Shown piece by piece: positions 1 to 64,000 of a stretch of DNA of 64,000 bases. The translations under genes and the position numbers were made by a program. Under the pieces are notes generated by a model. It had not been told where the DNA came from, did no database searches, and saw only the letters and a program-made list of their open reading frames with translations. Where the stretch lies: contig NZ_JANKZL010000014.1 in the NCBI RefSeq assembly GCF_027568395.1, positions 1 to 64,000 on the forward strand, written 5' to 3'. This stretch comes from Aminobacter sp. HY435. GTDB taxonomy: Bacteria > Pseudomonadota > Alphaproteobacteria > Rhizobiales > Rhizobiaceae. Numbering within the stretch: position 1 is the first letter of the stretch; each line of letters begins with the position of its first letter.

Positions 1-441
1 GGCAAGGTCCTCGCGCTCCCTCCGCGCCAGCTCGGCCGCTATCGCCGCCTTGACCTTGTCGGCGGTGCCGACCGGCACGGTCGACTTGGTGACGACGATC
101 TTCGGCCCGGCCATCTCGCGGCCGATGGCCGAGGCCACCGACAGCACATATTTGAGGTCGGCCGAGCCGTCCTCGCCCTGCGGCGTGCCGACGGCGATCA
201 TCTGGATCTCGCCATGCGCCACGGCCAGCGAGGCGTCCGTCGTGAAGACGATGCGGCCGGCGCCGTGGTTGTCGCGCACCAAGGCCTCCAGCCCCGGCTC
301 GAAGATCGGGATGAAGCCCTGGTTCAGCCGCTCCACCTTGGCCGCGTCGACATCGACGCAGACAACGTCATGCCCGACCTCCGCCAGCACCGCCGCCTGC
401 ACAAGGCCGACATAGCCAATCCCAAATACCGTAAGCTTCAT
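1..441 (-). CDS. UDP-glucose 6-dehydrogenase, N-terminal part (cut by window edge)
   Basis: The first 147 codons read leftward from an ATG at 441 and run off the window. The N-terminus [20 protein letters not shown] carries the GxGxxG dinucleotide-binding turn of UDP-sugar dehydrogenases, followed by the acidic strand end VVCVDVD, and later [13 protein letters not shown] and [13 protein letters not shown], which are hallmark blocks of the UDP-glucose/GDP-mannose dehydrogenase family. The enzyme oxidises UDP-glucose to UDP-glucuronate with two NAD+ for polysaccharide synthesis. The C-terminal catalytic half is outside the window. It is the last gene before the hemN block and transcribed in the same direction, 77 bp downstream of hemN. 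Family call is firm; the exact paralogue (for example rkpK/exo type) cannot be decided. Confidence 0.9.
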
Positions 442-518
442 CCGGTCTATTCCCGATTGCCACGACGCATTGTGCGGCTAGATACAGGAATTTTTCGCGC
501 ACACCAATGCTGGCGGTC

Positions 519-1871
519 TCATACGGCGATGGAGTGACGCGCCGCGCCCTGCCCCAGATAGGCGTCGAAGACGGCGGCGATGGAGCGCACGAACGGCTTG
601 CCGCGCTGGGTGACGACAAAGCGGTTGCCGGCGCGCACGAAGATGCCGTCGCGGTCCTGGGCGACGAACATCTCGGCTTCGGCGATGACCTGGCGCGCGG
701 CGGCCTCGCCGAACAGCGCCAGCAGCTCGCTGCGCGAAAAGGCGAACTCGCACATCAGCCGCTCGATCACCCAAGAGCGCATGCGGTCGGCGTCGGCAAG
801 CACGATGCCGCGCACGGTGGCCAGGCCGCCTGAAAGCACCCGGCGCTCGTATTCGCCGGTCGCCGGCATGTTCTGGACAAATCCCTGCGGCAGCAGCCCG
901 ATCGACGAAGCGCCAAGGCCGATCAATGCATCGGCCTGATCCGTGGTGTAGCCTTGGAAATTGCGGCGCAGCCTGCCCGACCGCGCCGCAACCGCCAGGC
1001 TGTCCGTCGGCAAGGCAAAGTGGTCCATGCCGATGGACTGGTAGCCGGCCTTCAGGATCAGCCGCGACGCCAGCTCGGCCTGTACCAGCCGCGCTTCGGC
1101 GTTGGGCAGAAGCGCGTCGTCGATCATCGTCTGATGCTTCTTCATCCACGGCACATGGGCATAGCCGAACAGCGCGATGCGGTCGGGCCTGAGTGACAGC
1201 ACCTGCTCCGTCGTCGCCGCGATGCTGTCCTCCGTCTGGTGCGGCAGCCCGTAGAGCATGTCGAGATTGACCGAACCGACCCCGCGCAAGCGCACGCCGT
1301 CGACCACCGCCCTGGTCTGCTCGAAGGTCTGCTCGCGGTTGATGGTCTGCTGCACCCTAGCGTCGAAGTCCTGCACGCCGAGGCTTGCCCTGGTCATGCC
1401 AATGGCCGCCAACGCGTCGAAGCGCGCTTCATCCATGTCGTTGGGGTCCATCTCGACGCTGATCTCGGCGGCAGCGGCGAAGTTGAACCGGTCGCGCAGC
1501 CTTTGCCCCAGCTCACGGATGTGCCCGGCACTCAAGAGGGTCGGCGAGCCGCCGCCGAAATGCAGTGCTGTGACGTTCAGCCGTTTGCCGGTCAGCTCTG
1601 CGACCGTGTCGATCTCGACATTGAGCGCGCTCAGGTACCGCGCCACCGGATCGTACTGGCGGGTCTGCTTGGTATGGCAGGCGCAGAACCAGCACAGCCG
1701 GTCGCAATAGGGAATGTGGACGTAGAGCGACACGCTCGCTCCCTTGTGCAAGGCGCCAAGCCAGTCGCTGTAGGTCGCAGCCGAAACATCGCCGTTGAAG
1801 TGCGGCGCGGTGGGATAGCTGGTGTAGCGAGGCACCGGTGCGGCGTATTTCGCGACTAGTTTGGCGTCCAT
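519..1871 (-). CDS. hemN: oxygen-independent coproporphyrinogen III oxidase HemN
   Basis: Radical-SAM enzyme that decarboxylates coproporphyrinogen III to protoporphyrinogen IX without oxygen, keeping heme synthesis going under micro-oxic conditions. The cluster-binding motif CDRLCWFC (C-x3-C-x2-C) follows VSLYVHIPY, and the N-terminus has the family block PRYTSYPTAPHF. With the start used here the protein is 450 residues, close to the usual HemN size. The frame is open up to a GTG at 1955, but that would run over the FNR box at 1923-1936. The ATG at 1871 has GGAG six bases upstream, so it is preferred (ATGs at 1874 and 1883 are alternatives). It is divergent from fnrN and shares its FNR box, so anaerobic activation is inferred. 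Confidence 0.95.
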   Translation of the reverse strand: MDAKLVAKYAAPVPRYTSYPTAPHFNGDVSAATYSDWLGALHKGASVSLYVHIPYCDRLCWFCACHTKQTRQYDPVARYLSALNVEIDTVAELTGKRLNVTALHFGGGSPTLLSAGHIRELGQRLRDRFNFAAAAEISVEMDPNDMDEARFDALAAIGMTRASLGVQDFDARVQQTINREQTFEQTRAVVDGVRLRGVGSVNLDMLYGLPHQTEDSIAATTEQVLSLRPDRIALFGYAHVPWMKKHQTMIDDALLPNAEARLVQAELASRLILKAGYQSIGMDHFALPTDSLAVAARSGRLRRNFQGYTTDQADALIGLGASSIGLLPQGFVQNMPATGEYERRVLSGGLATVRGIVLADADRMRSWVIERLMCEFAFSRSELLALFGEAAARQVIAEAEMFVAQDRDGIFVRAGNRFVVTQRGKPFVRSIAAVFDAYLGQGAARHSIAV

Positions 1872-1922
1872 CATCGTCTCCATCGGTCGGGACAAAGGTG
1901 GAGGCAACGGCGCGCCTCCGCC

Positions 1923-1936
1923 TTGACCTGGATCAA
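1923..1936. promoter_or_regulatory. FNR/FixK-type box between hemN and fnrN
   Basis: TTGACCTGGATCAA fits the FNR/FixK consensus TTGAT-N4-ATCAA with one change (C for T at the fifth base). It lies in the divergent hemN/fnrN spacer. If fnrN uses the class II geometry (site centred near -41.5), transcription would begin around 1971-1976; TATCTA at 1965-1970 is a plausible -10. This also argues that fnrN starts at 2020, not at 1957. Confidence 0.85.
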
Positions 1937-2019
1937 CAGCGGCCGACGCGGACACAATGACACGTATCTATTCAGAGGCTTGGCCCCTAGATTGGGCAAA
2001 AGACACGACGGATCATGCG

Positions 2020-2745
2020 ATGAGCTCCCGCCAGGACATTCACAACTCTGAAATACCGGTGCTGTGCCGCTCCTGCGAAGCGCGTCATCGCGGGGTCTGT
2101 GGCGCCTTGACGCCCGGCCAGCTGGTCGAACTCAGCCGGCACACCACCAAGCGCAAGGTCGACCCGAGCACGGTACTGGTGTCCGACGCCGACACCGTCG
2201 ACAGCTACGCCAATGTGCTCGCCGGCGTGGTCAAGCTGACCAAGACCATGGCCGACGGCCGCCAGCAGATCGTCGGCCTGCAATTCGCGCCCGACTTCCT
2301 CGGCCGCCCGTTCAAGCATGAGAGCTCGATCACCGCCGAGGCCGCGACCCCTGTCCATGTCTGCGCCTTCCCAAAGAAGTCGCTCGATCGCATGATCGAA
2401 CAGGCGCCGGAACTCGGCCATCGCCTGCACGTCCAGGCGCTCAACGAGCTGGACGAGGCCCGCGACTGGATGCTGACACTGGGCCGCAAGACCGCCGCCG
2501 AACGTGTCGCGTCGTTTCTCCACCTGATTGCCCGCCATGGCGACCCGGAGGCCGAAACCGAAGGCGAGATCAGCTTCGACCTTCCGTTGACGCGGGCAGA
2601 CATCGCCGATTTCCTCGGCCTGACCATCGAGACCGTCAGCCGCCAGCTGACCAAGCTGCGCAAGGACGGGCTGATCTCGGTCGAGAGCAACCGTCACGTC
2701 ACCGTCTTCGATATCGCCAAGCTCGAACGACGCGCCAACGTCTAG
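2020..2745 (+). CDS. fnrN: FnrN-type oxygen-sensing Crp/Fnr transcription factor
   Basis: A 241-residue Crp/Fnr regulator. Three N-terminal cysteines (C16, C19, C27; C-x2-C-x7-C) and a fourth at C115 in HVCAFP are the expected ligands of an oxygen-labile [4Fe-4S] cluster, which distinguishes FnrN from cysteine-poor FixK. The C-terminal helix-turn-helix has ETVSRQLTKL, whose E..SR pattern recognises TTGAT-N4-ATCAA half sites. An ATG at 1957 is in frame, but the promoter geometry of the upstream box favours 2020. It sits between hemN and the cbb3 cluster, all with FNR boxes, so it is probably the local activator and is self-regulated. Its TAG stop overlaps the stop of the facing hemerythrin gene in a shared CTAG. 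Confidence 0.93.
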   Translation: MSSRQDIHNSEIPVLCRSCEARHRGVCGALTPGQLVELSRHTTKRKVDPSTVLVSDADTVDSYANVLAGVVKLTKTMADGRQQIVGLQFAPDFLGRPFKHESSITAEAATPVHVCAFPKKSLDRMIEQAPELGHRLHVQALNELDEARDWMLTLGRKTAAERVASFLHLIARHGDPEAETEGEISFDLPLTRADIADFLGLTIETVSRQLTKLRKDGLISVESNRHVTVFDIAKLERRANV

Positions 2746-3221
2746 GCTTCCAGCTCGGTCTCGTTGCCAAGCACTGCCAGCATATGGTCCTGCTCGAATG
2801 CGACGTGCCGGCGGACAGCCCCGAAAAAGCCGCGCAGCATGAAGCCCAGCGTCTCCGAATTTTCGGCGCGCCCGGCGCGCGCAACAGTTCGCAGCGCTTC
2901 ACGCAGCTCGGTGGCATAGCCTTCGTCCTCGACGTGTTCGTTCTTCAGCCGCTCGACAATCGCCTGGGCTTCCTCGGAATGGCCCAGTCGAGCGCAAAAC
3001 AGCGGAAAGATGCGCTGCTCCTCGAAGCGGTGGATACTGAAGAACCGTGGCCCGAGGGCCCGCGCCGACACCAGACATTCGCGCCGGTCCAGGTCGTTCG
3101 GCAATGAATCGGCTATCGCCTCCAGCCTGTCGCAAAGAGCAAGCCTGACCGCGTGCAAGCGCCGCATGACAGGAATTGCGGTGGCGTCCTGTTCAGCCCG
3201 ATTGTCGAAAAACGCGGTCAT
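2742..3221 (-). CDS. hemerythrin HHE-domain protein
   Basis: A 159-residue all-helical protein with hemerythrin-type di-iron ligands in order: a His near the first helix (RLHAVRLALCDR), H-x3-E in HRFEEQRIFP, NEHVEDE, and H-x4-D in the last helix (RHVAFEQDHML). Members bind oxygen or NO or act in iron handling; the substrate here is unknown. The gene faces fnrN and diverges from fixN, with an FNR box 54 bp upstream of its start, so a low-oxygen role is inferred from position only. No signal peptide or membrane segment is seen, so it should be cytoplasmic. Confidence 0.85.
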   Translation of the reverse strand: MTAFFDNRAEQDATAIPVMRRLHAVRLALCDRLEAIADSLPNDLDRRECLVSARALGPRFFSIHRFEEQRIFPLFCARLGHSEEAQAIVERLKNEHVEDEGYATELREALRTVARAGRAENSETLGFMLRGFFGAVRRHVAFEQDHMLAVLGNETELEA

Positions 3222-3274
3222 TCTCGCCCTGTTGTGATTTCGACCAAGGCTGGGGCGTCCTGCCCCCCGTGACC

Positions 3275-3288
3275 TTGATCCAGATCAA
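3275..3288. promoter_or_regulatory. perfect FNR/FixK box between the hemerythrin gene and fixN
   Basis: TTGATCCAGATCAA is an exact match to TTGAT-N4-ATCAA. Its centre is about 90 bp before the fixN start and 60 bp before the hemerythrin start, so it could serve both divergent promoters. Confidence 0.92.
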
Positions 3289-3371
3289 GGCGCGCAATGT
3301 AATTGTATTTGATGTGTGCCAACTGACGTCGATGCGAAGCTTTGGCGTTCCGTTATCGTCGGGGATAATTC

Positions 3372-4988
3372 ATGAAATACGGATTCGAAATCATCCTGCT
3401 GGCAGCGGCGGCATTTGTCGCCTTGCTGGGCGCGGCCTTCGCGCAGGACAATCTGTTCGGCGCCCATATGTGGGTGCTGTTCTTCGCGCTGATCGCAGGC
3501 GCAATCACCTTGATGCGCACATCCAGCTATGCGCCGGTCGACATCCTCGCCGAGGACAAGAACGCATACATGGACGGACCGATACGCTACGGCGTCGTCG
3601 CCACTGTCTTTTGGGGGGTCGTCGGCTTTCTTGTCGGCGTGGTCATTGCGGCGCAGCTAGCCTTCCCCGACCTCAACATCGAGCCATGGTTCAACTTCGG
3701 CCGCGTCCGGCCGCTTCACACCTCGGCGGTGATCTTCGCTTTCGGCGGCAACGCCCTGATCGCCACTTCGTTGTACGTGGTGCAGCGCACGTCGCGGGCG
3801 CGCCTCTTCGGCGGCAATCTCGCCTGGTACGTGTTCTGGGGCTACCAGCTCTTCATCATCATGGCGGCCACCGGCTATCTGCTCGGCAGCACCCAGAGCC
3901 GCGAATATGCCGAGCCCGAATGGTATGTCGACCTGTTCCTGACGGTTGTCTGGGTCGCCTATCTTGTCGTCTTCATGGGCACGATCCTGAAGCGCAAGGA
4001 GCCGCATATCTATGTGGCGAACTGGTTCTATCTCGCCTTCATCATAACCATCGCGATGTTGCACGTGGTCAACAACCTGGCCGTGCCGGCGTCGTTCCTC
4101 GGCGCTAAGAGCTACTCGCTCTTCGCGGGCGTTCAGGATGCGCTGACGCAATGGTGGTACGGCCACAACGCCGTTGGCTTCTTCCTGACCGCCGGCTTCC
4201 TCGGCATGATGTATTACTTCGTGCCCAAGCAGGCGAACCGACCGGTCTATTCCTATCGCCTGTCGATCATCCATTTCTGGTCGCTGATCTTCCTCTATAT
4301 CTGGGCCGGTCCGCACCACCTGCACTACACCGCCCTGCCCGACTGGGCGCAAACGCTCGGCATGGTGTTCTCGATCATGCTGTGGATGCCCAGCTGGGGC
4401 GGCATGATCAACGGCCTGATGACGCTATCAGGCGCATGGGACAAGATCCGCACCGATCCGATCATCCGCATGATGGTCGTCGCCATCGCCTTCTACGGCA
4501 TGTCGACCTTCGAAGGCCCGATGATGTCGATCAAGGCGGTCAACTCGCTCAGCCACTACACCGAGTGGACCATCGGCCACGTGCATTCCGGTGCGCTGGG
4601 CTGGAACGGCATGATCACCTTCGGCGCCATCTACTTCCTGGTGCCGCGCCTGTGGGGCCGTGAGCGCCTCTACTCGCTGCGTCTCGTGACCTGGCACTTC
4701 TGGCTCGCCACGCTTGGCATCGTCGTCTACGCGGCGGTCATGTGGGTCGCCGGCATCACCCAGGGCCTGATGTGGCGCGAATACGACGAACAGGGCTTCC
4801 TGGTCTATTCGTTCGTCGAAAGCGTCGCGGCCATGATGCCCTATTACGTGCTGCGCACGGTGGGCGGCCTGATGTACCTCGCCGGTGCTCTGGTCATGGC
4901 CTGGAACGTCTACATGACCATTCGCGGCAAGGTGCGCGAGGAGGTGCCTATGCCAGGCGCCGCCCCGGCACTCCAGCCCGCGCAGTAA
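3372..4988 (+). CDS. ccoN: cytochrome c oxidase cbb3-type subunit I
   Basis: Catalytic subunit (538 aa) of the high-affinity terminal oxidase, with many membrane helices. Histidines expected to bind low-spin heme b, the b3 heme and CuB are present in [35 protein letters not shown] and [12 protein letters not shown]. The enzyme reduces oxygen to water with electrons from cytochrome c and pumps protons at very low oxygen. It is the first gene of fixNOQP, with fixO following after 10 bp. The upstream perfect FNR box predicts micro-oxic induction. Also called fixN. Confidence 0.97.
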
Positions 4989-4998
4989 GGAGCCAGAC

Positions 4999-5730
4999 AT
5001 GGCATTGCTCGACAAACACAAGATTATCGAGAAGAACGCGACGCTCCTTCTGGTTGGCTCGCTTGTCGTGGTCAGCATCGGCGGCATCGTCGAGATCGCG
5101 CCGCTGTTCTATCTCGAGAACACCATCGAGAAGGTCGAAGGCATGCGACCCTACTCGCCGCTCGAACTGGCGGGACGCAACATCTACGTCCGCGAAGGCT
5201 GTTACACCTGCCACAGCCAGATGATCCGCCCGTTCCGCGACGAGGTGGAGCGCTATGGGCACTACAGCCTGGCCGCGGAATCGATGTACGACCACTCGTT
5301 CCAGTGGGGATCGAAGCGGACGGGCCCCGACCTCGCCCGCGTCGGCGACCGCTATTCCAACGAATGGCACGTCCAGCATCTCATCGAGCCGCGCTCGGTC
5401 GTGCCGGAATCGATCATGCCCAGCTACTCCTTCCTGATGGAGACGCCGCTTGCGGTGAAGGACATCAGCTACGACCTGATCGCCAACCGGCGCGTCGGGG
5501 TGCCCTACTCCGACGAGATGGTCGAAAACGCGGTCGCCGACCTCAAGGCGCAGGCCGACCCGAACGCCGACGCGTCGGGCGTGCTCGCCCGTTATCCCAA
5601 GGCCAAGATCGGCGATTTCGACGGCAACCCGGCAGTCATTTCCGAAATGGACGCGCTGGTCGCCTATCTGCAGATGCTCGGTACGCTGGTCGACTTCTCG
5701 ACCTACGACGCCGCCGCCGGATACCGCTAG
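4999..5730 (+). CDS. ccoO: cytochrome c oxidase cbb3-type subunit II (monoheme cytochrome c)
   Basis: A 243-residue protein with an N-terminal membrane anchor (roughly residues 14-36) and one c-type heme site, CYTCH, in the block [18 protein letters not shown]. It passes electrons from CcoP towards CcoN on the periplasmic side. It lies between ccoN and ccoQ with short spacers, typical of the fixNOQP operon. Length and heme count match the family. Confidence 0.97.
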
Positions 5731-5740
5731 GAGAATAGCC

Positions 5741-5890
5741 ATGGACTACAACACCTTGAGGCATTTCGCCGACAGCTGGGGTCTGCTGGCGATGATGATC
5801 TTCTTCATTGGCGCGGTGCTGTTCGCGCTCCGCCCCGGCAGCCGCGAGGCGGCCGAACGGGCAGCCCAAATTCCGCTCAAGGAGGATTGA
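5741..5890 (+). CDS. ccoQ: cbb3-type oxidase small subunit CcoQ
   Basis: A 49-residue peptide beginning MDYNTLRHFADSWGLLAMM with one membrane helix (about residues 12-30) and a short charged tail ending LKED. AGGAG lies seven bases before the ATG. CcoQ/FixQ is known to stabilise the CcoNOP complex. The position between ccoO and ccoP, size and topology make the call safe even though sequence conservation in this family is low. Confidence 0.93.
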   Translation: MDYNTLRHFADSWGLLAMMIFFIGAVLFALRPGSREAAERAAQIPLKED

Positions 5891-5893
5891 TCT

Positions 5894-6757
5894 GTGAGCG
5901 AAAAACATATCGACGAATTGTCTGGCGTCGAAACCACCGGACATGAATGGGATGGCATCCGCGAGCTCAACAATCCGATGCCGCGCTGGTGGCTCTGGAC
6001 GTTCTACGCGACCATCGTTTGGTCCGCGGCATACACCATCGCCTACCCGGCATGGCCAATGATTACCAGCGCGACGTCGGGTGTGCTGGGCTTTTCCAGC
6101 CGCGCCGACGTCAGCTCCGAGCTCGCCCTCGCCCATGGCAACAAGAGCGCCTATCTCGAGGCGATCCGGTCCGACAGCCTCGACCAGATCATGGCCGACC
6201 CATACCTGCGCCAGTTTGCGACTGCTGCCGGTTCAGCGGCGTTCAAGGTCAACTGCGTGCAGTGCCACGGCTCGGGCGCGCAGGGATCGCCAGGCTTTCC
6301 GAACCTGAACGACGACGAATGGCTGTGGGGTGGCAACATCGCCCAGATCTACAAGACCATCGCGCATGGTATTCGCTTCCCCGGCGACGAGGAAACCCAC
6401 ATCTCGGAAATGCCGGCTTTCGCCGATATCCTCGAGCCGCAGCAGATCAACGAGGTTGCCGCCTATGTCGTCAGCCTGTCCGGCACGCCCGATACGCCCG
6501 ACCTTGTTGGCGCTGGCGCCAAGGTGTTTGCCGACAATTGCGTTGCCTGTCACGGAGACGACGCCAAGGGCAACAAGGAACTGGGCGCGCCTGATCTGAC
6601 CGACGCCATCACGCTCTACGGTGAAGGACAGGCCGCGATCGCCCGTCAGATCAGGCAACCGAAGCACGGCGTCATGCCCGCCTGGGGCGCCCGCCTTGGC
6701 GACGTACAGGTCAAGGAACTTGCCATCTTCGTCCATTCGCTCGGCGGCGGCGAGTAG
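5894..6757 (+). CDS. ccoP: cytochrome c oxidase cbb3-type subunit III (diheme cytochrome c)
   Basis: A 287-residue protein with GTG start three bases after ccoQ. The N-terminal soluble stretch is followed by a membrane anchor (WWLWTFYATIVW region, near residues 32-55) and two cytochrome c domains with heme sites CVQCH and CVACH. It accepts electrons from soluble or membrane cytochrome c and feeds CcoO. Length and two heme sites are standard. It ends the fixNOQP operon; a stem-loop follows at 6795-6820. Confidence 0.97.
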   Translation: MSEKHIDELSGVETTGHEWDGIRELNNPMPRWWLWTFYATIVWSAAYTIAYPAWPMITSATSGVLGFSSRADVSSELALAHGNKSAYLEAIRSDSLDQIMADPYLRQFATAAGSAAFKVNCVQCHGSGAQGSPGFPNLNDDEWLWGGNIAQIYKTIAHGIRFPGDEETHISEMPAFADILEPQQINEVAAYVVSLSGTPDTPDLVGAGAKVFADNCVACHGDDAKGNKELGAPDLTDAITLYGEGQAAIARQIRQPKHGVMPAWGARLGDVQVKELAIFVHSLGGGE

Positions 6758-6794
6758 CCATCCTTCGCCGCAAGGCGACGGCTGATGGCGAAGA

Positions 6795-6820
6795 GAGGCT
6801 CGGCAACCATGCCGGGCCTC
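6795..6820 (+). terminator. stem-loop after fixNOQP, candidate terminator
   Basis: GAGGCTCGGC and GCCGGGCCTC pair over ten positions (one G-T wobble) around the loop AACCAT, 38 bp after the ccoP stop. There is no real T tract (CTTGTG follows), so it may act as a 3' end stabiliser or partial terminator between fixNOQP and fixGHIS. Confidence 0.5.
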
Positions 6821-6837
6821 CTTGTGCGTTACCGGCT

Positions 6838-6851
6838 TTGACTTGAGTCAA
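6838..6851 (+). promoter_or_regulatory. FNR/FixK-type box upstream of fixG
   Basis: TTGACTTGAGTCAA is a perfect palindrome of the form TTGAC-N4-GTCAA, one step per half site from TTGAT-N4-ATCAA. It lies between the ccoP stem-loop and fixG, about 85 bp before the fixG ATG, so fixGHIS probably has its own FNR-controlled promoter. Confidence 0.8.
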
Positions 6852-6929
6852 GGCCGGAATGCGCTGCGGAAGGCACAAGGGAGGAAGCAGTGCCGAGCTC
6901 ATCCGGCAGCTTTCAGCAGGAGACGACCA

Positions 6930-8483
6930 ATGCTTGACGAAAGAGAAGTGGAGAGGCTCGACGTCGAGGCGGTCAATTCTGCCAAGACCCGGCAGCCGCT
7001 GTATGCCGCACGCAAGAAGATCTTTCCCAAGCGCGCTTCCGGCCGCTTCCGCCAGTTCAAGTGGCTGATCATGGCGGTCACGCTCGGTATCTACTACCTG
7101 ACGCCGTGGATTCGCTGGGACCGCGGCCCCTACGCACCCGACCAGGCCGTGCTGCTCGATATCGCCAACCGGCGGTTCTACTTCTTCCCGATCGAGATCT
7201 GGCCGCAGGAATTCTTCTATGTCGCCGGCCTGCTCGTCATGGCCGGCATCGGCCTGTTTCTTGTTACCTCGACTGTCGGCCGCGCCTGGTGCGGCTACAC
7301 CTGCCCGCAGACGGTGTGGGTCGACCTGTTCCTGGTCGTCGAGCGCGCCATTGAAGGCGACCGCAACGCCCGCATCAAGCTCGAAACCGCGCCGTGGTCG
7401 GCAAGCAAGCTCGCCAAACACATCTGCAAGCACGCGATCTGGGTCGCCATAGCTGTCGCCACCGGCGGCGCCTGGATCTTCTATTTCGCCGACGCGCCGA
7501 CCCTGCTCGTTGACTTCGTCACCGGACAGGCCGCCGCCGTGGCCTACATCACCGTCGCCGTCCTCGCCGCCACGACCTATGTCTTCGGCGGATTGATGCG
7601 CGAGCAGGTCTGCACCTACATGTGCCCGTGGCCGCGCATCCAGGCTGCGATGCTCGACGAAAACTCGCTGACCGTCACCTACAACGACTGGCGCGGTGAG
7701 CCGCGTTCGCGCCACGCCAAGAAGGCCGCCGCCGAAGGCTTGTCGGTTGGCGATTGCGTCGACTGCAACGCCTGCGTCGCCGTTTGCCCCATGGGTATCG
7801 ACATCCGCGATGGGCAGCAACTCGAATGCATCACCTGCGCGCTCTGCATCGATGCCTGCGACAGCGTGATGGACAAGATCGGCAAGGAACGCGGCCTGAT
7901 CTCCTATGCCACCTTGGCCGACTACCAGTCGAACATGGCGATCGCCACCGACCCGGCGACCGGCAAGATCGAGCCGAAGCGAGCGCGCGAGAACGGCAAG
8001 CTGAACCCCGGCATCGCGCATTTCCGCCTCAGCCGGATCTTCCGCCTTCGTACTTTCATCTATGCTGGTGCCTGGAGCCTGATCGGCGTTGCCCTGCTGG
8101 TCGCCCTGCTCAGCCGTGACCGGCTCGACATCAACGTCCTGCACGACCGCAACCCGCAGTACGTTCGCCTGGCTGACGGTTCGATCCGCAATGGCTACAC
8201 GGTCAAGCTGCTCAACATGGTTCCCGAACCGCGCAACATCCAGCTCAGCATCGCAGGGCTGCCAGGCGCCACCATGACGATCGTTGGCGTCGACGAGGCT
8301 CCAGGCCGAGTCATGTCTGTCGAAGTTGAACCGGACAAGCTCAAGACGATCAGGGTCTATGTCAGCCAGCCGCTGGACCAGATCAAGGAGGGCGGGACCT
8401 TCGAATTCGTCATCAAGGACATGGGTGGTTCAGAAACCGGCACCTATGTGGCAAACTTCAACGCTCCGGAGGCAGGCAAATGA
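6930..8483 (+). CDS. ccoG: cbb3 oxidase accessory protein CcoG/FixG (membrane iron-sulfur protein)
   Basis: A 517-residue membrane protein with cysteine clusters typical of 2[4Fe-4S] ferredoxins: CGYTCPQTVW, CTYMCPWPR, CVDCNACVAVCPMGID and CITCALCIDACD, plus several membrane helices and a C-terminal Ig-like domain. FixG/CcoG acts in copper handling for cbb3 maturation (cupric reductase activity is described for the family). The frame is open from 6822, but the ATG at 6930 is preceded by AGGAG and gives the conserved N-terminus MLDEREVERLDVEAVNS, while the earlier start would overlap the FNR box. First gene of fixGHIS. Confidence 0.95.
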   Translation: MLDEREVERLDVEAVNSAKTRQPLYAARKKIFPKRASGRFRQFKWLIMAVTLGIYYLTPWIRWDRGPYAPDQAVLLDIANRRFYFFPIEIWPQEFFYVAGLLVMAGIGLFLVTSTVGRAWCGYTCPQTVWVDLFLVVERAIEGDRNARIKLETAPWSASKLAKHICKHAIWVAIAVATGGAWIFYFADAPTLLVDFVTGQAAAVAYITVAVLAATTYVFGGLMREQVCTYMCPWPRIQAAMLDENSLTVTYNDWRGEPRSRHAKKAAAEGLSVGDCVDCNACVAVCPMGIDIRDGQQLECITCALCIDACDSVMDKIGKERGLISYATLADYQSNMAIATDPATGKIEPKRARENGKLNPGIAHFRLSRIFRLRTFIYAGAWSLIGVALLVALLSRDRLDINVLHDRNPQYVRLADGSIRNGYTVKLLNMVPEPRNIQLSIAGLPGATMTIVGVDEAPGRVMSVEVEPDKLKTIRVYVSQPLDQIKEGGTFEFVIKDMGGSETGTYVANFNAPEAGK

Positions 8484-8968
8484 ACGCTCGCTCTATGCGG
8501 CCCAGGCAATTCACCGGCTGGCACATGCTGGCTATCGTCTGCGCCTTCTTCGGCACGATCATCACCGTCAACCTGATCATGGCCACCTACGCCAACACCA
8601 GCTGGACCGGGCTTGTGGTGCAAAACACCTACGTCGCCAGCAACGAACGCATCGCCGAATCCCGGGCGCAGGCGGCGCTGGGCTGGAAGGACGAGCTGGC
8701 CATCGCCAATGGCGAGATCCGCTACACTCTCGTCGATGCCTCGGGGGCGGCCATTCCCGTCGCCAATGTCAGCGCCTCGTTCCGCCGCCCGGCCTATGAG
8801 GCCGAGGACTGGCAAGCAACGCTCGAGCGCACCGCGGACGGCGCCTTCGCCACCAAGGCCGCCATTCGCGACGGCATCTGGATCGTCAACACGGAAGCCA
8901 GGCTCGACAGCGGCCAGGTCTATCATCAGGCGCGGCGCATCGTCGTGAGCAACGGAACGCTGAAATGA
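8480..8968 (+). CDS. fixH: cbb3 oxidase assembly protein FixH
   Basis: A 162-residue protein with one N-terminal membrane helix (about residues 14-36) followed by a periplasmic domain with the FixH pattern WxGLVVQNTYVASN and later SFRRPAYEAED. FixH is required for assembly of the cbb3 oxidase, probably with FixI in copper delivery. The ATG overlaps the ccoG stop by four bases and its own stop overlaps the fixI start by four bases, implying translational coupling. Confidence 0.92.
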   Translation: MNARSMRPRQFTGWHMLAIVCAFFGTIITVNLIMATYANTSWTGLVVQNTYVASNERIAESRAQAALGWKDELAIANGEIRYTLVDASGAAIPVANVSASFRRPAYEAEDWQATLERTADGAFATKAAIRDGIWIVNTEARLDSGQVYHQARRIVVSNGTLK

Positions 8969-11250
8969 GCTGCTGCCTGCCCGACGTCGACGCAGTCTCG
9001 AACCTGCCGGCATCTCTCGCCAAGGGGCCTTCGCGGGAGGAGCTCACGCTGTCCAGCCGCGTGCTCCCCAATGGCGTCAGGCAGACGGATCTGGCGGTTC
9101 CCGGCGTTCATTGCGGTGCATGCATCGCCAACATCGAATCCACGCTCGGCAATCTCGACGGCGTCGAATACGCCCGCGTCAACCTCTCGACCAAGCGGGT
9201 CTCCGTTCGCTGGCGCGAGAACGCCGGCGCGCCGCCCATCACCGAGGCGTTGGGGCAGCTTGGCTATGAAAGCCACCTGTTCGAACAGGGTGCCGACGAG
9301 AAGGACGAGACCCTTGCCGAGCTTATTCGTGGCCTCGGCATAGCCGGCTTTGCCGCCGGCAACATCATGTTGCTTTCGGTGTCGGTCTGGTCCGGTGCGG
9401 AGGCTGCGACACGCGACCTGTTTCACTGGCTCTCGGCCTTGATCGCGCTGCCTGCCCTCGCCTATTCCGGCCGCATCTTCTTCCGGTCCGCATGGGGCGC
9501 CCTGCGCAACGGCCGCACCAACATGGACGTGCCGATCTCGATCGGCGTGCTGCTCGCCTACGGCATGAGCCTCTATGAGACGGCGACGCACGGCCCGCAC
9601 GCCTATTTCGACGCCTCCGCCTCCTTGTTGTTCTTCCTGCTGATCGGCCGCACGCTCGACCATATCATGCGCGAACGCGCCCGCGTTGCGGTGAAGGGCC
9701 TCGCCCGGTTTGCCGCGCGCGGCGCAACGATCCTCCACGGTGACGGCACCAGCACCTACCTGCCGGTCGGCGACATCGAACCGGGCATGAACATCATGCT
9801 TTCAGCAGGCGAGCGCGTTCCGGTCGACGCCAGGGTGCTGAAAGGCCGCTCCGATCTCGACTGCGCCATCGTCTCGGGCGAAAGCGACCCGGTCGCAGTC
9901 GAACCCGGCGCCGAATTGCGCGCCGGCACCCTCAACCTGACCGGCCCGCTGACCATCGAGGCCACCGCCAAGGCCCAGGACTCGTTCCTGGCCGAAATGA
10001 TGCGCCTGATGGAGGCCGCTGAGAGCGGCCGCGGCGGCTACCGTCGCATCGCCGACCGCGCTTCGGCGCTATATGCCCCGGTGGTTCACCTGACAGCGTT
10101 TCTTGCCTTCATTGGCTGGATGATCGCCGCCGGCGATTTTCATCGCGCCCTCACCATCGCCGTTGCGGTGCTGATCATCACCTGTCCCTGCGCGCTGGGG
10201 CTGGCCGTCCCGATCGTCCAGGTCGCGGCTGCGCGGCGACTTTTCGAAAACGGCATCATGGTCAAGGACGGCTCCGCCATGGAGCGGCTGGCCGAGATCG
10301 ACACCGTGGTTTTCGACAAGACAGGCACCCTGACACTCGGAATGCCCAGGCTCGTCAATTCCAACGAGATATCCGCAAGGGACCTGGCGCTCGCGGCCGC
10401 GATTGCGCTTCATTCGCGACATCCGATCTCGCGTGCCCTTGCCGAGACGCAGGACGGCAAATCTGCCGCCGAATGGTCGTTCGACGCGGTGCAGGAGGTT
10501 CCGGGTTTCGGACTCGAGGCGGCGATCGGCGACAACGTCTACCGCCTGGGCCGCGCCGCCTGGGCCTTGGCGGAGGCCGGTTCCATTGTCGGCACGGTTC
10601 TCTCCTGCAACGGCGAAAAGCTGGCGGCATTCTCGTTCGAGGACCGGCTGCGCGCCGGCGCTGCGGCGGCGATTGCCGAGTTGCACGACAGGCAGATAGC
10701 CGTCGAGATCGTGTCCGGCGACCGGTCCGACGCCGTCGCTGCCGTCGCTTCGGCGCTCGGAATTTCACGAATCTCGGCGGGCGTCCTGCCCAGCGGCAAG
10801 GTCGAGCGCCTTGACGCCCTGAAGGCCGAGGGGCGCAGGGTTCTGATGGTCGGCGACGGCCTCAACGACGCCCCCGCGCTCGCAGCGGCACATGTTTCCA
10901 TGGCGCCGGCAAGCGCCGCCGACATCGGCCGCAGCGCCGCTGATTTCGTCTTCCTGCGCGAAAGCCTGGCCGCCATTCCGCTGACCCTCGACACCTCCCG
11001 CGAGGCCAACCGCCTCATCAGGCAGAACCTGGTCCTGGCAGTGGTCTACAATGCCATCGCGGTGCCCATCGCCCTGCTCGGTTTCGTGACCCCGCTTGTC
11101 GCCGCTTTGGCCATGTCGCTGTCTTCGGTTATCGTGATCGCCAACGGTCTGCGGCTCGGCACCGGCAAATCACGCCGTTCGGCATGCGAATCCGAGGCAG
11201 CCAAGCCGACCACCAAGGTGTTCCCGACCAAGGAGGCGATGGCGTCATGA
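8965..11250 (+). CDS. ccoI: cbb3-associated copper-exporting P1B-type ATPase FixI/CcoI
   Basis: A 761-residue P1B ATPase. An N-terminal heavy-metal domain has GVHCGACIANIE; the transmembrane metal site is CPC at 407-409; the phosphorylated aspartate is D451 in DKTGTLT; the hinge MVGDGLNDAPAL is present near the C-terminus. The FixI/CcoI group delivers Cu+ across the inner membrane for insertion into CcoN and is not a resistance exporter; placement between fixH and fixS supports this subgroup. Start and stop overlap both neighbours by four bases. Confidence 0.96.
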   Translation: MSCCLPDVDAVSNLPASLAKGPSREELTLSSRVLPNGVRQTDLAVPGVHCGACIANIESTLGNLDGVEYARVNLSTKRVSVRWRENAGAPPITEALGQLGYESHLFEQGADEKDETLAELIRGLGIAGFAAGNIMLLSVSVWSGAEAATRDLFHWLSALIALPALAYSGRIFFRSAWGALRNGRTNMDVPISIGVLLAYGMSLYETATHGPHAYFDASASLLFFLLIGRTLDHIMRERARVAVKGLARFAARGATILHGDGTSTYLPVGDIEPGMNIMLSAGERVPVDARVLKGRSDLDCAIVSGESDPVAVEPGAELRAGTLNLTGPLTIEATAKAQDSFLAEMMRLMEAAESGRGGYRRIADRASALYAPVVHLTAFLAFIGWMIAAGDFHRALTIAVAVLIITCPCALGLAVPIVQVAAARRLFENGIMVKDGSAMERLAEIDTVVFDKTGTLTLGMPRLVNSNEISARDLALAAAIALHSRHPISRALAETQDGKSAAEWSFDAVQEVPGFGLEAAIGDNVYRLGRAAWALAEAGSIVGTVLSCNGEKLAAFSFEDRLRAGAAAAIAELHDRQIAVEIVSGDRSDAVAAVASALGISRISAGVLPSGKVERLDALKAEGRRVLMVGDGLNDAPALAAAHVSMAPASAADIGRSAADFVFLRESLAAIPLTLDTSREANRLIRQNLVLAVVYNAIAVPIALLGFVTPLVAALAMSLSSVIVIANGLRLGTGKSRRSACESEAAKPTTKVFPTKEAMAS

Positions 11251-11387
11251 CCGGCCTTCTGCTTCTTCTGCCCATCGCGCTCTTCCTTGGCGGGCTCGGG
11301 CTAGCGGCGTTCCTGTGGTCGCTGAAAAGCGGCCAATACGAGGACATGGACGGCGCCGCCGAACGCATCCTCAACGACGACGGCTAA
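11247..11387 (+). CDS. ccoS: cbb3 oxidase assembly protein FixS/CcoS
   Basis: A 46-residue peptide with one membrane helix (MTGLLLLLPIALFLGGLGLA) followed by the conserved FLWSLKSGQYEDMDGAAERI block of the FixS/CcoS family. It is needed for cofactor insertion into the cbb3 oxidase. The ATG overlaps the fixI stop by four bases (ATGA). An upstream in-frame start at 11184 is inside fixI and unlikely. Confidence 0.95.
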   Translation: MTGLLLLLPIALFLGGLGLAAFLWSLKSGQYEDMDGAAERILNDDG

Positions 11388-11442
11388 GCTGAGGCGGCAA
11401 AAATCGCTGCATCGGCCCGGGCCTGTATGCTAACAGGGCGGC

Positions 11443-12489
11443 ATGGCGCAAAAGAAAGCTCACGAAGTCGACTCCTGGCTCACCCGCCCCGCAAGCGAGG
11501 CAGTGATCGTGCTGATCTATGGCCCTGACCGTGGTCTGGTTTCCGAGCGCGCCGCAGCCTTCGCCACAAAGACCGGACTGCCGCTCGACGACCCATTTTC
11601 GGTGGTCAAGCTCGATGCCGGCGACATCGAGCGCGACAGCGGCCGTCTCGTCGACGAAGCCCGAACGGTGCCGATGTTTGCCGCCCGCCGGCTGATCTGG
11701 GTGCGCAACGCCGCCGCCCAGAAGAGCCTGGCCGACGACGTCAAGGCGCTGGCAGCCGACCCGCCGCGCGATGCGATCATCCTGATAGAGGCCCAGGACC
11801 TCAAGAAGGGATCGCCGCTGCGTTCGACGGTGGAGGCGGCGTTTTCGGGCATGGCCTTGCCCTGTTACGCCGACGAGGCCCGCGATCTCGAGAGCATCAT
11901 CGACGACGAACTCCGCGCGGCCAACCTGACGATGGCCATGGACGCCCGCAACGCGCTGCGTCGCAGCCTTGGTGGCGACCGCCTGGCGACGCGCGGTGAA
12001 ATTCAGAAACTGACGCTCTATGCCATGGGCGGCGGCGAGATCTCGCTCGAAGACGTCAAGGCAATGATCGGCGACGTTTCGGCACTGTCGCTCGACGACG
12101 CCATAGATGCGGCAATGGGCGGCAATATCGCCGAATTCGACACGGCATTCACCAAGCAATGCCAGAATGGTAGCCAGGCTGCCCAGTTGCTCGCAGCGGC
12201 GACCAGACACCTGCACAATTTGCACCTGATGCGCGGCGACATGGAAAGCGGCAACAGGAACGCCTCTGCCGTGATTGCCAGCGCGCGGCCTCCGGTATTC
12301 TTTTCACGCAAGCGGGCAGTCGAGCGCGCCCTTTCCGGCTGGTCCGCCGACGCGCTGATGCGCGCCCTGGCACGCCTGCAGTCGACAACGCTGCAGACGC
12401 GCCGTCGCCCCGACCTCGCAGTCGCCCTGGCACGCCAGGCATTGCTCGGCATCGCCGTCGAAGGCGCCCGGGTCAACGCCCGTCGCTGA
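11443..12489 (+). CDS. holA: DNA polymerase III delta subunit
   Basis: A 348-residue clamp-loader subunit that opens the beta clamp. The N-terminal block AVIVLIYGPDRGLVSERAA and the later FAARRLIWVRNA and the KGSPLRSTVEAAF stretch fit HolA of Rhizobiales. It lies 55 bp after fixS and faces parB across a bidirectional terminator. In related genomes, as I remember them, holA follows leuS and lptE; neither is seen here, so this junction looks rearranged. The 55 bp spacer contains TATGCTAAC, a possible -10, and the short repeat CCTGT/ACAGG. Confidence 0.92.
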   Translation: MAQKKAHEVDSWLTRPASEAVIVLIYGPDRGLVSERAAAFATKTGLPLDDPFSVVKLDAGDIERDSGRLVDEARTVPMFAARRLIWVRNAAAQKSLADDVKALAADPPRDAIILIEAQDLKKGSPLRSTVEAAFSGMALPCYADEARDLESIIDDELRAANLTMAMDARNALRRSLGGDRLATRGEIQKLTLYAMGGGEISLEDVKAMIGDVSALSLDDAIDAAMGGNIAEFDTAFTKQCQNGSQAAQLLAAATRHLHNLHLMRGDMESGNRNASAVIASARPPVFFSRKRAVERALSGWSADALMRALARLQSTTLQTRRRPDLAVALARQALLGIAVEGARVNARR

Positions 12490-12495
12490 ACGCAA

Positions 12496-12522
12496 GAAGC
12501 CCCGGCGATGAACCGGGGCTTC
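12496..12522. terminator. bidirectional terminator between holA and parB
   Basis: A ten-base perfect stem, GAAGCCCCGG with CCGGGGCTTC, around loop CGATGAA lies in the gap between two convergent genes. Flanking T/A runs are weak on both sides (TCTC rightward; GCG leftward). Confidence 0.7.
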
Positions 12523-12544
12523 TCTAAAGTCCTTTACGAATCAA

Positions 12545-13429
12545 TCAGATACCTTCGCTTTTCAGGCGACGGCACAGATCGTCGAGCTGCTCCAGCGAGC
12601 GATAGGCGACACGCAGTTCGCCGCCGCCCTTTTCCTTGTGGGCGATGGAGATCTTCATGCCGATCACATCCGTCAGGAGCTTCTCCAGCGCGATCGTGTC
12701 AGGATCCTTCTCGAGCGGGCGTGACGAATTCGACTCAGCCACAGCATCGGCAGGCATCTGCGCCAACGCCTCGGCCTGGCGCACGGACAGACCTTCCTCG
12801 ACGATCCGCTTGGCAAGCCCGGCCGGATCCGCGGCGGTGATCAGCGCACGCGCATGGCCCGCCGACAGATCGCCATTGATAAGCATGTCGCGCACGACGT
12901 CGGGCAGCTTCAGAAGGCGCAGCGTGTTGGCCACATGGCTGCGGCTCTTGCCGATGACCTGGCCGAGATCGGCCTGCGTGTAGCTATGGTCGTCGATCAG
13001 TTGCTGATAGCCCAGCGCCTCTTCGATGGCGTTGAGATCGGCGCGCTGGACGTTTTCGATGATCGCAAGTTCGAGCGCGGTGCGGTCGTTGACGTCGCGT
13101 ACGATGACAGGAATCTCGTTGACGCCGGCGCGCTGCGCCGCACGCCAGCGACGTTCGCCGGCGATGATCTCATAGCGGCCGGCCTGCAGCGCGGGGCGCA
13201 CGACAACGGGCTGGACCAGCCCGTGCTCGCGGATCGACTGGGCAAGGTCGGCAAGGTCTGCCTCGGCGAAGTTCCTGCGCGGGTTGCGTGGATTGGGGGT
13301 GACAAACTCGATCGGCACCCGACCGTCGGCCAGAACGGCGGGCTTTTCCGATTCCGCCGGCTTGTCCATTTCGCCGATGAGGGCTGCGAGGCCTCGCCCG
13401 AGGCGCTTTCTGGAGAGGTCTTCGTTCAT
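12545..13429 (-). CDS. parB: chromosome partitioning protein ParB
   Basis: A 294-residue CTP-dependent DNA clamp that loads at parS and spreads. Visible parts: an N-terminal basic region with LGRGLAALIG (the ParA-stimulating segment) near residues 10-19, the CTP-binding motifs GERRWR (91-96) and ENVQR (125-129), and a helix-turn-helix at about 151-172 (QADLGQVIGKSRSHVANTLR). It follows parA by 33 bp. Candidate parS sites in this window match the palindrome recognised by alphaproteobacterial ParB. Confidence 0.97.
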   Translation of the reverse strand: MNEDLSRKRLGRGLAALIGEMDKPAESEKPAVLADGRVPIEFVTPNPRNPRRNFAEADLADLAQSIREHGLVQPVVVRPALQAGRYEIIAGERRWRAAQRAGVNEIPVIVRDVNDRTALELAIIENVQRADLNAIEEALGYQQLIDDHSYTQADLGQVIGKSRSHVANTLRLLKLPDVVRDMLINGDLSAGHARALITAADPAGLAKRIVEEGLSVRQAEALAQMPADAVAESNSSRPLEKDPDTIALEKLLTDVIGMKISIAHKEKGGGELRVAYRSLEQLDDLCRRLKSEGI

Positions 13430-13462
13430 GTTTCTTCCAGGTTGTTACGAGTCCGAATCGAT

Positions 13463-14275
13463 TCAGGCGGCACGAAGTTTACGTTCGCGACGGATGACCT
13501 CCGACGCGAGCTGCAAATAGGCCTGGCTGCCCGAACACTTGAGATCATAGAGGATCGCCGGTTTGCCATAGGACGGCGCCTCGGAAATGCGCACATTGCG
13601 CGGGATCACTGTATCGTAGACCTTTTCGCCCATGTGGGCGCGTACATCCTCGACCACCTGGTTCGCCAGATTGTTGCGGCCGTCGAACATCGTCAGAACG
13701 ATGCCCTGGATGGTCAGGTCGGAATTGATCGACCTGCGCACCTGATCCACCGTCTCAAGAAGCTGGCTTAACCCCTCGAGAGCAAAGAACTCGCATTGCA
13801 GCGGCACGAGAACCGAGTCCGCGGCTGCCATCGAGTTCAGCGTCAGGAGATTGAGCGACGGAGGGCAATCGATGAGCACATAGCTGTACGCTGCCGACCT
13901 CTGGCTGGCCGCGCGCAGCGCATTGCGCAGCTTCAGCACCCGATCCGGGGCCGAAGCGATTTCCATTTCGATTCCAAGCAGATCGAGCGTCGATGGAATG
14001 AGCCAGAGGCCCGGCACCGCCGTTTCCATGGCGGCTTGCTCGATCTCGAGCTCACCGGTCAGCACGTCATAGGACGAGACACTGCGATCCTTGCGGTCGA
14101 TGCCCAGGCCGGTACTGGCGTTGCCCTGGGGGTCGAGATCGATGATCAGGACGCGTTCGCCGATTGCCGCGAGCGCGGTTGCCAGGTTGATCGCGGTGGT
14201 CGTCTTGCCGACGCCGCCCTTTTGATTGGCAACAGTGATGATTCTTGGCGTGGTCTTCATGGATCGACTGCTCAT
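13463..14275 (-). CDS. parA: chromosome partitioning ATPase ParA
   Basis: A 270-residue deviant-Walker ATPase with KGGVGKTT at residues 19-26, DLDPQGNASTGLG and the switch region VLIDCPPSLNLLT. ATP-bound ParA dimers coat the nucleoid and pull ParB-parS complexes. It lies 25 bp after rsmG and upstream of parB in the usual rsmG-parA-parB order. ATG at 14275 is used; a second in-frame ATG at 14260 (MKTTPRIITVANQ) is equally possible. Confidence 0.97.
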   Translation of the reverse strand: MSSRSMKTTPRIITVANQKGGVGKTTTAINLATALAAIGERVLIIDLDPQGNASTGLGIDRKDRSVSSYDVLTGELEIEQAAMETAVPGLWLIPSTLDLLGIEMEIASAPDRVLKLRNALRAASQRSAAYSYVLIDCPPSLNLLTLNSMAAADSVLVPLQCEFFALEGLSQLLETVDQVRRSINSDLTIQGIVLTMFDGRNNLANQVVEDVRAHMGEKVYDTVIPRNVRISEAPSYGKPAILYDLKCSGSQAYLQLASEVIRRERKLRAA

Positions 14276-14300
14276 TTCCGTCTCGTAACAAACGCCGCGG

Positions 14301-14933
14301 TCAGATGCGGCGCAGGTTTCGAATCTCGAGGATGACTCCCTGCGCGTCGGTCAGGCTGGGATGTTCTACCAGATCGAATCGCCACTGATGAGCGCTATCT
14401 TCGATTTCCTGCCGGTAATCCCGGCCTTTGTGGAAAAGCGCAACTGTCCCGGACGCAAGCCAGGGTGCCGACAGTTCGAGCAGCAGCGGCAACGGCGCCA
14501 AGGCGCGCGCACTCAGGATATCCGGTCCGGAGATTGCCTTTTGCACATCCTCGATCCGCTTTGCATGCACCCTCGCCGGCAGCTTGAGTTCACCAACCAC
14601 AGCCTGCAAAAACCCGGCCTTCTTGCGATTGCTCTCGACCAGATCGATGGTCGCGCCGGACCGTTCGGCGATCATCGAGGCAATGACAAGTCCCGGAAAA
14701 CCGCCGCCCGAACCGATGTCGAGCCATTTTTGGGCTGCTCCACCTAGCTTTGTGACCTGTGCGCTATCCAGGATGTGGCGCTCCCAGGCGTCAACCAACG
14801 TCGAAGGAGCGACCAGATTGATACGCTGCGCCCATCTGCGGAACACGGTTTCGAAGGCGATCAGCTTTTCGTATGTTTCACGTGAAACGGGACCTGCAAC
14901 TTCTTGCAACCGGGCATAGGCATCTCGTTTCAA
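14301..14933 (-). CDS. rsmG: 16S rRNA (guanine-N7) methyltransferase RsmG (GidB)
   Basis: A 210-residue SAM-dependent methyltransferase that modifies G527 of 16S rRNA. The SAM loop is [15 protein letters not shown], preceded by [11 protein letters not shown]. The start codon overlaps the mnmG stop by four bases. Residues near position 16-20 read VSRET, encoded by a parS-like sequence at 14874-14889, so the protein also carries a centromere site in its coding DNA. Confidence 0.96.
14874..14889. other. parS: parS site inside rsmG
   Basis: TGTTTCACGTGAAACG matches the ParB palindrome TGTTTCACGTGAAACA at 15 of 16 positions. It lies in the 5' end of rsmG and is read there as VSRET. Confidence 0.92.
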
Positions 14934-16798
14934 GCGGCGCCCTTTCGTACTTCGGCGTTGCGTACATGCGCAAGAATGATCGCCAGCGCAGCTGGTGTCA
15001 TGCCGTCAATACGCTGCGCTTCGGCCAAGGACCGCGGCCTGCGCTGCCGCATCTTCTGTCGCAATTCGTTTGACAATCCTGGAACCGATTCAAAATCAAG
15101 AGTTTCTGGAATGACTCTCTCTTCTTCCTTGAGCATCAACGCGGCGTCTGACTTCTGCCGATCGAGATAGACAGCATATTTTGATTCTGTTTCAAGTGCT
15201 TCGGCGGTTTTTCTGTCAATGAACTGCAGCCGCGGCTCAACTTTGGCAAGATCTGCAAGGGTAACGTCGGGATAAGCCAGCAATTCATAGAGCGAACGCT
15301 TGATGCCATCGAGATTGACTTCGATGCCATGGCGACGCGCCTCATTTGGCGAAAGGCTCTGTCCCTTAGTCATCTCGCGGGCCGCATCTATCTTCGACTG
15401 CATATCTCCAAACCGCCGCTGCCGCTCAGCCGAAATGAGTCCCAAGGAGCCGGCGACCGGGGTCAGGCGTTCGTCGGCATTGTCGGCGCGGAGCGACAGC
15501 CTGAACTCCGCCCGCGACGTGAACATCCGGTAAGGCTCAGTGATACCGCGGCTGGTCAGGTCGTCGACCATCACGCCTATATAGGCCTGGCTGCGGCTGA
15601 GGATGAACGCATCGAGCCCACCCGCCAGGCGTGCCGCATTGATGCCGGCGAGGAGCCCTTGCGCGCCGGCCTCCTCATAACCGGTCGTGCCATTGATCTG
15701 GCCGGCGAGGAAAAGGCCGCGGACGCGCTTGGTTTCAAGCGTCGGTTCGAGCTCACGCGGATCGATGTGGTCATATTCGATGGCATAGCCCGGCTGCAGC
15801 ATCACCGCCTTTTCCAGACCCGGAATAGACTTGAGAATGTCGAGCTGCACGTCTTCCGGCAGCGAAGTCGATATCCCGTTGGGGTAGACAGTTGGATCAT
15901 CCAGCCCCTCCGGCTCGAGGAATATCTGGTGGCCTTCGCGATCACCGAACTTGACGATCTTGTCTTCGATCGACGGGCAATAGCGGGGCCCGATTCCCTC
16001 GATAGACCCGGAATACATCGCCGAACGGTGGAGATTGTCCCTGATGATCCGATGCGTCGTCTCGGTCGTGCGGGTAATGCCGCATTCTATCTGGGGATTG
16101 CGGATCTTGTCCGTCAGAAGCGAAAACGGCGTCGGTTCATCGTCGGCCGCCTGGCTTTCCAGCGACGCCCAATCGATGGTCTGCCCATCAAGCCGGGCCG
16201 GCGTGCCCGTCTTGAGCCGACCGAGAACAAACCCTGCCCTGTCCAGTGTCCCGGAGAGACCGAGAGAAGCCTGCTCATTCATCCGCCCGGCCGGGAATTT
16301 GCGCTCGCCGATGTGGATCAGGCCGCGCAGAAATGTTCCTGTCGTAAGCACGACCGCGCGGCAGCCGAGCTGCCTGCCGTCGGCCAGTACAACCGCGTTG
16401 ACCCGGCCCTCTCTGAGAACGAAATCAAAGGCTTCGCCTTCGACGACGTCGAGATCTTGCTGCTCCGCTATCGCCTGCTGCATGGCGTACCGATAGAGCT
16501 TGCGGTCCGCCTGGGTTCTTGGACCGCGCACAGCCGGACCCTTGCGGCGATTGAGCAAGCGGAACTGGATGCCGGCAGCGTCGGCAACGCGCCCCATCAG
16601 GCCATCCATGGCGTCGATCTCGCGCACCAGGTGGCCTTTTCCCAGACCGCCAATCGCCGGGTTGCACGACATCGTGCCTATTGTGTCGCGATGAAGCGTT
16701 ACCAGCGCCGTCTTGGCGCCAGCGCGGGCAGCGGCAGATGCGGCTTCACAGCCGGCATGCCCTCCGCCGACCACGACAACGTCGTAGCTTTCGCTCAT
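14930..16798 (-). CDS. mnmG: tRNA uridine-5-carboxymethylaminomethyl modification enzyme MnmG (GidA)
   Basis: A 622-residue FAD enzyme that, with MnmE, installs cmnm5U at the wobble position of certain tRNAs. The N-terminal FAD fold is seen as [10 protein letters not shown], followed by the GidA signatures [17 protein letters not shown] and the [11 protein letters not shown] block; the C-terminal helical domain ends KGAA. It is the first gene of mnmG-rsmG-parA-parB, with three parS sites in its upstream spacer. Length and motifs are standard. Confidence 0.97.
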
Positions 16799-16872
16799 GA
16801 CTCTCTCCAGGAACAGATGCCGGGACAGATGTCCCTATCATCAGCCGATGTCAAGGGAATCGCCCAGGTGGT

Positions 16873-16888
16873 GGTTTCACGTGAAACA
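16873..16888. other. parS: parS site 1 in the mnmG-mnmE spacer
   Basis: GGTTTCACGTGAAACA differs from the 16-base palindrome only at its first base. It lies 75 bp before the mnmG start. Confidence 0.92.
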
Positions 16889-16918
16889 ACTTGTACGTAG
16901 CGCAAGCGAAATTTTCAG

Positions 16919-16934
16919 TGTTTCACGTGAATCA
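16919..16934. other. parS: parS site 2 in the mnmG-mnmE spacer
   Basis: TGTTTCACGTGAATCA has one mismatch to the palindrome (T for A at position 14). It lies 46 bp from site 1 and 45 bp from site 3, so the three sites are almost evenly spaced. Confidence 0.88.
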
Positions 16935-16963
16935 TTGCGCGCTGCAGACGTCGCAGCCCCTTG

Positions 16964-16979
16964 TGTTTCACGTGAATCA
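16964..16979. other. parS: parS site 3, overlapping the mnmE stop codon
   Basis: TGTTTCACGTGAATCA, identical to site 2. Its last three bases are the complement of the mnmE TGA stop. Confidence 0.88.
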
Positions 16980-18293
16980 TTTGCCGATGCAGAATTGGGA
17001 AAAGATGACGTCCAAAAGGTCTTCTACGTCCACTGCCCCTGACAACCGGCCGATTCGGTCTGTCGCCAGACGAAGTTCTTCGGACCTCAACTCCAAGGGT
17101 TGATTGGCAAGCGAGCCTTCAAGATGTCGCAATCCCTCGGCCAACAGTTCGACATGCCTGAGCCGCGAAGGCAATATCTCGCCTTTTGTCCCGGCGGCTT
17201 GAAATGCGGCTGCACCGATCATCTGAAGCAAGCTGCCGATGTTCTCGCCGGTGGCCGTCGATATACAGAGATCGTATCTTTTGGGTGCTTGTTGCGCAGC
17301 GGCTCGATCGAGCTTGTTTCCGATGTGGATGGCATGAACAGAAGTCGGCAGTTCGATGTCGGCAGCAGAAGTGGACATGTCTTCCAAGTGCAGGACGAGG
17401 TCCGCCCGCTGAGCTCTCTGCTTCGCGCGATCGACGCCGATCGCTTCGACCTTGCCCGAAGGTTCCCGCAGGCCGGCCGTGTCGGTAATTCTCACCTTCA
17501 AGCCGTCGAGCTCCAATACGGCTTCGACCAGGTCACGGGTTGTACCGGGCTCGTCGGTCACAATGGCTGCTTCCCGCTGCAGCAATGCGTTCAGCAGACT
17601 GGACTTTCCCGCATTTGGCGCACCCAGTATGACCACGTCATAGCCGTCGCGGATCATCTCTGCCTTGTGATAGCCACCTAGGTGTTGCTTCATCTCGCCA
17701 ACCAGAAGCGATATGTCGCGCCAAACCTGCCCTGAAACGGAGCTCGGAACATCGGCCTCGTCAGCGAAGTCCATTTCGGCTTCGATCATTGCTCGCGCAT
17801 GAATGAGCCTGCGCCGCCAGGCGCTGTAGAGTTCACTCTGCGCGCCGCTTGAGTTGAGCACCGCAAATTGACGCTGCGCTTCGGTTTCAGCATTGATCAG
17901 GTCGGCCAGGGCCTCCGCCGCGAGGAGGTCCATCTTGCCATTGAGAAAGGCCCGTCGCGTGAATTCACCCGGCTCGGCGTGGCGCAGGCCAGGTATGCGG
18001 GTGAGTTCCGCAAGAAGCGCGGCGACCACCGCACGACCGCCATGAACGTGGAACTCGCCACAGTCTTCGCCTGTGAAACTGCTCGGCCCGGGAAAAAACA
18101 GAGTCAGCCCGTGATCGAGCAGCTCGCCTGACTGGCGATGCAACGCTCCGTAATGCGCGAGCCGTGCTTTCGGTAACTTTCCCAGGATTGTTTCGATAGC
18201 GAATCGAACATGCGGCCCCGAAATGCGGATGATCGCCACCCCTGACGGCAGGTGTCCGCTGGACAGTGCGACGATGGAATCGGTGAATAGCAT
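16977..18293 (-). CDS. mnmE: tRNA modification GTPase MnmE (TrmE)
   Basis: GTPase partner of MnmG. The 438-residue protein has an N-terminal tetrahydrofolate-binding domain (FTGEDCGEFHVHGG), a helical domain, an inserted G domain with GAPNAGKSS, DEPGTTRD, DTAGLREP and NKLD, and the invariant C-terminus FCIGK that supplies the catalytic cysteine. The frame is open to 18338 but the start giving the conserved MLFTDSIVALSSG N-terminus is the ATG at 18293. It is divergent from the YyaL-type gene. Confidence 0.95.
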   Translation of the reverse strand: MLFTDSIVALSSGHLPSGVAIIRISGPHVRFAIETILGKLPKARLAHYGALHRQSGELLDHGLTLFFPGPSSFTGEDCGEFHVHGGRAVVAALLAELTRIPGLRHAEPGEFTRRAFLNGKMDLLAAEALADLINAETEAQRQFAVLNSSGAQSELYSAWRRRLIHARAMIEAEMDFADEADVPSSVSGQVWRDISLLVGEMKQHLGGYHKAEMIRDGYDVVILGAPNAGKSSLLNALLQREAAIVTDEPGTTRDLVEAVLELDGLKVRITDTAGLREPSGKVEAIGVDRAKQRAQRADLVLHLEDMSTSAADIELPTSVHAIHIGNKLDRAAAQQAPKRYDLCISTATGENIGSLLQMIGAAAFQAAGTKGEILPSRLRHVELLAEGLRHLEGSLANQPLELRSEELRLATDRIGRLSGAVDVEDLLDVIFSQFCIGK

Positions 18294-18357
18294 TTGCCGG
18301 TCTCTCGGAAGCGCCCTAACGTACGGGCCAAGTATCACTCATTCAGGCTGACCGCGC

Positions 18358-20376
18358 ATGCTTCCGCAAGAAAACCTGCTTCGCGACGAAGGCAGCCCAT
18401 ATCTCCGCCAGCACGGCGACAACCCGGTTCACTGGCGCCCCTGGTCGCCCGAAGCTCTGGCCGAAGCTCGCCGACTGGACCGCCCCATATTGCTGTCCGT
18501 CGGCTACGCCGCCTGCCACTGGTGCCATGTCATGGCTCATGAGAGCTTCGAAAACCCGGAGATTGCCGGGGTGATGAACGAGCTGTTCGTCAATATCAAG
18601 GTGGACCGCGAAGAACGCCCCGACATCGACCAGATTTACATGGCGGCCTTGGCCAGCATGGGCGAGCAAGGCGGCTGGCCGCTGACCATGTTTCTGACGC
18701 CTGACGCCAGGCCCTTCTGGGGCGGGACATATTTTCCGCCCGACGCGCGTTACGGACGGCCCGGTTTCGTCCAGGTTCTCAAGGCTGTCGATGCTGCCTG
18801 GCGCGGAAAACGCGCCAGCATCCTGCAGAGCGCCGGCGAACTGGCTGAGCATGTCAGCCAGCGCCTCGGCGCGACCAGCTTGCCCGGGATGCTGTCGACC
18901 GAAGCCGGGCGGATGCTGGCGTCCGGCATCGACGACATGATCGACCAGCAACTGGGCGGACTCAGGGGCGCACCGAAGTTCCCCAACGCACCCTTCATGC
19001 AGGCGCTTTGGCTTTCCTGGCTTCGCTCCGGCAACACAAATCACCACGACGCTGTCACCGCTAGCCTGCAACACATGCTGTCTGGCGGCATTTACGACCA
19101 TGTCGGAGGCGGCCTGGCCCGATATTCGACAGATGCCCAGTGGCTGGTCCCGCATTTCGAGAAGATGCTTTACGACAACGCACAACTCGTCCGGCACGCA
19201 AACTGGGCCTACGCATCAACAGCCAACGATTTGTTTCGGATACGAATCGAAGACACCGTTGCCTGGCTGCTTCGGGAAATGCGTCTTCCCGAAGGTACCT
19301 TTGCCTCCAGCCTGGATGCCGACAGCGAGGGTGAGGAAGGCCGGTTCTACACCTGGACCGACGAGGCCATCCGCAGTGCGCTCGGCAACGATTCAGAATT
19401 GTTCTTCAAGTACTTCAGCTTGACCAAGCCGGACAACTGGGAAGGCGATCCGGTGGTCCATCAAACAGTTGCCCAGGCGGAATTGGCCGCCGGGCAGCCC
19501 GAAATGATCGCCGGCCTAACCTCGCTACTGCTGGCCGCCCGAGAAAGCCGCGTCCGGCCCGGGCGCGACGACAAGGCATTGACGGATTGGAATGGCTTGG
19601 CGATCGTCGCGCTCGCCGAAGCGGGTCGCAGCCTGCAACATCAGGACTGGATCGAAGCCGCCGCGGCCGCATTTGCGGCCATCTTGGCCGGCTCGACGCC
19701 GGATGGACGGCTGGCGCACTCGGCTCTCGGCGATAGGCAGCTCTACCCTGCCCTCTCCAGCGACTACGCCGCCATGATCAATGCGTCAGTCGCGCTCTTC
19801 GAAGCGACAGGCGAGGCCCGATATCTCGAACATGGCGCGCATTTTCTGAAGATGCTCGACGACTGGCATTCCGACGCCGGCAAGACCGCTCACTATCTGA
19901 CCGCCTCCGACAGCCGCGATGTGCCGATGCGGATTCGCGGCGATGTCGACGAGGCAATTCCGTCCGCCACCAGTCAAATCATCGAGGCAGTCGTTCGCCT
20001 CGCCAACGTCACGGGCGATATCGCCCTGCAGCAGCGAGCCTGGACCATTGCCGAACACGCAGTAGGCCGCATCGAGAGCCAGAAATACGGCCAAGCGGGC
20101 ATCATCAACGCAACCATGCTGGCGCTGGAGCCTTCTAAACTCATCATTGTCGAAGACCCCGCTCTACCTGGGCTTGTTTCGGTTGCGAATCGAAATCCGG
20201 ACCCACGCCGCGTCGACATCGTCGTCGCCCTGAATTCCGACGCGCAACTTGCGAAACTACCCGATGAGATCCTTCCGGACACAAGAAAGGCCGGTGCATA
20301 CCTGTGCACCGGCCTCATTTGTCTGCCGATGATCCGCGAACCGCTCGAACTCGAAAAAGCTCTCAGGCGTCGCTGA
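18358..20376 (+). CDS. thioredoxin-domain protein of the YyaL/SPATA20 (DUF255) family
   Basis: A 672-residue cytosolic protein. The N-terminal thioredoxin-like domain carries CHWC in YAACHWCHVMAHESFEN, followed by GGWPLTMFLTPD, the typical DUF255 pattern; the rest is an alpha/alpha-barrel related to N-acylglucosamine 2-epimerase-type folds (LSGGIYDHVGGGLARYS, VPHFEKMLYDN, LDADSEGEEG). The function is not established in bacteria. It diverges from mnmE and converges on rho with only 10 bp between stops; its 3' coding end contains an 11-bp hairpin likely to terminate rho transcription. Confidence 0.88.
   Translation: MLPQENLLRDEGSPYLRQHGDNPVHWRPWSPEALAEARRLDRPILLSVGYAACHWCHVMAHESFENPEIAGVMNELFVNIKVDREERPDIDQIYMAALASMGEQGGWPLTMFLTPDARPFWGGTYFPPDARYGRPGFVQVLKAVDAAWRGKRASILQSAGELAEHVSQRLGATSLPGMLSTEAGRMLASGIDDMIDQQLGGLRGAPKFPNAPFMQALWLSWLRSGNTNHHDAVTASLQHMLSGGIYDHVGGGLARYSTDAQWLVPHFEKMLYDNAQLVRHANWAYASTANDLFRIRIEDTVAWLLREMRLPEGTFASSLDADSEGEEGRFYTWTDEAIRSALGNDSELFFKYFSLTKPDNWEGDPVVHQTVAQAELAAGQPEMIAGLTSLLLAARESRVRPGRDDKALTDWNGLAIVALAEAGRSLQHQDWIEAAAAAFAAILAGSTPDGRLAHSALGDRQLYPALSSDYAAMINASVALFEATGEARYLEHGAHFLKMLDDWHSDAGKTAHYLTASDSRDVPMRIRGDVDEAIPSATSQIIEAVVRLANVTGDIALQQRAWTIAEHAVGRIESQKYGQAGIINATMLALEPSKLIIVEDPALPGLVSVANRNPDPRRVDIVVALNSDAQLAKLPDEILPDTRKAGAYLCTGLICLPMIREPLELEKALRRR
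20288..20315 (-). terminator. probable terminator of the rho gene, inside the facing coding sequence
   Basis: AGGCCGGTGCA pairs perfectly with TGCACCGGCCT over 11 bases around a six-base loop. On the minus strand it is followed by TTTCTTGT, a modest T run, 72 bp after the rho stop. The sequence lies within the last 90 bp of the convergent YyaL-family gene. Confidence 0.65.
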
Positions 20377-20386
20377 TCTGTTGCGG

Positions 20387-21652
<1,266 letters not shown>

Positions 21653-21756
21653 AGACGGACTCTGAGCGTGGGGAAGGATTGGCTATCGGCATTTTGCGAT
21701 AAGCGCCGGGCGCGGCCAGGGAATGAGAATGGGGCGGCGCATGGCGGGAAGGAAGA

Positions 21757-21772
21757 AGAGCCTTTTAGCTCT
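21757..21772 (-). terminator. weak stem-loop between hemJ and rho
   Basis: On the minus strand AGAGC and GCTCT pair around a six-base loop and are followed by TCTTCCTTCC, 45 bp after the hemJ stop. The stem is only five base pairs, so it could be a weak terminator or part of the rho leader. Confidence 0.35.
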
Positions 21773-21816
21773 CCCGAAATGAAAGAGCAAGGCGCAGTCC
21801 AGCAAATTTAAGGTCG

Positions 21817-22350
21817 TCAGAACGGCTTTACAACCACCAGTATGACGATGACGATCATCAGCACCGTCGGAATCTCGTTGACAATGCGCCAGTGCCGCGA
21901 CGGCTTTTCGTTGCGGTCCTCGGCAAAACGCCGAACCGACGCCGAGAGATAGCCATGCACGCCTGAAAGCAGCAGCACCGCGGCCAGCTTGGCATGCAGC
22001 CAGCCGCCGGCGAAGCCAAAGCCCTTCCAGGCCAGCCACAGCCCGAACACCCAGGTGACGATCATCGCCGGATTGATGATGGCGACCAGAAGCCTCCGCT
22101 CCATGACCTTGAAGGTCTCGGACTGGACCGACCCCTTCTCGGCCTCGGCGTGGTAGACGAACAGACGCGGCAGATAAAGCATGCCGGCCATCCAGGAGAT
22201 CACCGCGATGACATGGACCGCCTTGGCCCACGGGTAGAACCCGTCCGGAGCCACAACAAACAGCAAGGCTGTCAGAACGATCAACGTCAAGATGGCGATG
22301 ACGGCGCGTTTGGCCGCGGCGCGGCCGTTCGAAACCTGGGCAGCGCTCAT
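21817..22350 (-). CDS. hemJ: protoporphyrinogen oxidase HemJ
   Basis: A 177-residue membrane protein with four hydrophobic helices and the HemJ pattern [20 protein letters not shown] followed by LFVYHAEA, with conserved histidine and later [11 protein letters not shown]. HemJ oxidises protoporphyrinogen IX to protoporphyrin IX in bacteria lacking HemY/HemG. The ATG at 22350 overlaps the hemE stop by four bases, joining two steps of heme synthesis. A longer open frame upstream runs through hemE and is not coding. Confidence 0.9.
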
Positions 22351-23381
22351 TGGCCTTTTGCCTTGCGAACGCGGTTCACCATCGCCTCGACATGAGCGAT
22401 CGGCGTCTCCGGCGTGATCCCGTGTCCCAGATTGAAGATCAGGGGTCCGGAACCAAGCCCCTCGAGGATAGCGTCGACGCCCTCTTCCAGCGCCCGGCCG
22501 CCGGCAACCAGCCGCAACGGATCGAGATTGCCCTGCACCGCGCCGCCCGCCTGCAAGCGCCTGGCCTGCGACACCGGAACCGTCCAGTCGAGACCCAGAC
22601 CGGTCACGCCGGTCCTTTGCCTGTAGCTGTCGAGTTGTGCGCCAGCACCTTTCGGGAAGCCGATGATCGGAACATCCGGATGGACCGCGCGAACCTTGCG
22701 CACGATCTCGGCCACCGGCTTGACACAGCATGCTTCAAAAGTGGCTTCGTCGAGAACTCCCGACCAAGAATCGAAGATCTGCACCACATCGGCACCAGCC
22801 TCGATCTGACGGATGAGATAGGCGGCCGAATGGTCGGCAAGGGTCGAAAGCAGTTGCGCCATCGCTACCGGTTCGCGATAGGCAAACAGCCGCGCCGGCG
22901 CCTGGTCCGGCGTGCCATGACCAGCGATCATATAGGTAGCCACAGTCCATGGCGCGCCGCAGAACCCGATCAGCGTCGTCGTCTCGGGCAGTTCGCGGCG
23001 GAGCCGCCGAACCGTTTCGTAGACGGGTTCGAGATTCACGTGAAACTTTGAACCGTCGAGCGCTGCAATCTCGGCAGGCGTTATCGGCGTCATCATCGGG
23101 CCCCGCCCTTCTTCGAAGCGAAGGTCGCGGCCAAGCGCATGCGGCACGACGAGAATATCGGAAAACAGGATCGAAGCGTCGAAGTCGAAGCGCCGGATCG
23201 GCTGCAGCGTCACTTCGACCGCGAGATCGGGATTGTAGCAAAGATCGAGGAAGCTGCCGGCCTGCTTCCGGCTCTCCCGATATTCAGGGAGATAGCGGCC
23301 TGCCTGGCGCATCATCCAGAGCGGAGGAACCTCGAGGCTTGTGCCTTTGAGGACGTCGAGCAGAGCGCGTTTTACGGGCAT
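22347..23381 (-). CDS. hemE: uroporphyrinogen decarboxylase HemE
   Basis: A 344-residue enzyme converting uroporphyrinogen III to coproporphyrinogen III. The signature [18 protein letters not shown] is at the N-terminus, with catalytic-region [12 protein letters not shown] and [12 protein letters not shown]. It is the gene that borders the replication origin in many alphaproteobacteria (Caulobacter, Sinorhizobium). A parS-like site lies inside the coding region at 23032-23047, read in frame as KFHVNL. Confidence 0.97.
23032..23047. other. degenerate parS-like site inside hemE
   Basis: AGATTCACGTGAAACT keeps the 12-base core TTCACGTGAAAC but has three mismatches in the outer bases of the 16-base palindrome. 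Lower affinity than the spacer sites is expected. Confidence 0.55.
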
Positions 23382-23431
23382 CAGGTCTGCCTTTCCTTGT
23401 GCCTTCTATAAACAAAAATTTTTACCGAAGG

Positions 23432-23613
23432 GATTCTTCTAATTCTTAGAGTCTGTTGGAATCGAGAATTGCGAACTGTCCATAGGCGGCCTGAGATATC
23501 CACTTGTCATAGTGACGCGCGGCCGAATTCGCCACTGGGGAAAACTTCGTGTGCGACGAGGATTCAACGATTTGAATCAAAGTTCTACGACGCAGCCCAT
23601 ATGGTGCTGATTC
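23432..23613. repeat. cluster of six GANTC (CcrM methylation) motifs in oriC
   Basis: GANTC occurs at 23432, 23449, 23459, 23561, 23574 and 23609 (first base of each), six times in 182 bp where random sequence would give fewer than one. CcrM methylates this motif in alphaproteobacteria in step with replication. Confidence 0.8.
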
Positions 23614-23689
23614 TGTGGGCGACGAGGGACGAAAAAACAATCCCCACAATCCTCCCCATCGCTTCGGGCGAACTGACAGCAGGGCGAAT

Positions 23690-23698
23690 TGTGGACAA
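23690..23698 (-). promoter_or_regulatory. DnaA box, one mismatch
   Basis: TGTGGACAA reads TTGTCCACA on the minus strand, differing from TTATCCACA only at the third base. Confidence 0.75.
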
Positions 23699-23747
23699 CT
23701 GGCCATCTGATACAGTCCACACGTTCGCTTCCGGCCGACACGGCCGT

Positions 23748-23756
23748 TTATCCACA
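23748..23756 (+). promoter_or_regulatory. DnaA box, exact consensus
   Basis: TTATCCACA, 27 bp before the ppsR start codon. Confidence 0.88.
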
Positions 23757-23782
23757 TTTGACCACAGACCCAGGCTCCCACT

Positions 23783-24604
23783 GTGAACAAACCCCAAAGC
23801 TTCTTCCATCTGCACCTGATTTCCGACGCCACGGGCGAAACGCTTCTGGCGGCGGGGCGCGCGGCTTCGGCACAATACAAGGATGCCCGCGCGATCGAGC
23901 ACATCTACCCGCTGATCCGGACCGAGAAGCAGCTGATGAAGGTGTTCGACGATATCGAGGAGGAGCCGGGCATCGTGCTCTACACTGTCGTCGACCAGCA
24001 TCTCGCCGGCATCATCGACAGCCGCTGCGCCACGATGGGTTTGCCTTGCGTGTCAGTTCTGGAGCCGGTGCTGTCGGTCTTCCAGTCCTATCTCGGCGCG
24101 CCGGCCGGCCGCCGCGTCGGCGCCCAGCACGTGCTCGACGCCGAATATTTCCGGCGGATCGACGCGCTCAATTTCACCATGGAACATGACGACGGCCAGC
24201 TCCCTTCGGACATGGAGCAGGCCGATGTCGTGCTGATCGGCATATCCAGGACGTCGAAGACGCCGACCAGCATCTATCTCGCCAACCGCGGCATCAAGAC
24301 GGCCAACATCCCGATCGTGCTCGGCGTGCCCGTGCCGGAAAGCCTCGTCCAGGCCAAGACGCCGCTGGTTGTCGGGCTGATCGCGACGGCCGAACGCATT
24401 TCCCATGTTCGGCAGAACCGGATACTCGGAACGACGATGGCCTTCGACGCGCAGGATTATGTCGACCGCGCCTCGATCACCGAGGAACTGGCCTATGCGC
24501 GCCAGATCTGCACGCGCCACAATTGGCCGATGATCGATGTCAGCCGCCGTTCTATCGAAGAGACGGCTGCGGCCATCGTCGCGCTGCGCAACAAGAACCG
24601 CTAG
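23783..24604 (+). CDS. ppsR: pyruvate, water dikinase regulatory protein (bifunctional kinase/pyrophosphorylase, DUF299)
   Basis: A 273-residue protein of the PPSR family that phosphorylates, and removes phosphate by phosphorolysis from, a threonine on PEP synthase or pyruvate phosphate dikinase. The N-terminus [20 protein letters not shown] and the P-loop-like [20 protein letters not shown] are diagnostic. GTG start at 23783. The target dikinase is not in this window, though pckA (another PEP enzyme) is. It borders oriC on the right. Confidence 0.93.
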
Positions 24605-24739
24605 GTCCGGCACGCTCGTGGCAGAAAGACGCTGCCATGCCCTTCGAAAAGCGATTCCGCTTTACGGGCCGATGCGTTAGGACCAATCCTGTGGCAGTGA
24701 GTTGATAAGCTTTCCTGCAACGCATTCGGGAGAAAAGCC

Positions 24740-25339
24740 GTGACCGAAAAGCTCATCCTGGCCTCTGGAAGTCCGTTCCGGAAGAAGATGCTTGAAAACG
24801 CAGGTGTCGAGGTCGAGGCCATTCCGGCAGATCTCGACGAGCGTGCGCTCGAGGCGCCGCTGGCGGAGAGCGGGGCCTCGCCCGAGGATGTGGCGATGGT
24901 GCTGGCCGAGGCCAAGGCGGTCGCGGTGAGCGAGGAGCATCCGGGCCGGCTCGTGCTCGGCTGCGACCAGACGCTTTCCCTCGGCGACGAGGTCTTTCAC
25001 AAACCTGCTGACATGGAGGCCGCGCGCCGCCACCTGCTCAAGCTCTCCGGCAAGACGCATCACCTCAACAGCGCCGTGGTGCTGGTCCGCGACGGCGAGC
25101 CGCTCTGGCGCCATGTTGCGGTCGCGTCCATGACGATGCGGCATCTGGAGCCCGCTTTCATCGGCCGCCATCTTGCCCGTGTCGGCAACAAGGCGCTGTC
25201 GAGCGTTGGCGCCTACCAGATCGAGGGCGAAGGCATCCAACTCTTCGACAGGATCGAAGGCGACTATTTTACCATCGTCGGATTGCCGCTGTTGCCGGTG
25301 CTGGCGGAACTGAGAAAACTGGGCGCGATTGATGGCTGA
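24740..25339 (+). CDS. Maf-family nucleoside triphosphate pyrophosphatase
   Basis: A 199-residue house-cleaning pyrophosphatase. The substrate loop [18 protein letters not shown] at the N-terminus, the [11 protein letters not shown] block and the C-terminal [19 protein letters not shown] are Maf signatures. Which nucleotide it prefers (dTTP/UTP or m7GTP) cannot be set from motifs alone. GTG start with a GGGAG stretch upstream. Its stop overlaps aroE by eight bases, in the conserved maf-aroE-coaE-dnaQ string. Confidence 0.93.
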
Positions 25340-26177
25340 AACGGACTTGAAGGCATTTGTTTGTGGCCACCCGATCGCGCATTCCCGTTCTCCCATCATT
25401 CATGGCCACTGGCTGAGGAGCCACGGCATCGACGGCAGCTATGCGCCGATTGACGTTGCGCCCGCTGATTTCGTGCGCTTCCTCAGTGGTCTTGCCGCTG
25501 CCGGCTATCGCGGCGGCAACGTCACCATTCCGCACAAGGAGATGGCGTTCGCCTCGGTGCAGCGCCGCGATCAGGCAGCCGAGCAGATCGGGGCCGTTAA
25601 TACGCTATGGCTCGAGGATGGCGCGCTTTGGGGCGGTAACACCGACGCCTATGGATTTGCCGCCAATCTCGACCACCTTGCGCCCGGTTGGGCGGACAAG
25701 GGGGGCACCGCCGTCGTGCTGGGCGCAGGTGGCGCGTCGCGCGCGATCGTCCATGCTCTCAAGCAGCGTGGCTTCGACGACATCAGGATCGTCAATCGCA
25801 CGGTTGGCCGGGCAATCGAGCTGGCGCATCAGTTCGGCAGCGGTGTGACCGGCCATGCCCAGGCTGCAACCACGGAATTGCTCACTGATGCCGGGCTTTT
25901 GGTCAACACCACGGCGCTGGGAATGCATGGTAACGAAGGCTTGCCCGCCGACCCATCCACCCTGCCCGACAGCGCGATTGTCACCGATATCGTCTATGTA
26001 CCGCTCGAAACGCCGCTGCTGGCTGCCGCAAAGGCGCGTGGCCTGAGGACTGTCGACGGGCTGGGCATGCTTCTGCATCAGGCCGTTCCCGGTTTCGAGC
26101 GCTGGTTCGGCGTCAGGCCGGAGGTCACCCCGGAACTCCGCGCACTCATTGTCGCTGACCTGGATCGCAAGAAATGA
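25332..26177 (+). CDS. aroE: shikimate dehydrogenase AroE
   Basis: A 281-residue NADP-dependent enzyme reducing 3-dehydroshikimate to shikimate in aromatic amino acid synthesis. Substrate site [16 protein letters not shown], catalytic block [24 protein letters not shown] and the nucleotide-binding [10 protein letters not shown] are present. The ATG at 25332 is used; a TTG one codon earlier is in frame but adds nothing. It overlaps maf by eight and coaE by four bases. Confidence 0.96.
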
Positions 26178-26779
26178 TCGTCCTCGGACTGACCGGCTCC
26201 ATTGGCATGGGCAAATCGACCACCGCCAAGATGCTCGTCGAGGCCGGGGTGCCGGTGCATGATTCCGATGAGGCCGTGCACCGCCTCTATGCCGGAGAGG
26301 CCGCACCGTTGATCGAGGCCGCCTTCCCGGGAACTGTAAAGGACGGCGTGGTCGACCGTGCCGAGCTTTCCCGTCATGTGCTGGGCGATGCGGCGGCGCT
26401 GAAGCGGCTCGAAGGCATCATCCATCCGCTGGTGCGTGCCGATGCACACGCATTCCTCGAGCGCAACCGCGCCGCCGGCGTGCCGGTCGTCGCCCTCGAC
26501 ATTCCGCTGCTGTTTGAAACCGGCGGTCGTGGACGGGTCGACAAGGTGGTCGTCGTCACCGCCCCGGCCGAGATGCAGCGCGAACGTGTGCTTGCCCGTC
26601 CGGGCATGAGCGTCGGGAAGTTCGAAGCCATCCTCGCCAAGCAGGTGCCGGACGCCGAAAAGCGCAAGCTTGCCGACTACATCGTCGATACCGGCCACGG
26701 CCTGGAGCATGCGCGCGACCAGGTTCAGGCCATCGTCGACGATTTGACGGTGGGAAAGCCGTTGCCCAAAACCCACTAG
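26174..26779 (+). CDS. coaE: dephospho-CoA kinase CoaE
   Basis: A 201-residue kinase for the last step of CoA synthesis. Walker A is [17 protein letters not shown], followed by [11 protein letters not shown] and the HPLV and [10 protein letters not shown] blocks of the family. The start overlaps the aroE stop (ATGA). The first CoA enzyme, CoaA, is 15 kb downstream after the his genes. Confidence 0.96.
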
Positions 26780-26832
26780 GCTTGTCCGGCCGCAGGCCGC
26801 GGGCGCATGCTCGCGGCAAGGAGAATCATCAG

Positions 26833-27558
26833 TTGCGCGAGATCATTTTCGACACCGAAACCACCGGGCTCGACAATCGCGAGGACCGCGTGATCGAAAT
26901 CGGCGCGATCGAGATGATCAACCGCTTTCCGACCGGCAACACATTCCACAAATACATCAATCCGCAGGGACGGCAGGTCCATCCCGACGCGCAGGAAGTG
27001 CACGGCATCTCCAATGCCGATCTCGAGGGCAAGCCCGCTTTCCCTGAGATCATCGAAGAGTTCATGGCGTTCATCGACGGTGCCAAGCTGGTCGCCCACA
27101 ATGGCGGCTTCGACCTTGGCTTCATCAATGCGGAATTTGCGCGGCTCGACCAGCCGGCCATCGACTCGGGCCGCCTGGTCGACACCCTTGCCCTAGCCCG
27201 TCGCAAGCACCCGATGGGGCCGAATTCGCTCGATGCGCTGTGCCGTCGTTATGGCATCGACAACAGCCGCCGCACCAAGCACGGCGCGTTGCTCGATTCC
27301 GAACTGCTCGCTGAAGTCTACATCGAACTGATCGGCGGCAAGCAGTCGGCGCTTGTCCTGGACAGCTTTTCGTCGTCCAACGGCAATGCCGGCAACGACC
27401 GCCAGATCGAGATTGTCGTTGCGGCGCGCCCCGAACCGCTGCCCGCGCGCCTCAGTGAGGCCGAGCGTGCCGCGCACGACAAGCTGGTCAGCTCGCTCGG
27501 CGAAAAGGCGATCTGGGCCAAGCATCTGGCGCCCGCCGAACCAGCCGACATCCAATAG
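26833..27558 (+). CDS. dnaQ: DNA polymerase III epsilon subunit (3'-5' proofreading exonuclease)
   Basis: A 241-residue DEDDh exonuclease with Exo I FDTETTGLD, Exo II HNGGFDLGFINAE and Exo III around TKHGALLDSELLAEVY. The C-terminal tail would bind the polymerase alpha subunit. No ATG is available at the conserved N-terminus; TTG at 26833 is preceded by AAGGAG and gives xREIIFDTETTGL, so a TTG start is inferred. An earlier TTG at 26782 is unlikely. A bidirectional terminator follows. Confidence 0.94.
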   Translation: MREIIFDTETTGLDNREDRVIEIGAIEMINRFPTGNTFHKYINPQGRQVHPDAQEVHGISNADLEGKPAFPEIIEEFMAFIDGAKLVAHNGGFDLGFINAEFARLDQPAIDSGRLVDTLALARRKHPMGPNSLDALCRRYGIDNSRRTKHGALLDSELLAEVYIELIGGKQSALVLDSFSSSNGNAGNDRQIEIVVAARPEPLPARLSEAERAAHDKLVSSLGEKAIWAKHLAPAEPADIQ

Positions 27559-27570
27559 CCGGCAACGAAA

Positions 27571-27595
27571 AAAGCCCGGCGCTGGGCCGGGCTTT
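27571..27595. terminator. bidirectional terminator between dnaQ and secB
   Basis: AAAGCCCGGC pairs with GCCGGGCTTT in a compact hairpin preceded by a run of A (read as T on the minus strand), placed 12 bp after dnaQ and 26 bp after secB stops. Confidence 0.85.
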
Positions 27596-27621
27596 CGAAT
27601 TCGGTGTTTCCGGGTTCGGTC

Positions 27622-28116
27622 TTAGCTGACCTTGACCTTGGAAGCTGCCTGTTCCTCGGCGATCTTCTGCTGGAACATCTGGGCGAAATCGATCGGGTCG
27701 AGCATCAGCGGCGGGAAGCCGCCGTTGCGCGTCGCTTCGGCGATGATCTGGCGAGCGAACGGGAACAGCAGGCGCGGGCACTCGATGAAGAGCAGCGGCA
27801 GCATGTGTTCCTGCGGGAAGCCGTCGATGCGGAACACGCCGCCATAGACCAGCTCGACGTTGAACAGCACGTCCTTGTCGAAGGCTGCCTTTGCGCTCAG
27901 TGTCAGATTGACGTCGAATTGCTTGTCCGTCATCGGATTGGCGTTGACGTTGACGTTGATGTTGATGCCAGGAGCCTTGTCACGGCCGCGCAGCGAGTTC
28001 GGTGCGCCGGGGCTCTCGAAGGAAAGATCCTTCACATACTGGGCCAGCACGTTGAGCGTCGGCTGAGTTGCGTTACCGTTGCCGTTGGCGCCTTCCGGCG
28101 CTTCATTAGTGGCCAT
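27622..28116 (-). CDS. secB: protein-export chaperone SecB
   Basis: A 164-residue chaperone that keeps preproteins unfolded and hands them to SecA. The core block [19 protein letters not shown], the FDVNLTLSA stretch and the C-terminal half [29 protein letters not shown] are standard SecB. It ends against dnaQ, as is usual in Rhizobiales, and is in line with fxsA. Confidence 0.97.
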
Positions 28117-28210
28117 AAGCCCATGTCCTCTTGGCTCGGCCGCACGCGGCCTATTGGAAGTGGCGCGTTGGCTACCATGCTCGGCCCTTCAAGACAAGGT
28201 TTTGCCGGCG

Positions 28211-28702
28211 TCAGTCGCGGCTGCGCTGGTCGTCCGGCAATGAGCGCCAGGGCGAATTCGGGTCGGGCTGACGCGAAAAGTCGTCTTCGTCGAGGTCGAT
28301 TGTCTTGCCGCCGGGTCCGGGTCCGCCATGGCGACTGAAGCCGCGGAAGTCGGTTGCGAAGGTGATGCGCTTGCTGAGATAGCGCCAGGCAAGCGCGCGC
28401 ACCGGCGGCAGGAACAGAAGGATGCCGACGATGTCGCTGATGAATCCCGGGATCACCAGCAGGATGCCGGCGACAGCGATCATCGCTCCATTGGCAAGTT
28501 CCCGGCTCGGGTCGCGCCCCGCGTCAATTTCGGCGCGGGCGCGGTTCATGGCGCCAAATCCCTGCACCCGCAGCAATATGGAGCCGGCGACGGCGCTGAG
28601 CAGCACCAGTCCGATCGTCGCCAGCACGCCGATTTCGCTGCCGACCACCACGAAACCGGCAATCTCGAGCAATGGCAGGGCAAGAAGCAGCAGCGGGAGC
28701 AT
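28211..28702 (-). CDS. fxsA: FxsA-family cytoplasmic membrane protein
   Basis: A 163-residue protein beginning MLPLLLLALPLLEIAGFVVVG with three to four membrane helices in the first 120 residues and a charged tail. The EIAGFVVVGSEIG and GFISDIVGILLFLPPVR stretches are typical of FxsA (suppressor of F exclusion of T7). The biological role is poorly known. It is divergent from the Tim44-domain gene and in line with secB. Confidence 0.85.
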   Translation of the reverse strand: MLPLLLLALPLLEIAGFVVVGSEIGVLATIGLVLLSAVAGSILLRVQGFGAMNRARAEIDAGRDPSRELANGAMIAVAGILLVIPGFISDIVGILLFLPPVRALAWRYLSKRITFATDFRGFSRHGGPGPGGKTIDLDEDDFSRQPDPNSPWRSLPDDQRSRD

Positions 28703-28909
28703 CAGCGGTGTCTATCCAATTGGTTCGGTTGACGTGCAGGCCAAATGCCTGCCACAGGCAATGTGCATACATCTTTAGATAGTGCATTGTGCCTTTGATT
28801 TGAATGATCGGCGCATGCGTTCTATATGCAGTAGCTAAGACGGCATACGGCCGGAAACTGGCAGATAAGCGGGCTTCGTCCGCGAACAAGGGACGGATCG
28901 GCGGAAGAT

Positions 28910-29617
28910 ATGCAATTCTTCGATTTCGGCACGATTTTCTTTCTGATTGCAGCGGTGGTGATCTTTTTCCAACTGCGCAACGTGCTTGGACGCCGGACCG
29001 GCAATGAGCGGCCGCCATTCGACCCCTATACTGCGGCGCGCAGCAAGCCGCAGGACGCCAACGGCAAGACCGACAATGTCGTGTCGCTGCCCGGAAAGCG
29101 CACTGCCGGACCGAACAACGACGAGGCCTATGTGGCCATCGACGCGTTCGCCAAGCCCGGCACCGACCTCAACAAGGGACTGCGCGCCATCAAGGACCAG
29201 GATGCCTCGTTCGAACCCAAGGGCTTCGTCGAAGGCGCCAAGATGGCTTACGAAATGATCGTCATGGCCTATGCCGACGGTGACCGTAAGACGCTGAAGA
29301 ACCTGCTGTCGCGTGAAGTGTTCGACGGTTTCGTCGCCGCGATCAACGATCGCGAGAGCCGTTCTGAAAAGATCCAGTCGTCCTTCGTCGGCATCAACAA
29401 GGCCGACATCGTGTCGGCAGAGATGAAGGGCAGCGAGGCCCATGTCACCTTGCGCATCATTTCCGAGTTGATATCGGCAACGCGTGACAAGGCCGGCGAT
29501 GTCATCGACGGCGATCCGGAGACCGTGGCCGAGGTCAAGGATGTCTGGACCTTCGCCCGCGACACCCGTTCGCGCGACCCGAACTGGAAGCTGGTCGCGA
29601 CCGAGGAAGAAGACTGA
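28910..29617 (+). CDS. Tim44-like domain membrane protein
   Basis: A 235-residue protein with an N-terminal membrane helix (FGTIFFLIAAVVIFFQLRN, about residues 6-24), a variable linker and a C-terminal Tim44/MBA1-like alpha+beta domain from roughly residue 90 (FVEGAKMAYEMIVMAYADGDRK). Alphaproteobacterial relatives (TimA) resemble the mitochondrial import motor subunit; in bacteria a role in membrane protein or export processes is suggested, not proved. Neighbours secB and fxsA on one side and mltA on the other fit an envelope role. Confidence 0.85.
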   Translation: MQFFDFGTIFFLIAAVVIFFQLRNVLGRRTGNERPPFDPYTAARSKPQDANGKTDNVVSLPGKRTAGPNNDEAYVAIDAFAKPGTDLNKGLRAIKDQDASFEPKGFVEGAKMAYEMIVMAYADGDRKTLKNLLSREVFDGFVAAINDRESRSEKIQSSFVGINKADIVSAEMKGSEAHVTLRIISELISATRDKAGDVIDGDPETVAEVKDVWTFARDTRSRDPNWKLVATEEED

Positions 29618-29639
29618 TCTCGCGTGACGGGCCAAGCCC

Positions 29640-30746
29640 GTGCCGGTTTCTCCCACATTTCGGCAGGTAGGTTTCGCTGACCTGCCCGGCTGGGCGGACG
29701 ACGACCAGTCGGCCGCCTTCGAGGCGTTTCGCCGTTCGGCGCATCATGTGCTGACCAAACCCTACCGAACTGGCGCGCTCGGCGTCGATTTCACCGCTTT
29801 TGCTCAATCCTACGCTGAAGCCCGCGAACTCGGCATGCTTTCTCCGGCTCAGGCCCGGGCATTCTTCGAGCGCCATTTCGTGCCGGCTTTTGTTACGCCC
29901 GAGGAGAGGCCGGCCGGGTTTGTCACCGGCTTCTATGAGCCTGAGGTCGCGGCATCGGAGACCGAAACCGAAGTCTTTCGAGTACCGTTGCTGTCGCGGC
30001 CGGCCGACCTGGCCGATGTGGACGACGCCAATCGCCCCGCCGGCATGGACCCGTATCTTGCCTTTGCCCGGCAGACGCCAGAGGGGCTGGTCGAGTATTT
30101 CGACCGTCCGGCAATCGAGCAGGGCGCGCTTGCGGACCAGGGACTGGAAATCGCCTGGGTCGCCGATCCGGTCGATGCCTTTTTCATTCACGTGCAGGGC
30201 GCGGCTCGGCTCAAGATGACTGATGGCTCACTGCGGCGGGTGACTTTTTCGGCAAAATCCGGCCAGCGTTTCACCGGTCCCGGCGGAATTTTGGTCGAAA
30301 TCGACGAGATTCCGCTTGAAAAGGTGACGATGCAGTCGATCCGCGCTTGGTTCAAGGCCAAGCCGCAGCGCATCGACGAGATCCTGTGGCGCAACCGCTC
30401 CTACATTTTCTTCAGGAATGCGGTGGTGGACGATCCGGCGCTGGGCCCGATCGCCGCGGCCAAGGTGCCGCTGACGCCCGGCCGCTCGGTGGCCGTCGAC
30501 CGGCTGCTTCACACCTTCGGAACGCCATTTTTCATCTCCGCGCCGCAACTGACGGCTTTCGACCAAATGCCGTTTGCCCGGCTGATGATCGCCCAGGACA
30601 CGGGTTCCGCGATCACCGGTCCGGCCCGCGGCGATCTGTTCGCCGGTTCGGGCGATGCGGCGGGTGAAATTGCCGGCGTCGTCCGCGCCGAGGCCGATTT
30701 CTTCGCGCTGCTGCCAAAGGCCCTGTTCGCTGAGATGCCGTCATGA
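29640..30746 (+). CDS. mltA: membrane-bound lytic murein transglycosylase A (MltA)
   Basis: A 368-residue lytic transglycosylase that cleaves peptidoglycan to 1,6-anhydro-muropeptides. The MltA domain is seen in FVTGFYEPEV and WVADPVDAFFIHVQGAARL, and the C-terminal 3D domain has the aspartates in MIAQDTGSAITGPARGDLFAG. GTG start at 29640; an in-frame stop at 29625-29627 blocks any upstream extension. The N-terminus has no signal peptide or lipobox, which is odd for a periplasmic enzyme. Its stop overlaps the smr gene by four bases. Confidence 0.9.
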   Translation: MPVSPTFRQVGFADLPGWADDDQSAAFEAFRRSAHHVLTKPYRTGALGVDFTAFAQSYAEARELGMLSPAQARAFFERHFVPAFVTPEERPAGFVTGFYEPEVAASETETEVFRVPLLSRPADLADVDDANRPAGMDPYLAFARQTPEGLVEYFDRPAIEQGALADQGLEIAWVADPVDAFFIHVQGAARLKMTDGSLRRVTFSAKSGQRFTGPGGILVEIDEIPLEKVTMQSIRAWFKAKPQRIDEILWRNRSYIFFRNAVVDDPALGPIAAAKVPLTPGRSVAVDRLLHTFGTPFFISAPQLTAFDQMPFARLMIAQDTGSAITGPARGDLFAGSGDAAGEIAGVVRAEADFFALLPKALFAEMPS

Positions 30747-31291
30747 CCACCAGGCGCGAGCGCAAGCTGAGCGAAGAAGAGCGCGTGCTGTGGAACGTCA
30801 TCGCGCGCACGGCCATGCCCTTGAAGGGCAAGCGCGCGATCGAAATTCCCGACATTCCCGCCTTGATGGATGCGCCGAAGCCCGATGCCACTCCGGCCAG
30901 GGTCGCTGCCGCGCCGGCCCCGGCCCCGGCCGCCGCGCCCAAGCGCCTGTATGTCGCCCATTCGCTCGACGAGCCGACCCGCGACAAGCTTTCCAAGGGC
31001 CGCCTGCCGATCGAAGGCCGAGTCGATCTTCATGGCATGACGCAGGACGAAGCCTATTCGCTGCTGCTGATGTTCCTGTCGCGCGCCCATGCCGGCGGCG
31101 TGCGCTATGTGCTGGTCATCACCGGCAAGGGCAATTCCAAGGGTGGTGATGGTGTCCTGAAGCGCATGGTGCCGGCATGGCTGGACACGGCGCCGTTTCG
31201 CATGCTGGTTTCGAGCCACGACCATGCGGCACGGCACCATGGCGGTTCCGGCGCGATCTACATCAGGCTTCGGCGAAGGGTTGGATCATGA
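30743..31291 (+). CDS. Smr-domain protein
   Basis: A 182-residue protein with a low-complexity Ala/Pro linker near residues 50-70 and a C-terminal Smr (MutS2-type) domain: RVDLHGMTQDEAYSLLLMFL, the VITGKGNSKGGDGVLKRMVP loop, and the HGGSGAIYIRLRR end. Smr domains are nucleases acting on nicked DNA or on stalled-ribosome mRNA; which applies here is unknown. It starts within the mltA stop and its stop overlaps the XRE regulator start. Confidence 0.9.
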   Translation: MTTRRERKLSEEERVLWNVIARTAMPLKGKRAIEIPDIPALMDAPKPDATPARVAAAPAPAPAAAPKRLYVAHSLDEPTRDKLSKGRLPIEGRVDLHGMTQDEAYSLLLMFLSRAHAGGVRYVLVITGKGNSKGGDGVLKRMVPAWLDTAPFRMLVSSHDHAARHHGGSGAIYIRLRRRVGS

Positions 31292-31662
31292 CGCCGTTTG
31301 GCGAACGCATCCGCGAGCTTCGTCTGGAGCGCGGCGTCAGGCAAAAGGACATGGCGGCGAGCATTGGCGTCAGCGCCGCCTATCTGTCGGCGCTCGAACA
31401 CGGCCATCGCGGCGTGCCGAGCTGGCCAATGATCCAGAAGATCATCGGCTACTTCAACGTCATCTGGGATGACGCCGAGGAGTTGCAGAAGCTGGCCGAG
31501 GGTTCCCATCCGCGCGTCGTCGTCGACACGTCGGGTCTGTCGCCGGCAGCCACGGAATTGGCTAACACGCTGGCCGCTGCCATCGGCGAACTGGAAGAGG
31601 CCGAACTGGTCGTGCTCAATCTCCAGCTGCGCAAGGCGCTGGCCGGGAAGAAGAAAGTCTAG
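31288..31662 (+). CDS. XRE-family helix-turn-helix transcriptional regulator
   Basis: A 124-residue protein with an N-terminal HTH (RIRELRLERGVRQKDMAASIG, then VSAAYLSALEHGHRG) and a helical C-terminus without a recognisable ligand domain. The ATG at 31288 overlaps the smr stop (ATGA), so it is the last gene of a Tim44-mltA-smr-xre string. Its targets are unknown. The longer frame from 31177 runs over smr and is not used. Confidence 0.88.
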   Translation: MTPFGERIRELRLERGVRQKDMAASIGVSAAYLSALEHGHRGVPSWPMIQKIIGYFNVIWDDAEELQKLAEGSHPRVVVDTSGLSPAATELANTLAAAIGELEEAELVVLNLQLRKALAGKKKV

Positions 31663-31724
31663 GGACGAACGCGGGGATATGGGCGGCTCTGCAAGGCGTT
31701 TGCCCACGAAAGAACGCCGCATTC

Positions 31725-32684
31725 CTAGAACAGCGCCTGCAGCTCGGCCAGCTTGTCGTTGACCAGCCAACCGTAATAGTTCTCTTCCGGTACCTTGTCG
31801 GCTTCGCCCGCGGCACGACGGCGCTCGTTTTCGACCTTCAGCGCGTAGGCGCGCGCCTCGGGATTTCCGATGTTGTAGAGCGTCGAGGTGATGCCCGGGT
31901 TGCCGGAGATGTCGAAGCCGGCAATGCGCCGGTAGGCGTCGATCGACGTCTTCAGCGTCGCCGCCACATAGGGCAGCGTCAGGTCGGGGTCCATGATCGT
32001 CTTGTAGACGGCGTTCGGGTCGCGCTCGTCCAGCTTGGGCAGGCCGGAGACCTTATGCACCTCGTCGCTCATCTGCAGCGCGGTAAGCGGGTTGAGCTGG
32101 CCGATGCCGAAGGTTTGCCCGGCATAGAAGGGCTGGAAGAAAGTGGCGCTGAAACGGTCGTTGGGGAAGCTCTTGCCGCCGACGGACCTGCCGCGGAACT
32201 GCTGGTTCCACACCGCCTCGCGGCATTCCCAGATGTCGTAGCTGCCAGACTTTGCAGCGCATTCGGCAAATTGCGGACGCTTGATGAAGTCGGAAATGTC
32301 CTCGCCGTCATAGGCGAAGGTAAGGTTGCTGGTCAGGTAGGACACAGCCTTGACATAGTAGGTCTGCAGCCGGTCGTAGGCGTCGACATTGTAGGTATGC
32401 TCGCCGACGATGGCGCCGACGATGTGCATCGGGTCGATGCCATAGGCCCGCGCCACCTTCTGGATCTTGCCGCGCAGCTCGCTGTCGTTCTTGAGCAGGG
32501 CATAAACCTTGCGGTACTTGGCGTCGAACGTCGTCTTGCCGGCCTTGGTACGCTTGGACGAGGCGCCGGGAACCTGCGGCTGTTCGGCATGAACGTTGCC
32601 AGGGGCGACCACGGTCGTCGCCCACGCTTGCGGCGCGCCAAGCGCCACCGCGAGAAGGAATGCCGTGAGAATTGCTCTTTTCAT
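31725..32684 (-). CDS. DUF1402 family exported protein
   Basis: A 319-residue protein with a clear signal peptide (MKRAILTAFLLAVALGAPQAWA, cleavage likely after AWA at residue 22). The mature part contains RAYGIDPMHIVGAIVGEHTYN and FGIGQLNPLTALQMSDEV, which look like a lytic-transglycosylase-type fold (E in a helix, then GIGQ) but without other catalytic motifs that I can assign. The family is found in Rhizobiales near hslU. The function is unknown; a peptidoglycan role is only suggested. Confidence 0.82.
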   Translation of the reverse strand: MKRAILTAFLLAVALGAPQAWATTVVAPGNVHAEQPQVPGASSKRTKAGKTTFDAKYRKVYALLKNDSELRGKIQKVARAYGIDPMHIVGAIVGEHTYNVDAYDRLQTYYVKAVSYLTSNLTFAYDGEDISDFIKRPQFAECAAKSGSYDIWECREAVWNQQFRGRSVGGKSFPNDRFSATFFQPFYAGQTFGIGQLNPLTALQMSDEVHKVSGLPKLDERDPNAVYKTIMDPDLTLPYVAATLKTSIDAYRRIAGFDISGNPGITSTLYNIGNPEARAYALKVENERRRAAGEADKVPEENYYGWLVNDKLAELQALF

Positions 32685-32821
32685 ACGCCGCCGCTGCCCA
32701 AGCTCTATCGGGGCAAACTAGAAAATGCCCCCGGCTTAGTCGAGAGCGTTGTCAAGCGGGTGGAGCGAAAGGTGGCCCGATGCTTCCATTCGGCCACAGA
32801 ACGGCCGTATCCCGCAGATGT

Positions 32822-32849
32822 TGGCGGCCCCGCCGGGACGGGACCGCCA
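32822..32849 (-). terminator. GC-rich hairpin after hslU
   Basis: TGGCGGCCCCG and CGGGACCGCCA pair over 11 positions with one mismatch, 8 bp after the hslU stop on the minus strand. No T tract follows, so termination would have to be assisted or the hairpin just protects the 3' end. Confidence 0.4.
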
Positions 32850-32857
32850 CGGTGCTT

Positions 32858-34165
32858 TTAGAGGATGAAACGCGACAAATCTGTGTTCCTGGACAGATCG
32901 CCGACATGTTTTTGGACATAGGCCGCGTCGATCTTCACCGACGATCCATTGCGATCGGGCGCGTCATAGGAGATTTCGTCGAGCACGCGCTCCATCACCG
33001 TCTGCAAACGCCGGGCACCGATGTTCTCGACACTGGCATTGAGATCGACGGCAATGCCGGCAAGCGCGTCGATGGCGTCATCGGTGAAATCGAGCGCCAC
33101 GCCTTCGGTGTTCATCAAGGCGATGTACTGCTTGATCAGGCTGGCTTCGGTTTCGGTCAGGATGCGGCGGAAATCATCTTTTTCGAGTGCGCGCAGCTCG
33201 ACGCGGATCGGCAGGCGGCCCTGAAGCTCGGGCAGCAGGTCCGACGGCTTGGAGACGTGGAATGCACCCGAGGCGATGAACAGGATATGGTCGGTCTTCA
33301 CAGGCCCGTACTTGGTGGCAACAGTCGTGCCTTCGACGAGCGGCAAGAGGTCCCGCTGCACGCCTTCGCGCGAAGGTCCGCCCTGAACGTCGCCGCGCGC
33401 GATCTTGTCGATCTCGTCGAGGAACACGATGCCTTCGTTCTCGGTCACTTCAAGCGCGCGCCGCACCACCTCTTCCTGGTCGAGCAGCTTGTCGGACTCG
33501 TCCGAGATCAGCAGGGCATAGGATTCCTTGACAGTGGTCTTGCGCGTCTTGGTGCGCTGGCCGCCCATCGCCTTTTGCAGCATGTCGTTGATGTTGAGCA
33601 CGCCGACATTGCCGCCCGGCATGCCGGGAATGTCGAAGCTCGGCATTCCGCCGGTGCCGGTGTCGGCGACCTGGACCTCGATTTCCTTGTCGTCGAGTTC
33701 GCCGTCGCGCAGCTTCTTGCGGAACGAGTCACGCGTTGCGGGGCTGGCGGTCTTGCCGACCAGCGCCTCGAGCACGCGCTCCTCGGCGTTGACGTGGGCG
33801 CGCGCCTTGACGTCTTCGCGCATCTTTTCGCGCACCAGGCCGATGGCCACCTCGACAAGATCGCGGACGATCTGCTCGACATCGCGGCCAACATAGCCGA
33901 CCTCGGTGAACTTGGTTGCCTCGACCTTGACGAACGGCGCCCCCGCCAGCTTGGCGAGGCGGCGCGAAATCTCGGTCTTGCCGACGCCGGTGGGTCCGAT
34001 CATCAGGATATTCTTGGGCATGACCTCTTCGCGCATCTGGCCTTCCAGCTGCTGCCGGCGCCAGCGGTTGCGCAGCGCAATCGCCACGGCGCGCTTGGCG
34101 TCCTTCTGGCCGATGATGAAGCGGTCGAGTTCGGAAACGATCTCACGGGGGGAGAATGTGGACAT
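32858..34165 (-). CDS. hslU: ATP-dependent protease ATPase subunit HslU
   Basis: A 435-residue AAA+ unfoldase partner of HslV. N-terminus [20 protein letters not shown], Walker [18 protein letters not shown], Walker [13 protein letters not shown], the pore/I-domain region and the C-terminal [14 protein letters not shown] sensor block are present. The frame is open far upstream (to 34969), but that part overlaps the membrane protein gene in another frame; the ATG at 34165 gives the conserved N-terminus. It is separated from hslV by three other genes. Confidence 0.97.
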
Positions 34166-34194
34166 GGCGATACTCTCGAATACTCGGTTGGGGC

Positions 34195-35265
34195 TTATGT
34201 ATGGGCTGGAAGTCGGCGTGCAAGGGCGGCAGGCAGCAGCGGCAGGAAGGCCCTGCGCAGCGCATGCCAGCCGGCGCTGAGCAGCAGCACCAAGGCGCCC
34301 AGCACCAGCATGGTGAGCGGTACGACACCGTCGGCAAGCCCGGCCTTGACGACCAGAGAGCCGAAGGCGAAGCCGGCATAGGACAGGCCCGACACCAGAA
34401 TGGCGCGGCGGTCGACGACAAGCGCGACGAAGGCCAGCGCGGTGAAGATCGCCAGGATGCTCCACGCCGATGCCGCTTCGGAACCGCCCTCTCCGACCAG
34501 CCCGCTGACCAGCGGGTGGACGATCAGCGGCGCGGCCAGCATATGCAGCCAGAAGGCGATGTCGGTGCGCCGGGTCTGGCGCAGCGGGTCGCTCAGGTCG
34601 AACCGCATCGCCAGCGAAAACACCGCGAGCCCGCAGGCGAGCAACAAAGGCTTGGCCGCCTGGGTGGCGAAATCCGGCGCGACCATGAACAGGATGCCGA
34701 TGGCGGCCGCAACCAGCGATGCAGCGCCTGCGGCGATGGTCACCGGCACATGGAAGCGCCGGTAGTGCAGCGCAGTTGCGCCGGCAGTAACTAGGCCGGC
34801 AGCGACGAGCGGCCATCCCGACTGGTTGCTGAAATCCATGCCGACGCTTGCTGCCGGATTGATCTCTGCGGCCACCGCCATGAAAACCGCAACGGCAAAG
34901 ACCAGCAGGAGCACGATGCTGGGCAAGGCCATGCGCTGTTTGCCCGTGAAATATTCGGCCAGCAGCCAACTGGCCAGCGCGATTATGCCGTACATGCCGG
35001 CGTCGCCGACCAGTTCGGCGCAGAAGTAGGACAAGGCGCCCAGGAACAGCCCCAGCCCTATGGTGACGAAGATGTCGCTGAAGCCCGAAATGAAACGGAA
35101 CTTCTCGTCGTCGTGCGGTTCGGCATCCAAGGTTGATGTCCTGGCGATTTCCAGGTTGCGCAGCCCTTGCGCCTGATCGGCGGTCACAAGGCCGCTGTCG
35201 ACGGCGGCGCGCAAGGCGCCAGGCGAAATGGCAAGCTCGTCCGAAGGTGTCGAAGGATTGGCCAT
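34195..35265 (-). CDS. uncharacterised polytopic membrane protein
   Basis: A 356-residue protein with a soluble N-terminal section of about 65 residues ([23 protein letters not shown], a helix-rich segment as in DUF2157-like proteins) followed by roughly ten hydrophobic helices (first: [20 protein letters not shown]). The start ATG at 35265 shares one base with the stop of the upstream DUF2585 gene; an upstream in-frame start at 35286 is possible. I cannot assign a function. It is one of three genes between hslV and hslU. Confidence 0.75.
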
Positions 35266-35885
35266 CACATGATCCCCGCTTGCCATTGCTTGATCGCCTC
35301 GAGCGGATAGACCAGCATGATGACGTTGAGCGTCAGGTTATCCCGGATCAGATAACCGACGCCGATCTCGAAGATGAGCGCCAGCGCAATAACGCTCCAC
35401 ACCGGAAGTCGCGCCGCCATGACAAAGCCCAGCACCATGGCGAGCGTGTCGGCGACCGAATTGATGATGCTGTCGCCATAGTAGTCGAAGGAAATCGTGC
35501 CTTCGCGGTAGCGATTGATGATGGCGTCGCTGTTTTCGGCCAGTTCCCAAGCCACTTCGATGCCGATGGCAACCGCCAGCCGCAAGCCGAACGAGCTTTT
35601 CGGCGCCAGCCATTTGAGCAGCGCATAGAACAGGAAGCCGTGGATGATGTGCGAGAAGGTGTACCAGTCGGCGATGTGCTGGGAGTTGCCAGAGCTTTTC
35701 ACCACCCCGTGCCAGAGCTTGACGTAACCGCATTCGCAGATCGGGATGCGCCCCATCCAGTAGAGCACAACCGCCTGGCCTGCGATTATCAGCGCTGCGA
35801 CCAGCAGCCACCAGCCGAGCCGCTCGCGCTCGCCGGCCTCCGTTCCCCCCGAAACACCCAAGCTAGAACTCCCCCTCATCTGCAT
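35265..35885 (-). CDS. DUF2585 (UPF0314) family membrane protein
   Basis: A 206-residue protein with about five membrane helices ([20 protein letters not shown] first) and the conserved stretches [37 protein letters not shown] and [20 protein letters not shown], rich in His, Asp and Glu inside or near the membrane. The family is known from Rhizobiales with no proved role; the conserved polar residues suggest an enzyme or metal site. It overlaps the acetyltransferase stop by 23 bases. Confidence 0.82.
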
Positions 35886-36378
35886 CCCGCGCCATCATCA
35901 GCGCGGGCCCGTAAACCGATGTTCGTGTATCGAACGCCTCGAAGCCCGCCTTTTCATAGGCCCGGATCGCCCGCTTGTTGGACGGATCCGGGTCGATGAT
36001 GACGCGTGGCACGCCCTCTTCGAACAACTCCGCGACGAACTGCATCAGGATGGCCGAGCCATGGCCCTTGCCGAGCAGCTCGGGCGGGCCGATCGACAGG
36101 TCGATGCCGAGCGTGCCGAATGGCTGGTCGTGGTAGGGATGGTCGTCTTCCATGTGCGGATCGTAGCTTTGCAGGTAGGCGATCGGCTTGCCGTTGAGCT
36201 CGACGATCAGCGGCTCGACGGAGATGCTGTCGAGATGGTCCGCGATCGCGACGATCTCGGTTTCCGGATCATCCCACCATTCGGCGACATGCGGCTGGGC
36301 CAACCATGCCTTGATGACAGGCAGGTCGGCCCGTGTCACCGGACGGAAGTCGTAGTGCGCGGCTGCCTCACTCGGCAT
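35863..36378 (-). CDS. GNAT acetyltransferase, AAC(6')-like
   Basis: A 171-residue GNAT-fold protein. Core elements: [33 protein letters not shown], the substrate-side [13 protein letters not shown], acetyl-CoA loop [15 protein letters not shown] and [21 protein letters not shown]. The pattern is that of AAC(6')/IucB/RimJ-like acetyltransferases; the substrate is unknown and resistance is not implied. It overlaps the hslV end by 11 bases. Confidence 0.85.
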
Positions 36379-36916
36379 CGAGCGTTTCGATCACGAAGCT
36401 GTGGTTGGTGTAGACGCAGATGTCGGCGGCGATCTGCATCGCCTTGCGGGCGATCTCTTCGGCGTCCTTGTCGGTGTCCATCAAGGCGCGCGCGGCAGCC
36501 AGCGCGTAGTTTCCGCCCGAGCCGATGGCCATGACGCCGAATTCCGGCTCCAGCACGTCGCCGGTGCCGGTCAGGGCCAGCGACACGTTCTTGTCGGCCA
36601 CCAGCATCATCGCCTCGAGCCGGCGCAGATAGCGGTCGGTGCGCCAGTCCTTGGCGAGCTCGACGCAGGCGCGCGTCAGTTGATCCGGATACTGCTCTAG
36701 CTTGGCTTCGAGCCGCTCAAGCAAGGTGAAGGCATCTGCGGTGGCGCCCGCAAATCCGGCGATCACGTTGCCCTTGCCGAGGCGGCGAACCTTGCGGGCA
36801 TTGCCCTTCATGATGGTCTGGCCAAGGCTGACCTGGCCGTCGCCGGCGATCACCACCTTGTTGCCCTTGCGCACGGTCACGATGGTTGTGGCGTGCATGC
36901 TCTGTTCGTTGGACAT
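36368..36916 (-). CDS. hslV: ATP-dependent protease peptidase subunit HslV
   Basis: A 182-residue N-terminal-nucleophile threonine protease. After MSNEQSMHA the mature protein would begin at the Thr pair in [21 protein letters not shown], with the conserved GNARKVRRL and [16 protein letters not shown] blocks. The frame is open to 37066, but the ATG at 36916 gives the usual N-terminus. It leads a minus-strand group hslV-GNAT-DUF2585-membrane protein-hslU, divergent from hisB over a 191 bp spacer. Confidence 0.96.
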
Positions 36917-37107
36917 ATGTTGCTCCGATGGCGCGCTGCCCCTCTTTGGCGGCGTGCGCGTTACGAGTGGAAGTTCGATCTTATGTATGCCGCCGCGCAA
37001 GGAATGCAAATCGGCCAAAGCAATGACGAATTGGCCTTTCGCGGCGATTGGCAATGGGCCGTTCATGCTGTTATTAGGCTGACGTTTTTAAGGACAAGGA
37101 TCCGCCA

Positions 37108-37707
37108 ATGGCCCCCCGTTCCGCCGAAGTCAGCCGCAAGACCAAGGAAACCGAGATTTCCGTATCGGTCCATGTCGATGGCGCCGGCCGTTCGGAAATG
37201 GCCACCGGCGTCGGCTTCTTCGACCACATGCTCGACCAGCTGTCGCGGCATTCGCTGATCGACATGAAGGTCACGGCCAAGGGCGACCTGCACATCGACG
37301 ACCACCACACTGTCGAGGATTGCGGCATCGCGCTCGGGCAGGCGCTGTCCAGGGCGCTCGGCGATCGCCGTGGCATCATGCGTTACGCCTCGATCGATCT
37401 CGCCATGGACGAGACCCTGACGCGCGCGGCCATCGACGTCTCGGGCCGCCCGTTCCTGGTCTGGAACGTCAACTTCTCTGCCCCCAAGATCGGCACCTTC
37501 GACACCGAGCTGGTGCGCGAGTTCTTCCAGGCGCTGGCCCAGAACGCCGGCATCACCCTGCACGTCACCAATCACTATGGTGCCAATAACCATCATATCG
37601 CCGAAACTTGCTTCAAGGCTGTCGCGCGCGCATTGCGCATGGCGCTTGAAAGCGATCCGCGCCAGCCTGACGCAGTACCCTCCACCAAGGGCAGCCTGAA
37701 GGGATAG
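37108..37707 (+). CDS. hisB: imidazoleglycerol-phosphate dehydratase
   Basis: A 199-residue single-function HisB (no phosphatase domain). Metal-binding blocks [34 protein letters not shown] and [17 protein letters not shown] are present. It catalyses step 7 of histidine synthesis and starts the local his operon, 2 bp before the DUF2628 gene. Confidence 0.97.
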
Positions 37708-37709
37708 CC

Positions 37710-38189
37710 ATGGCCATCCATGTTGTCATGGAGCCGCCGGCCTCGGCGGGAAGAAGCGCTTCCGAAGGTGCCGTTTTTGTTCGTGACGGCTTCTATTTCT
37801 TCGGCTTCATCATGCCGGTCCTGTGGTTGCTTTGGCACCGGCTGTGGCTGGAGGCGATAGTCACCCTTGCGGCGACGCTGGCGCTTGCCGGGCTCAGCGA
37901 ATGGGCCGGGCTCACCCTGGCCGCGCCGCTTTTGCCGCTGCTGATCTCGCTCTATGTCGGGCTCGAAGGCGGTACGCTGCGCATTGCCGCGCTGCGGCGC
38001 GCCGGCTGGCGCGAATGGGGCGTCATCGAGGCGGATTCGACTGAAGACGCCGAGGCGCGCTATTTCTTCGCCGACGGCCATGTCGAGGCGCAACCCGAAG
38101 CAACGACGATCGCCGCATCCCCTGTCGCCGCGCGCGCCCAGTCCCCTGGGGCAGCGCTTGGCCTCCTGCAATATCCCGGAAGAAACTGA
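37710..38189 (+). CDS. DUF2628 membrane protein in the his operon
   Basis: A 159-residue protein with two to three hydrophobic helices in the middle ([20 protein letters not shown]) and FFGFIMP, typical of DUF2628, then a soluble tail. The function is unknown. It starts 2 bp after hisB and stops 1 bp before hisH, so it must be co-transcribed with them. Confidence 0.85.
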
Positions 38190-38190
38190 C

Positions 38191-38841
38191 ATGCGCGTCG
38201 CCATCATCGATTACGGTTCGGGCAACCTCCGCTCGGCGACCAAGGCCTTCGAGCGCGCCGCCCGCGAAGCCGGCATCAGCGCCGAGATCGACCTCACCGC
38301 GGATGCCGGGCGCGTGCTCACCGCCGATCGTATCGTGCTGCCTGGCGTCGGCGCCTATGCCGATTGCGCCCGCGGCCTGCGCGCCGTCGACGGTATGTGG
38401 GATGCCGTCGAGGAGGTTGCCATCCGCAAGGCGCATCCCTTCCTCGGCATCTGCGTCGGCATGCAGCTGATGTCGGAGCGCGGCCTCGAAAAGACCGTCA
38501 CCGACGGCTTTGGCTGGATATCAGGCGACGTGAAGGAGATCACGCCGACAGACCCGACGCTGAAGATTCCGCAGATCGGCTGGAACACGATTCACGTGAA
38601 ACATCCGCATCCTGTGTTTCACGGAATTCCGACTGGCCCGGATGGCTTGCACGCCTATTTCGTGCATTCCTATCATCTCGACGCGACCGATGAGAAACAG
38701 GTCCTGGCGACCGCCGACTATGGCGGCCGGGTCACCGCGACGGTTGCGCGCGACAATCTTGTCGGCACGCAGTTTCATCCTGAAAAGAGCCAGGCCCTGG
38801 GCCTCGCCCTCATTGCCAATTTCCTGAGGTGGAAGCCATGA
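38191..38841 (+). CDS. hisH: imidazole glycerol phosphate synthase, glutamine amidotransferase subunit
   Basis: A 216-residue class I glutaminase. N-terminus [19 protein letters not shown], oxyanion block [10 protein letters not shown], nucleophile in [11 protein letters not shown], and His/Glu in [10 protein letters not shown]. It gives ammonia to HisF. A parS-like sequence lies in the coding region at 38588-38603. Its stop overlaps the DUF1330 start. Confidence 0.97.
38588..38603. other. parS-like site inside hisH
   Basis: CGATTCACGTGAAACA has two mismatches to TGTTTCACGTGAAACA and keeps the full TTCACGTGAAACA half. It is about 15 kb to the right of oriC. Confidence 0.6.
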
Positions 38842-39131
38842 CGACGAAAAAGGGCTACTGGATCGCAATGGTCGAGATCACCGACCCGGAGGCCTACCCG
38901 GCCTATGTCGCGAGCAATGGCGCGGCAATCGCTCCGTACGGCGCCAAGCTGCTTGTGCGCGGCGGCCGCCATGACGCTCCCGAAGGCGCGACCGGCAACC
39001 GCCACGTCGTGGTCGAATTCGAGTCCTACGAGCAGGCGGTCGCCTGCTACCACTCCCCCGAATACCAGGAGGTGGTGAAGCTTCGCCACGCCGCCTCCAT
39101 CGGCAAGTTCGTTATCGTCGAAGGCGCTTGA
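38838..39131 (+). CDS. DUF1330 protein in the his operon
   Basis: A 97-residue alpha/beta ferredoxin-like (dimeric barrel) protein: [20 protein letters not shown], then [31 protein letters not shown]. These are DUF1330 signatures; the function is unknown. The ATG overlaps the hisH stop (ATGA) and the stop lies 2 bp before the hisA ATG. Conserved in the his operon of Rhizobiales. Confidence 0.88.
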
Positions 39132-39133
39132 GC

Positions 39134-39898
39134 ATGATTCTTTTCCCCGCCATCGACCTCAAGGATGGCCAGTGCGTGCGCCTGAAGCTTGGCGACATGG
39201 ACCAGGCGACCGTTTACAGCAACGATCCCGGCGCGCAGGCGAAAGCTTTCGAGGACCAGGGGTTTGACTGGCTGCACGTCGTCGACCTCAACGGCGCCTT
39301 CGCCGGCGAGAGTGTCAATGGCGCGGCCGTCGAGGCGATCCTCAAGGCGACCAGGAACCCGGTCCAGCTCGGCGGCGGCATCCGCACGCTTGCCCATATC
39401 GAGAGCTGGCTGGAGAAGGGTCTCGCCCGCGTCATCCTCGGCACGGTCGCCGTGCGTGATCCTGATTTGGTCAAGGAAGCCTGCCGGAAATTCCCCAGCA
39501 AGGTTGCCGTCGGCATCGACGCCAAGGGCGGCAAGGTTGCCGTCGAGGGCTGGGCCGAAGCGTCGAGCCTCGGCGTTGTCGAGCTGGCCAAGAAGTTCGA
39601 GGGCGCGGGCGTCGCCGCCATCATCTACACCGACATCGATCGCGACGGCGTCTTGGCCGGCATCAACTGGGATTCGACCATCGACCTCGCCGAGGCGCTA
39701 TCGATCCCGGTCATCGCCTCCGGCGGCCTCGCCTCGATCGCCGACATCGTGCGCATGACCATGCCGGATGCGAAGAAGCTCGAAGGCGCCATCTCCGGCC
39801 GCGCGCTCTATGACGGCCGCATCGATCCGGCCGAGGCGCTGGCAATCCTGCGCGGCGAGCTGAAGCCCGCGGCAGGCCTGTTCGAGGGCCGCCCATGA
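39134..39898 (+). CDS. hisA: ProFAR isomerase
   Basis: A 254-residue TIM-barrel isomerase. N-terminus [17 protein letters not shown] with catalytic Asp, QLGGGIRT, and the second Asp in [13 protein letters not shown]. The ATG at 39134 gives the conserved N-terminus; a TTG at 39128 is in frame but overlaps the DUF1330 stop. The stop overlaps hisF by four bases. Confidence 0.97.
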
Positions 39899-40680
39899 CT
39901 CTCAAGGCCCGTGTAATCCCCTGCCTGGATGTAAAGGACGGCCGCGTCGTCAAGGGTGTCCAGTTCGTCGACCTGATCGACGCCGGCGATCCGGTCGAGG
40001 CCGCCAAGGCTTATGACGCTGCCGGCGCAGACGAGCTCTGCTTCCTCGACATCACCGCCTCGTCGGACAATCGCGAGACCATCTTCGACGTCATCGCCCG
40101 CACCGCCGAGCAGTGCTTCATGCCGCTGACCGTCGGCGGCGGGGTGCGCCAGGTCGCCGATATCCGCAAGCTCCTGCTTGCTGGCGCCGACAAGGTGTCG
40201 ATCAACACGGCGGCAGTGAAGAACCCGTCCTTCGTCGCAGAGGCTGCCGACAAGTTCGGCAACCAGTGTATCGTCGTTGCCATCGACGCCAAAAAGGTGT
40301 CGCAGGCAAACGAGGCCGACCGCTGGGAAATCTTCACCCATGGCGGCCGCGAGCGCACCGGCATCGACGCCGTCGAGTTCGCCCGCAAGGTTGTCGACCT
40401 CGGCGCGGGAGAGATACTGCTCACCTCGATGGATCGCGACGGCACCAAGGTCGGCTACGACATCGAGCTCACCCGTGCTGTCGCGGACGCGGTGCGTGCC
40501 CCGGTCATCGCTTCGGGCGGCGTCGGCAATCTCGACCACATGGTATCAGGCATCCGCGAAGGCCATGCCACGGCGGTTCTTGCCGCGTCGATCTTCCATT
40601 TCGGCACCTACACCATTGCCGAGGCCAAGGCCCACATGGCAAAAGCGGGCTTGCCCATGCGGCTCGATCCCATTGGCTGA
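39895..40680 (+). CDS. hisF: imidazole glycerol phosphate synthase cyclase subunit
   Basis: A 261-residue TIM barrel. [20 protein letters not shown] with catalytic Asp, [18 protein letters not shown], and [14 protein letters not shown] with the second Asp. It closes the imidazole ring with ammonia from HisH. ATGA overlap with hisA. Confidence 0.97.
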
Positions 40681-40695
40681 CCTGCCGAGGCAATG

Positions 40696-41022
40696 ATGAC
40701 TGCATTTTCCCTTTCCGATCTCGAACAGATCGTCGCCGGGCGCGCCCGTTCCGGCGACGCCAATTCCTGGACTGCCAAGCTGTACCAGTCCGGGATGGAG
40801 CGCGCGGCCAAGAAGCTCGGCGAAGAAGCCGTCGAAACCGTCATCGCCGCCGTCAAGGGCGACGACACCGCCCTCGTTTCGGAAAGTGCCGATCTCCTTT
40901 ATCATTGGCTCGTCGTGCTGGCTGTCGCCGGGATTCCGCTTGCCGACGTGATGGCCGAGCTTGAGCGCCGCACCTCGCAGTCCGGAATTGCCGAAAAGGC
41001 CTCGCGCAAAAACGAGGGCTGA
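40696..41022 (+). CDS. hisE: phosphoribosyl-ATP pyrophosphatase
   Basis: A 108-residue all-helical MazG-like pyrophosphatase with [18 protein letters not shown] and the metal-binding [14 protein letters not shown] helix. It hydrolyses PR-ATP in step 2 of histidine synthesis. Two ATGs are adjacent (40693, 40696); GAGG five bases before the second favours it. It ends the his genes, 30 bp before coaA. Confidence 0.95.
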
Positions 41023-41052
41023 CCATTGGTCAGGTCCCGCAGGGGAGGTTCG

Positions 41053-42015
41053 ATGGATCAGCTCGCGCCGACGGATAAATACTCGCCGTATTGGTTTTTC
41101 ACCGCCGAGCATTGGGCCGGCTTCGGCGCCGACATGTCGATGACGCTGACCCAGGACGAGGTCGCGCGCTTGAGCTCGATGTACGAGCCCATCGACCTGG
41201 AAGAGGTCAGGCGTATCTACCTTTCGCTGTCGCGTCTGCTGTCTGCCCATGTCGAGACCAGCCAGCAGCTGTTTCGCCAGCGCCAGCGCTTTTTCAATTC
41301 GGAGAAGAAGGGTACCAAGACGCCGTTCATCATCGGCATGGCGGGGTCGGTCGCCGTCGGCAAGTCGACCACCGCGCGCATCCTCAAGGAGCTGCTGACC
41401 CGCTGGCCGTCGAGCCCGAAGGTCGACCTGGTCACGACAGACGGCTTTCTTTATCCCAACGACGTTTTGCGCCGTGACAGCCTGATGGAACGCAAGGGCT
41501 TCCCCGACAGCTACGACGTCGGCGCGCTGCTACGTTTCCTCTCGGGCATCAAGTCGGGCCAGCCCAACGTGCGTGCGCCCGTCTATTCGCACCTGACCTA
41601 TGACGTGATGCCTGGCGAGTTCGTCACTGTCGACCGCCCCGACATCCTGATCTTCGAGGGCATCAACGTGTTGCAGCCGCGCGAACTGCCCAAGGACGGC
41701 AAGTTCGTGCCCTTCGTCTCCGACTTCTTCGACTTCTCGATCTACATCGATGCGGAGGAACAGCTGATCCACGAGTGGTACATCGAGCGCTTCATGAGGC
41801 TGCGCGAAACCGCCTTCCGCAATCCGCAGTCGTTTTTCCATCGCTACTCGCAACTGTCGGAGGACGCCGCCCGCGCCATCGCCGAAGGGCTGTGGGCCAA
41901 CATCAACCTGAAGAACCTGCGCGAGAACATCCTGCCGACGCGCCCGCGCGCCGACCTGATCCTCAAGAAGGGTGCCGGCCATCTCGTCGAGGAGGTGGCG
42001 ATCCGCAAGCTCTGA
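41053..42015 (+). CDS. coaA: type I pantothenate kinase CoaA
   Basis: A 320-residue prokaryotic pantothenate kinase for the first CoA step. Walker A is [17 protein letters not shown], with DGFLYPN and the RKGFPDSYD block. The start at ATG 41053 is preceded by GGGAGG; an earlier in-frame start at 41026 is unlikely. A small hairpin (AGGGT-TCG-ACCCT) follows the stop. It converges on the AlkB-like gene with 21 bp between stops. Confidence 0.96.
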
Positions 42016-42036
42016 GGGTTCGACCCTATCAGGCGC

Positions 42037-42741
42037 TCACGCCGCAGCTGGTATCGTCACCCGCCTCAGCGTCAGATTGATCCGCCCACCCTGCTTCAGC
42101 AGCGCCGACGTCATCGGATAGATACGGTCGACGCCATGGAAAGCGAGCCGTCCCTCCCCGCCCAGCACCACCACATCGCCACTCTCCAGCCGGAACGAAA
42201 CGGTGCGATCATCGCGCCTTATACCGCCGACGCGGAACAGGCAGGCGTTGCCCAGCGACACCGATACCACGGGGGCTGCGAACTCGCGCTCGTCGCGGTC
42301 CTGGTGCAGGCCCATCTTGGCGGTGTCGGTGTAGAAATTGACGAGGCACGCTTCGGGTGGGTGCGGGTAGCCCGCAACCTCGCGCCACAGCGCCAAAAGC
42401 GCCTTGGGGATCGGCGGCCATGGTGCGCCGGTCACCGGATGTGTCGGCTGGTAGCGATAACCGAGTTCCTTGTCCGTGACCCAGCCCAGCGCGCCGCAAT
42501 TGGTCATGCGCACGCTCATTTCCTTGCCGGTCTTCGGCATGGCCGGCGTGTAGAGGGGTGCTGCCCTGACCACCTCGCGGATGTTCTCGACTAGGCCTTC
42601 CTGCACTTCGCGGGTGAGAAAGCCGGGCATGTGGCGGACGCCTTTGGGCAATACGAGCACGTTTGAGCTGCCTTGTTCGATCTGGCCGCCCAGAATGCCA
42701 CCTGAAACGCAAAACGGCGACCCGAAAGCCGCCGTTCGCAT
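42037..42741 (-). CDS. alkB: AlkB-family 2-oxoglutarate/Fe(II) dioxygenase
   Basis: About 234 residues. The Fe(II) triad is visible as HQDRDE (His, Asp) and HGVDRI (His), with the 2-oxoglutarate-binding arginine in RINLTLRRV; SVRMTNCGALGW and CLVNFYTDTAKMGLHQD are AlkB blocks. It removes alkyl groups from damaged bases by oxidative demethylation. The first 27 residues are not conserved-looking; a GTG at 42660 (giving VLVLPKGVRHMPG) could be the true start. Confidence 0.88.
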   Translation of the reverse strand: MRTAAFGSPFCVSGGILGGQIEQGSSNVLVLPKGVRHMPGFLTREVQEGLVENIREVVRAAPLYTPAMPKTGKEMSVRMTNCGALGWVTDKELGYRYQPTHPVTGAPWPPIPKALLALWREVAGYPHPPEACLVNFYTDTAKMGLHQDRDEREFAAPVVSVSLGNACLFRVGGIRRDDRTVSFRLESGDVVVLGGEGRLAFHGVDRIYPMTSALLKQGGRINLTLRRVTIPAAA

Positions 42742-42759
42742 GAACTGACTGTGCCGGGA

Positions 42760-43275
42760 TCAGGCCGTCGCGATGTCGGGAATGCGCAGCACCTGCCCGG
42801 GATAGATCTTGTCGGGGTGCGTCAGCATCGGCTTGTTGGCCTCGAAGATGACGGTGTATTTCGACGCCTTGCCCTTGCCGTACTGGGCCTCGGCGATCTT
42901 CGACAGGTTGTCGCCCTTCTTGACGGTGTAGAACACCGGGGCCTTGGCCGGCGTCGCCGCCTTGACCAGTTCCGTCATGTCGACCTTGCCGTCGAGCTTG
43001 AGTCCGGAGTCAGGCGCCACGACTTTCAGCTCGTCGGCCTGCACCTTTGAGACGCCGAGCGTGTTGCCGACGGCGATGACGGCCTTCTCGAAGATGGACT
43101 GGTCCTTGACCACGCCGGTCAGCACCGCGGTGTCGCCCTTGACCACGACCTGCACGTTGTCGGTGCCGAGCTTGTGCGAATCGAGTTCCTTCTTCAACGT
43201 GTCGGCGCTCGGCGCCTCGTCGTCGCCGAAACCAAGCTTCTTGCCGACGTTCTTGACGAAATCGAACATGCCCAT
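42760..43275 (-). CDS. LysM/BON domain protein (Kbp/YgaU-like)
   Basis: A 171-residue protein: N-terminal MGMFDFVKNVGKKLGFGDD, a BON domain at about 25-90 (ELDSHKLGTDNVQVVVKGDT), and a C-terminal LysM domain at about 117-165 (YTVKKGDNLSKIAEAQYGKG to IYPGQVLRIP). This matches E. coli Kbp, a potassium-binding cytoplasmic protein; there is no signal peptide, which supports the Kbp comparison over a cell-wall role. In line with the alkB-like gene. Confidence 0.88.
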   Translation of the reverse strand: MGMFDFVKNVGKKLGFGDDEAPSADTLKKELDSHKLGTDNVQVVVKGDTAVLTGVVKDQSIFEKAVIAVGNTLGVSKVQADELKVVAPDSGLKLDGKVDMTELVKAATPAKAPVFYTVKKGDNLSKIAEAQYGKGKASKYTVIFEANKPMLTHPDKIYPGQVLRIPDIATA

Positions 43276-43355
43276 TCGTGGTCTCCCTTGCTATGGCAGT
43301 AGCCGGAGATTGGCACCTGCAAAATCAAATTGGAAGCAGGATCAGTACTTGGAGG

Positions 43356-43793
<438 letters not shown>

Positions 43794-43829
43794 GCGTCAA
43801 GTCATGCCGCGATGCGCCCAAAAAGAAAA

Positions 43830-43850
43830 GGCCCGGCGTTTGGCCGGGCC
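43830..43850 (-). terminator. intrinsic terminator of pckA
   Basis: GGCCCGGC pairs with GCCGGGCC around a five-base loop; on the minus strand it is followed by TTTTCTTTTT. It lies 26 bp after the pckA stop. Confidence 0.88.
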
Positions 43851-43876
43851 CTTCTACTGTCCTGCAACGCGCCGGA

Positions 43877-45487
<1,611 letters not shown>

Positions 45488-45847
45488 CTGGTGAAGCCTC
45501 GTTTCGCTATGACGCCAATGTCCGGTCATCGGGCCGGACGCCGTTGTCCCGCGGGACTAAGGCAGGCTGAAACAGAAAAGATTAGCGATATCAAATCATT
45601 AATCGATTTAAATATTTTGAAATATATCTAAATCGTTTAAATCGTGGGGGCCGCGGCGACATCGCCCAATACGTGGGCACATTTTTTGTTCGTGCCAGCA
45701 AAGCGGCACCCCATATAGGCAAAGCATCGGGCGTTGTGGTTGCGCTCCCCTTCATCGGGGGGTATGCCACATTTTGTACCTAATTTGTCCTGCAAAAGCC
45801 CTGCTCCAAGCAGGAAGGGACACCCGCTCATGAGGGAGCCGTTAGAA
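45488..45847. promoter_or_regulatory. pckA-chvI divergent regulatory region with AT-rich palindrome
   Basis: 360 bp without a gene. A block at 45571-45645 is strikingly AT-rich in this GC-rich sequence and holds the inverted repeat CGATTTAAA (45604-45612) / TTTAAATCG (45636-45644), with AAATATTT and AAATATAT between the arms. Closer to chvI a small hairpin CCTGCT-CCA-AGCAGG lies at 45800-45814. Regulators (ChvI itself, MucR-type or gluconeogenic control) are guesses; no consensus was identified. Confidence 0.6.
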
Positions 45848-46549
45848 ATGGCAACGATCGCGCTTGTCGACGACGACCGCAACATTCTGACATCGGTTTC
45901 GATCGCGCTTGAATCCGAAGGCTATCGCGTCGAGACCTACACGGATGGAGCGTCGGCGCTCGAAGGCCTCGCGGCCCGGCCGCCGAATCTGGCCATCCTC
46001 GACATCAAGATGCCGCGCATGGATGGCATGGAGTTGCTCCGCCGCCTGCGCCAGAAGACCGACCTCCCGGTGATCTTCCTGACCTCCAAGGACGATGAGA
46101 TCGACGAGCTGTTCGGTCTGAAGATGGGCGCCGACGATTTCATCCGCAAGCCGTTTTCGCAGCGTCTGCTGGTCGAACGCGTGCGTGCCGTGCTGCGCCG
46201 CGCCAGCGCCCGCGAGGCCGCGGTCAAGGCGCCTACCCAGCAGGCGAGGTCGCTGGAGCGCGGCCAACTGGTGATGGACCAGGAACGCCACACTTGCACC
46301 TGGAAGGGTGAGCCGGTCGTGCTGACCGTCACCGAGTTCCTGATCCTGCATTCGCTGGCCCAGCGCCCCGGCGTGGTCAAGAGCCGCGACGCGCTGATGG
46401 ATTCGGCCTATGATGAGCAGGTTTACGTCGACGACCGCACCATCGACAGCCACATCAAGCGGCTGCGCAAGAAGTTCAAGGCCGTCGACGACGATTTCGA
46501 GATGATCGAAACGCTCTACGGTGTCGGCTACAGATTCCGCGAAGCGTAA
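45848..46549 (+). CDS. chvI: response regulator ChvI
   Basis: A 233-residue OmpR-family regulator. Receiver: [19 protein letters not shown], phosphorylated Asp in [22 protein letters not shown] and IRKPF. C-terminal winged helix ends [16 protein letters not shown] and [11 protein letters not shown]. ChvI controls envelope, acid response and symbiosis or virulence genes in rhizobia and Agrobacterium. The frame is open to 45734 but ATG 45848 gives the conserved [10 protein letters not shown] start. Confidence 0.96.
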
Positions 46550-46571
46550 CGTCGGCGGGGACTGGAACCGC

Positions 46572-48356
46572 ATGGCGATGGAAGCAGAGATAAGCAAGCC
46601 GGCGGCCGCTTCGAAGCGGCCGCGCGGACGCTTGTCGACCTTCCTTGAGCGCCTGCGCCTGCGCCTCAGCCGCTTCCTCGGCCATCATTTCTTCTCCAGC
46701 CTGACCCGCCGCATCCTGTTCCTCAACCTCGCCGGTCTCGGCGTGCTGGTTGCCGGCATCCTCTATCTCAACACCTTCCGCGACGGCCTGATCGACGCCC
46801 GCGTCGAAAGCTTGATGACGCAGGGCGAGATCATCGCCGGCGCGATCGCCGCCTCCGCCACCGTCGAGACGGATTCGATCAGCATCGACCCCGAAAAGCT
46901 GCTCGAGCTGCAGGCCGGCGAAACGCTTGGGCCGGGCTCGGACCAGCTCGACAGCCTCGATTTCCCCATCAATCCGGAACGCGTTGCGCCGGTGCTGCGC
47001 CGCCTGATTTCACCGACCCGGACGCGCGCCCGCATCTTCGACCGCGACGCCAACATGCTGCTCGATTCCCGGCATCTCTATTCGCGCGGCCAGATCCTCC
47101 GCTACGATCTGCCGCCTGTCGAGGAAGAAGAACCGACGATGCTGGAGCGGGCGCAGAAGTTCGTCTTCGACATGTTCCGCGACAGTACCCTGCCGGTCTA
47201 CAAGGAGCAGCCCGGCGGCAATGGCGCGGCGTTCCCCGAAGTCATGCAAGCCCTGACCGGCAGCCCGGCCACCATCGTCCGCGTCAGCGAAAAGGGCGAG
47301 CAGATCGTCTCGGTTGCGGTCCCGATCCAGCGCTTCCGGGCGGTGCTTGGCGTGCTGATGCTGTCGACCGAAGGCGGCGACATCGACAAGATCGTCGCAG
47401 CCGAACGCAAGGCGATCCTGCGCGTCTTTGGCGTTGCCGCCCTCGTCACCGCGTTGCTGTCGATGCTGCTGGCCTCGACGATCGCCAATCCGCTGCGCCG
47501 GCTGTCGGCCGCCGCCAACCGCGTCCGCCGTGGCGGCAAGAACCGCGAGGAGATCCCCGACTTCTCCGACCGCCAGGACGAGATCGGCAATCTTTCGGTC
47601 GCCGTGCGCGACATGACCAATGCGCTTTACGCCCGCATCGAGGCGATCGAAAGCTTCGCTGCCGATGTTTCCCACGAGCTCAAGAACCCGCTGACGTCAC
47701 TGCGCAGCGCCGTCGAGACCCTGCCATTGGCCAAGAGCGAAAGCTCGCGCGAAAGGCTGATGGAAATCATTCAGCACGATGTCAGGCGGCTCGACCGCCT
47801 GATAACCGACATTTCCGATGCCTCGCGCCTCGATGCCGAGCTGGCGCGCGAGGATGCCGGCCGCGTCGACCTCAGGAAGTTCATCGGCGACATCGTTTCG
47901 GTGTCGCGCGAGACCAGCCGCCACAAGAAGCCCGTCGAGATCGACTTCGCGGTCGCCAAGCTGCCCGCGGGTGTCAAGAACTACAATGTCGTCGGCCACG
48001 ATCTGCGCATCGGCCAGGTCATCACCAACCTGATCGAGAACGCCCGCTCCTTTGTCCCCGACGAGCACGGCCACATCGCCATTTCGCTGGCGCGCATGGG
48101 CAAGTTCAACGTCATCACGGTCGAGGACAACGGCCCGGGCATTCGCGCCGAAAACATCGACCGCATCTTCGAGCGCTTCTACACCGACCGTCCGTCGAGC
48201 GAGGCGTTCGGCCAGAATTCGGGTCTTGGGCTTTCGATCAGCCGCCAGATCGTCGAGGCCCATGGCGGCACGCTGACCGCCGAAAACGTCTCCGGCACCA
48301 AGCCGGGCGACATCAAGGGCGCGCGCTTCATCGTCACCTTCCCGGCTGAAAGCTGA
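46572..48356 (+). CDS. chvG: sensor histidine kinase ChvG
   Basis: A 594-residue membrane kinase partner of ChvI. Two membrane helices (ILFLNLAGLGVLVAGILYL; FGVAALVTALLSMLLASTIA) flank a periplasmic sensor of about 270 residues; then HAMP, the H-box FAADVSHELKNPLTSL, N-box ENARS, and VEDNGPGI, SGLGLSIS. In Sinorhizobium the periplasmic ExoR represses this kinase; exoR is not in the window. ATG at 46572 is preferred; the frame continues upstream into chvI. hprK follows after 3 bp. Confidence 0.96.
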   Translation: MAMEAEISKPAAASKRPRGRLSTFLERLRLRLSRFLGHHFFSSLTRRILFLNLAGLGVLVAGILYLNTFRDGLIDARVESLMTQGEIIAGAIAASATVETDSISIDPEKLLELQAGETLGPGSDQLDSLDFPINPERVAPVLRRLISPTRTRARIFDRDANMLLDSRHLYSRGQILRYDLPPVEEEEPTMLERAQKFVFDMFRDSTLPVYKEQPGGNGAAFPEVMQALTGSPATIVRVSEKGEQIVSVAVPIQRFRAVLGVLMLSTEGGDIDKIVAAERKAILRVFGVAALVTALLSMLLASTIANPLRRLSAAANRVRRGGKNREEIPDFSDRQDEIGNLSVAVRDMTNALYARIEAIESFAADVSHELKNPLTSLRSAVETLPLAKSESSRERLMEIIQHDVRRLDRLITDISDASRLDAELAREDAGRVDLRKFIGDIVSVSRETSRHKKPVEIDFAVAKLPAGVKNYNVVGHDLRIGQVITNLIENARSFVPDEHGHIAISLARMGKFNVITVEDNGPGIRAENIDRIFERFYTDRPSSEAFGQNSGLGLSISRQIVEAHGGTLTAENVSGTKPGDIKGARFIVTFPAES

Positions 48357-48359
48357 TCC

Positions 48360-48803
48360 GTGCCTTCCAACCTGCACGCCACCGCAATCGTGCTTGCAGA
48401 TCGCGGCGTCCTGATCGCGGGACCTTCCGGTTCGGGCAAGACGCTTCTGGCGCTGGCGCTGGTCGAGCGGGTTCGCGGCCTCGGTCAGTTCGCCCGCCTG
48501 GTGTCCGACGACCAGGTGTTCCTGGAGCGGCATGGGGGGCGCCTGATTTGCCGGACGCCGTCGACAATCGCCGGACTTGCCGAACTGCGCGGCTACGGAC
48601 TGGCGCCAATGGCGCATGAGGGAGCGGCGGCCGTCGATCTGCTTGTCCGGCTGGTTCCGGCCAAGGCGGTCGAGCGCTTGCCGCTGCGGAAAAGCGAGAC
48701 GGTCGCGGGTTGTGCCGTCCCCTGCGTCATGCTCGCGGAGCGCGAAATCGCAGCGGCGATACCAGTGGTGCTTGCCTCGCTCGGTATGCAGCCGTTCGCT
48801 TGA
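48360..48803 (+). CDS. hprK: HPr kinase/phosphorylase, short alphaproteobacterial form
   Basis: A 147-residue protein with only the C-terminal kinase core of HprK: P-loop IAGPSGSGKTLLALALVE, VSDDQVFLERHGG, and ELRGYGLAPM. Firmicute HprK is about 310 residues, so the N-terminal domain and part of the C-terminal tail are missing, which is normal for this class. It phosphorylates a serine of HPr. GTG start 3 bp after chvG. Confidence 0.93.
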   Translation: MPSNLHATAIVLADRGVLIAGPSGSGKTLLALALVERVRGLGQFARLVSDDQVFLERHGGRLICRTPSTIAGLAELRGYGLAPMAHEGAAAVDLLVRLVPAKAVERLPLRKSETVAGCAVPCVMLAEREIAAAIPVVLASLGMQPFA

Positions 48804-48966
48804 GACTGCCCAATATTTTTGCTGCATTGCGTCAAAATGGCAGGTGCTGCCGTAAATTGGGGCTTGTAAACGGCCTCGCCGTCGACAAGATAGCGCTCCC
48901 GCCCTCCGCGAAGGCGGCAAAAATACTGCGCGGCTGTGAAAGGGCCATGACGGGAGCCATGACAGA

Positions 48967-49368
48967 ATGATCGGACTCGTGCTTGTGACGCACGGTCAAC
49001 TGGCTGAGGAGTTCCGCCATGCAGTGGAACACGTCGTCGGACCGCAGGAGAATTTCGAGACCGTCTCAATCGGTGCCGATGACGACATGGCACAGCGCCG
49101 CAGCGATATCATCGGCGCCGTCGCCAAGGCCGACACCGGCACTGGCGTCGTTGTCTTGACCGACATGTTCGGCGGCACGCCGTCGAACCTGGCCATCTCG
49201 GTGATGGAGGCGGGCAAGGTCGAGGTCATCGCCGGCATGAACCTGCCGATGCTGATCAAGCTGACAAGCGTGCGCAAGGCCGACAATATGTCGATGGCGA
49301 TCGACGAGGCGCAGGCCGCCGGCCGCAAATACATCAACGTCGCGAGCCAGGTGTTGAGCGGCAAATGA
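48967..49368 (+). CDS. PTS EIIA component, mannose family
   Basis: A 133-residue EIIA with the phosphorylated His in MIGLVLVTHGQLAEEFRHAV and the family block VLTDMFGGTPSNLAISVM. No EIIB, EIIC or EIID is nearby, so it acts in regulation, taking phosphate from HPr. A 163 bp spacer precedes it, in which I see no gene; its stop overlaps ptsH by four bases. Confidence 0.94.
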   Translation: MIGLVLVTHGQLAEEFRHAVEHVVGPQENFETVSIGADDDMAQRRSDIIGAVAKADTGTGVVVLTDMFGGTPSNLAISVMEAGKVEVIAGMNLPMLIKLTSVRKADNMSMAIDEAQAAGRKYINVASQVLSGK

Positions 49369-49667
49369 GCGCCATTCCCTTTTCGCCCGAGCAGGGCCAC
49401 GTCGTCCGCGACCTTGCCATCGTCAACCAGCGCGGCCTGCACGCACGCGCTTCGGCGAAATTCGTCCAGATCGCCAATGAGTTCCAGGCCTGCGTGACCG
49501 TCGAAAAGGACGGCATCTCGGTCGGCGGTACTTCGATCATGGGGCTGATGATGCTGGCCGCGAGCCCGGGCTGTACCATCAAGGTCACCGCCACCGGCCC
49601 TGAGGCCGGCGAGGCGATGGAAGCGCTGGCCACGCTGGTCGCCGCCCGCTTCGGCGAGGAATGCTGA
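49365..49667 (+). CDS. ptsH: phosphocarrier protein HPr
   Basis: A 100-residue HPr with the active-site His in QRGLHARASAKFVQ and the regulatory Ser region GGTSIMGLMMLAAS targeted by HprK. Together with EIIA and HprK it forms the incomplete regulatory PTS common in Rhizobiales; enzyme I is expected elsewhere. ATGA overlap with the EIIA gene. Confidence 0.95.
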   Translation: MSAIPFSPEQGHVVRDLAIVNQRGLHARASAKFVQIANEFQACVTVEKDGISVGGTSIMGLMMLAASPGCTIKVTATGPEAGEAMEALATLVAARFGEEC

Positions 49668-49695
49668 TCGTCACCGCTTTTGACGACATGCACGA

Positions 49696-49711
49696 ATAAA
49701 GATTTCTTTAT
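49696..49711. promoter_or_regulatory. 7-2-7 palindrome upstream of ahcY, probable operator
   Basis: ATAAAGA-TT-TCTTTAT is a perfect inverted repeat in an otherwise GC-rich spacer, 105 bp before the ahcY start. Its shape resembles operators of ArsR-type regulators of the S-adenosylmethionine cycle (SahR-like), recalled from memory and not verified. Confidence 0.6.
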
Positions 49712-49726
49712 GTCCCATTTACGATT

Positions 49727-49752
49727 GCGGCCTGATCTGGTAGTCAGGCCGC
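49727..49752 (+). terminator. 9-bp stem-loop between ptsH and ahcY
   Basis: GCGGCCTGA and TCAGGCCGC pair perfectly around an eight-base loop, followed by TCTTTC. It may end the ptsH transcript or act as a leader hairpin for ahcY; the T run is weak. Confidence 0.55.
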
Positions 49753-49815
49753 TCTTTCGCGCGCCCCATTGAGGCCTCTGCGCCAGCGCGCAACAAACAG
49801 GAATCGGAGCAAGCC

Positions 49816-51216
49816 ATGACGGGTAGCAAGGATTATCTGGTCGCCGACATTTCGCTCGCCGGCTGGGGTCGCAAGGAAATCGAGATCGCCGAAACCGAAA
49901 TGCCGGGCCTGATGGCCTGCCGCGAGGAATTCGGGGAAGCAAAACCGCTCAAGGGCGCGCGCATTTCCGGCTCGCTGCACATGACCATCCAGACGGCGGT
50001 GCTGATCGAGACGCTGAAGGCGCTCGGCGCCGATATCCGCTGGGCCTCGTGCAATATCTTCTCGACCCAGGACCACGCCGCGGCGGCAATCGCCGAGGCC
50101 GGCATTCCGGTCTTCGCCGTCAAGGGCGAGACGCTTGAGGAATACTGGCAGTACACCGACAAGATCTTCCAGTGGACCGATGGCGGCCCCACCAACATGA
50201 TCCTCGATGATGGCGGCGACGCCACCATGTACATCCTGATCGGCGCGCGCGCCGAAGCCGGCGAGGACGTCCTGTCCAATCCGGGCAGCGAAGAGGAAGA
50301 AATCCTGTTCGCCCAGATCAAGAAGCGCATGGCCGAAACGCCGGGCTTCTTTGCCAAGCACAAGGCTGCCATTCGCGGCGTCACCGAAGAGACCACGACC
50401 GGCGTCAACCGTCTCTACCAGCTGCAGAAGAAGGGCCTGCTGCCCTTCCCGGCGATCAATGTCAACGACAGCGTCACCAAGTCGAAGTTCGACAACAAGT
50501 ACGGCTGCAAGGAATCGCTGGTCGACGGCATCCGCCGCGGCACCGACGTCATGATGGCCGGCAAGGTCGCCGTCGTCTGCGGTTACGGCGACGTCGGCAA
50601 GGGCTCGGCTGCCTCGCTCCAGGGCGCCGGCGCCCGCGTCAAGGTCACCGAGGTCGACCCGATCTGCGCGTTGCAGGCTGCAATGGACGGCTACGAGGTC
50701 GTCACCCTCGAGGATGCCGCTCCGACCGCCGACATCGTCATCACGACGACCGGCAACAAGGACGTCATCACCCTCGACCACATGCGCCTGATGAAGGACA
50801 TGGTGATCGTCGGCAACATCGGCCATTTCGACAACGAGATCCAGGTTGCTGCCCTGCGCAATCTCAAGTGGACCAATGTCAAGCCGCAGGTCGACATGAT
50901 CTCCTTCCCGGACGGCAAGCGCATGCTGCTCTTGTCGGAAGGCCGCCTGCTCAACCTCGGCAATGCCACCGGTCACCCGAGCTTCGTCATGTCGGCGTCC
51001 TTCACCAACCAGACGCTGGCCCAGATCGAGCTCTGGACCAAGCCCGGCCACTATAAGAACGAGGTCTACGTCCTGCCGAAGCACCTCGACGAGAAGGTGG
51101 CGCGCCTGCATCTCGACAAGCTGGGTGCCAGGCTCACCACGCTGAGCAATGAACAGGCTGCCTATATCGGCGTGACGCCGCAGGGTCCGTTCAAGCCGGA
51201 ACACTACCGCTATTAA
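49816..51216 (+). CDS. ahcY: adenosylhomocysteinase
   Basis: A 466-residue NAD-dependent enzyme that splits S-adenosylhomocysteine into adenosine and homocysteine. N-terminal [20 protein letters not shown], substrate block [16 protein letters not shown] loop [17 protein letters not shown], and the C-terminal KPEHYRY are all present, including the approximately 40-residue insert typical of the long bacterial form. A strong terminator follows. Confidence 0.98.
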
Positions 51217-51243
51217 CCATAGCATAAATACCCACTAGATATT

Positions 51244-51281
51244 GAAACCGGGCGATTGACTTTCGTCCGGTTTCTTTTTTT
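51244..51281 (+). terminator. intrinsic terminator of ahcY
   Basis: GAAACCGG pairs with CCGGTTTC and is followed directly by seven T. It begins 27 bp after the ahcY stop. Confidence 0.92.
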
Positions 51282-51413
51282 GGGCGCGCGCCTGCTTCAC
51301 GTCGATTCGCCGAGGGGGTATGGTGGCATGATTCGTCACGCGCCCATTCTTGGCGGAAATTTCGGGCGCTACGGGGCGGTCTTGCAGTCGGGCGGCACAG
51401 AGGAAAACAAGAC

Positions 51414-53963
51414 ATGCCGGGGGAATACCCGCTTTCAGCGGGAAAGGCCGTCTCCGGCGGCCACGAGGATTCGCAGCAGGTCGTCGCAGGCCGGTCCTGG
51501 CAAGCCGTGCGGCGGTTGGGCGGTTGGGTCGCGGGTGCGGCTCTCGCCACCACTGCGCTGTGCACGCCCTTGCGCTTTGCCCATGCCCAGCAGGCGGCGG
51601 TTGCCGGCCTGCCGGTGAACACCGCCGAGGTCATTCAGCTTGCGGTGCTGGTCGGCGTCGTCGGCGCCGCATTGATCTGTGCCATCGCCCTGATCCGCGA
51701 AAGAAGCCGCCTGAGTGCCGAAAACACCGAGCTGCGCGGCCGTGTCGCCGATCTCAATGCCTCGCTGCAGCGCTCCGAAGCGCTGCTCAACCTGCGCGAC
51801 CAGCGGGTCATCGTTTGGGCAAACGACAGCAAGAAGCCGGAACTGATCGGCTCGCTGCCGGTGGACACCGGTGCGCCCGAAGAGCGCGCGGCGTTCCTGG
51901 GTTTCGGCCGCTGGCTGATGCCGCGCTCGGCGGCGGCGCTCGAAAATGCCATCGCAGCCCTGCGCGACAAGGGCGTGGCCTTTGAACTTGTCGCCGAGAC
52001 GCACGCCGGAGCAGCACTCGAGGTGCAGGGCCGCAAGAGCGGCGCCCACGCCATCGTGCGCTTCATCTCGATTTCCGAGGCGCAGCGCCTTCAGGCCCGG
52101 CTGAAGCTGGAAAACCAGCGCATCGGCTCCGAATACGAAACCCTGATGGGCCTGATCGACGCCATCGACATGCCGTTCTGGATGCGTGATGGCGAAGGCC
52201 GGCTGAAATGGGTCAACAAGGCCTTTGCCCGCGCGGTCGAGGCGCAGGACGCTTCGGTCGTCATTCGCGACGGCAAGGAATTTCTCGGCACCCAGGCGCG
52301 CGAGGCGATTGCCCAGCAGCACCAGTCGCGACCCGTTTTCCAGCAGGCCGTCTCGACCGTCATCGACGGCGACCGCAAGATGTTTTCGGTCACCGATGTG
52401 ACCGGCCGCGACGGTTCGGTCGGGCTCGCGGTCGACATGAGCGTCGCCGACGCCATCCGCGAGGAATACAGCCTGGTCGTGCGCAGCCACGCCGACACGC
52501 TCGACCAGGTGGCGACAGCTGTTGCCACCTTCGACGCCGGCCAGAAGCTGCGCTTCTACAACCAGGCTTTCCACAAGCTCTGGGACCTCGACGCCGGCTA
52601 CATTTCATCGGCCCCCGACAATGCGCTGCTGCTCGATCGGCTGCGCAGCGAGCGCAAACTGCCCGAGCAGCCCGAATGGCGGCGCTGGAAGGAAAACCTG
52701 CTCTCCGCCTATCGCGCCGTCGAACCGCAGGAGCATCTCTGGCACCTGCCCGACGGCCGCACCATTCGCGTCGTCGCCAACCCGCAGCCCAAGGGCGGGG
52801 TCACCTGGGTCTTCGAGAACCTGACCGAGAAGATCGATCTCGAGAGCCGCTACACGACGGCCGTTCGCGTGCAGGGCGAAACACTTGACAATCTCGCCGA
52901 GGGTGTCGTCGTGTTCGGGCCCGACGGGCGTATCCGCCTGTTCAACCCGGCCTTCAGCCAGCTCTGGGGCATTTCCGCCGAGGCCTTGCGCCAGTCCACG
53001 CACATTTCGGCGATCCGCGCCGAATGCGACGCTCGGGCTGAAAACAGCCCGTGGGGCGATTTCGTCGCCGCCGTCACCGGGTTTGACGAGCGCAGCGACC
53101 GCCACGGCCAGACCGAGCTGCGCAACGGCACCGTGCTCCAGCACGCCGTCATCCACCTGCCCAACGGCCAGGTGATGTTGACCTTTGTCGACGTGACCGA
53201 CAGCGTCAATGTCGAGCGTGCGCTGAAGGACAAGAACGAAGCCCTGCTGCGCGCCGACCAGATCAAGAACGAGTTCGTCCAGCACGTTTCCTATGAGCTG
53301 CGCTCGCCGCTGACCAACATCATCGGTTTCACCGAACTGCTGTCCTTGCCCGGCACCGGGCCGCTGTCTCCGCGCCAGCGCGAATATGTCGAGCATATCG
53401 GCTCGTCTTCGGGCGTGCTGCTGACCATCGTCAACGACATCCTCGACCTCGCCACCGTCGATGCCGGCATCATGCAGCTCGAAATCGCCGAGGTGCGCGT
53501 CGACCGGGCCATCGAGGCGGCGGCGGAACTGGTTGCCGACCGGCTTGAAGAGCATTCGATCAGCCTGGCGGTCGAAGCCTCCGCCGCTCCCAGGAGCTTC
53601 AGCGGCGACGAGACCCGGGTGCGCCAGATCCTCTACAATCTGCTCAGCAACGCGGTGAACTACGCGCCTGCCTCAAGCACGATCACCCTTGCCTGTCGCC
53701 AGCGCGCGGAGGGCGTCGAGTTCTCCGTCCATGACGACGGTCCCGGCATGCCGCCGGAGGTGTTGGACACGGTGTTCCAGCGCTTCGAGTCGCGGGTCAA
53801 TGGCGGCCGTCGCCGCGGCGCGGGTCTCGGCCTGTCGATCGTCAAGAGCTTCGTCGAACTGCATGGCGGTTCGGTCCGCATCGACAGCGGCAAGGATCGC
53901 GGCACGACGGTCATCTGCCTGTTCCCCGACGCGCCTGCCGGCGTCCAGGTGGCGGCGGAGTAG
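51414..53963 (+). CDS. divL: DivL-like PAS-domain kinase homologue with tyrosine at the H-box
   Basis: An 849-residue protein: two hydrophobic segments near the N-terminus (about 38-58 and 72-95), a coiled coil, several PAS domains (about 230-600), a DHp helix and a C-terminal ATPase domain with ILYNLLSNAVNYAP, VHDDGPGMP and GAGLGLSIVKSF. The DHp motif reads FVQHVSYELRSPLTNIIGF, so Tyr627 replaces the phosphorylated His. That substitution is the hallmark of Caulobacter DivL, which binds DivK and controls CckA and CtrA. The following tsaE, amgK, murU, addB, addA and trxA order supports orthology. ATG 51414 has AGGAAAA upstream. Confidence 0.9.
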   Translation: MPGEYPLSAGKAVSGGHEDSQQVVAGRSWQAVRRLGGWVAGAALATTALCTPLRFAHAQQAAVAGLPVNTAEVIQLAVLVGVVGAALICAIALIRERSRLSAENTELRGRVADLNASLQRSEALLNLRDQRVIVWANDSKKPELIGSLPVDTGAPEERAAFLGFGRWLMPRSAAALENAIAALRDKGVAFELVAETHAGAALEVQGRKSGAHAIVRFISISEAQRLQARLKLENQRIGSEYETLMGLIDAIDMPFWMRDGEGRLKWVNKAFARAVEAQDASVVIRDGKEFLGTQAREAIAQQHQSRPVFQQAVSTVIDGDRKMFSVTDVTGRDGSVGLAVDMSVADAIREEYSLVVRSHADTLDQVATAVATFDAGQKLRFYNQAFHKLWDLDAGYISSAPDNALLLDRLRSERKLPEQPEWRRWKENLLSAYRAVEPQEHLWHLPDGRTIRVVANPQPKGGVTWVFENLTEKIDLESRYTTAVRVQGETLDNLAEGVVVFGPDGRIRLFNPAFSQLWGISAEALRQSTHISAIRAECDARAENSPWGDFVAAVTGFDERSDRHGQTELRNGTVLQHAVIHLPNGQVMLTFVDVTDSVNVERALKDKNEALLRADQIKNEFVQHVSYELRSPLTNIIGFTELLSLPGTGPLSPRQREYVEHIGSSSGVLLTIVNDILDLATVDAGIMQLEIAEVRVDRAIEAAAELVADRLEEHSISLAVEASAAPRSFSGDETRVRQILYNLLSNAVNYAPASSTITLACRQRAEGVEFSVHDDGPGMPPEVLDTVFQRFESRVNGGRRRGAGLGLSIVKSFVELHGGSVRIDSGKDRGTTVICLFPDAPAGVQVAAE

Positions 53964-53968
53964 GCGTA

Positions 53969-55483
53969 TTGACCGGCGTCCGTTCGCTGCAGCGCTTCCT
54001 TCCCGACGATGCCGCTACCTTCCGGCTGGGCGAGGATCTCGCCATGGCGCTCAAGGCCGGCGACGTGCTGTTGCTCGATGGCGATCTTGGCGCGGGCAAG
54101 ACGACCTTGGCACGCGGCCTGATCCGGGCACTCGCCAGCGATCCGCTGCATGAGGTGCCAAGCCCCACATTCACGCTGGTTCAAAGCTACGAAACGCCGG
54201 TCCCGGTCCATCATTTCGATCTTTACCGCCTGTCCTCGTCCGACGAGCTGGAGGAGCTTGGCTTCGACGAGGCGGTTGCTTCCGGCATTGCGCTGGTCGA
54301 ATGGCCCGAGCGTGCCGCCGACGCCATGCCCGCCACCAGCCTGCGGCTCGGGCTCGAACATGAGGGTGAAGGCCGCCGCGTGACCCTTTCCGGCCAGGGG
54401 GACGCCTTCGACCGCGTTGCCCGTTCGCTGGCCATGCGCGATTTTCTCTTTACCGCCGGTTGCGGCGAGGCCCGCCGCGCCCGCTTCCCCGGCGACGCGT
54501 CAGCCCGCGCCTACGAAACGGTGGCGCGTGCCGGTCACGACACGCTGGTACTGATGAATTCGCCGCGCCTTGTGCTCGGCCCGCCCGTCCGTGACGGCAA
54601 GCCTTATGCCGAGATCGCCCATACGGCGCAATCTGTCGCAGCCTTCGTCGCCATCGACCGCGCGCTGGCGGCCGGCGGCGTCACCGTGCCCGGCATCGTC
54701 GCCCAGGACCTCGACCAGGGTTTCCTCCTGCTTGAACATCTCGGTTCGGGCGCCTTCCTCGACGCCGAAGGCCGGCCGGTTGCCGAACGTTATGCCGCCG
54801 CCGCCGAGCTGCTGGCGATGGTTCACTGCAAACACTGGGACGACCGGCTGGAGGCCGCGATAGGCGTCGTCCACCAGGTTCCGCCCTTTGACCGCGAGGC
54901 GCTGATGATCGAGGTCGACCTGCTGGTCGACTGGTATGTGCCCGCCGTGTCAGGCGCGCCCGCCTCGGCCGAGCTGCGCAACGGCTACCGAGCTGCCTGG
55001 AACGCCGTCTTCGACCGCCTCGCCGACAAGCAATACGGACTGGTGCTGCGCGACTATCACTCGCCCAACATCATCTGGCGCGCCGGGAAGAACGGTTTCG
55101 ACAGGCTCGGCATCGTCGATTTCCAGGATGCCTTGATCGGCCCGGTCGCTTATGACGTCGCATCGCTCGCCATGGACGCGCGAGTGACCGTTTCGCCTGG
55201 GCTCGAAAACAGCACAGTCGCCGCCTATGTCGCCGCCCGCCATGCCGCAGGCGACTTCGACGAGACCGCCTTTCGCGAGGCTTATGCCATCATGGCGGCG
55301 CAGCGGAACTCGAAGATCCTTGGCATCTTCGTTCGTCTCGACCGCCGCGACGGCAAGCCGCAGTATCTGAAGCACCTGCCGCGCATCCGCGACTATCTGC
55401 ACCGTGCGCTGGCGCATCCGACCCTGGCCGGCCTGCGCGATTTCTATCGTGACAACCGGCTGCTCGAGGAGTTCGACGCGTGA
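53969..55483 (+). CDS. TsaE fused to AmgK-type sugar kinase
   Basis: 504 residues in two parts. Residues about 1-160 are TsaE, the ATPase of tRNA t6A synthesis: Walker A DGDLGAGKTTLARGL, VPSPTFTLVQSYE, HHFDLYRL, LVEWPERA. Residues about 165-504 are an aminoglycoside-phosphotransferase fold: FLLLEHLGSGAF, catalytic loop LRDYHSPNIIW, metal Asp in GIVDFQDALIGPVAYD. The kinase half matches AmgK, the anomeric MurNAc/GlcNAc kinase of peptidoglycan recycling, and murU follows with a GTGA overlap. A TTG at 53969, 6 bp after divL, is the only start that keeps the TsaE N-terminus. Confidence 0.88.
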   Translation: MTGVRSLQRFLPDDAATFRLGEDLAMALKAGDVLLLDGDLGAGKTTLARGLIRALASDPLHEVPSPTFTLVQSYETPVPVHHFDLYRLSSSDELEELGFDEAVASGIALVEWPERAADAMPATSLRLGLEHEGEGRRVTLSGQGDAFDRVARSLAMRDFLFTAGCGEARRARFPGDASARAYETVARAGHDTLVLMNSPRLVLGPPVRDGKPYAEIAHTAQSVAAFVAIDRALAAGGVTVPGIVAQDLDQGFLLLEHLGSGAFLDAEGRPVAERYAAAAELLAMVHCKHWDDRLEAAIGVVHQVPPFDREALMIEVDLLVDWYVPAVSGAPASAELRNGYRAAWNAVFDRLADKQYGLVLRDYHSPNIIWRAGKNGFDRLGIVDFQDALIGPVAYDVASLAMDARVTVSPGLENSTVAAYVAARHAAGDFDETAFREAYAIMAAQRNSKILGIFVRLDRRDGKPQYLKHLPRIRDYLHRALAHPTLAGLRDFYRDNRLLEEFDA

Positions 55484-56217
55484 CCGTTGAGACCGCCATT
55501 CCTTCGGTCGCCATGGTCCTCGCAGCCGGCCTCGGCAAGCGCATGCGGCCGATCACCGATACCATTCCGAAGCCGCTGGTCAGCATATCGGGCAAGACCT
55601 TGCTCGACTGGGGGCTCGACAGCCTCGCCGAAGTCGGCGTCAAACGGGCCGTGGTCAACGTGCACTATCTGCCCGACCAGATCATCGCGCACGTCGCCGA
55701 CCGCATCAAGCCGCAGGCGGTCATTTCCGACGAGCGCGATGGCCTGCTCGATTCCGCCGGTGGCATCGTCAAGGCGCGTGGCGAGCTTGGCGCGGAGCCC
55801 TTCTACATCGTCAATGCCGACACCTTCTGGATCGACCAGGGTGCTCCGAACCTCGCTCGCCTCGCCGCTGCCTGGGACGATGCCAGGATGGATATCCTGC
55901 TGATGCTGGCCGATCTCGGCCAGGCGACCGGCCATTCCGGCAGCACCGATTTTCTTGTCGCACCCGACGCCACTCTGAGCCGCGCGAAGGGCGCACCCGA
56001 GGGATTGATCTATGCGGGTGCAGCGATCGTCCATCCGCGCATCTTTGTCGACGCACCCGAAGGGCCGCTGTCGCTCAACCGCTATTTCGATCAGGCAATC
56101 TCTTTTGGCCGGCTGTTCGGCATGAAGATGCAGGGCAGCTGGATCACCGTCGGCACACCCGATGCCATCCCGCAGGCCGAAGTGGCGGTCAAAAGGGCAC
56201 TGGCGGACGCGTCATGA
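55480..56217 (+). CDS. murU: MurU-type nucleotidyltransferase (MurNAc-1-phosphate uridylyltransferase)
   Basis: A 245-residue sugar-phosphate nucleotidyltransferase. The pyrophosphorylase loop MVLAAGLGKRMRPITDTIPK, NVHYLPDQI, and YIVNADTFW (metal Asp) are clear. Position right after the amgK-like kinase points to MurU, which makes UDP-MurNAc from MurNAc-1-P and bypasses fosfomycin-sensitive MurA; a general mannose-1-P guanylyltransferase-like role is the alternative. GTG start overlaps the upstream stop; the stop overlaps addB. Confidence 0.83.
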   Translation: MTVETAIPSVAMVLAAGLGKRMRPITDTIPKPLVSISGKTLLDWGLDSLAEVGVKRAVVNVHYLPDQIIAHVADRIKPQAVISDERDGLLDSAGGIVKARGELGAEPFYIVNADTFWIDQGAPNLARLAAAWDDARMDILLMLADLGQATGHSGSTDFLVAPDATLSRAKGAPEGLIYAGAAIVHPRIFVDAPEGPLSLNRYFDQAISFGRLFGMKMQGSWITVGTPDAIPQAEVAVKRALADAS

Positions 56218-59200
56218 GCGCCCGCGTCCCCCGCGTCTGCTCCATCCCGCCCGGCTCTCCCTTCCTGCCGACACTGGCGCAGGCCCTGATCGAAGGACGG
56301 CTGATCCCCGAGTTCCGCTATGGCGGCGATCCGCTGGCGCTTGCCGACGTCACCATCTACGTGCCGACGCGTCGCGCCGCGCGTGCCCTGCGCACGGTCT
56401 TTGTCGAGGCCACGGGTGGCAACTCGGCGATCCTGCCGGTCATCAAGCCGCTTGGCGAGTTCGACGAGGACGATGTCGCCTTTGGCGCCGACGACGCCGG
56501 CGCGCTCGACCTTGCCCCGCCGGTCTCCGCCACCGACAGGCTGCTTTTGCTCGCGCCGCTGGTGCGCGCCTGGAAGCGCCGGTTGCCGGCCCATGTCGCC
56601 GCCATGTTCGAGGAAGAGATCGTCGTGCCGGCCTCCTCGGCGGATGCGATCTGGCTGGCTCGCGACCTTGCCGGGCTGATGGATGAAATCGAAACCGAGG
56701 GTTCCGACTGGAGCAAGCTTGCCGGCCTGGTGTCGGGCGAACTGTCGGGCTGGTGGCAGGTGACGCTCGATTTTCTGTCGATCGTCACCGGCGCCTGGCC
56801 GCAGATGCTCAAGGAGCGCGGTCTTTCCAATCCAGCGGCTCACCGCAGCGCCCTGATCCGGCTCGAGGCCGAACGCCTGAAAGCCAATCCGCCCGCGGGT
56901 CCGGTCATTGCCGCAGGCTCCACCGGCTCGATTCCCGCAACCGCGGAGCTGCTGGCGGCGATTGCGCGGCTGCCGCGGGGCGCGGTCGTGCTGCCCGGCT
57001 TCGACGCGACGCTGGACGAGCGCGCCTTCGAGACGATCACCGAAATCGGTGCGCGCGCCTCGGTGCTGGGCCATCCGCAATACGGCCTCGCCAAGCTGAT
57101 CGGCAAGATCGGCATCCTGCGACGCGATATCGAGGAGCTCGGCGCGCCATCCGAGGCGATGGTGCGCCGCGCGACCATCGTCGGCGAGGCGCTGCGCCCG
57201 GCCGAAACCACCGACGCCTGGGCCGACAAGCGTGCCGACGTCGGCGATCGGGAGATTGCCGACGCCCTCTCAGGCATCGTCCTGCTCGAGGCGGCGCATG
57301 AGCGCGACGAGGCCGCCGCCATTGCCATCGCCCTGCGCCAGGCGGTCGCCGAACCGGGCCATCGCGCGGCACTGGTCACCAGCGACCGGAACCTGGCGCG
57401 CCGCGTCGCCACGGAACTGAAGCGCTTCGGTATCCAGGCCGACGATTCCGGCGGGGTGCCGCTCGCCAACACGCCACCCACGGCCCTGCTGCGGACGATG
57501 CTCGATGTGGCTTTCCGGCCCGGCGATCCGGTGGCCGTGCTGTCGCTGCTGAAGCATCCGCTGTTGCGTCTCGGCGCCGAGCGGCCGGTGGTCCGGCGCG
57601 CCGCCGAGACACTGGAGCTCGTTGTGCTGCGCGGCGGCGTCGGCCGTCCGGATATCGCAACGCTCGTCGAAGACTTCGAGCGGCGCATGACCAGCGTCGC
57701 CGGCGCCGCGCGCAAGCCGTTCTGGTTCGATCGCATCACCGTCCGCCGCATCGAGGAGGCGCGCGACATCGCTGCAAGGCTCGTCGTGGGCCTCGCGCCG
57801 CTGTTTGCCTTCCGCTCCGATGCACAGGTCGACCTCGCTCAGATTGTCCGCGCCACCGTCGAGGCGCTCGAAAACCTCGGCCGCGACGAGCATGGTGGCC
57901 TCGGCGCGCTCTATGACGGCGATGCCGGCGCGAAGCTCGCCGAAGCCCTGCGCTCGCTCGTTGCCGCGCAAGCCTCGTTTACCTTCGCCGCCGACGAGTG
58001 GCCCGACGTGATGGATGCACTGGTTGCTCCCGAAGCAGTCAAGCCGGCGCAGGGTGCCGACCGCGCCGTGGCCATCTGGGGTGCGCTCGAGGCACGGTTG
58101 CAGACTGTCGACACGCTGGTCATCGGCGGGCTCAACGAAGGCAGCTGGCCACGCAAGGCCGAAGCCGACCGCTTCATGTCGCGCGTCATGAAATCGGGCA
58201 TTGATCTGGAGCCGCCGGAACGCCGCATAGGCCTTGCCGCGCACGATTTCCAGATGGCGATGGGGGCGAAGAACGTCGTGCTGTCGCGTTCGGCGCGGTC
58301 CGGCGATGCGCCCGCGGTGCCGTCGCGCTGGCTGCAAAGGCTGTTGACCTATGCCGGCCCCGCCCATGCAGCGGCGCTGCGCCAGCGTGGTGCCAGGCTG
58401 CTCGACTGGGCACGTGCGCTCGACGCCGGCCCGAAGAGCGATTTCGCCGCCCGGCCCGAACCCAAGCCCCCGGTCGCCGTGCGGCCGCGCCGCTTCAGCA
58501 TCACCGAGATCGAGACGCTGCGCCGTGACCCCTATGCAGTCTATGCCAGGCGCATCCTCGCTTTGTCGGCGATCGATCCGCTGGTGCGTGATCCCGGTGC
58601 GGCCGAACGCGGCACGTTGTTTCACGACATCCTGCACCTGTTCTCCGCGACCATCATGGACCCTCTGGCGCCCAACGCGCTTGACGCCCTGATCGCCGCC
58701 GGCCGCCATTGCTTCGCCGAAGCGGCGCTGCCTGCCGACGTCGAGGCTGTCTGGTGGCCGCGTTTCGAGCGCCTGGCGGTCAATGTCGTTGAATGGGAAC
58801 GCAGCCGCGCCGCATCGGTCGAAAGCCGTCACGCCGAGGAAGGTGCCTCGGCGATCGAGGTCGGCAGGACAGGCATAACCCTGTCGGGCCGCGCCGACCG
58901 CATCGACATCCTGGCCGGCGGCATGGCCGACATTCTCGACTACAAGACCGGTTCCTCGCCTTCCAAGGCGCAGGCCCACACGCTGCTTTCGCCGCAGCTG
59001 GCGCTCGAAGGCGCGCTGCTGCGACGTGGCGCCTTCCGCGAGCTTGGCCAGCGCGAGCCGTCGCAACTGGCCTTCGTCCGGCTGAAGCCGAATGGCGAGG
59101 TGTTCGAGGAATCGATCCTCGAGCACAACAGGAAACCGAAATCGGCGCTGGAGCTGTCCGAGGAAGCCTGGGAGCGGCTGGAACAGTTGTTGCTGCATTA

Positions 59201-59336
59201 TGAGGACCCATCGACGGGTTACCTGTCGCGCGCCCTGCCCTTCCGCGAAGGCGAGACCGACGGCGACTACGATCATCTTGCCCGCGTGCTCGAATGGTCT
59301 GCCGGCGGCGACGGCGGTGCGGAGGGCGAGGAATGA
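56214..59336 (+). CDS. addB: double-strand break repair protein AddB
   Basis: A 1040-residue alphaproteobacterial AddB. The C-terminal RecB-type nuclease has GRADRIDILAGGMADILDYK (Asp, then D-x-K in LDYKTG). The N-terminal helicase-like part contains VYVPTRRAARAL but no intact Walker A that I can see. The few cysteines (about two) rule out the four-cysteine iron-sulfur site of Firmicute AddB. With AddA it resects DNA ends for RecA. ATGA overlaps on both sides. Confidence 0.94.
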   Translation: MSARVPRVCSIPPGSPFLPTLAQALIEGRLIPEFRYGGDPLALADVTIYVPTRRAARALRTVFVEATGGNSAILPVIKPLGEFDEDDVAFGADDAGALDLAPPVSATDRLLLLAPLVRAWKRRLPAHVAAMFEEEIVVPASSADAIWLARDLAGLMDEIETEGSDWSKLAGLVSGELSGWWQVTLDFLSIVTGAWPQMLKERGLSNPAAHRSALIRLEAERLKANPPAGPVIAAGSTGSIPATAELLAAIARLPRGAVVLPGFDATLDERAFETITEIGARASVLGHPQYGLAKLIGKIGILRRDIEELGAPSEAMVRRATIVGEALRPAETTDAWADKRADVGDREIADALSGIVLLEAAHERDEAAAIAIALRQAVAEPGHRAALVTSDRNLARRVATELKRFGIQADDSGGVPLANTPPTALLRTMLDVAFRPGDPVAVLSLLKHPLLRLGAERPVVRRAAETLELVVLRGGVGRPDIATLVEDFERRMTSVAGAARKPFWFDRITVRRIEEARDIAARLVVGLAPLFAFRSDAQVDLAQIVRATVEALENLGRDEHGGLGALYDGDAGAKLAEALRSLVAAQASFTFAADEWPDVMDALVAPEAVKPAQGADRAVAIWGALEARLQTVDTLVIGGLNEGSWPRKAEADRFMSRVMKSGIDLEPPERRIGLAAHDFQMAMGAKNVVLSRSARSGDAPAVPSRWLQRLLTYAGPAHAAALRQRGARLLDWARALDAGPKSDFAARPEPKPPVAVRPRRFSITEIETLRRDPYAVYARRILALSAIDPLVRDPGAAERGTLFHDILHLFSATIMDPLAPNALDALIAAGRHCFAEAALPADVEAVWWPRFERLAVNVVEWERSRAASVESRHAEEGASAIEVGRTGITLSGRADRIDILAGGMADILDYKTGSSPSKAQAHTLLSPQLALEGALLRRGAFRELGQREPSQLAFVRLKPNGEVFEESILEHNRKPKSALELSEEAWERLEQLLLHYEDPSTGYLSRALPFREGETDGDYDHLARVLEWSAGGDGGAEGEE

Positions 59337-62300
59337 AGAAGACGTTCTTCGTACCGGCTGAAACCGCCGAACGTCAGGCGCGCGCCTCCGATCCCGCCAA
59401 TTCGGTCTGGGTGTCGGCCAATGCCGGCTCAGGCAAGACGCATGTGCTGTCGCAGCGCGTCATGCGGCTTCTGCTGCGGGGAACTGATCCGTCGAAGATC
59501 CTGTGCTTGACCTATACGCGCGCCGCCGCCGCCAACATGTCGAACCGGGTCTTCGCCAATCTTTCGGAATGGACCATGCTGCCCGACGCCGAGTTGGCCG
59601 AGCGCATAACGCTCCTCGACGGCGCGCGCCCGGAGGCGCAGAAGCTGCGCCGGGCGCGGCGGCTATTCGCCGAGGCACTGGAGACGCCGGGCGGCCTCAA
59701 GATCCAGACCATCCACGCCTTCTGCGAATCGGTGCTGCATCAGTTCCCGCTCGAGGCCAACATCGCTGCCCATTTCGAGATGCTCGACAGCCAGATGGAG
59801 GCGACGCTGTTCGCCACCGCGCGGCGCGACATGGTCACCGGCGCCGGCGAACACAATCCGGAACTCGCCGAAGCCTTCGCCATGGTGCTGGAGCGCGGCG
59901 GCGAAGCCGGCCTCGACGCGCTGCTGGCCGAGATCGTGCGCAAGCGCGACGGTCTGCGCGCCTTCATCGCCCAGATCCAGGACTTTTCCTGGCCGTTCGG
60001 CGCGCTCTATGAAGAGTTCGGCTTTTCTCGTGAGGACACGGCGGAAAACATCGCCGCCTCGATCTGGCCGCTATCAGGCTTTGAGCCTGCCTTCTTCAAC
60101 GCCTTCGCCGCCGCTGCGGACGCGACCGACGCGCGCAGCGTGCTCAACAATATCCTGCCCTATGCCCGCCTCGCCTATGCCGAAGCGGATCCGATCCGCC
60201 GCCTGTCGCTTCTGACGGACGCCTTCCTCAAAGCCGATGGCGATCCCTACAATCCGTCGAGCGCCTTCAAGAAGGCGCTGCTCGACCGTCTGCCCGATCT
60301 TCCCGAGCGCTATGCGGCGACCGCTTCGGCCATCATCGATGCCGCCGACCGTCTCGCCCATTTTCGCATGCTGGAGGCGACGCGCGCCGCGCTCACCATC
60401 GCAGACTGGCTGATTGCCCGTTATGAGCGGTTGAAGACCGGGCGCGGCTTCCTCGATTTCAACGACCTGATCACCCGCACGGTCAACCTGTTGGCGCGGC
60501 CGGATGCCGGGCCTTGGGTGCAGTACAAGCTCGACAAGGGCATCGACCACATCCTGCTCGACGAGGCACAGGACACCAGCCCCGACCAGTGGGAGGTGGT
60601 AAAGCGACTGGCCGAGGAGTTCTTCTCCGGTTTCAGCGCCCGCGACAATGTCCATCGCACGGTGTTCGCCGTCGGCGACGAAAAACAGTCGATCTATTCG
60701 TTCCAGGGTGCGGCGCCTGAATCCTTCGACAACTCCAAGCATGAATTCGCCGTCCGCATCCGCGACGCAGACGCCCGCTTCGAGGATGTCACGCTGACCT
60801 GGTCGTTCCGCTCGACAGACGACGTGCTTTCGGCCGTCGACCGCGTCTTCGAGGACACGAGCGTCCGTCGCGGCGTCACCCGCGCACCCGAGCCGCCAAG
60901 CCACAAGGCGATCCGCGCCGGCGCACCCGGTTATGCCGAGGTCTGGCCATCGGTCGGCGCCGATGCGGTCGACGAGCCCGATGACTGGCGCAAGCCCATC
61001 GATCATGCCCACGCGCCTGCCGTCGTCGTCGCCGAGCAGGTCGCGGCGACGATCCGCAAATGGCTCGATGAAGGCGAGATCATCGAGGGCACGGGAAAGC
61101 GCCTGCGCGCCGGTGACGTGATGGTGCTGGTGCGCAAGCGCGACCGCTTCGTCCATGCGCTGTCGCGCGCGCTGAAGCGTCGCGACATTCCGGTAGCCGG
61201 CGCCGACCGCCTCAGCCTGCCCGGCCACATCGCGGTCAAGGACCTGATCGCGCTCGGCCGTTTCCTGATCCAGCCCGAGGATGACCTGTCGCTGGCCGCT
61301 GTGCTGCGCAGCCCGATCTTCGGCCTGTCGGAAGATGCGCTGTTTGCGGTGGCTGCCGGGCGCGACAAGGGGCGCTCGCTGATTGCCTCGTTGCGCCACC
61401 GTGCCGAGACCGACGCCGGTTTCAGGGATATCGCCGGCCAGCTCGATGCCTGGGCCAGCGAAGCGGCCTTCCGCCCGATCTTCGAGTTCTATTCCTCGGT
61501 GCTGTCGGGCGGCCCGCATCGCGACGGCGTGCGCCGGAAGATGATCTCGCGTCTCGGCCAGGAGGCCGGCGACATTCTCGACGAGTTCCTGAATTTCTGC
61601 CTGGCGGAAGAGCGCACCGGCCTGCCGGGGCTCGAAGCCTTCCTTTCGATGCTGGAAAACGCCGGACCCGAGATCAAGCGCGAGATGGACCAGACGCGCG
61701 ACGAGGTCCGCATCATGACGGTGCACGCCGCCAAGGGGCTTGAGGCGCCGGTCGTGTTTCTTGTCGACAGCGGGTCTGCGCCGTTCAGCGACCAGCATTT
61801 GCCGCGCCTGATGCCGTTTGTACCGCGCGCCAGGCATTGGCAGGGCAAGGGCTATCTCTGGCGCGCCGGCGCCGATGTCGCCAATGCCTTTTCCAAGAAC
61901 GCCAGCGCGACCGCCAAGGACCTGGCCGACGACGAGTATCGCCGCCTGCTCTATGTCGGCATGACCCGCGCCGAAGACCGCCTCATCGTCTGCGGCTACC
62001 ATGGCAAGCGCACGCCAGGCCTGGACACCTGGCATTCCATCGTCACGCGCGCGCTGTCGGCGGCGCCAGAGAGCGCAGAGCGCGACCATCCCGTCATCGC
62101 CGAGCGCAAGGTCCATCGTTTCCGCGTCACGCCCCTGGCGCAGGCACCGGCTTCCGCCGTCGAGGTTGAAGCAGTCGAGCGCGCGCGCCCCGCGCCCTTG
62201 CCGGAAAGCCTCTATCTCACCCCGCCTCTCTTCGAGGAATTGCCGCCGCCGCTGTCGCCATCGGGGGCTTCGGCGCTGATCGACGAGGCGCGCGAGCAGC

Positions 62301-62869
62301 TGATATCCGGACGTTCGCCTGTGCTCGATGCAGAGGACGAACCGGGCTTTGCCATTGCGCGCGGCTCGGCATTGCATCGCCTGTTGCAGATGCTGCCGCG
62401 CTTGGCCGTCCAGGACCGCGAGCCGGCGGCCGAGCGCTATCTCGCGCGCGTCGGGCAGGCCTGGCAGCCGCACGAGCGCGCTGCCGCTGTAGTCTCTGTC
62501 TTGTCGATTCTCGACGACCCGCGTTTTGCGGCGTTGTTTTCGCCCTCGTCGCGCGCCGAGGTTTCTGTGATGGGCAGCCTCGACGTGCGCGGTAAGCCGC
62601 GTTCGGTGTCGGGCAAGATCGACCGCCTCGCGGTGACCGACCAGGAGGTTCTGATCGTCGACTACAAGACCAACCGCCCCCCGCCTGCTTCCTTCGCCGA
62701 GGTGCCGCAATCTTATGTCGTGCAGCTTGCGCTGTATCGCGCGCTGCTTCAGCCGCTCTATCCAGGCAAGACCGTTGCGGCCGCGCTTCTGTTCACTGAA
62801 GCGCCAAGGCTGATCCCCGTCCCGGCCGAGGCGATGGACGCCGCCCTTGTTCGACTCACCCAAGCGTGA
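59333..62869 (+). CDS. addA: double-strand break repair helicase-nuclease AddA
   Basis: A 1178-residue UvrD-type helicase with nuclease. Walker A VSANAGSGKTHVLSQRV, LDEAQDTSPDQW, VGDEKQSIYSFQGA, MTVHAAKGLEAPVVFL, LYVGMTRAEDRL, and the C-terminal nuclease motif EVLIVDYKTNRPPP. The ATG at 59333 overlaps the addB stop (ATGA); the earlier in-frame start at 59294 would lie inside addB. Length fits alphaproteobacterial AddA. Confidence 0.96.
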   Translation: MKKTFFVPAETAERQARASDPANSVWVSANAGSGKTHVLSQRVMRLLLRGTDPSKILCLTYTRAAAANMSNRVFANLSEWTMLPDAELAERITLLDGARPEAQKLRRARRLFAEALETPGGLKIQTIHAFCESVLHQFPLEANIAAHFEMLDSQMEATLFATARRDMVTGAGEHNPELAEAFAMVLERGGEAGLDALLAEIVRKRDGLRAFIAQIQDFSWPFGALYEEFGFSREDTAENIAASIWPLSGFEPAFFNAFAAAADATDARSVLNNILPYARLAYAEADPIRRLSLLTDAFLKADGDPYNPSSAFKKALLDRLPDLPERYAATASAIIDAADRLAHFRMLEATRAALTIADWLIARYERLKTGRGFLDFNDLITRTVNLLARPDAGPWVQYKLDKGIDHILLDEAQDTSPDQWEVVKRLAEEFFSGFSARDNVHRTVFAVGDEKQSIYSFQGAAPESFDNSKHEFAVRIRDADARFEDVTLTWSFRSTDDVLSAVDRVFEDTSVRRGVTRAPEPPSHKAIRAGAPGYAEVWPSVGADAVDEPDDWRKPIDHAHAPAVVVAEQVAATIRKWLDEGEIIEGTGKRLRAGDVMVLVRKRDRFVHALSRALKRRDIPVAGADRLSLPGHIAVKDLIALGRFLIQPEDDLSLAAVLRSPIFGLSEDALFAVAAGRDKGRSLIASLRHRAETDAGFRDIAGQLDAWASEAAFRPIFEFYSSVLSGGPHRDGVRRKMISRLGQEAGDILDEFLNFCLAEERTGLPGLEAFLSMLENAGPEIKREMDQTRDEVRIMTVHAAKGLEAPVVFLVDSGSAPFSDQHLPRLMPFVPRARHWQGKGYLWRAGADVANAFSKNASATAKDLADDEYRRLLYVGMTRAEDRLIVCGYHGKRTPGLDTWHSIVTRALSAAPESAERDHPVIAERKVHRFRVTPLAQAPASAVEVEAVERARPAPLPESLYLTPPLFEELPPPLSPSGASALIDEAREQLISGRSPVLDAEDEPGFAIARGSALHRLLQMLPRLAVQDREPAAERYLARVGQAWQPHERAAAVVSVLSILDDPRFAALFSPSSRAEVSVMGSLDVRGKPRSVSGKIDRLAVTDQEVLIVDYKTNRPPPASFAEVPQSYVVQLALYRALLQPLYPGKTVAAALLFTEAPRLIPVPAEAMDAALVRLTQA

Positions 62870-62944
62870 CACAACGGGTGCTTGACCACGGGTCCGCGCA
62901 CTACCACATATGGCGCGACAGCTAACCGCAAGAGGATGGGCATC

Positions 62945-63268
62945 ATGGCCACCGTCAAGATCGACAACAGCAATTTCAAGTCCGGCGTGCTTGAGGCCAA
63001 GGAGCCCGTCGTCGTCGATTTCTGGGCCGAATGGTGCGGTCCCTGCAAGATGATCGGCCCATCGCTCGAAGAGATTTCCAACGAGCTGGCCGGCAAGGTC
63101 AAGATCACCAAGGTCAATATCGACGAGAACCCCGAGATCGCCGCGCAGTTTGGCGTGCGTTCGATTCCGACGCTGATGATCTTCAAGGATGGCGAAGTGG
63201 CCGACATCAAGGTTGGCGCCGCTCCGAAGACCGCTCTGTCGAGCTGGATCAGCGGCAACGTCGCCTGA
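62945..63268 (+). CDS. trxA: thioredoxin
   Basis: A 107-residue thioredoxin with [20 protein letters not shown] (redox CGPC), and the cis-proline loop [14 protein letters not shown]. Cytosolic disulfide reductase; also a likely electron donor to the CHWC protein family in general. ATG at 62945 gives the conserved [11 protein letters not shown]; the frame is open to 62882. Followed by a strong hairpin. Confidence 0.97.
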
Positions 63269-63288
63269 GGCACTGAATTGCCGAAATG

Positions 63289-63318
63289 AAAAAAGCCCGG
63301 CTTCGACCGGGCTTTTTT
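63289..63318. terminator. bidirectional terminator between trxA and folC
   Basis: AAAAAAGCCCGG pairs with CCGGGCTTTTTT around CTTCGA, giving T runs on both strands; it lies 20 bp after trxA and 26 bp from the folC stop. Confidence 0.93.
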
Positions 63319-63344
63319 GTGACCTGTGATCGGTTTTTTGTGGC

Positions 63345-64000
63345 TCAGCTCGGCGGCGTTCCGTTTTCGGCCAGAACCTCGCCGACAAGATAGAGCGAGC
63401 CGCCGATAAGGATGCGCGGCGCCGTCTCGTCCTCGTCCCAGGTATCGCGCAGCAGCATCAGCGCGTTGGCGACGGAGCTGACCGGTTCTGCCGACAGGCC
63501 GGCCTCGGTGGCGCGCACCGCCAGTTCCTCGTTCGGGACGCCGCTTTCGCTCATCGTCACCGGCACCGTGTAGACGTGGCGCGCCATGCCGTGGAACGGG
63601 CGGAAATAGCCGGTCTGGTCCTTGGTGTTGATCATGCCGGAGATCAAAAACAGTGGCCGCTGGAACTTCTCTTCCTGCTCGGCCAGCGCCTCCGCGATCA
63701 CCGTGCCGGCGCCGGGATTGTGGCCGCCGTCGATCCAGATTTCGGCGCCCTTGGGGCCGAGCTCGCTCAACTTGCCCAGCGGCATGCGCTGCATCCGTCC
63801 GGGCCAGGTGACCGACGTCATCGCCTTGTCGGCGGTGCGCTCGCTGATCGGGAAGCCCGCGGCCCTGACCGCGGCGATCGCCGCGGCGGCGTTGGCGAAC
63901 TGGTGCCGTCCAGGCAGGCGCGGCGGCGACAGGTCCATCAGCCCGCTCTGGTCTTGGTACACCATGCGGCCGTTTTCCTCGAAGGCGACAAAGTCCTGGC
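63345..64000 (-). CDS. folC: folylpolyglutamate synthase / dihydrofolate synthase, C-terminal part (cut by window edge)
   Basis: About 217 codons of the C-terminal part, open at the right edge. LPGRHQFANAAAAIAAVRA (Mur-ligase-type linker), TSVTWPGRMQRM, and the IWIDGGHNPGAG catalytic block are FolC signatures; the C-terminus ends LVGEVLAENGTPPS. It adds glutamates to folates. An internal ATG at 63965 is not the start: coding reading continues to the edge (VAFEENGRMVYQDQ). Confidence 0.93.
   Translation of the reverse strand, partial: QDFVAFEENGRMVYQDQSGLMDLSPPRLPGRHQFANAAAAIAAVRAAGFPISERTADKAMTSVTWPGRMQRMPLGKLSELGPKGAEIWIDGGHNPGAGTVIAEALAEQEEKFQRPLFLISGMINTKDQTGYFRPFHGMARHVYTVPVTMSESGVPNEELAVRATEAGLSAEPVSSVANALMLLRDTWDEDETAPRILIGGSLYLVGEVLAENGTPPS

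Follow-up and report, generated by a model that had tools for sequence, protein, structure and literature searches.

The hemE-ppsR intergenic gap as probable chromosomal replication origin in an Aminobacter relative, with conserved CcrM sites in its AT-rich block

The 401-bp intergenic gap between hemE and ppsR (positions 23382 to 23782 of the window, i.e. the whole 64,000-nucleotide stretch analyzed) is very probably the chromosomal oriC of its host, an Aminobacter relative and soil bacterium, with a DnaA-loading end at ppsR and an end at hemE that would open first. The coordinates of the original prediction were exact: hemE reaches up to 23381, and ppsR begins at 23783. The hemE assignment (22347 to 23381, minus strand) was supported by a score of 411 bits for TIGR01464, above the cut-off. 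For ppsR (23783 to 24604, plus strand; PPDK regulatory protein, DUF299, COG1806), the regulator model NF003742 scored above its cut-off, but the narrower PpsR equivalog model remained under its own, so that the name "PPDK/PEP synthase regulator" is preferable. Both genes are transcribed divergently from the gap, which has a GC content of 51% compared with about 60% in the surroundings. An Rfam scan detected no RNA families in the window. The chromosomal origin of S. meliloti also lies beside hemE.

The gap was compared with characterized origins. In Caulobacter crescentus, Cori occupies 404 bp between hemE and a COG1806 gene and carries DnaA boxes, one IHF site and five CtrA sites (PMC1914354); it shares the flanking genes and the length of about 400 bp with the window gap. 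Both gaps have an AT-rich segment and few, mostly weak DnaA boxes, and the IHF site of Cori has an IHF-like candidate as its counterpart in the window (PMC1914354; PMC4468827). Unlike Cori, the window gap contains no CtrA site (TTAA-N7-TTAA), even if one mismatch is allowed, and only 5 of 103 relatives' loci have a site at this threshold. In this respect it resembles, by published description, the chromosomal origin of S. meliloti, a member of the same order, for which neither CtrA motifs nor CtrA binding was reported (PMC4433202). Because S. meliloti lacks the sites too, CtrA sites do not define a hemE-type oriC in this order. For the CcnA RNA, no clear S. meliloti homologue was found according to a Caulobacter study (PMC8959179).

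The DnaA boxes are located at the ppsR end. Both boxes named in the original prediction, TTATCCACA at 23748 to 23756 on the plus strand and TTGTCCACA at 23690 to 23698 on the minus strand, were recovered and are conserved in relatives. Two further boxes have two mismatches each, TTGACCACA (23758 to 23766, plus strand) and TTGTTCACA (23782 to 23790, minus strand), the latter overlapping the ppsR start codon. Four boxes with at most two mismatches fall within the 101 bp that start at 23690; no more than two were found in any other span of this length on 164 kb of the contig. The 4.6-Mb draft genome has 19 copies of the motif TTRTCCACA, of which only the two in the hemE-ppsR gap lie within 100 bp of each other. 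The gap therefore contains what characterizes a hemE-type oriC, a DnaA-box cluster exceeding background. The description of the boxes as few was only partly right, because they are concentrated at one end: four boxes in 101 bp are not sparse, but the placement at the ppsR end holds. The sequence CAGTCCACA at 23714 to 23722 was considered as an extra DnaA box and dropped because conservation covers only its CATCTGATACAGTC part and not CCACA. At 23688 to 23718, a conserved TTGTGGACAA...CATCTGATACAGTC adjoins and overlaps a DnaA box; this element could be the ppsR promoter, with a negative result in the sigma-70 scan.

Among about 100 relatives, most family members have a gap of 396 to 405 bp. 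Relative to ppsR, the main boxes sit near −94 on the minus strand and near −35 on the plus strand; nearly all of the approximately 90 Aminobacter/Mesorhizobium loci share this arrangement, and it recurs in several other family members. In a wider genome set, hemE adjoins ppsR in 20 of 25 ppsR loci; the pairing is retained across the order. Gaps of 492 to 501 bp, not about 400, were observed in L101, L107, L120, L121, L124, L132, L135, L136, L145 and L153; these loci share an insert next to hemE that resembles a repeat, GCGCATGATCCTTTCCGAACC...GGTTCGGGGTCATGCGC, and their box positions are the same as elsewhere.

The constancy of gap length and box spacing across about 100 loci, together with a box density unique in the 164 kb of contig, argues against a gap that is only a divergent hemE/ppsR promoter with DnaA-regulated transcription, oriC being located elsewhere in the same origin-proximal tens of kilobases. 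Promoters also carry DnaA boxes, and hemE transcription was reported to be important for replication in Caulobacter (PMC8959179), both of which would fit such a promoter; so would the coarse resolution of skew, which by itself narrows the origin down to no less than about 90 kb. However, the promoter scan found no sigma-70-like promoter in the gap, and the Caulobacter oriC is known experimentally at the same junction (PMC1914354). We consider the promoter-only explanation very unlikely.

The assignment of the gap as oriC was further assessed by regional signals. With up to two mismatches allowed, the genome has six parS-like sites, and five of these are in the window: one at 14874 to 14889, three starting at 16873, 16919 and 16964 (16873 to 16979), and one with two mismatches at 38588 to 38603. 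The cluster lies 6 to 9 kb from the gap, and in the relatives G002, G009, G024 and G055 parS is found about 5 to 7 kb from hemE-ppsR. GC skew, proposed in the original prediction as a check, was weak both over the window and over the contig it comes from, and no clear minimum marked the locus. The host assembly is a draft of 29 contigs; the analysis drew on the own contig and on samples of relatives, and skew evidence was taken from G002, a near-complete chromosome of the same genus with the hemE-ppsR locus at 0.752 Mb and the antipode at about 3.25 Mb. In this chromosome, the polarity of AIMS (GGGNAGGG) flips near 0.62 to 0.75 Mb and near 2.9 to 3.3 Mb. A strand 6-mer skew model, trained far from the locus, yielded a flat trough at about 675 to 765 kb that includes the locus and spans about 90 kb; its numerical minimum, at 711 kb, is 40 kb off the locus. 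The skew of G002 places the origin regionally, to about 90 kb, and not to the base.

The G002 chromosome also bears on an oriC beside dnaA, the arrangement common in many bacteria. The G002 assembly begins at dnaA (position 34 of G002:C1, L211), which at first sight favors this location; however, base 1 is not the origin, because the assembly was rotated to start at dnaA. The gene lies 752 kb from hemE-ppsR, and no skew flip was observed there. In the own genome, dnaA is on a different contig from hemE-ppsR, and its locus has no tight DnaA-box cluster. An oriC beside dnaA is thus regarded as exceedingly improbable. The reading of the hemE-ppsR gap as oriC is supported because independent lines agree: parS, skew and AIMS in G002, the conserved gap and boxes, the flanking genes of Cori and the distant dnaA. 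The hemE/COG1806 junction, the box cluster, an AT-rich patch and, within about 90 kb, the skew switch in G002 were all found, as for a hemE-type oriC. The sequence shows the location, the boxes and the AT-rich block, as well as the conservation of these features and, in relatives, the origin signals of the region.

The AT-rich patch predicted beside hemE was confirmed, with 30% GC at 23400 to 23449 against about 60% GC in the surrounding region. The AT-richest 40 bp lie at most 100 bp from hemE in 90 of 103 relatives. The patch with its conserved block (23403 to 23462) shows the highest conservation at the hemE end and is proposed as DNA unwinding element; the block reads GATTCTTCTAATTCTTAGAGTCTGTTGG in the window. 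On the minus strand it consists of a degenerate DnaA-box homologue, ATTCCAACA (23454 to 23462, four mismatches; a better box is present at this position in other families), the spacer GACTCT and the DnaA-trio-like run AAG AAT TAG AAG AAT (23433 to 23447). Four to five trios in the same register were found in all 81 anchorable loci. The predicted asymmetric layout, AT-rich at hemE with boxes at ppsR, was likewise borne out, and it is the normal one, in which one end unwinds and the other loads DnaA.

The block was compared with the published BUS rule, a DnaA box with at most two mismatches within 16 bp of at least three NAN trios (PMC8287927). The window resembles a BUS in the trio-like run toward hemE within an AT-rich block, in the orientation shared with the better matches of other families. 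It has five consecutive trios where the BUS requires at least three, but the run has a P of 0.22 from the window sequence alone; moreover, the adjacent box has four mismatches, unlike a BUS with its published limit of two (PMC8287927), and the rule had no match in the window gap. In a wider set, mostly from the order's other families, 7 of 20 gaps have a minus-strand BUS match with at least five trios at the hemE end; among Markov sequences built from the window gap, about 3% attain five. The mean trio run in the wider set was 5.6 on the minus strand, whereas the plus-strand mean was 3.4 and that of the null 3.8. Because of the P value of the run and the failure of the adjacent box under the published rule, it is by homology that we infer a BUS unwinding element in the window.

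The gap contains six GANTC sites, the target of CcrM, compared with 2.3 under a first-order Markov null (P for at least six, 0.021). The counts of conservation in 79 relatives include close relatives and are not phylogenetically independent: 72 for 23432 to 23436, all 79 for 23449 to 23453 between the box homologue and the trios, 24 for 23459 to 23463, 52 for 23561 to 23565, 59 for 23574 to 23578, and 10 for 23609 to 23613. A GANTC at alignment position 23441 is present in 66 of the 79 and absent from the window. The sites at the hemE end bracket the BUS-like trio block. The density in the gap is 15 per kb compared with a mean of 2.2 per kb in the contig's other intergenic regions; in relatives, it is 12.5 per kb compared with 1.8 in the remainder of the loci, mostly flanking genes. 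GANTC was found within the first 110 bp in 20 of 22 sequences (the window, one Mesorhizobium and 20 order-level gaps), where 9.6 were expected.

A density matching that of the gap (16.6 per kb) was observed at 16799 to 17099, a short stretch between genes, upstream of mnmG, that holds five GANTC motifs together with three of the parS-like sites. GANTC lies inside three of the five parS-like sites, which have the TGATTCACGTGAAACA form (16919 to 16934, 16964 to 16979 and 38588 to 38603); parS may therefore also be a CcrM target.

A CcrM with a RAMA domain is encoded in the genome. CcrM is present in all 27 genomes, including both without GANTC at the hemE end, so that a correlation between loss of CcrM and loss of GANTC is uninformative. 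Once-per-cycle control is exerted by CtrA at the Caulobacter origin and by Dam/SeqA at E. coli oriC. According to a Caulobacter modelling study, re-initiation at Cori requires full methylation (PMC2217572). This requirement, the enrichment and conservation of GANTC and the encoded CcrM make it plausible that methylation acts as a switch in the putative opening element. The combined reading of trios and GANTC arose during exploration of the alignment, with no prior hypothesis, and the part of the literature covered held no report of GANTC sites inside a DnaA-trio block. More speculatively, the opening element of Hyphomicrobiales might be built around CcrM sites, with hemi- and full methylation tuning DnaA-dependent opening in place of CtrA or Dam/SeqA; we regard this generalization as rather doubtful.

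An IHF-like site, AATCAAAGTTCTA (23575 to 23587, plus strand), matches at 12 of 13 positions and overlaps the GANTC site at 23574 by 4 bp. This one-mismatch match is partly conserved, and 0.09 such matches are expected per 401 bp. In the proposed mechanism, DnaA would load onto the clustered boxes beside ppsR (23690 to 23790), and an IHF-like bend at about 23580 may bring this DnaA-loaded stretch close to the hemE end. Opening would begin in the AT-rich block (23403 to 23462), where the helicase would enter. DnaA binding, IHF binding, the opening site and a modulation of opening by GANTC are thus predicted from sequence features.

The gap is a well-supported, ordinary alphaproteobacterial oriC in the usual place for the group, and it is new for this organism; the CcrM-linked opening element is possibly novel. 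The position of oriC is thereby fixed for Aminobacter and, by homology, for Mesorhizobium; at least one same-genus assembly starts at dnaA, 752 kb away. The conserved CcrM sites in the putative opening element are a candidate for replication licensing in rhizobia, whose origin has no CtrA sites.
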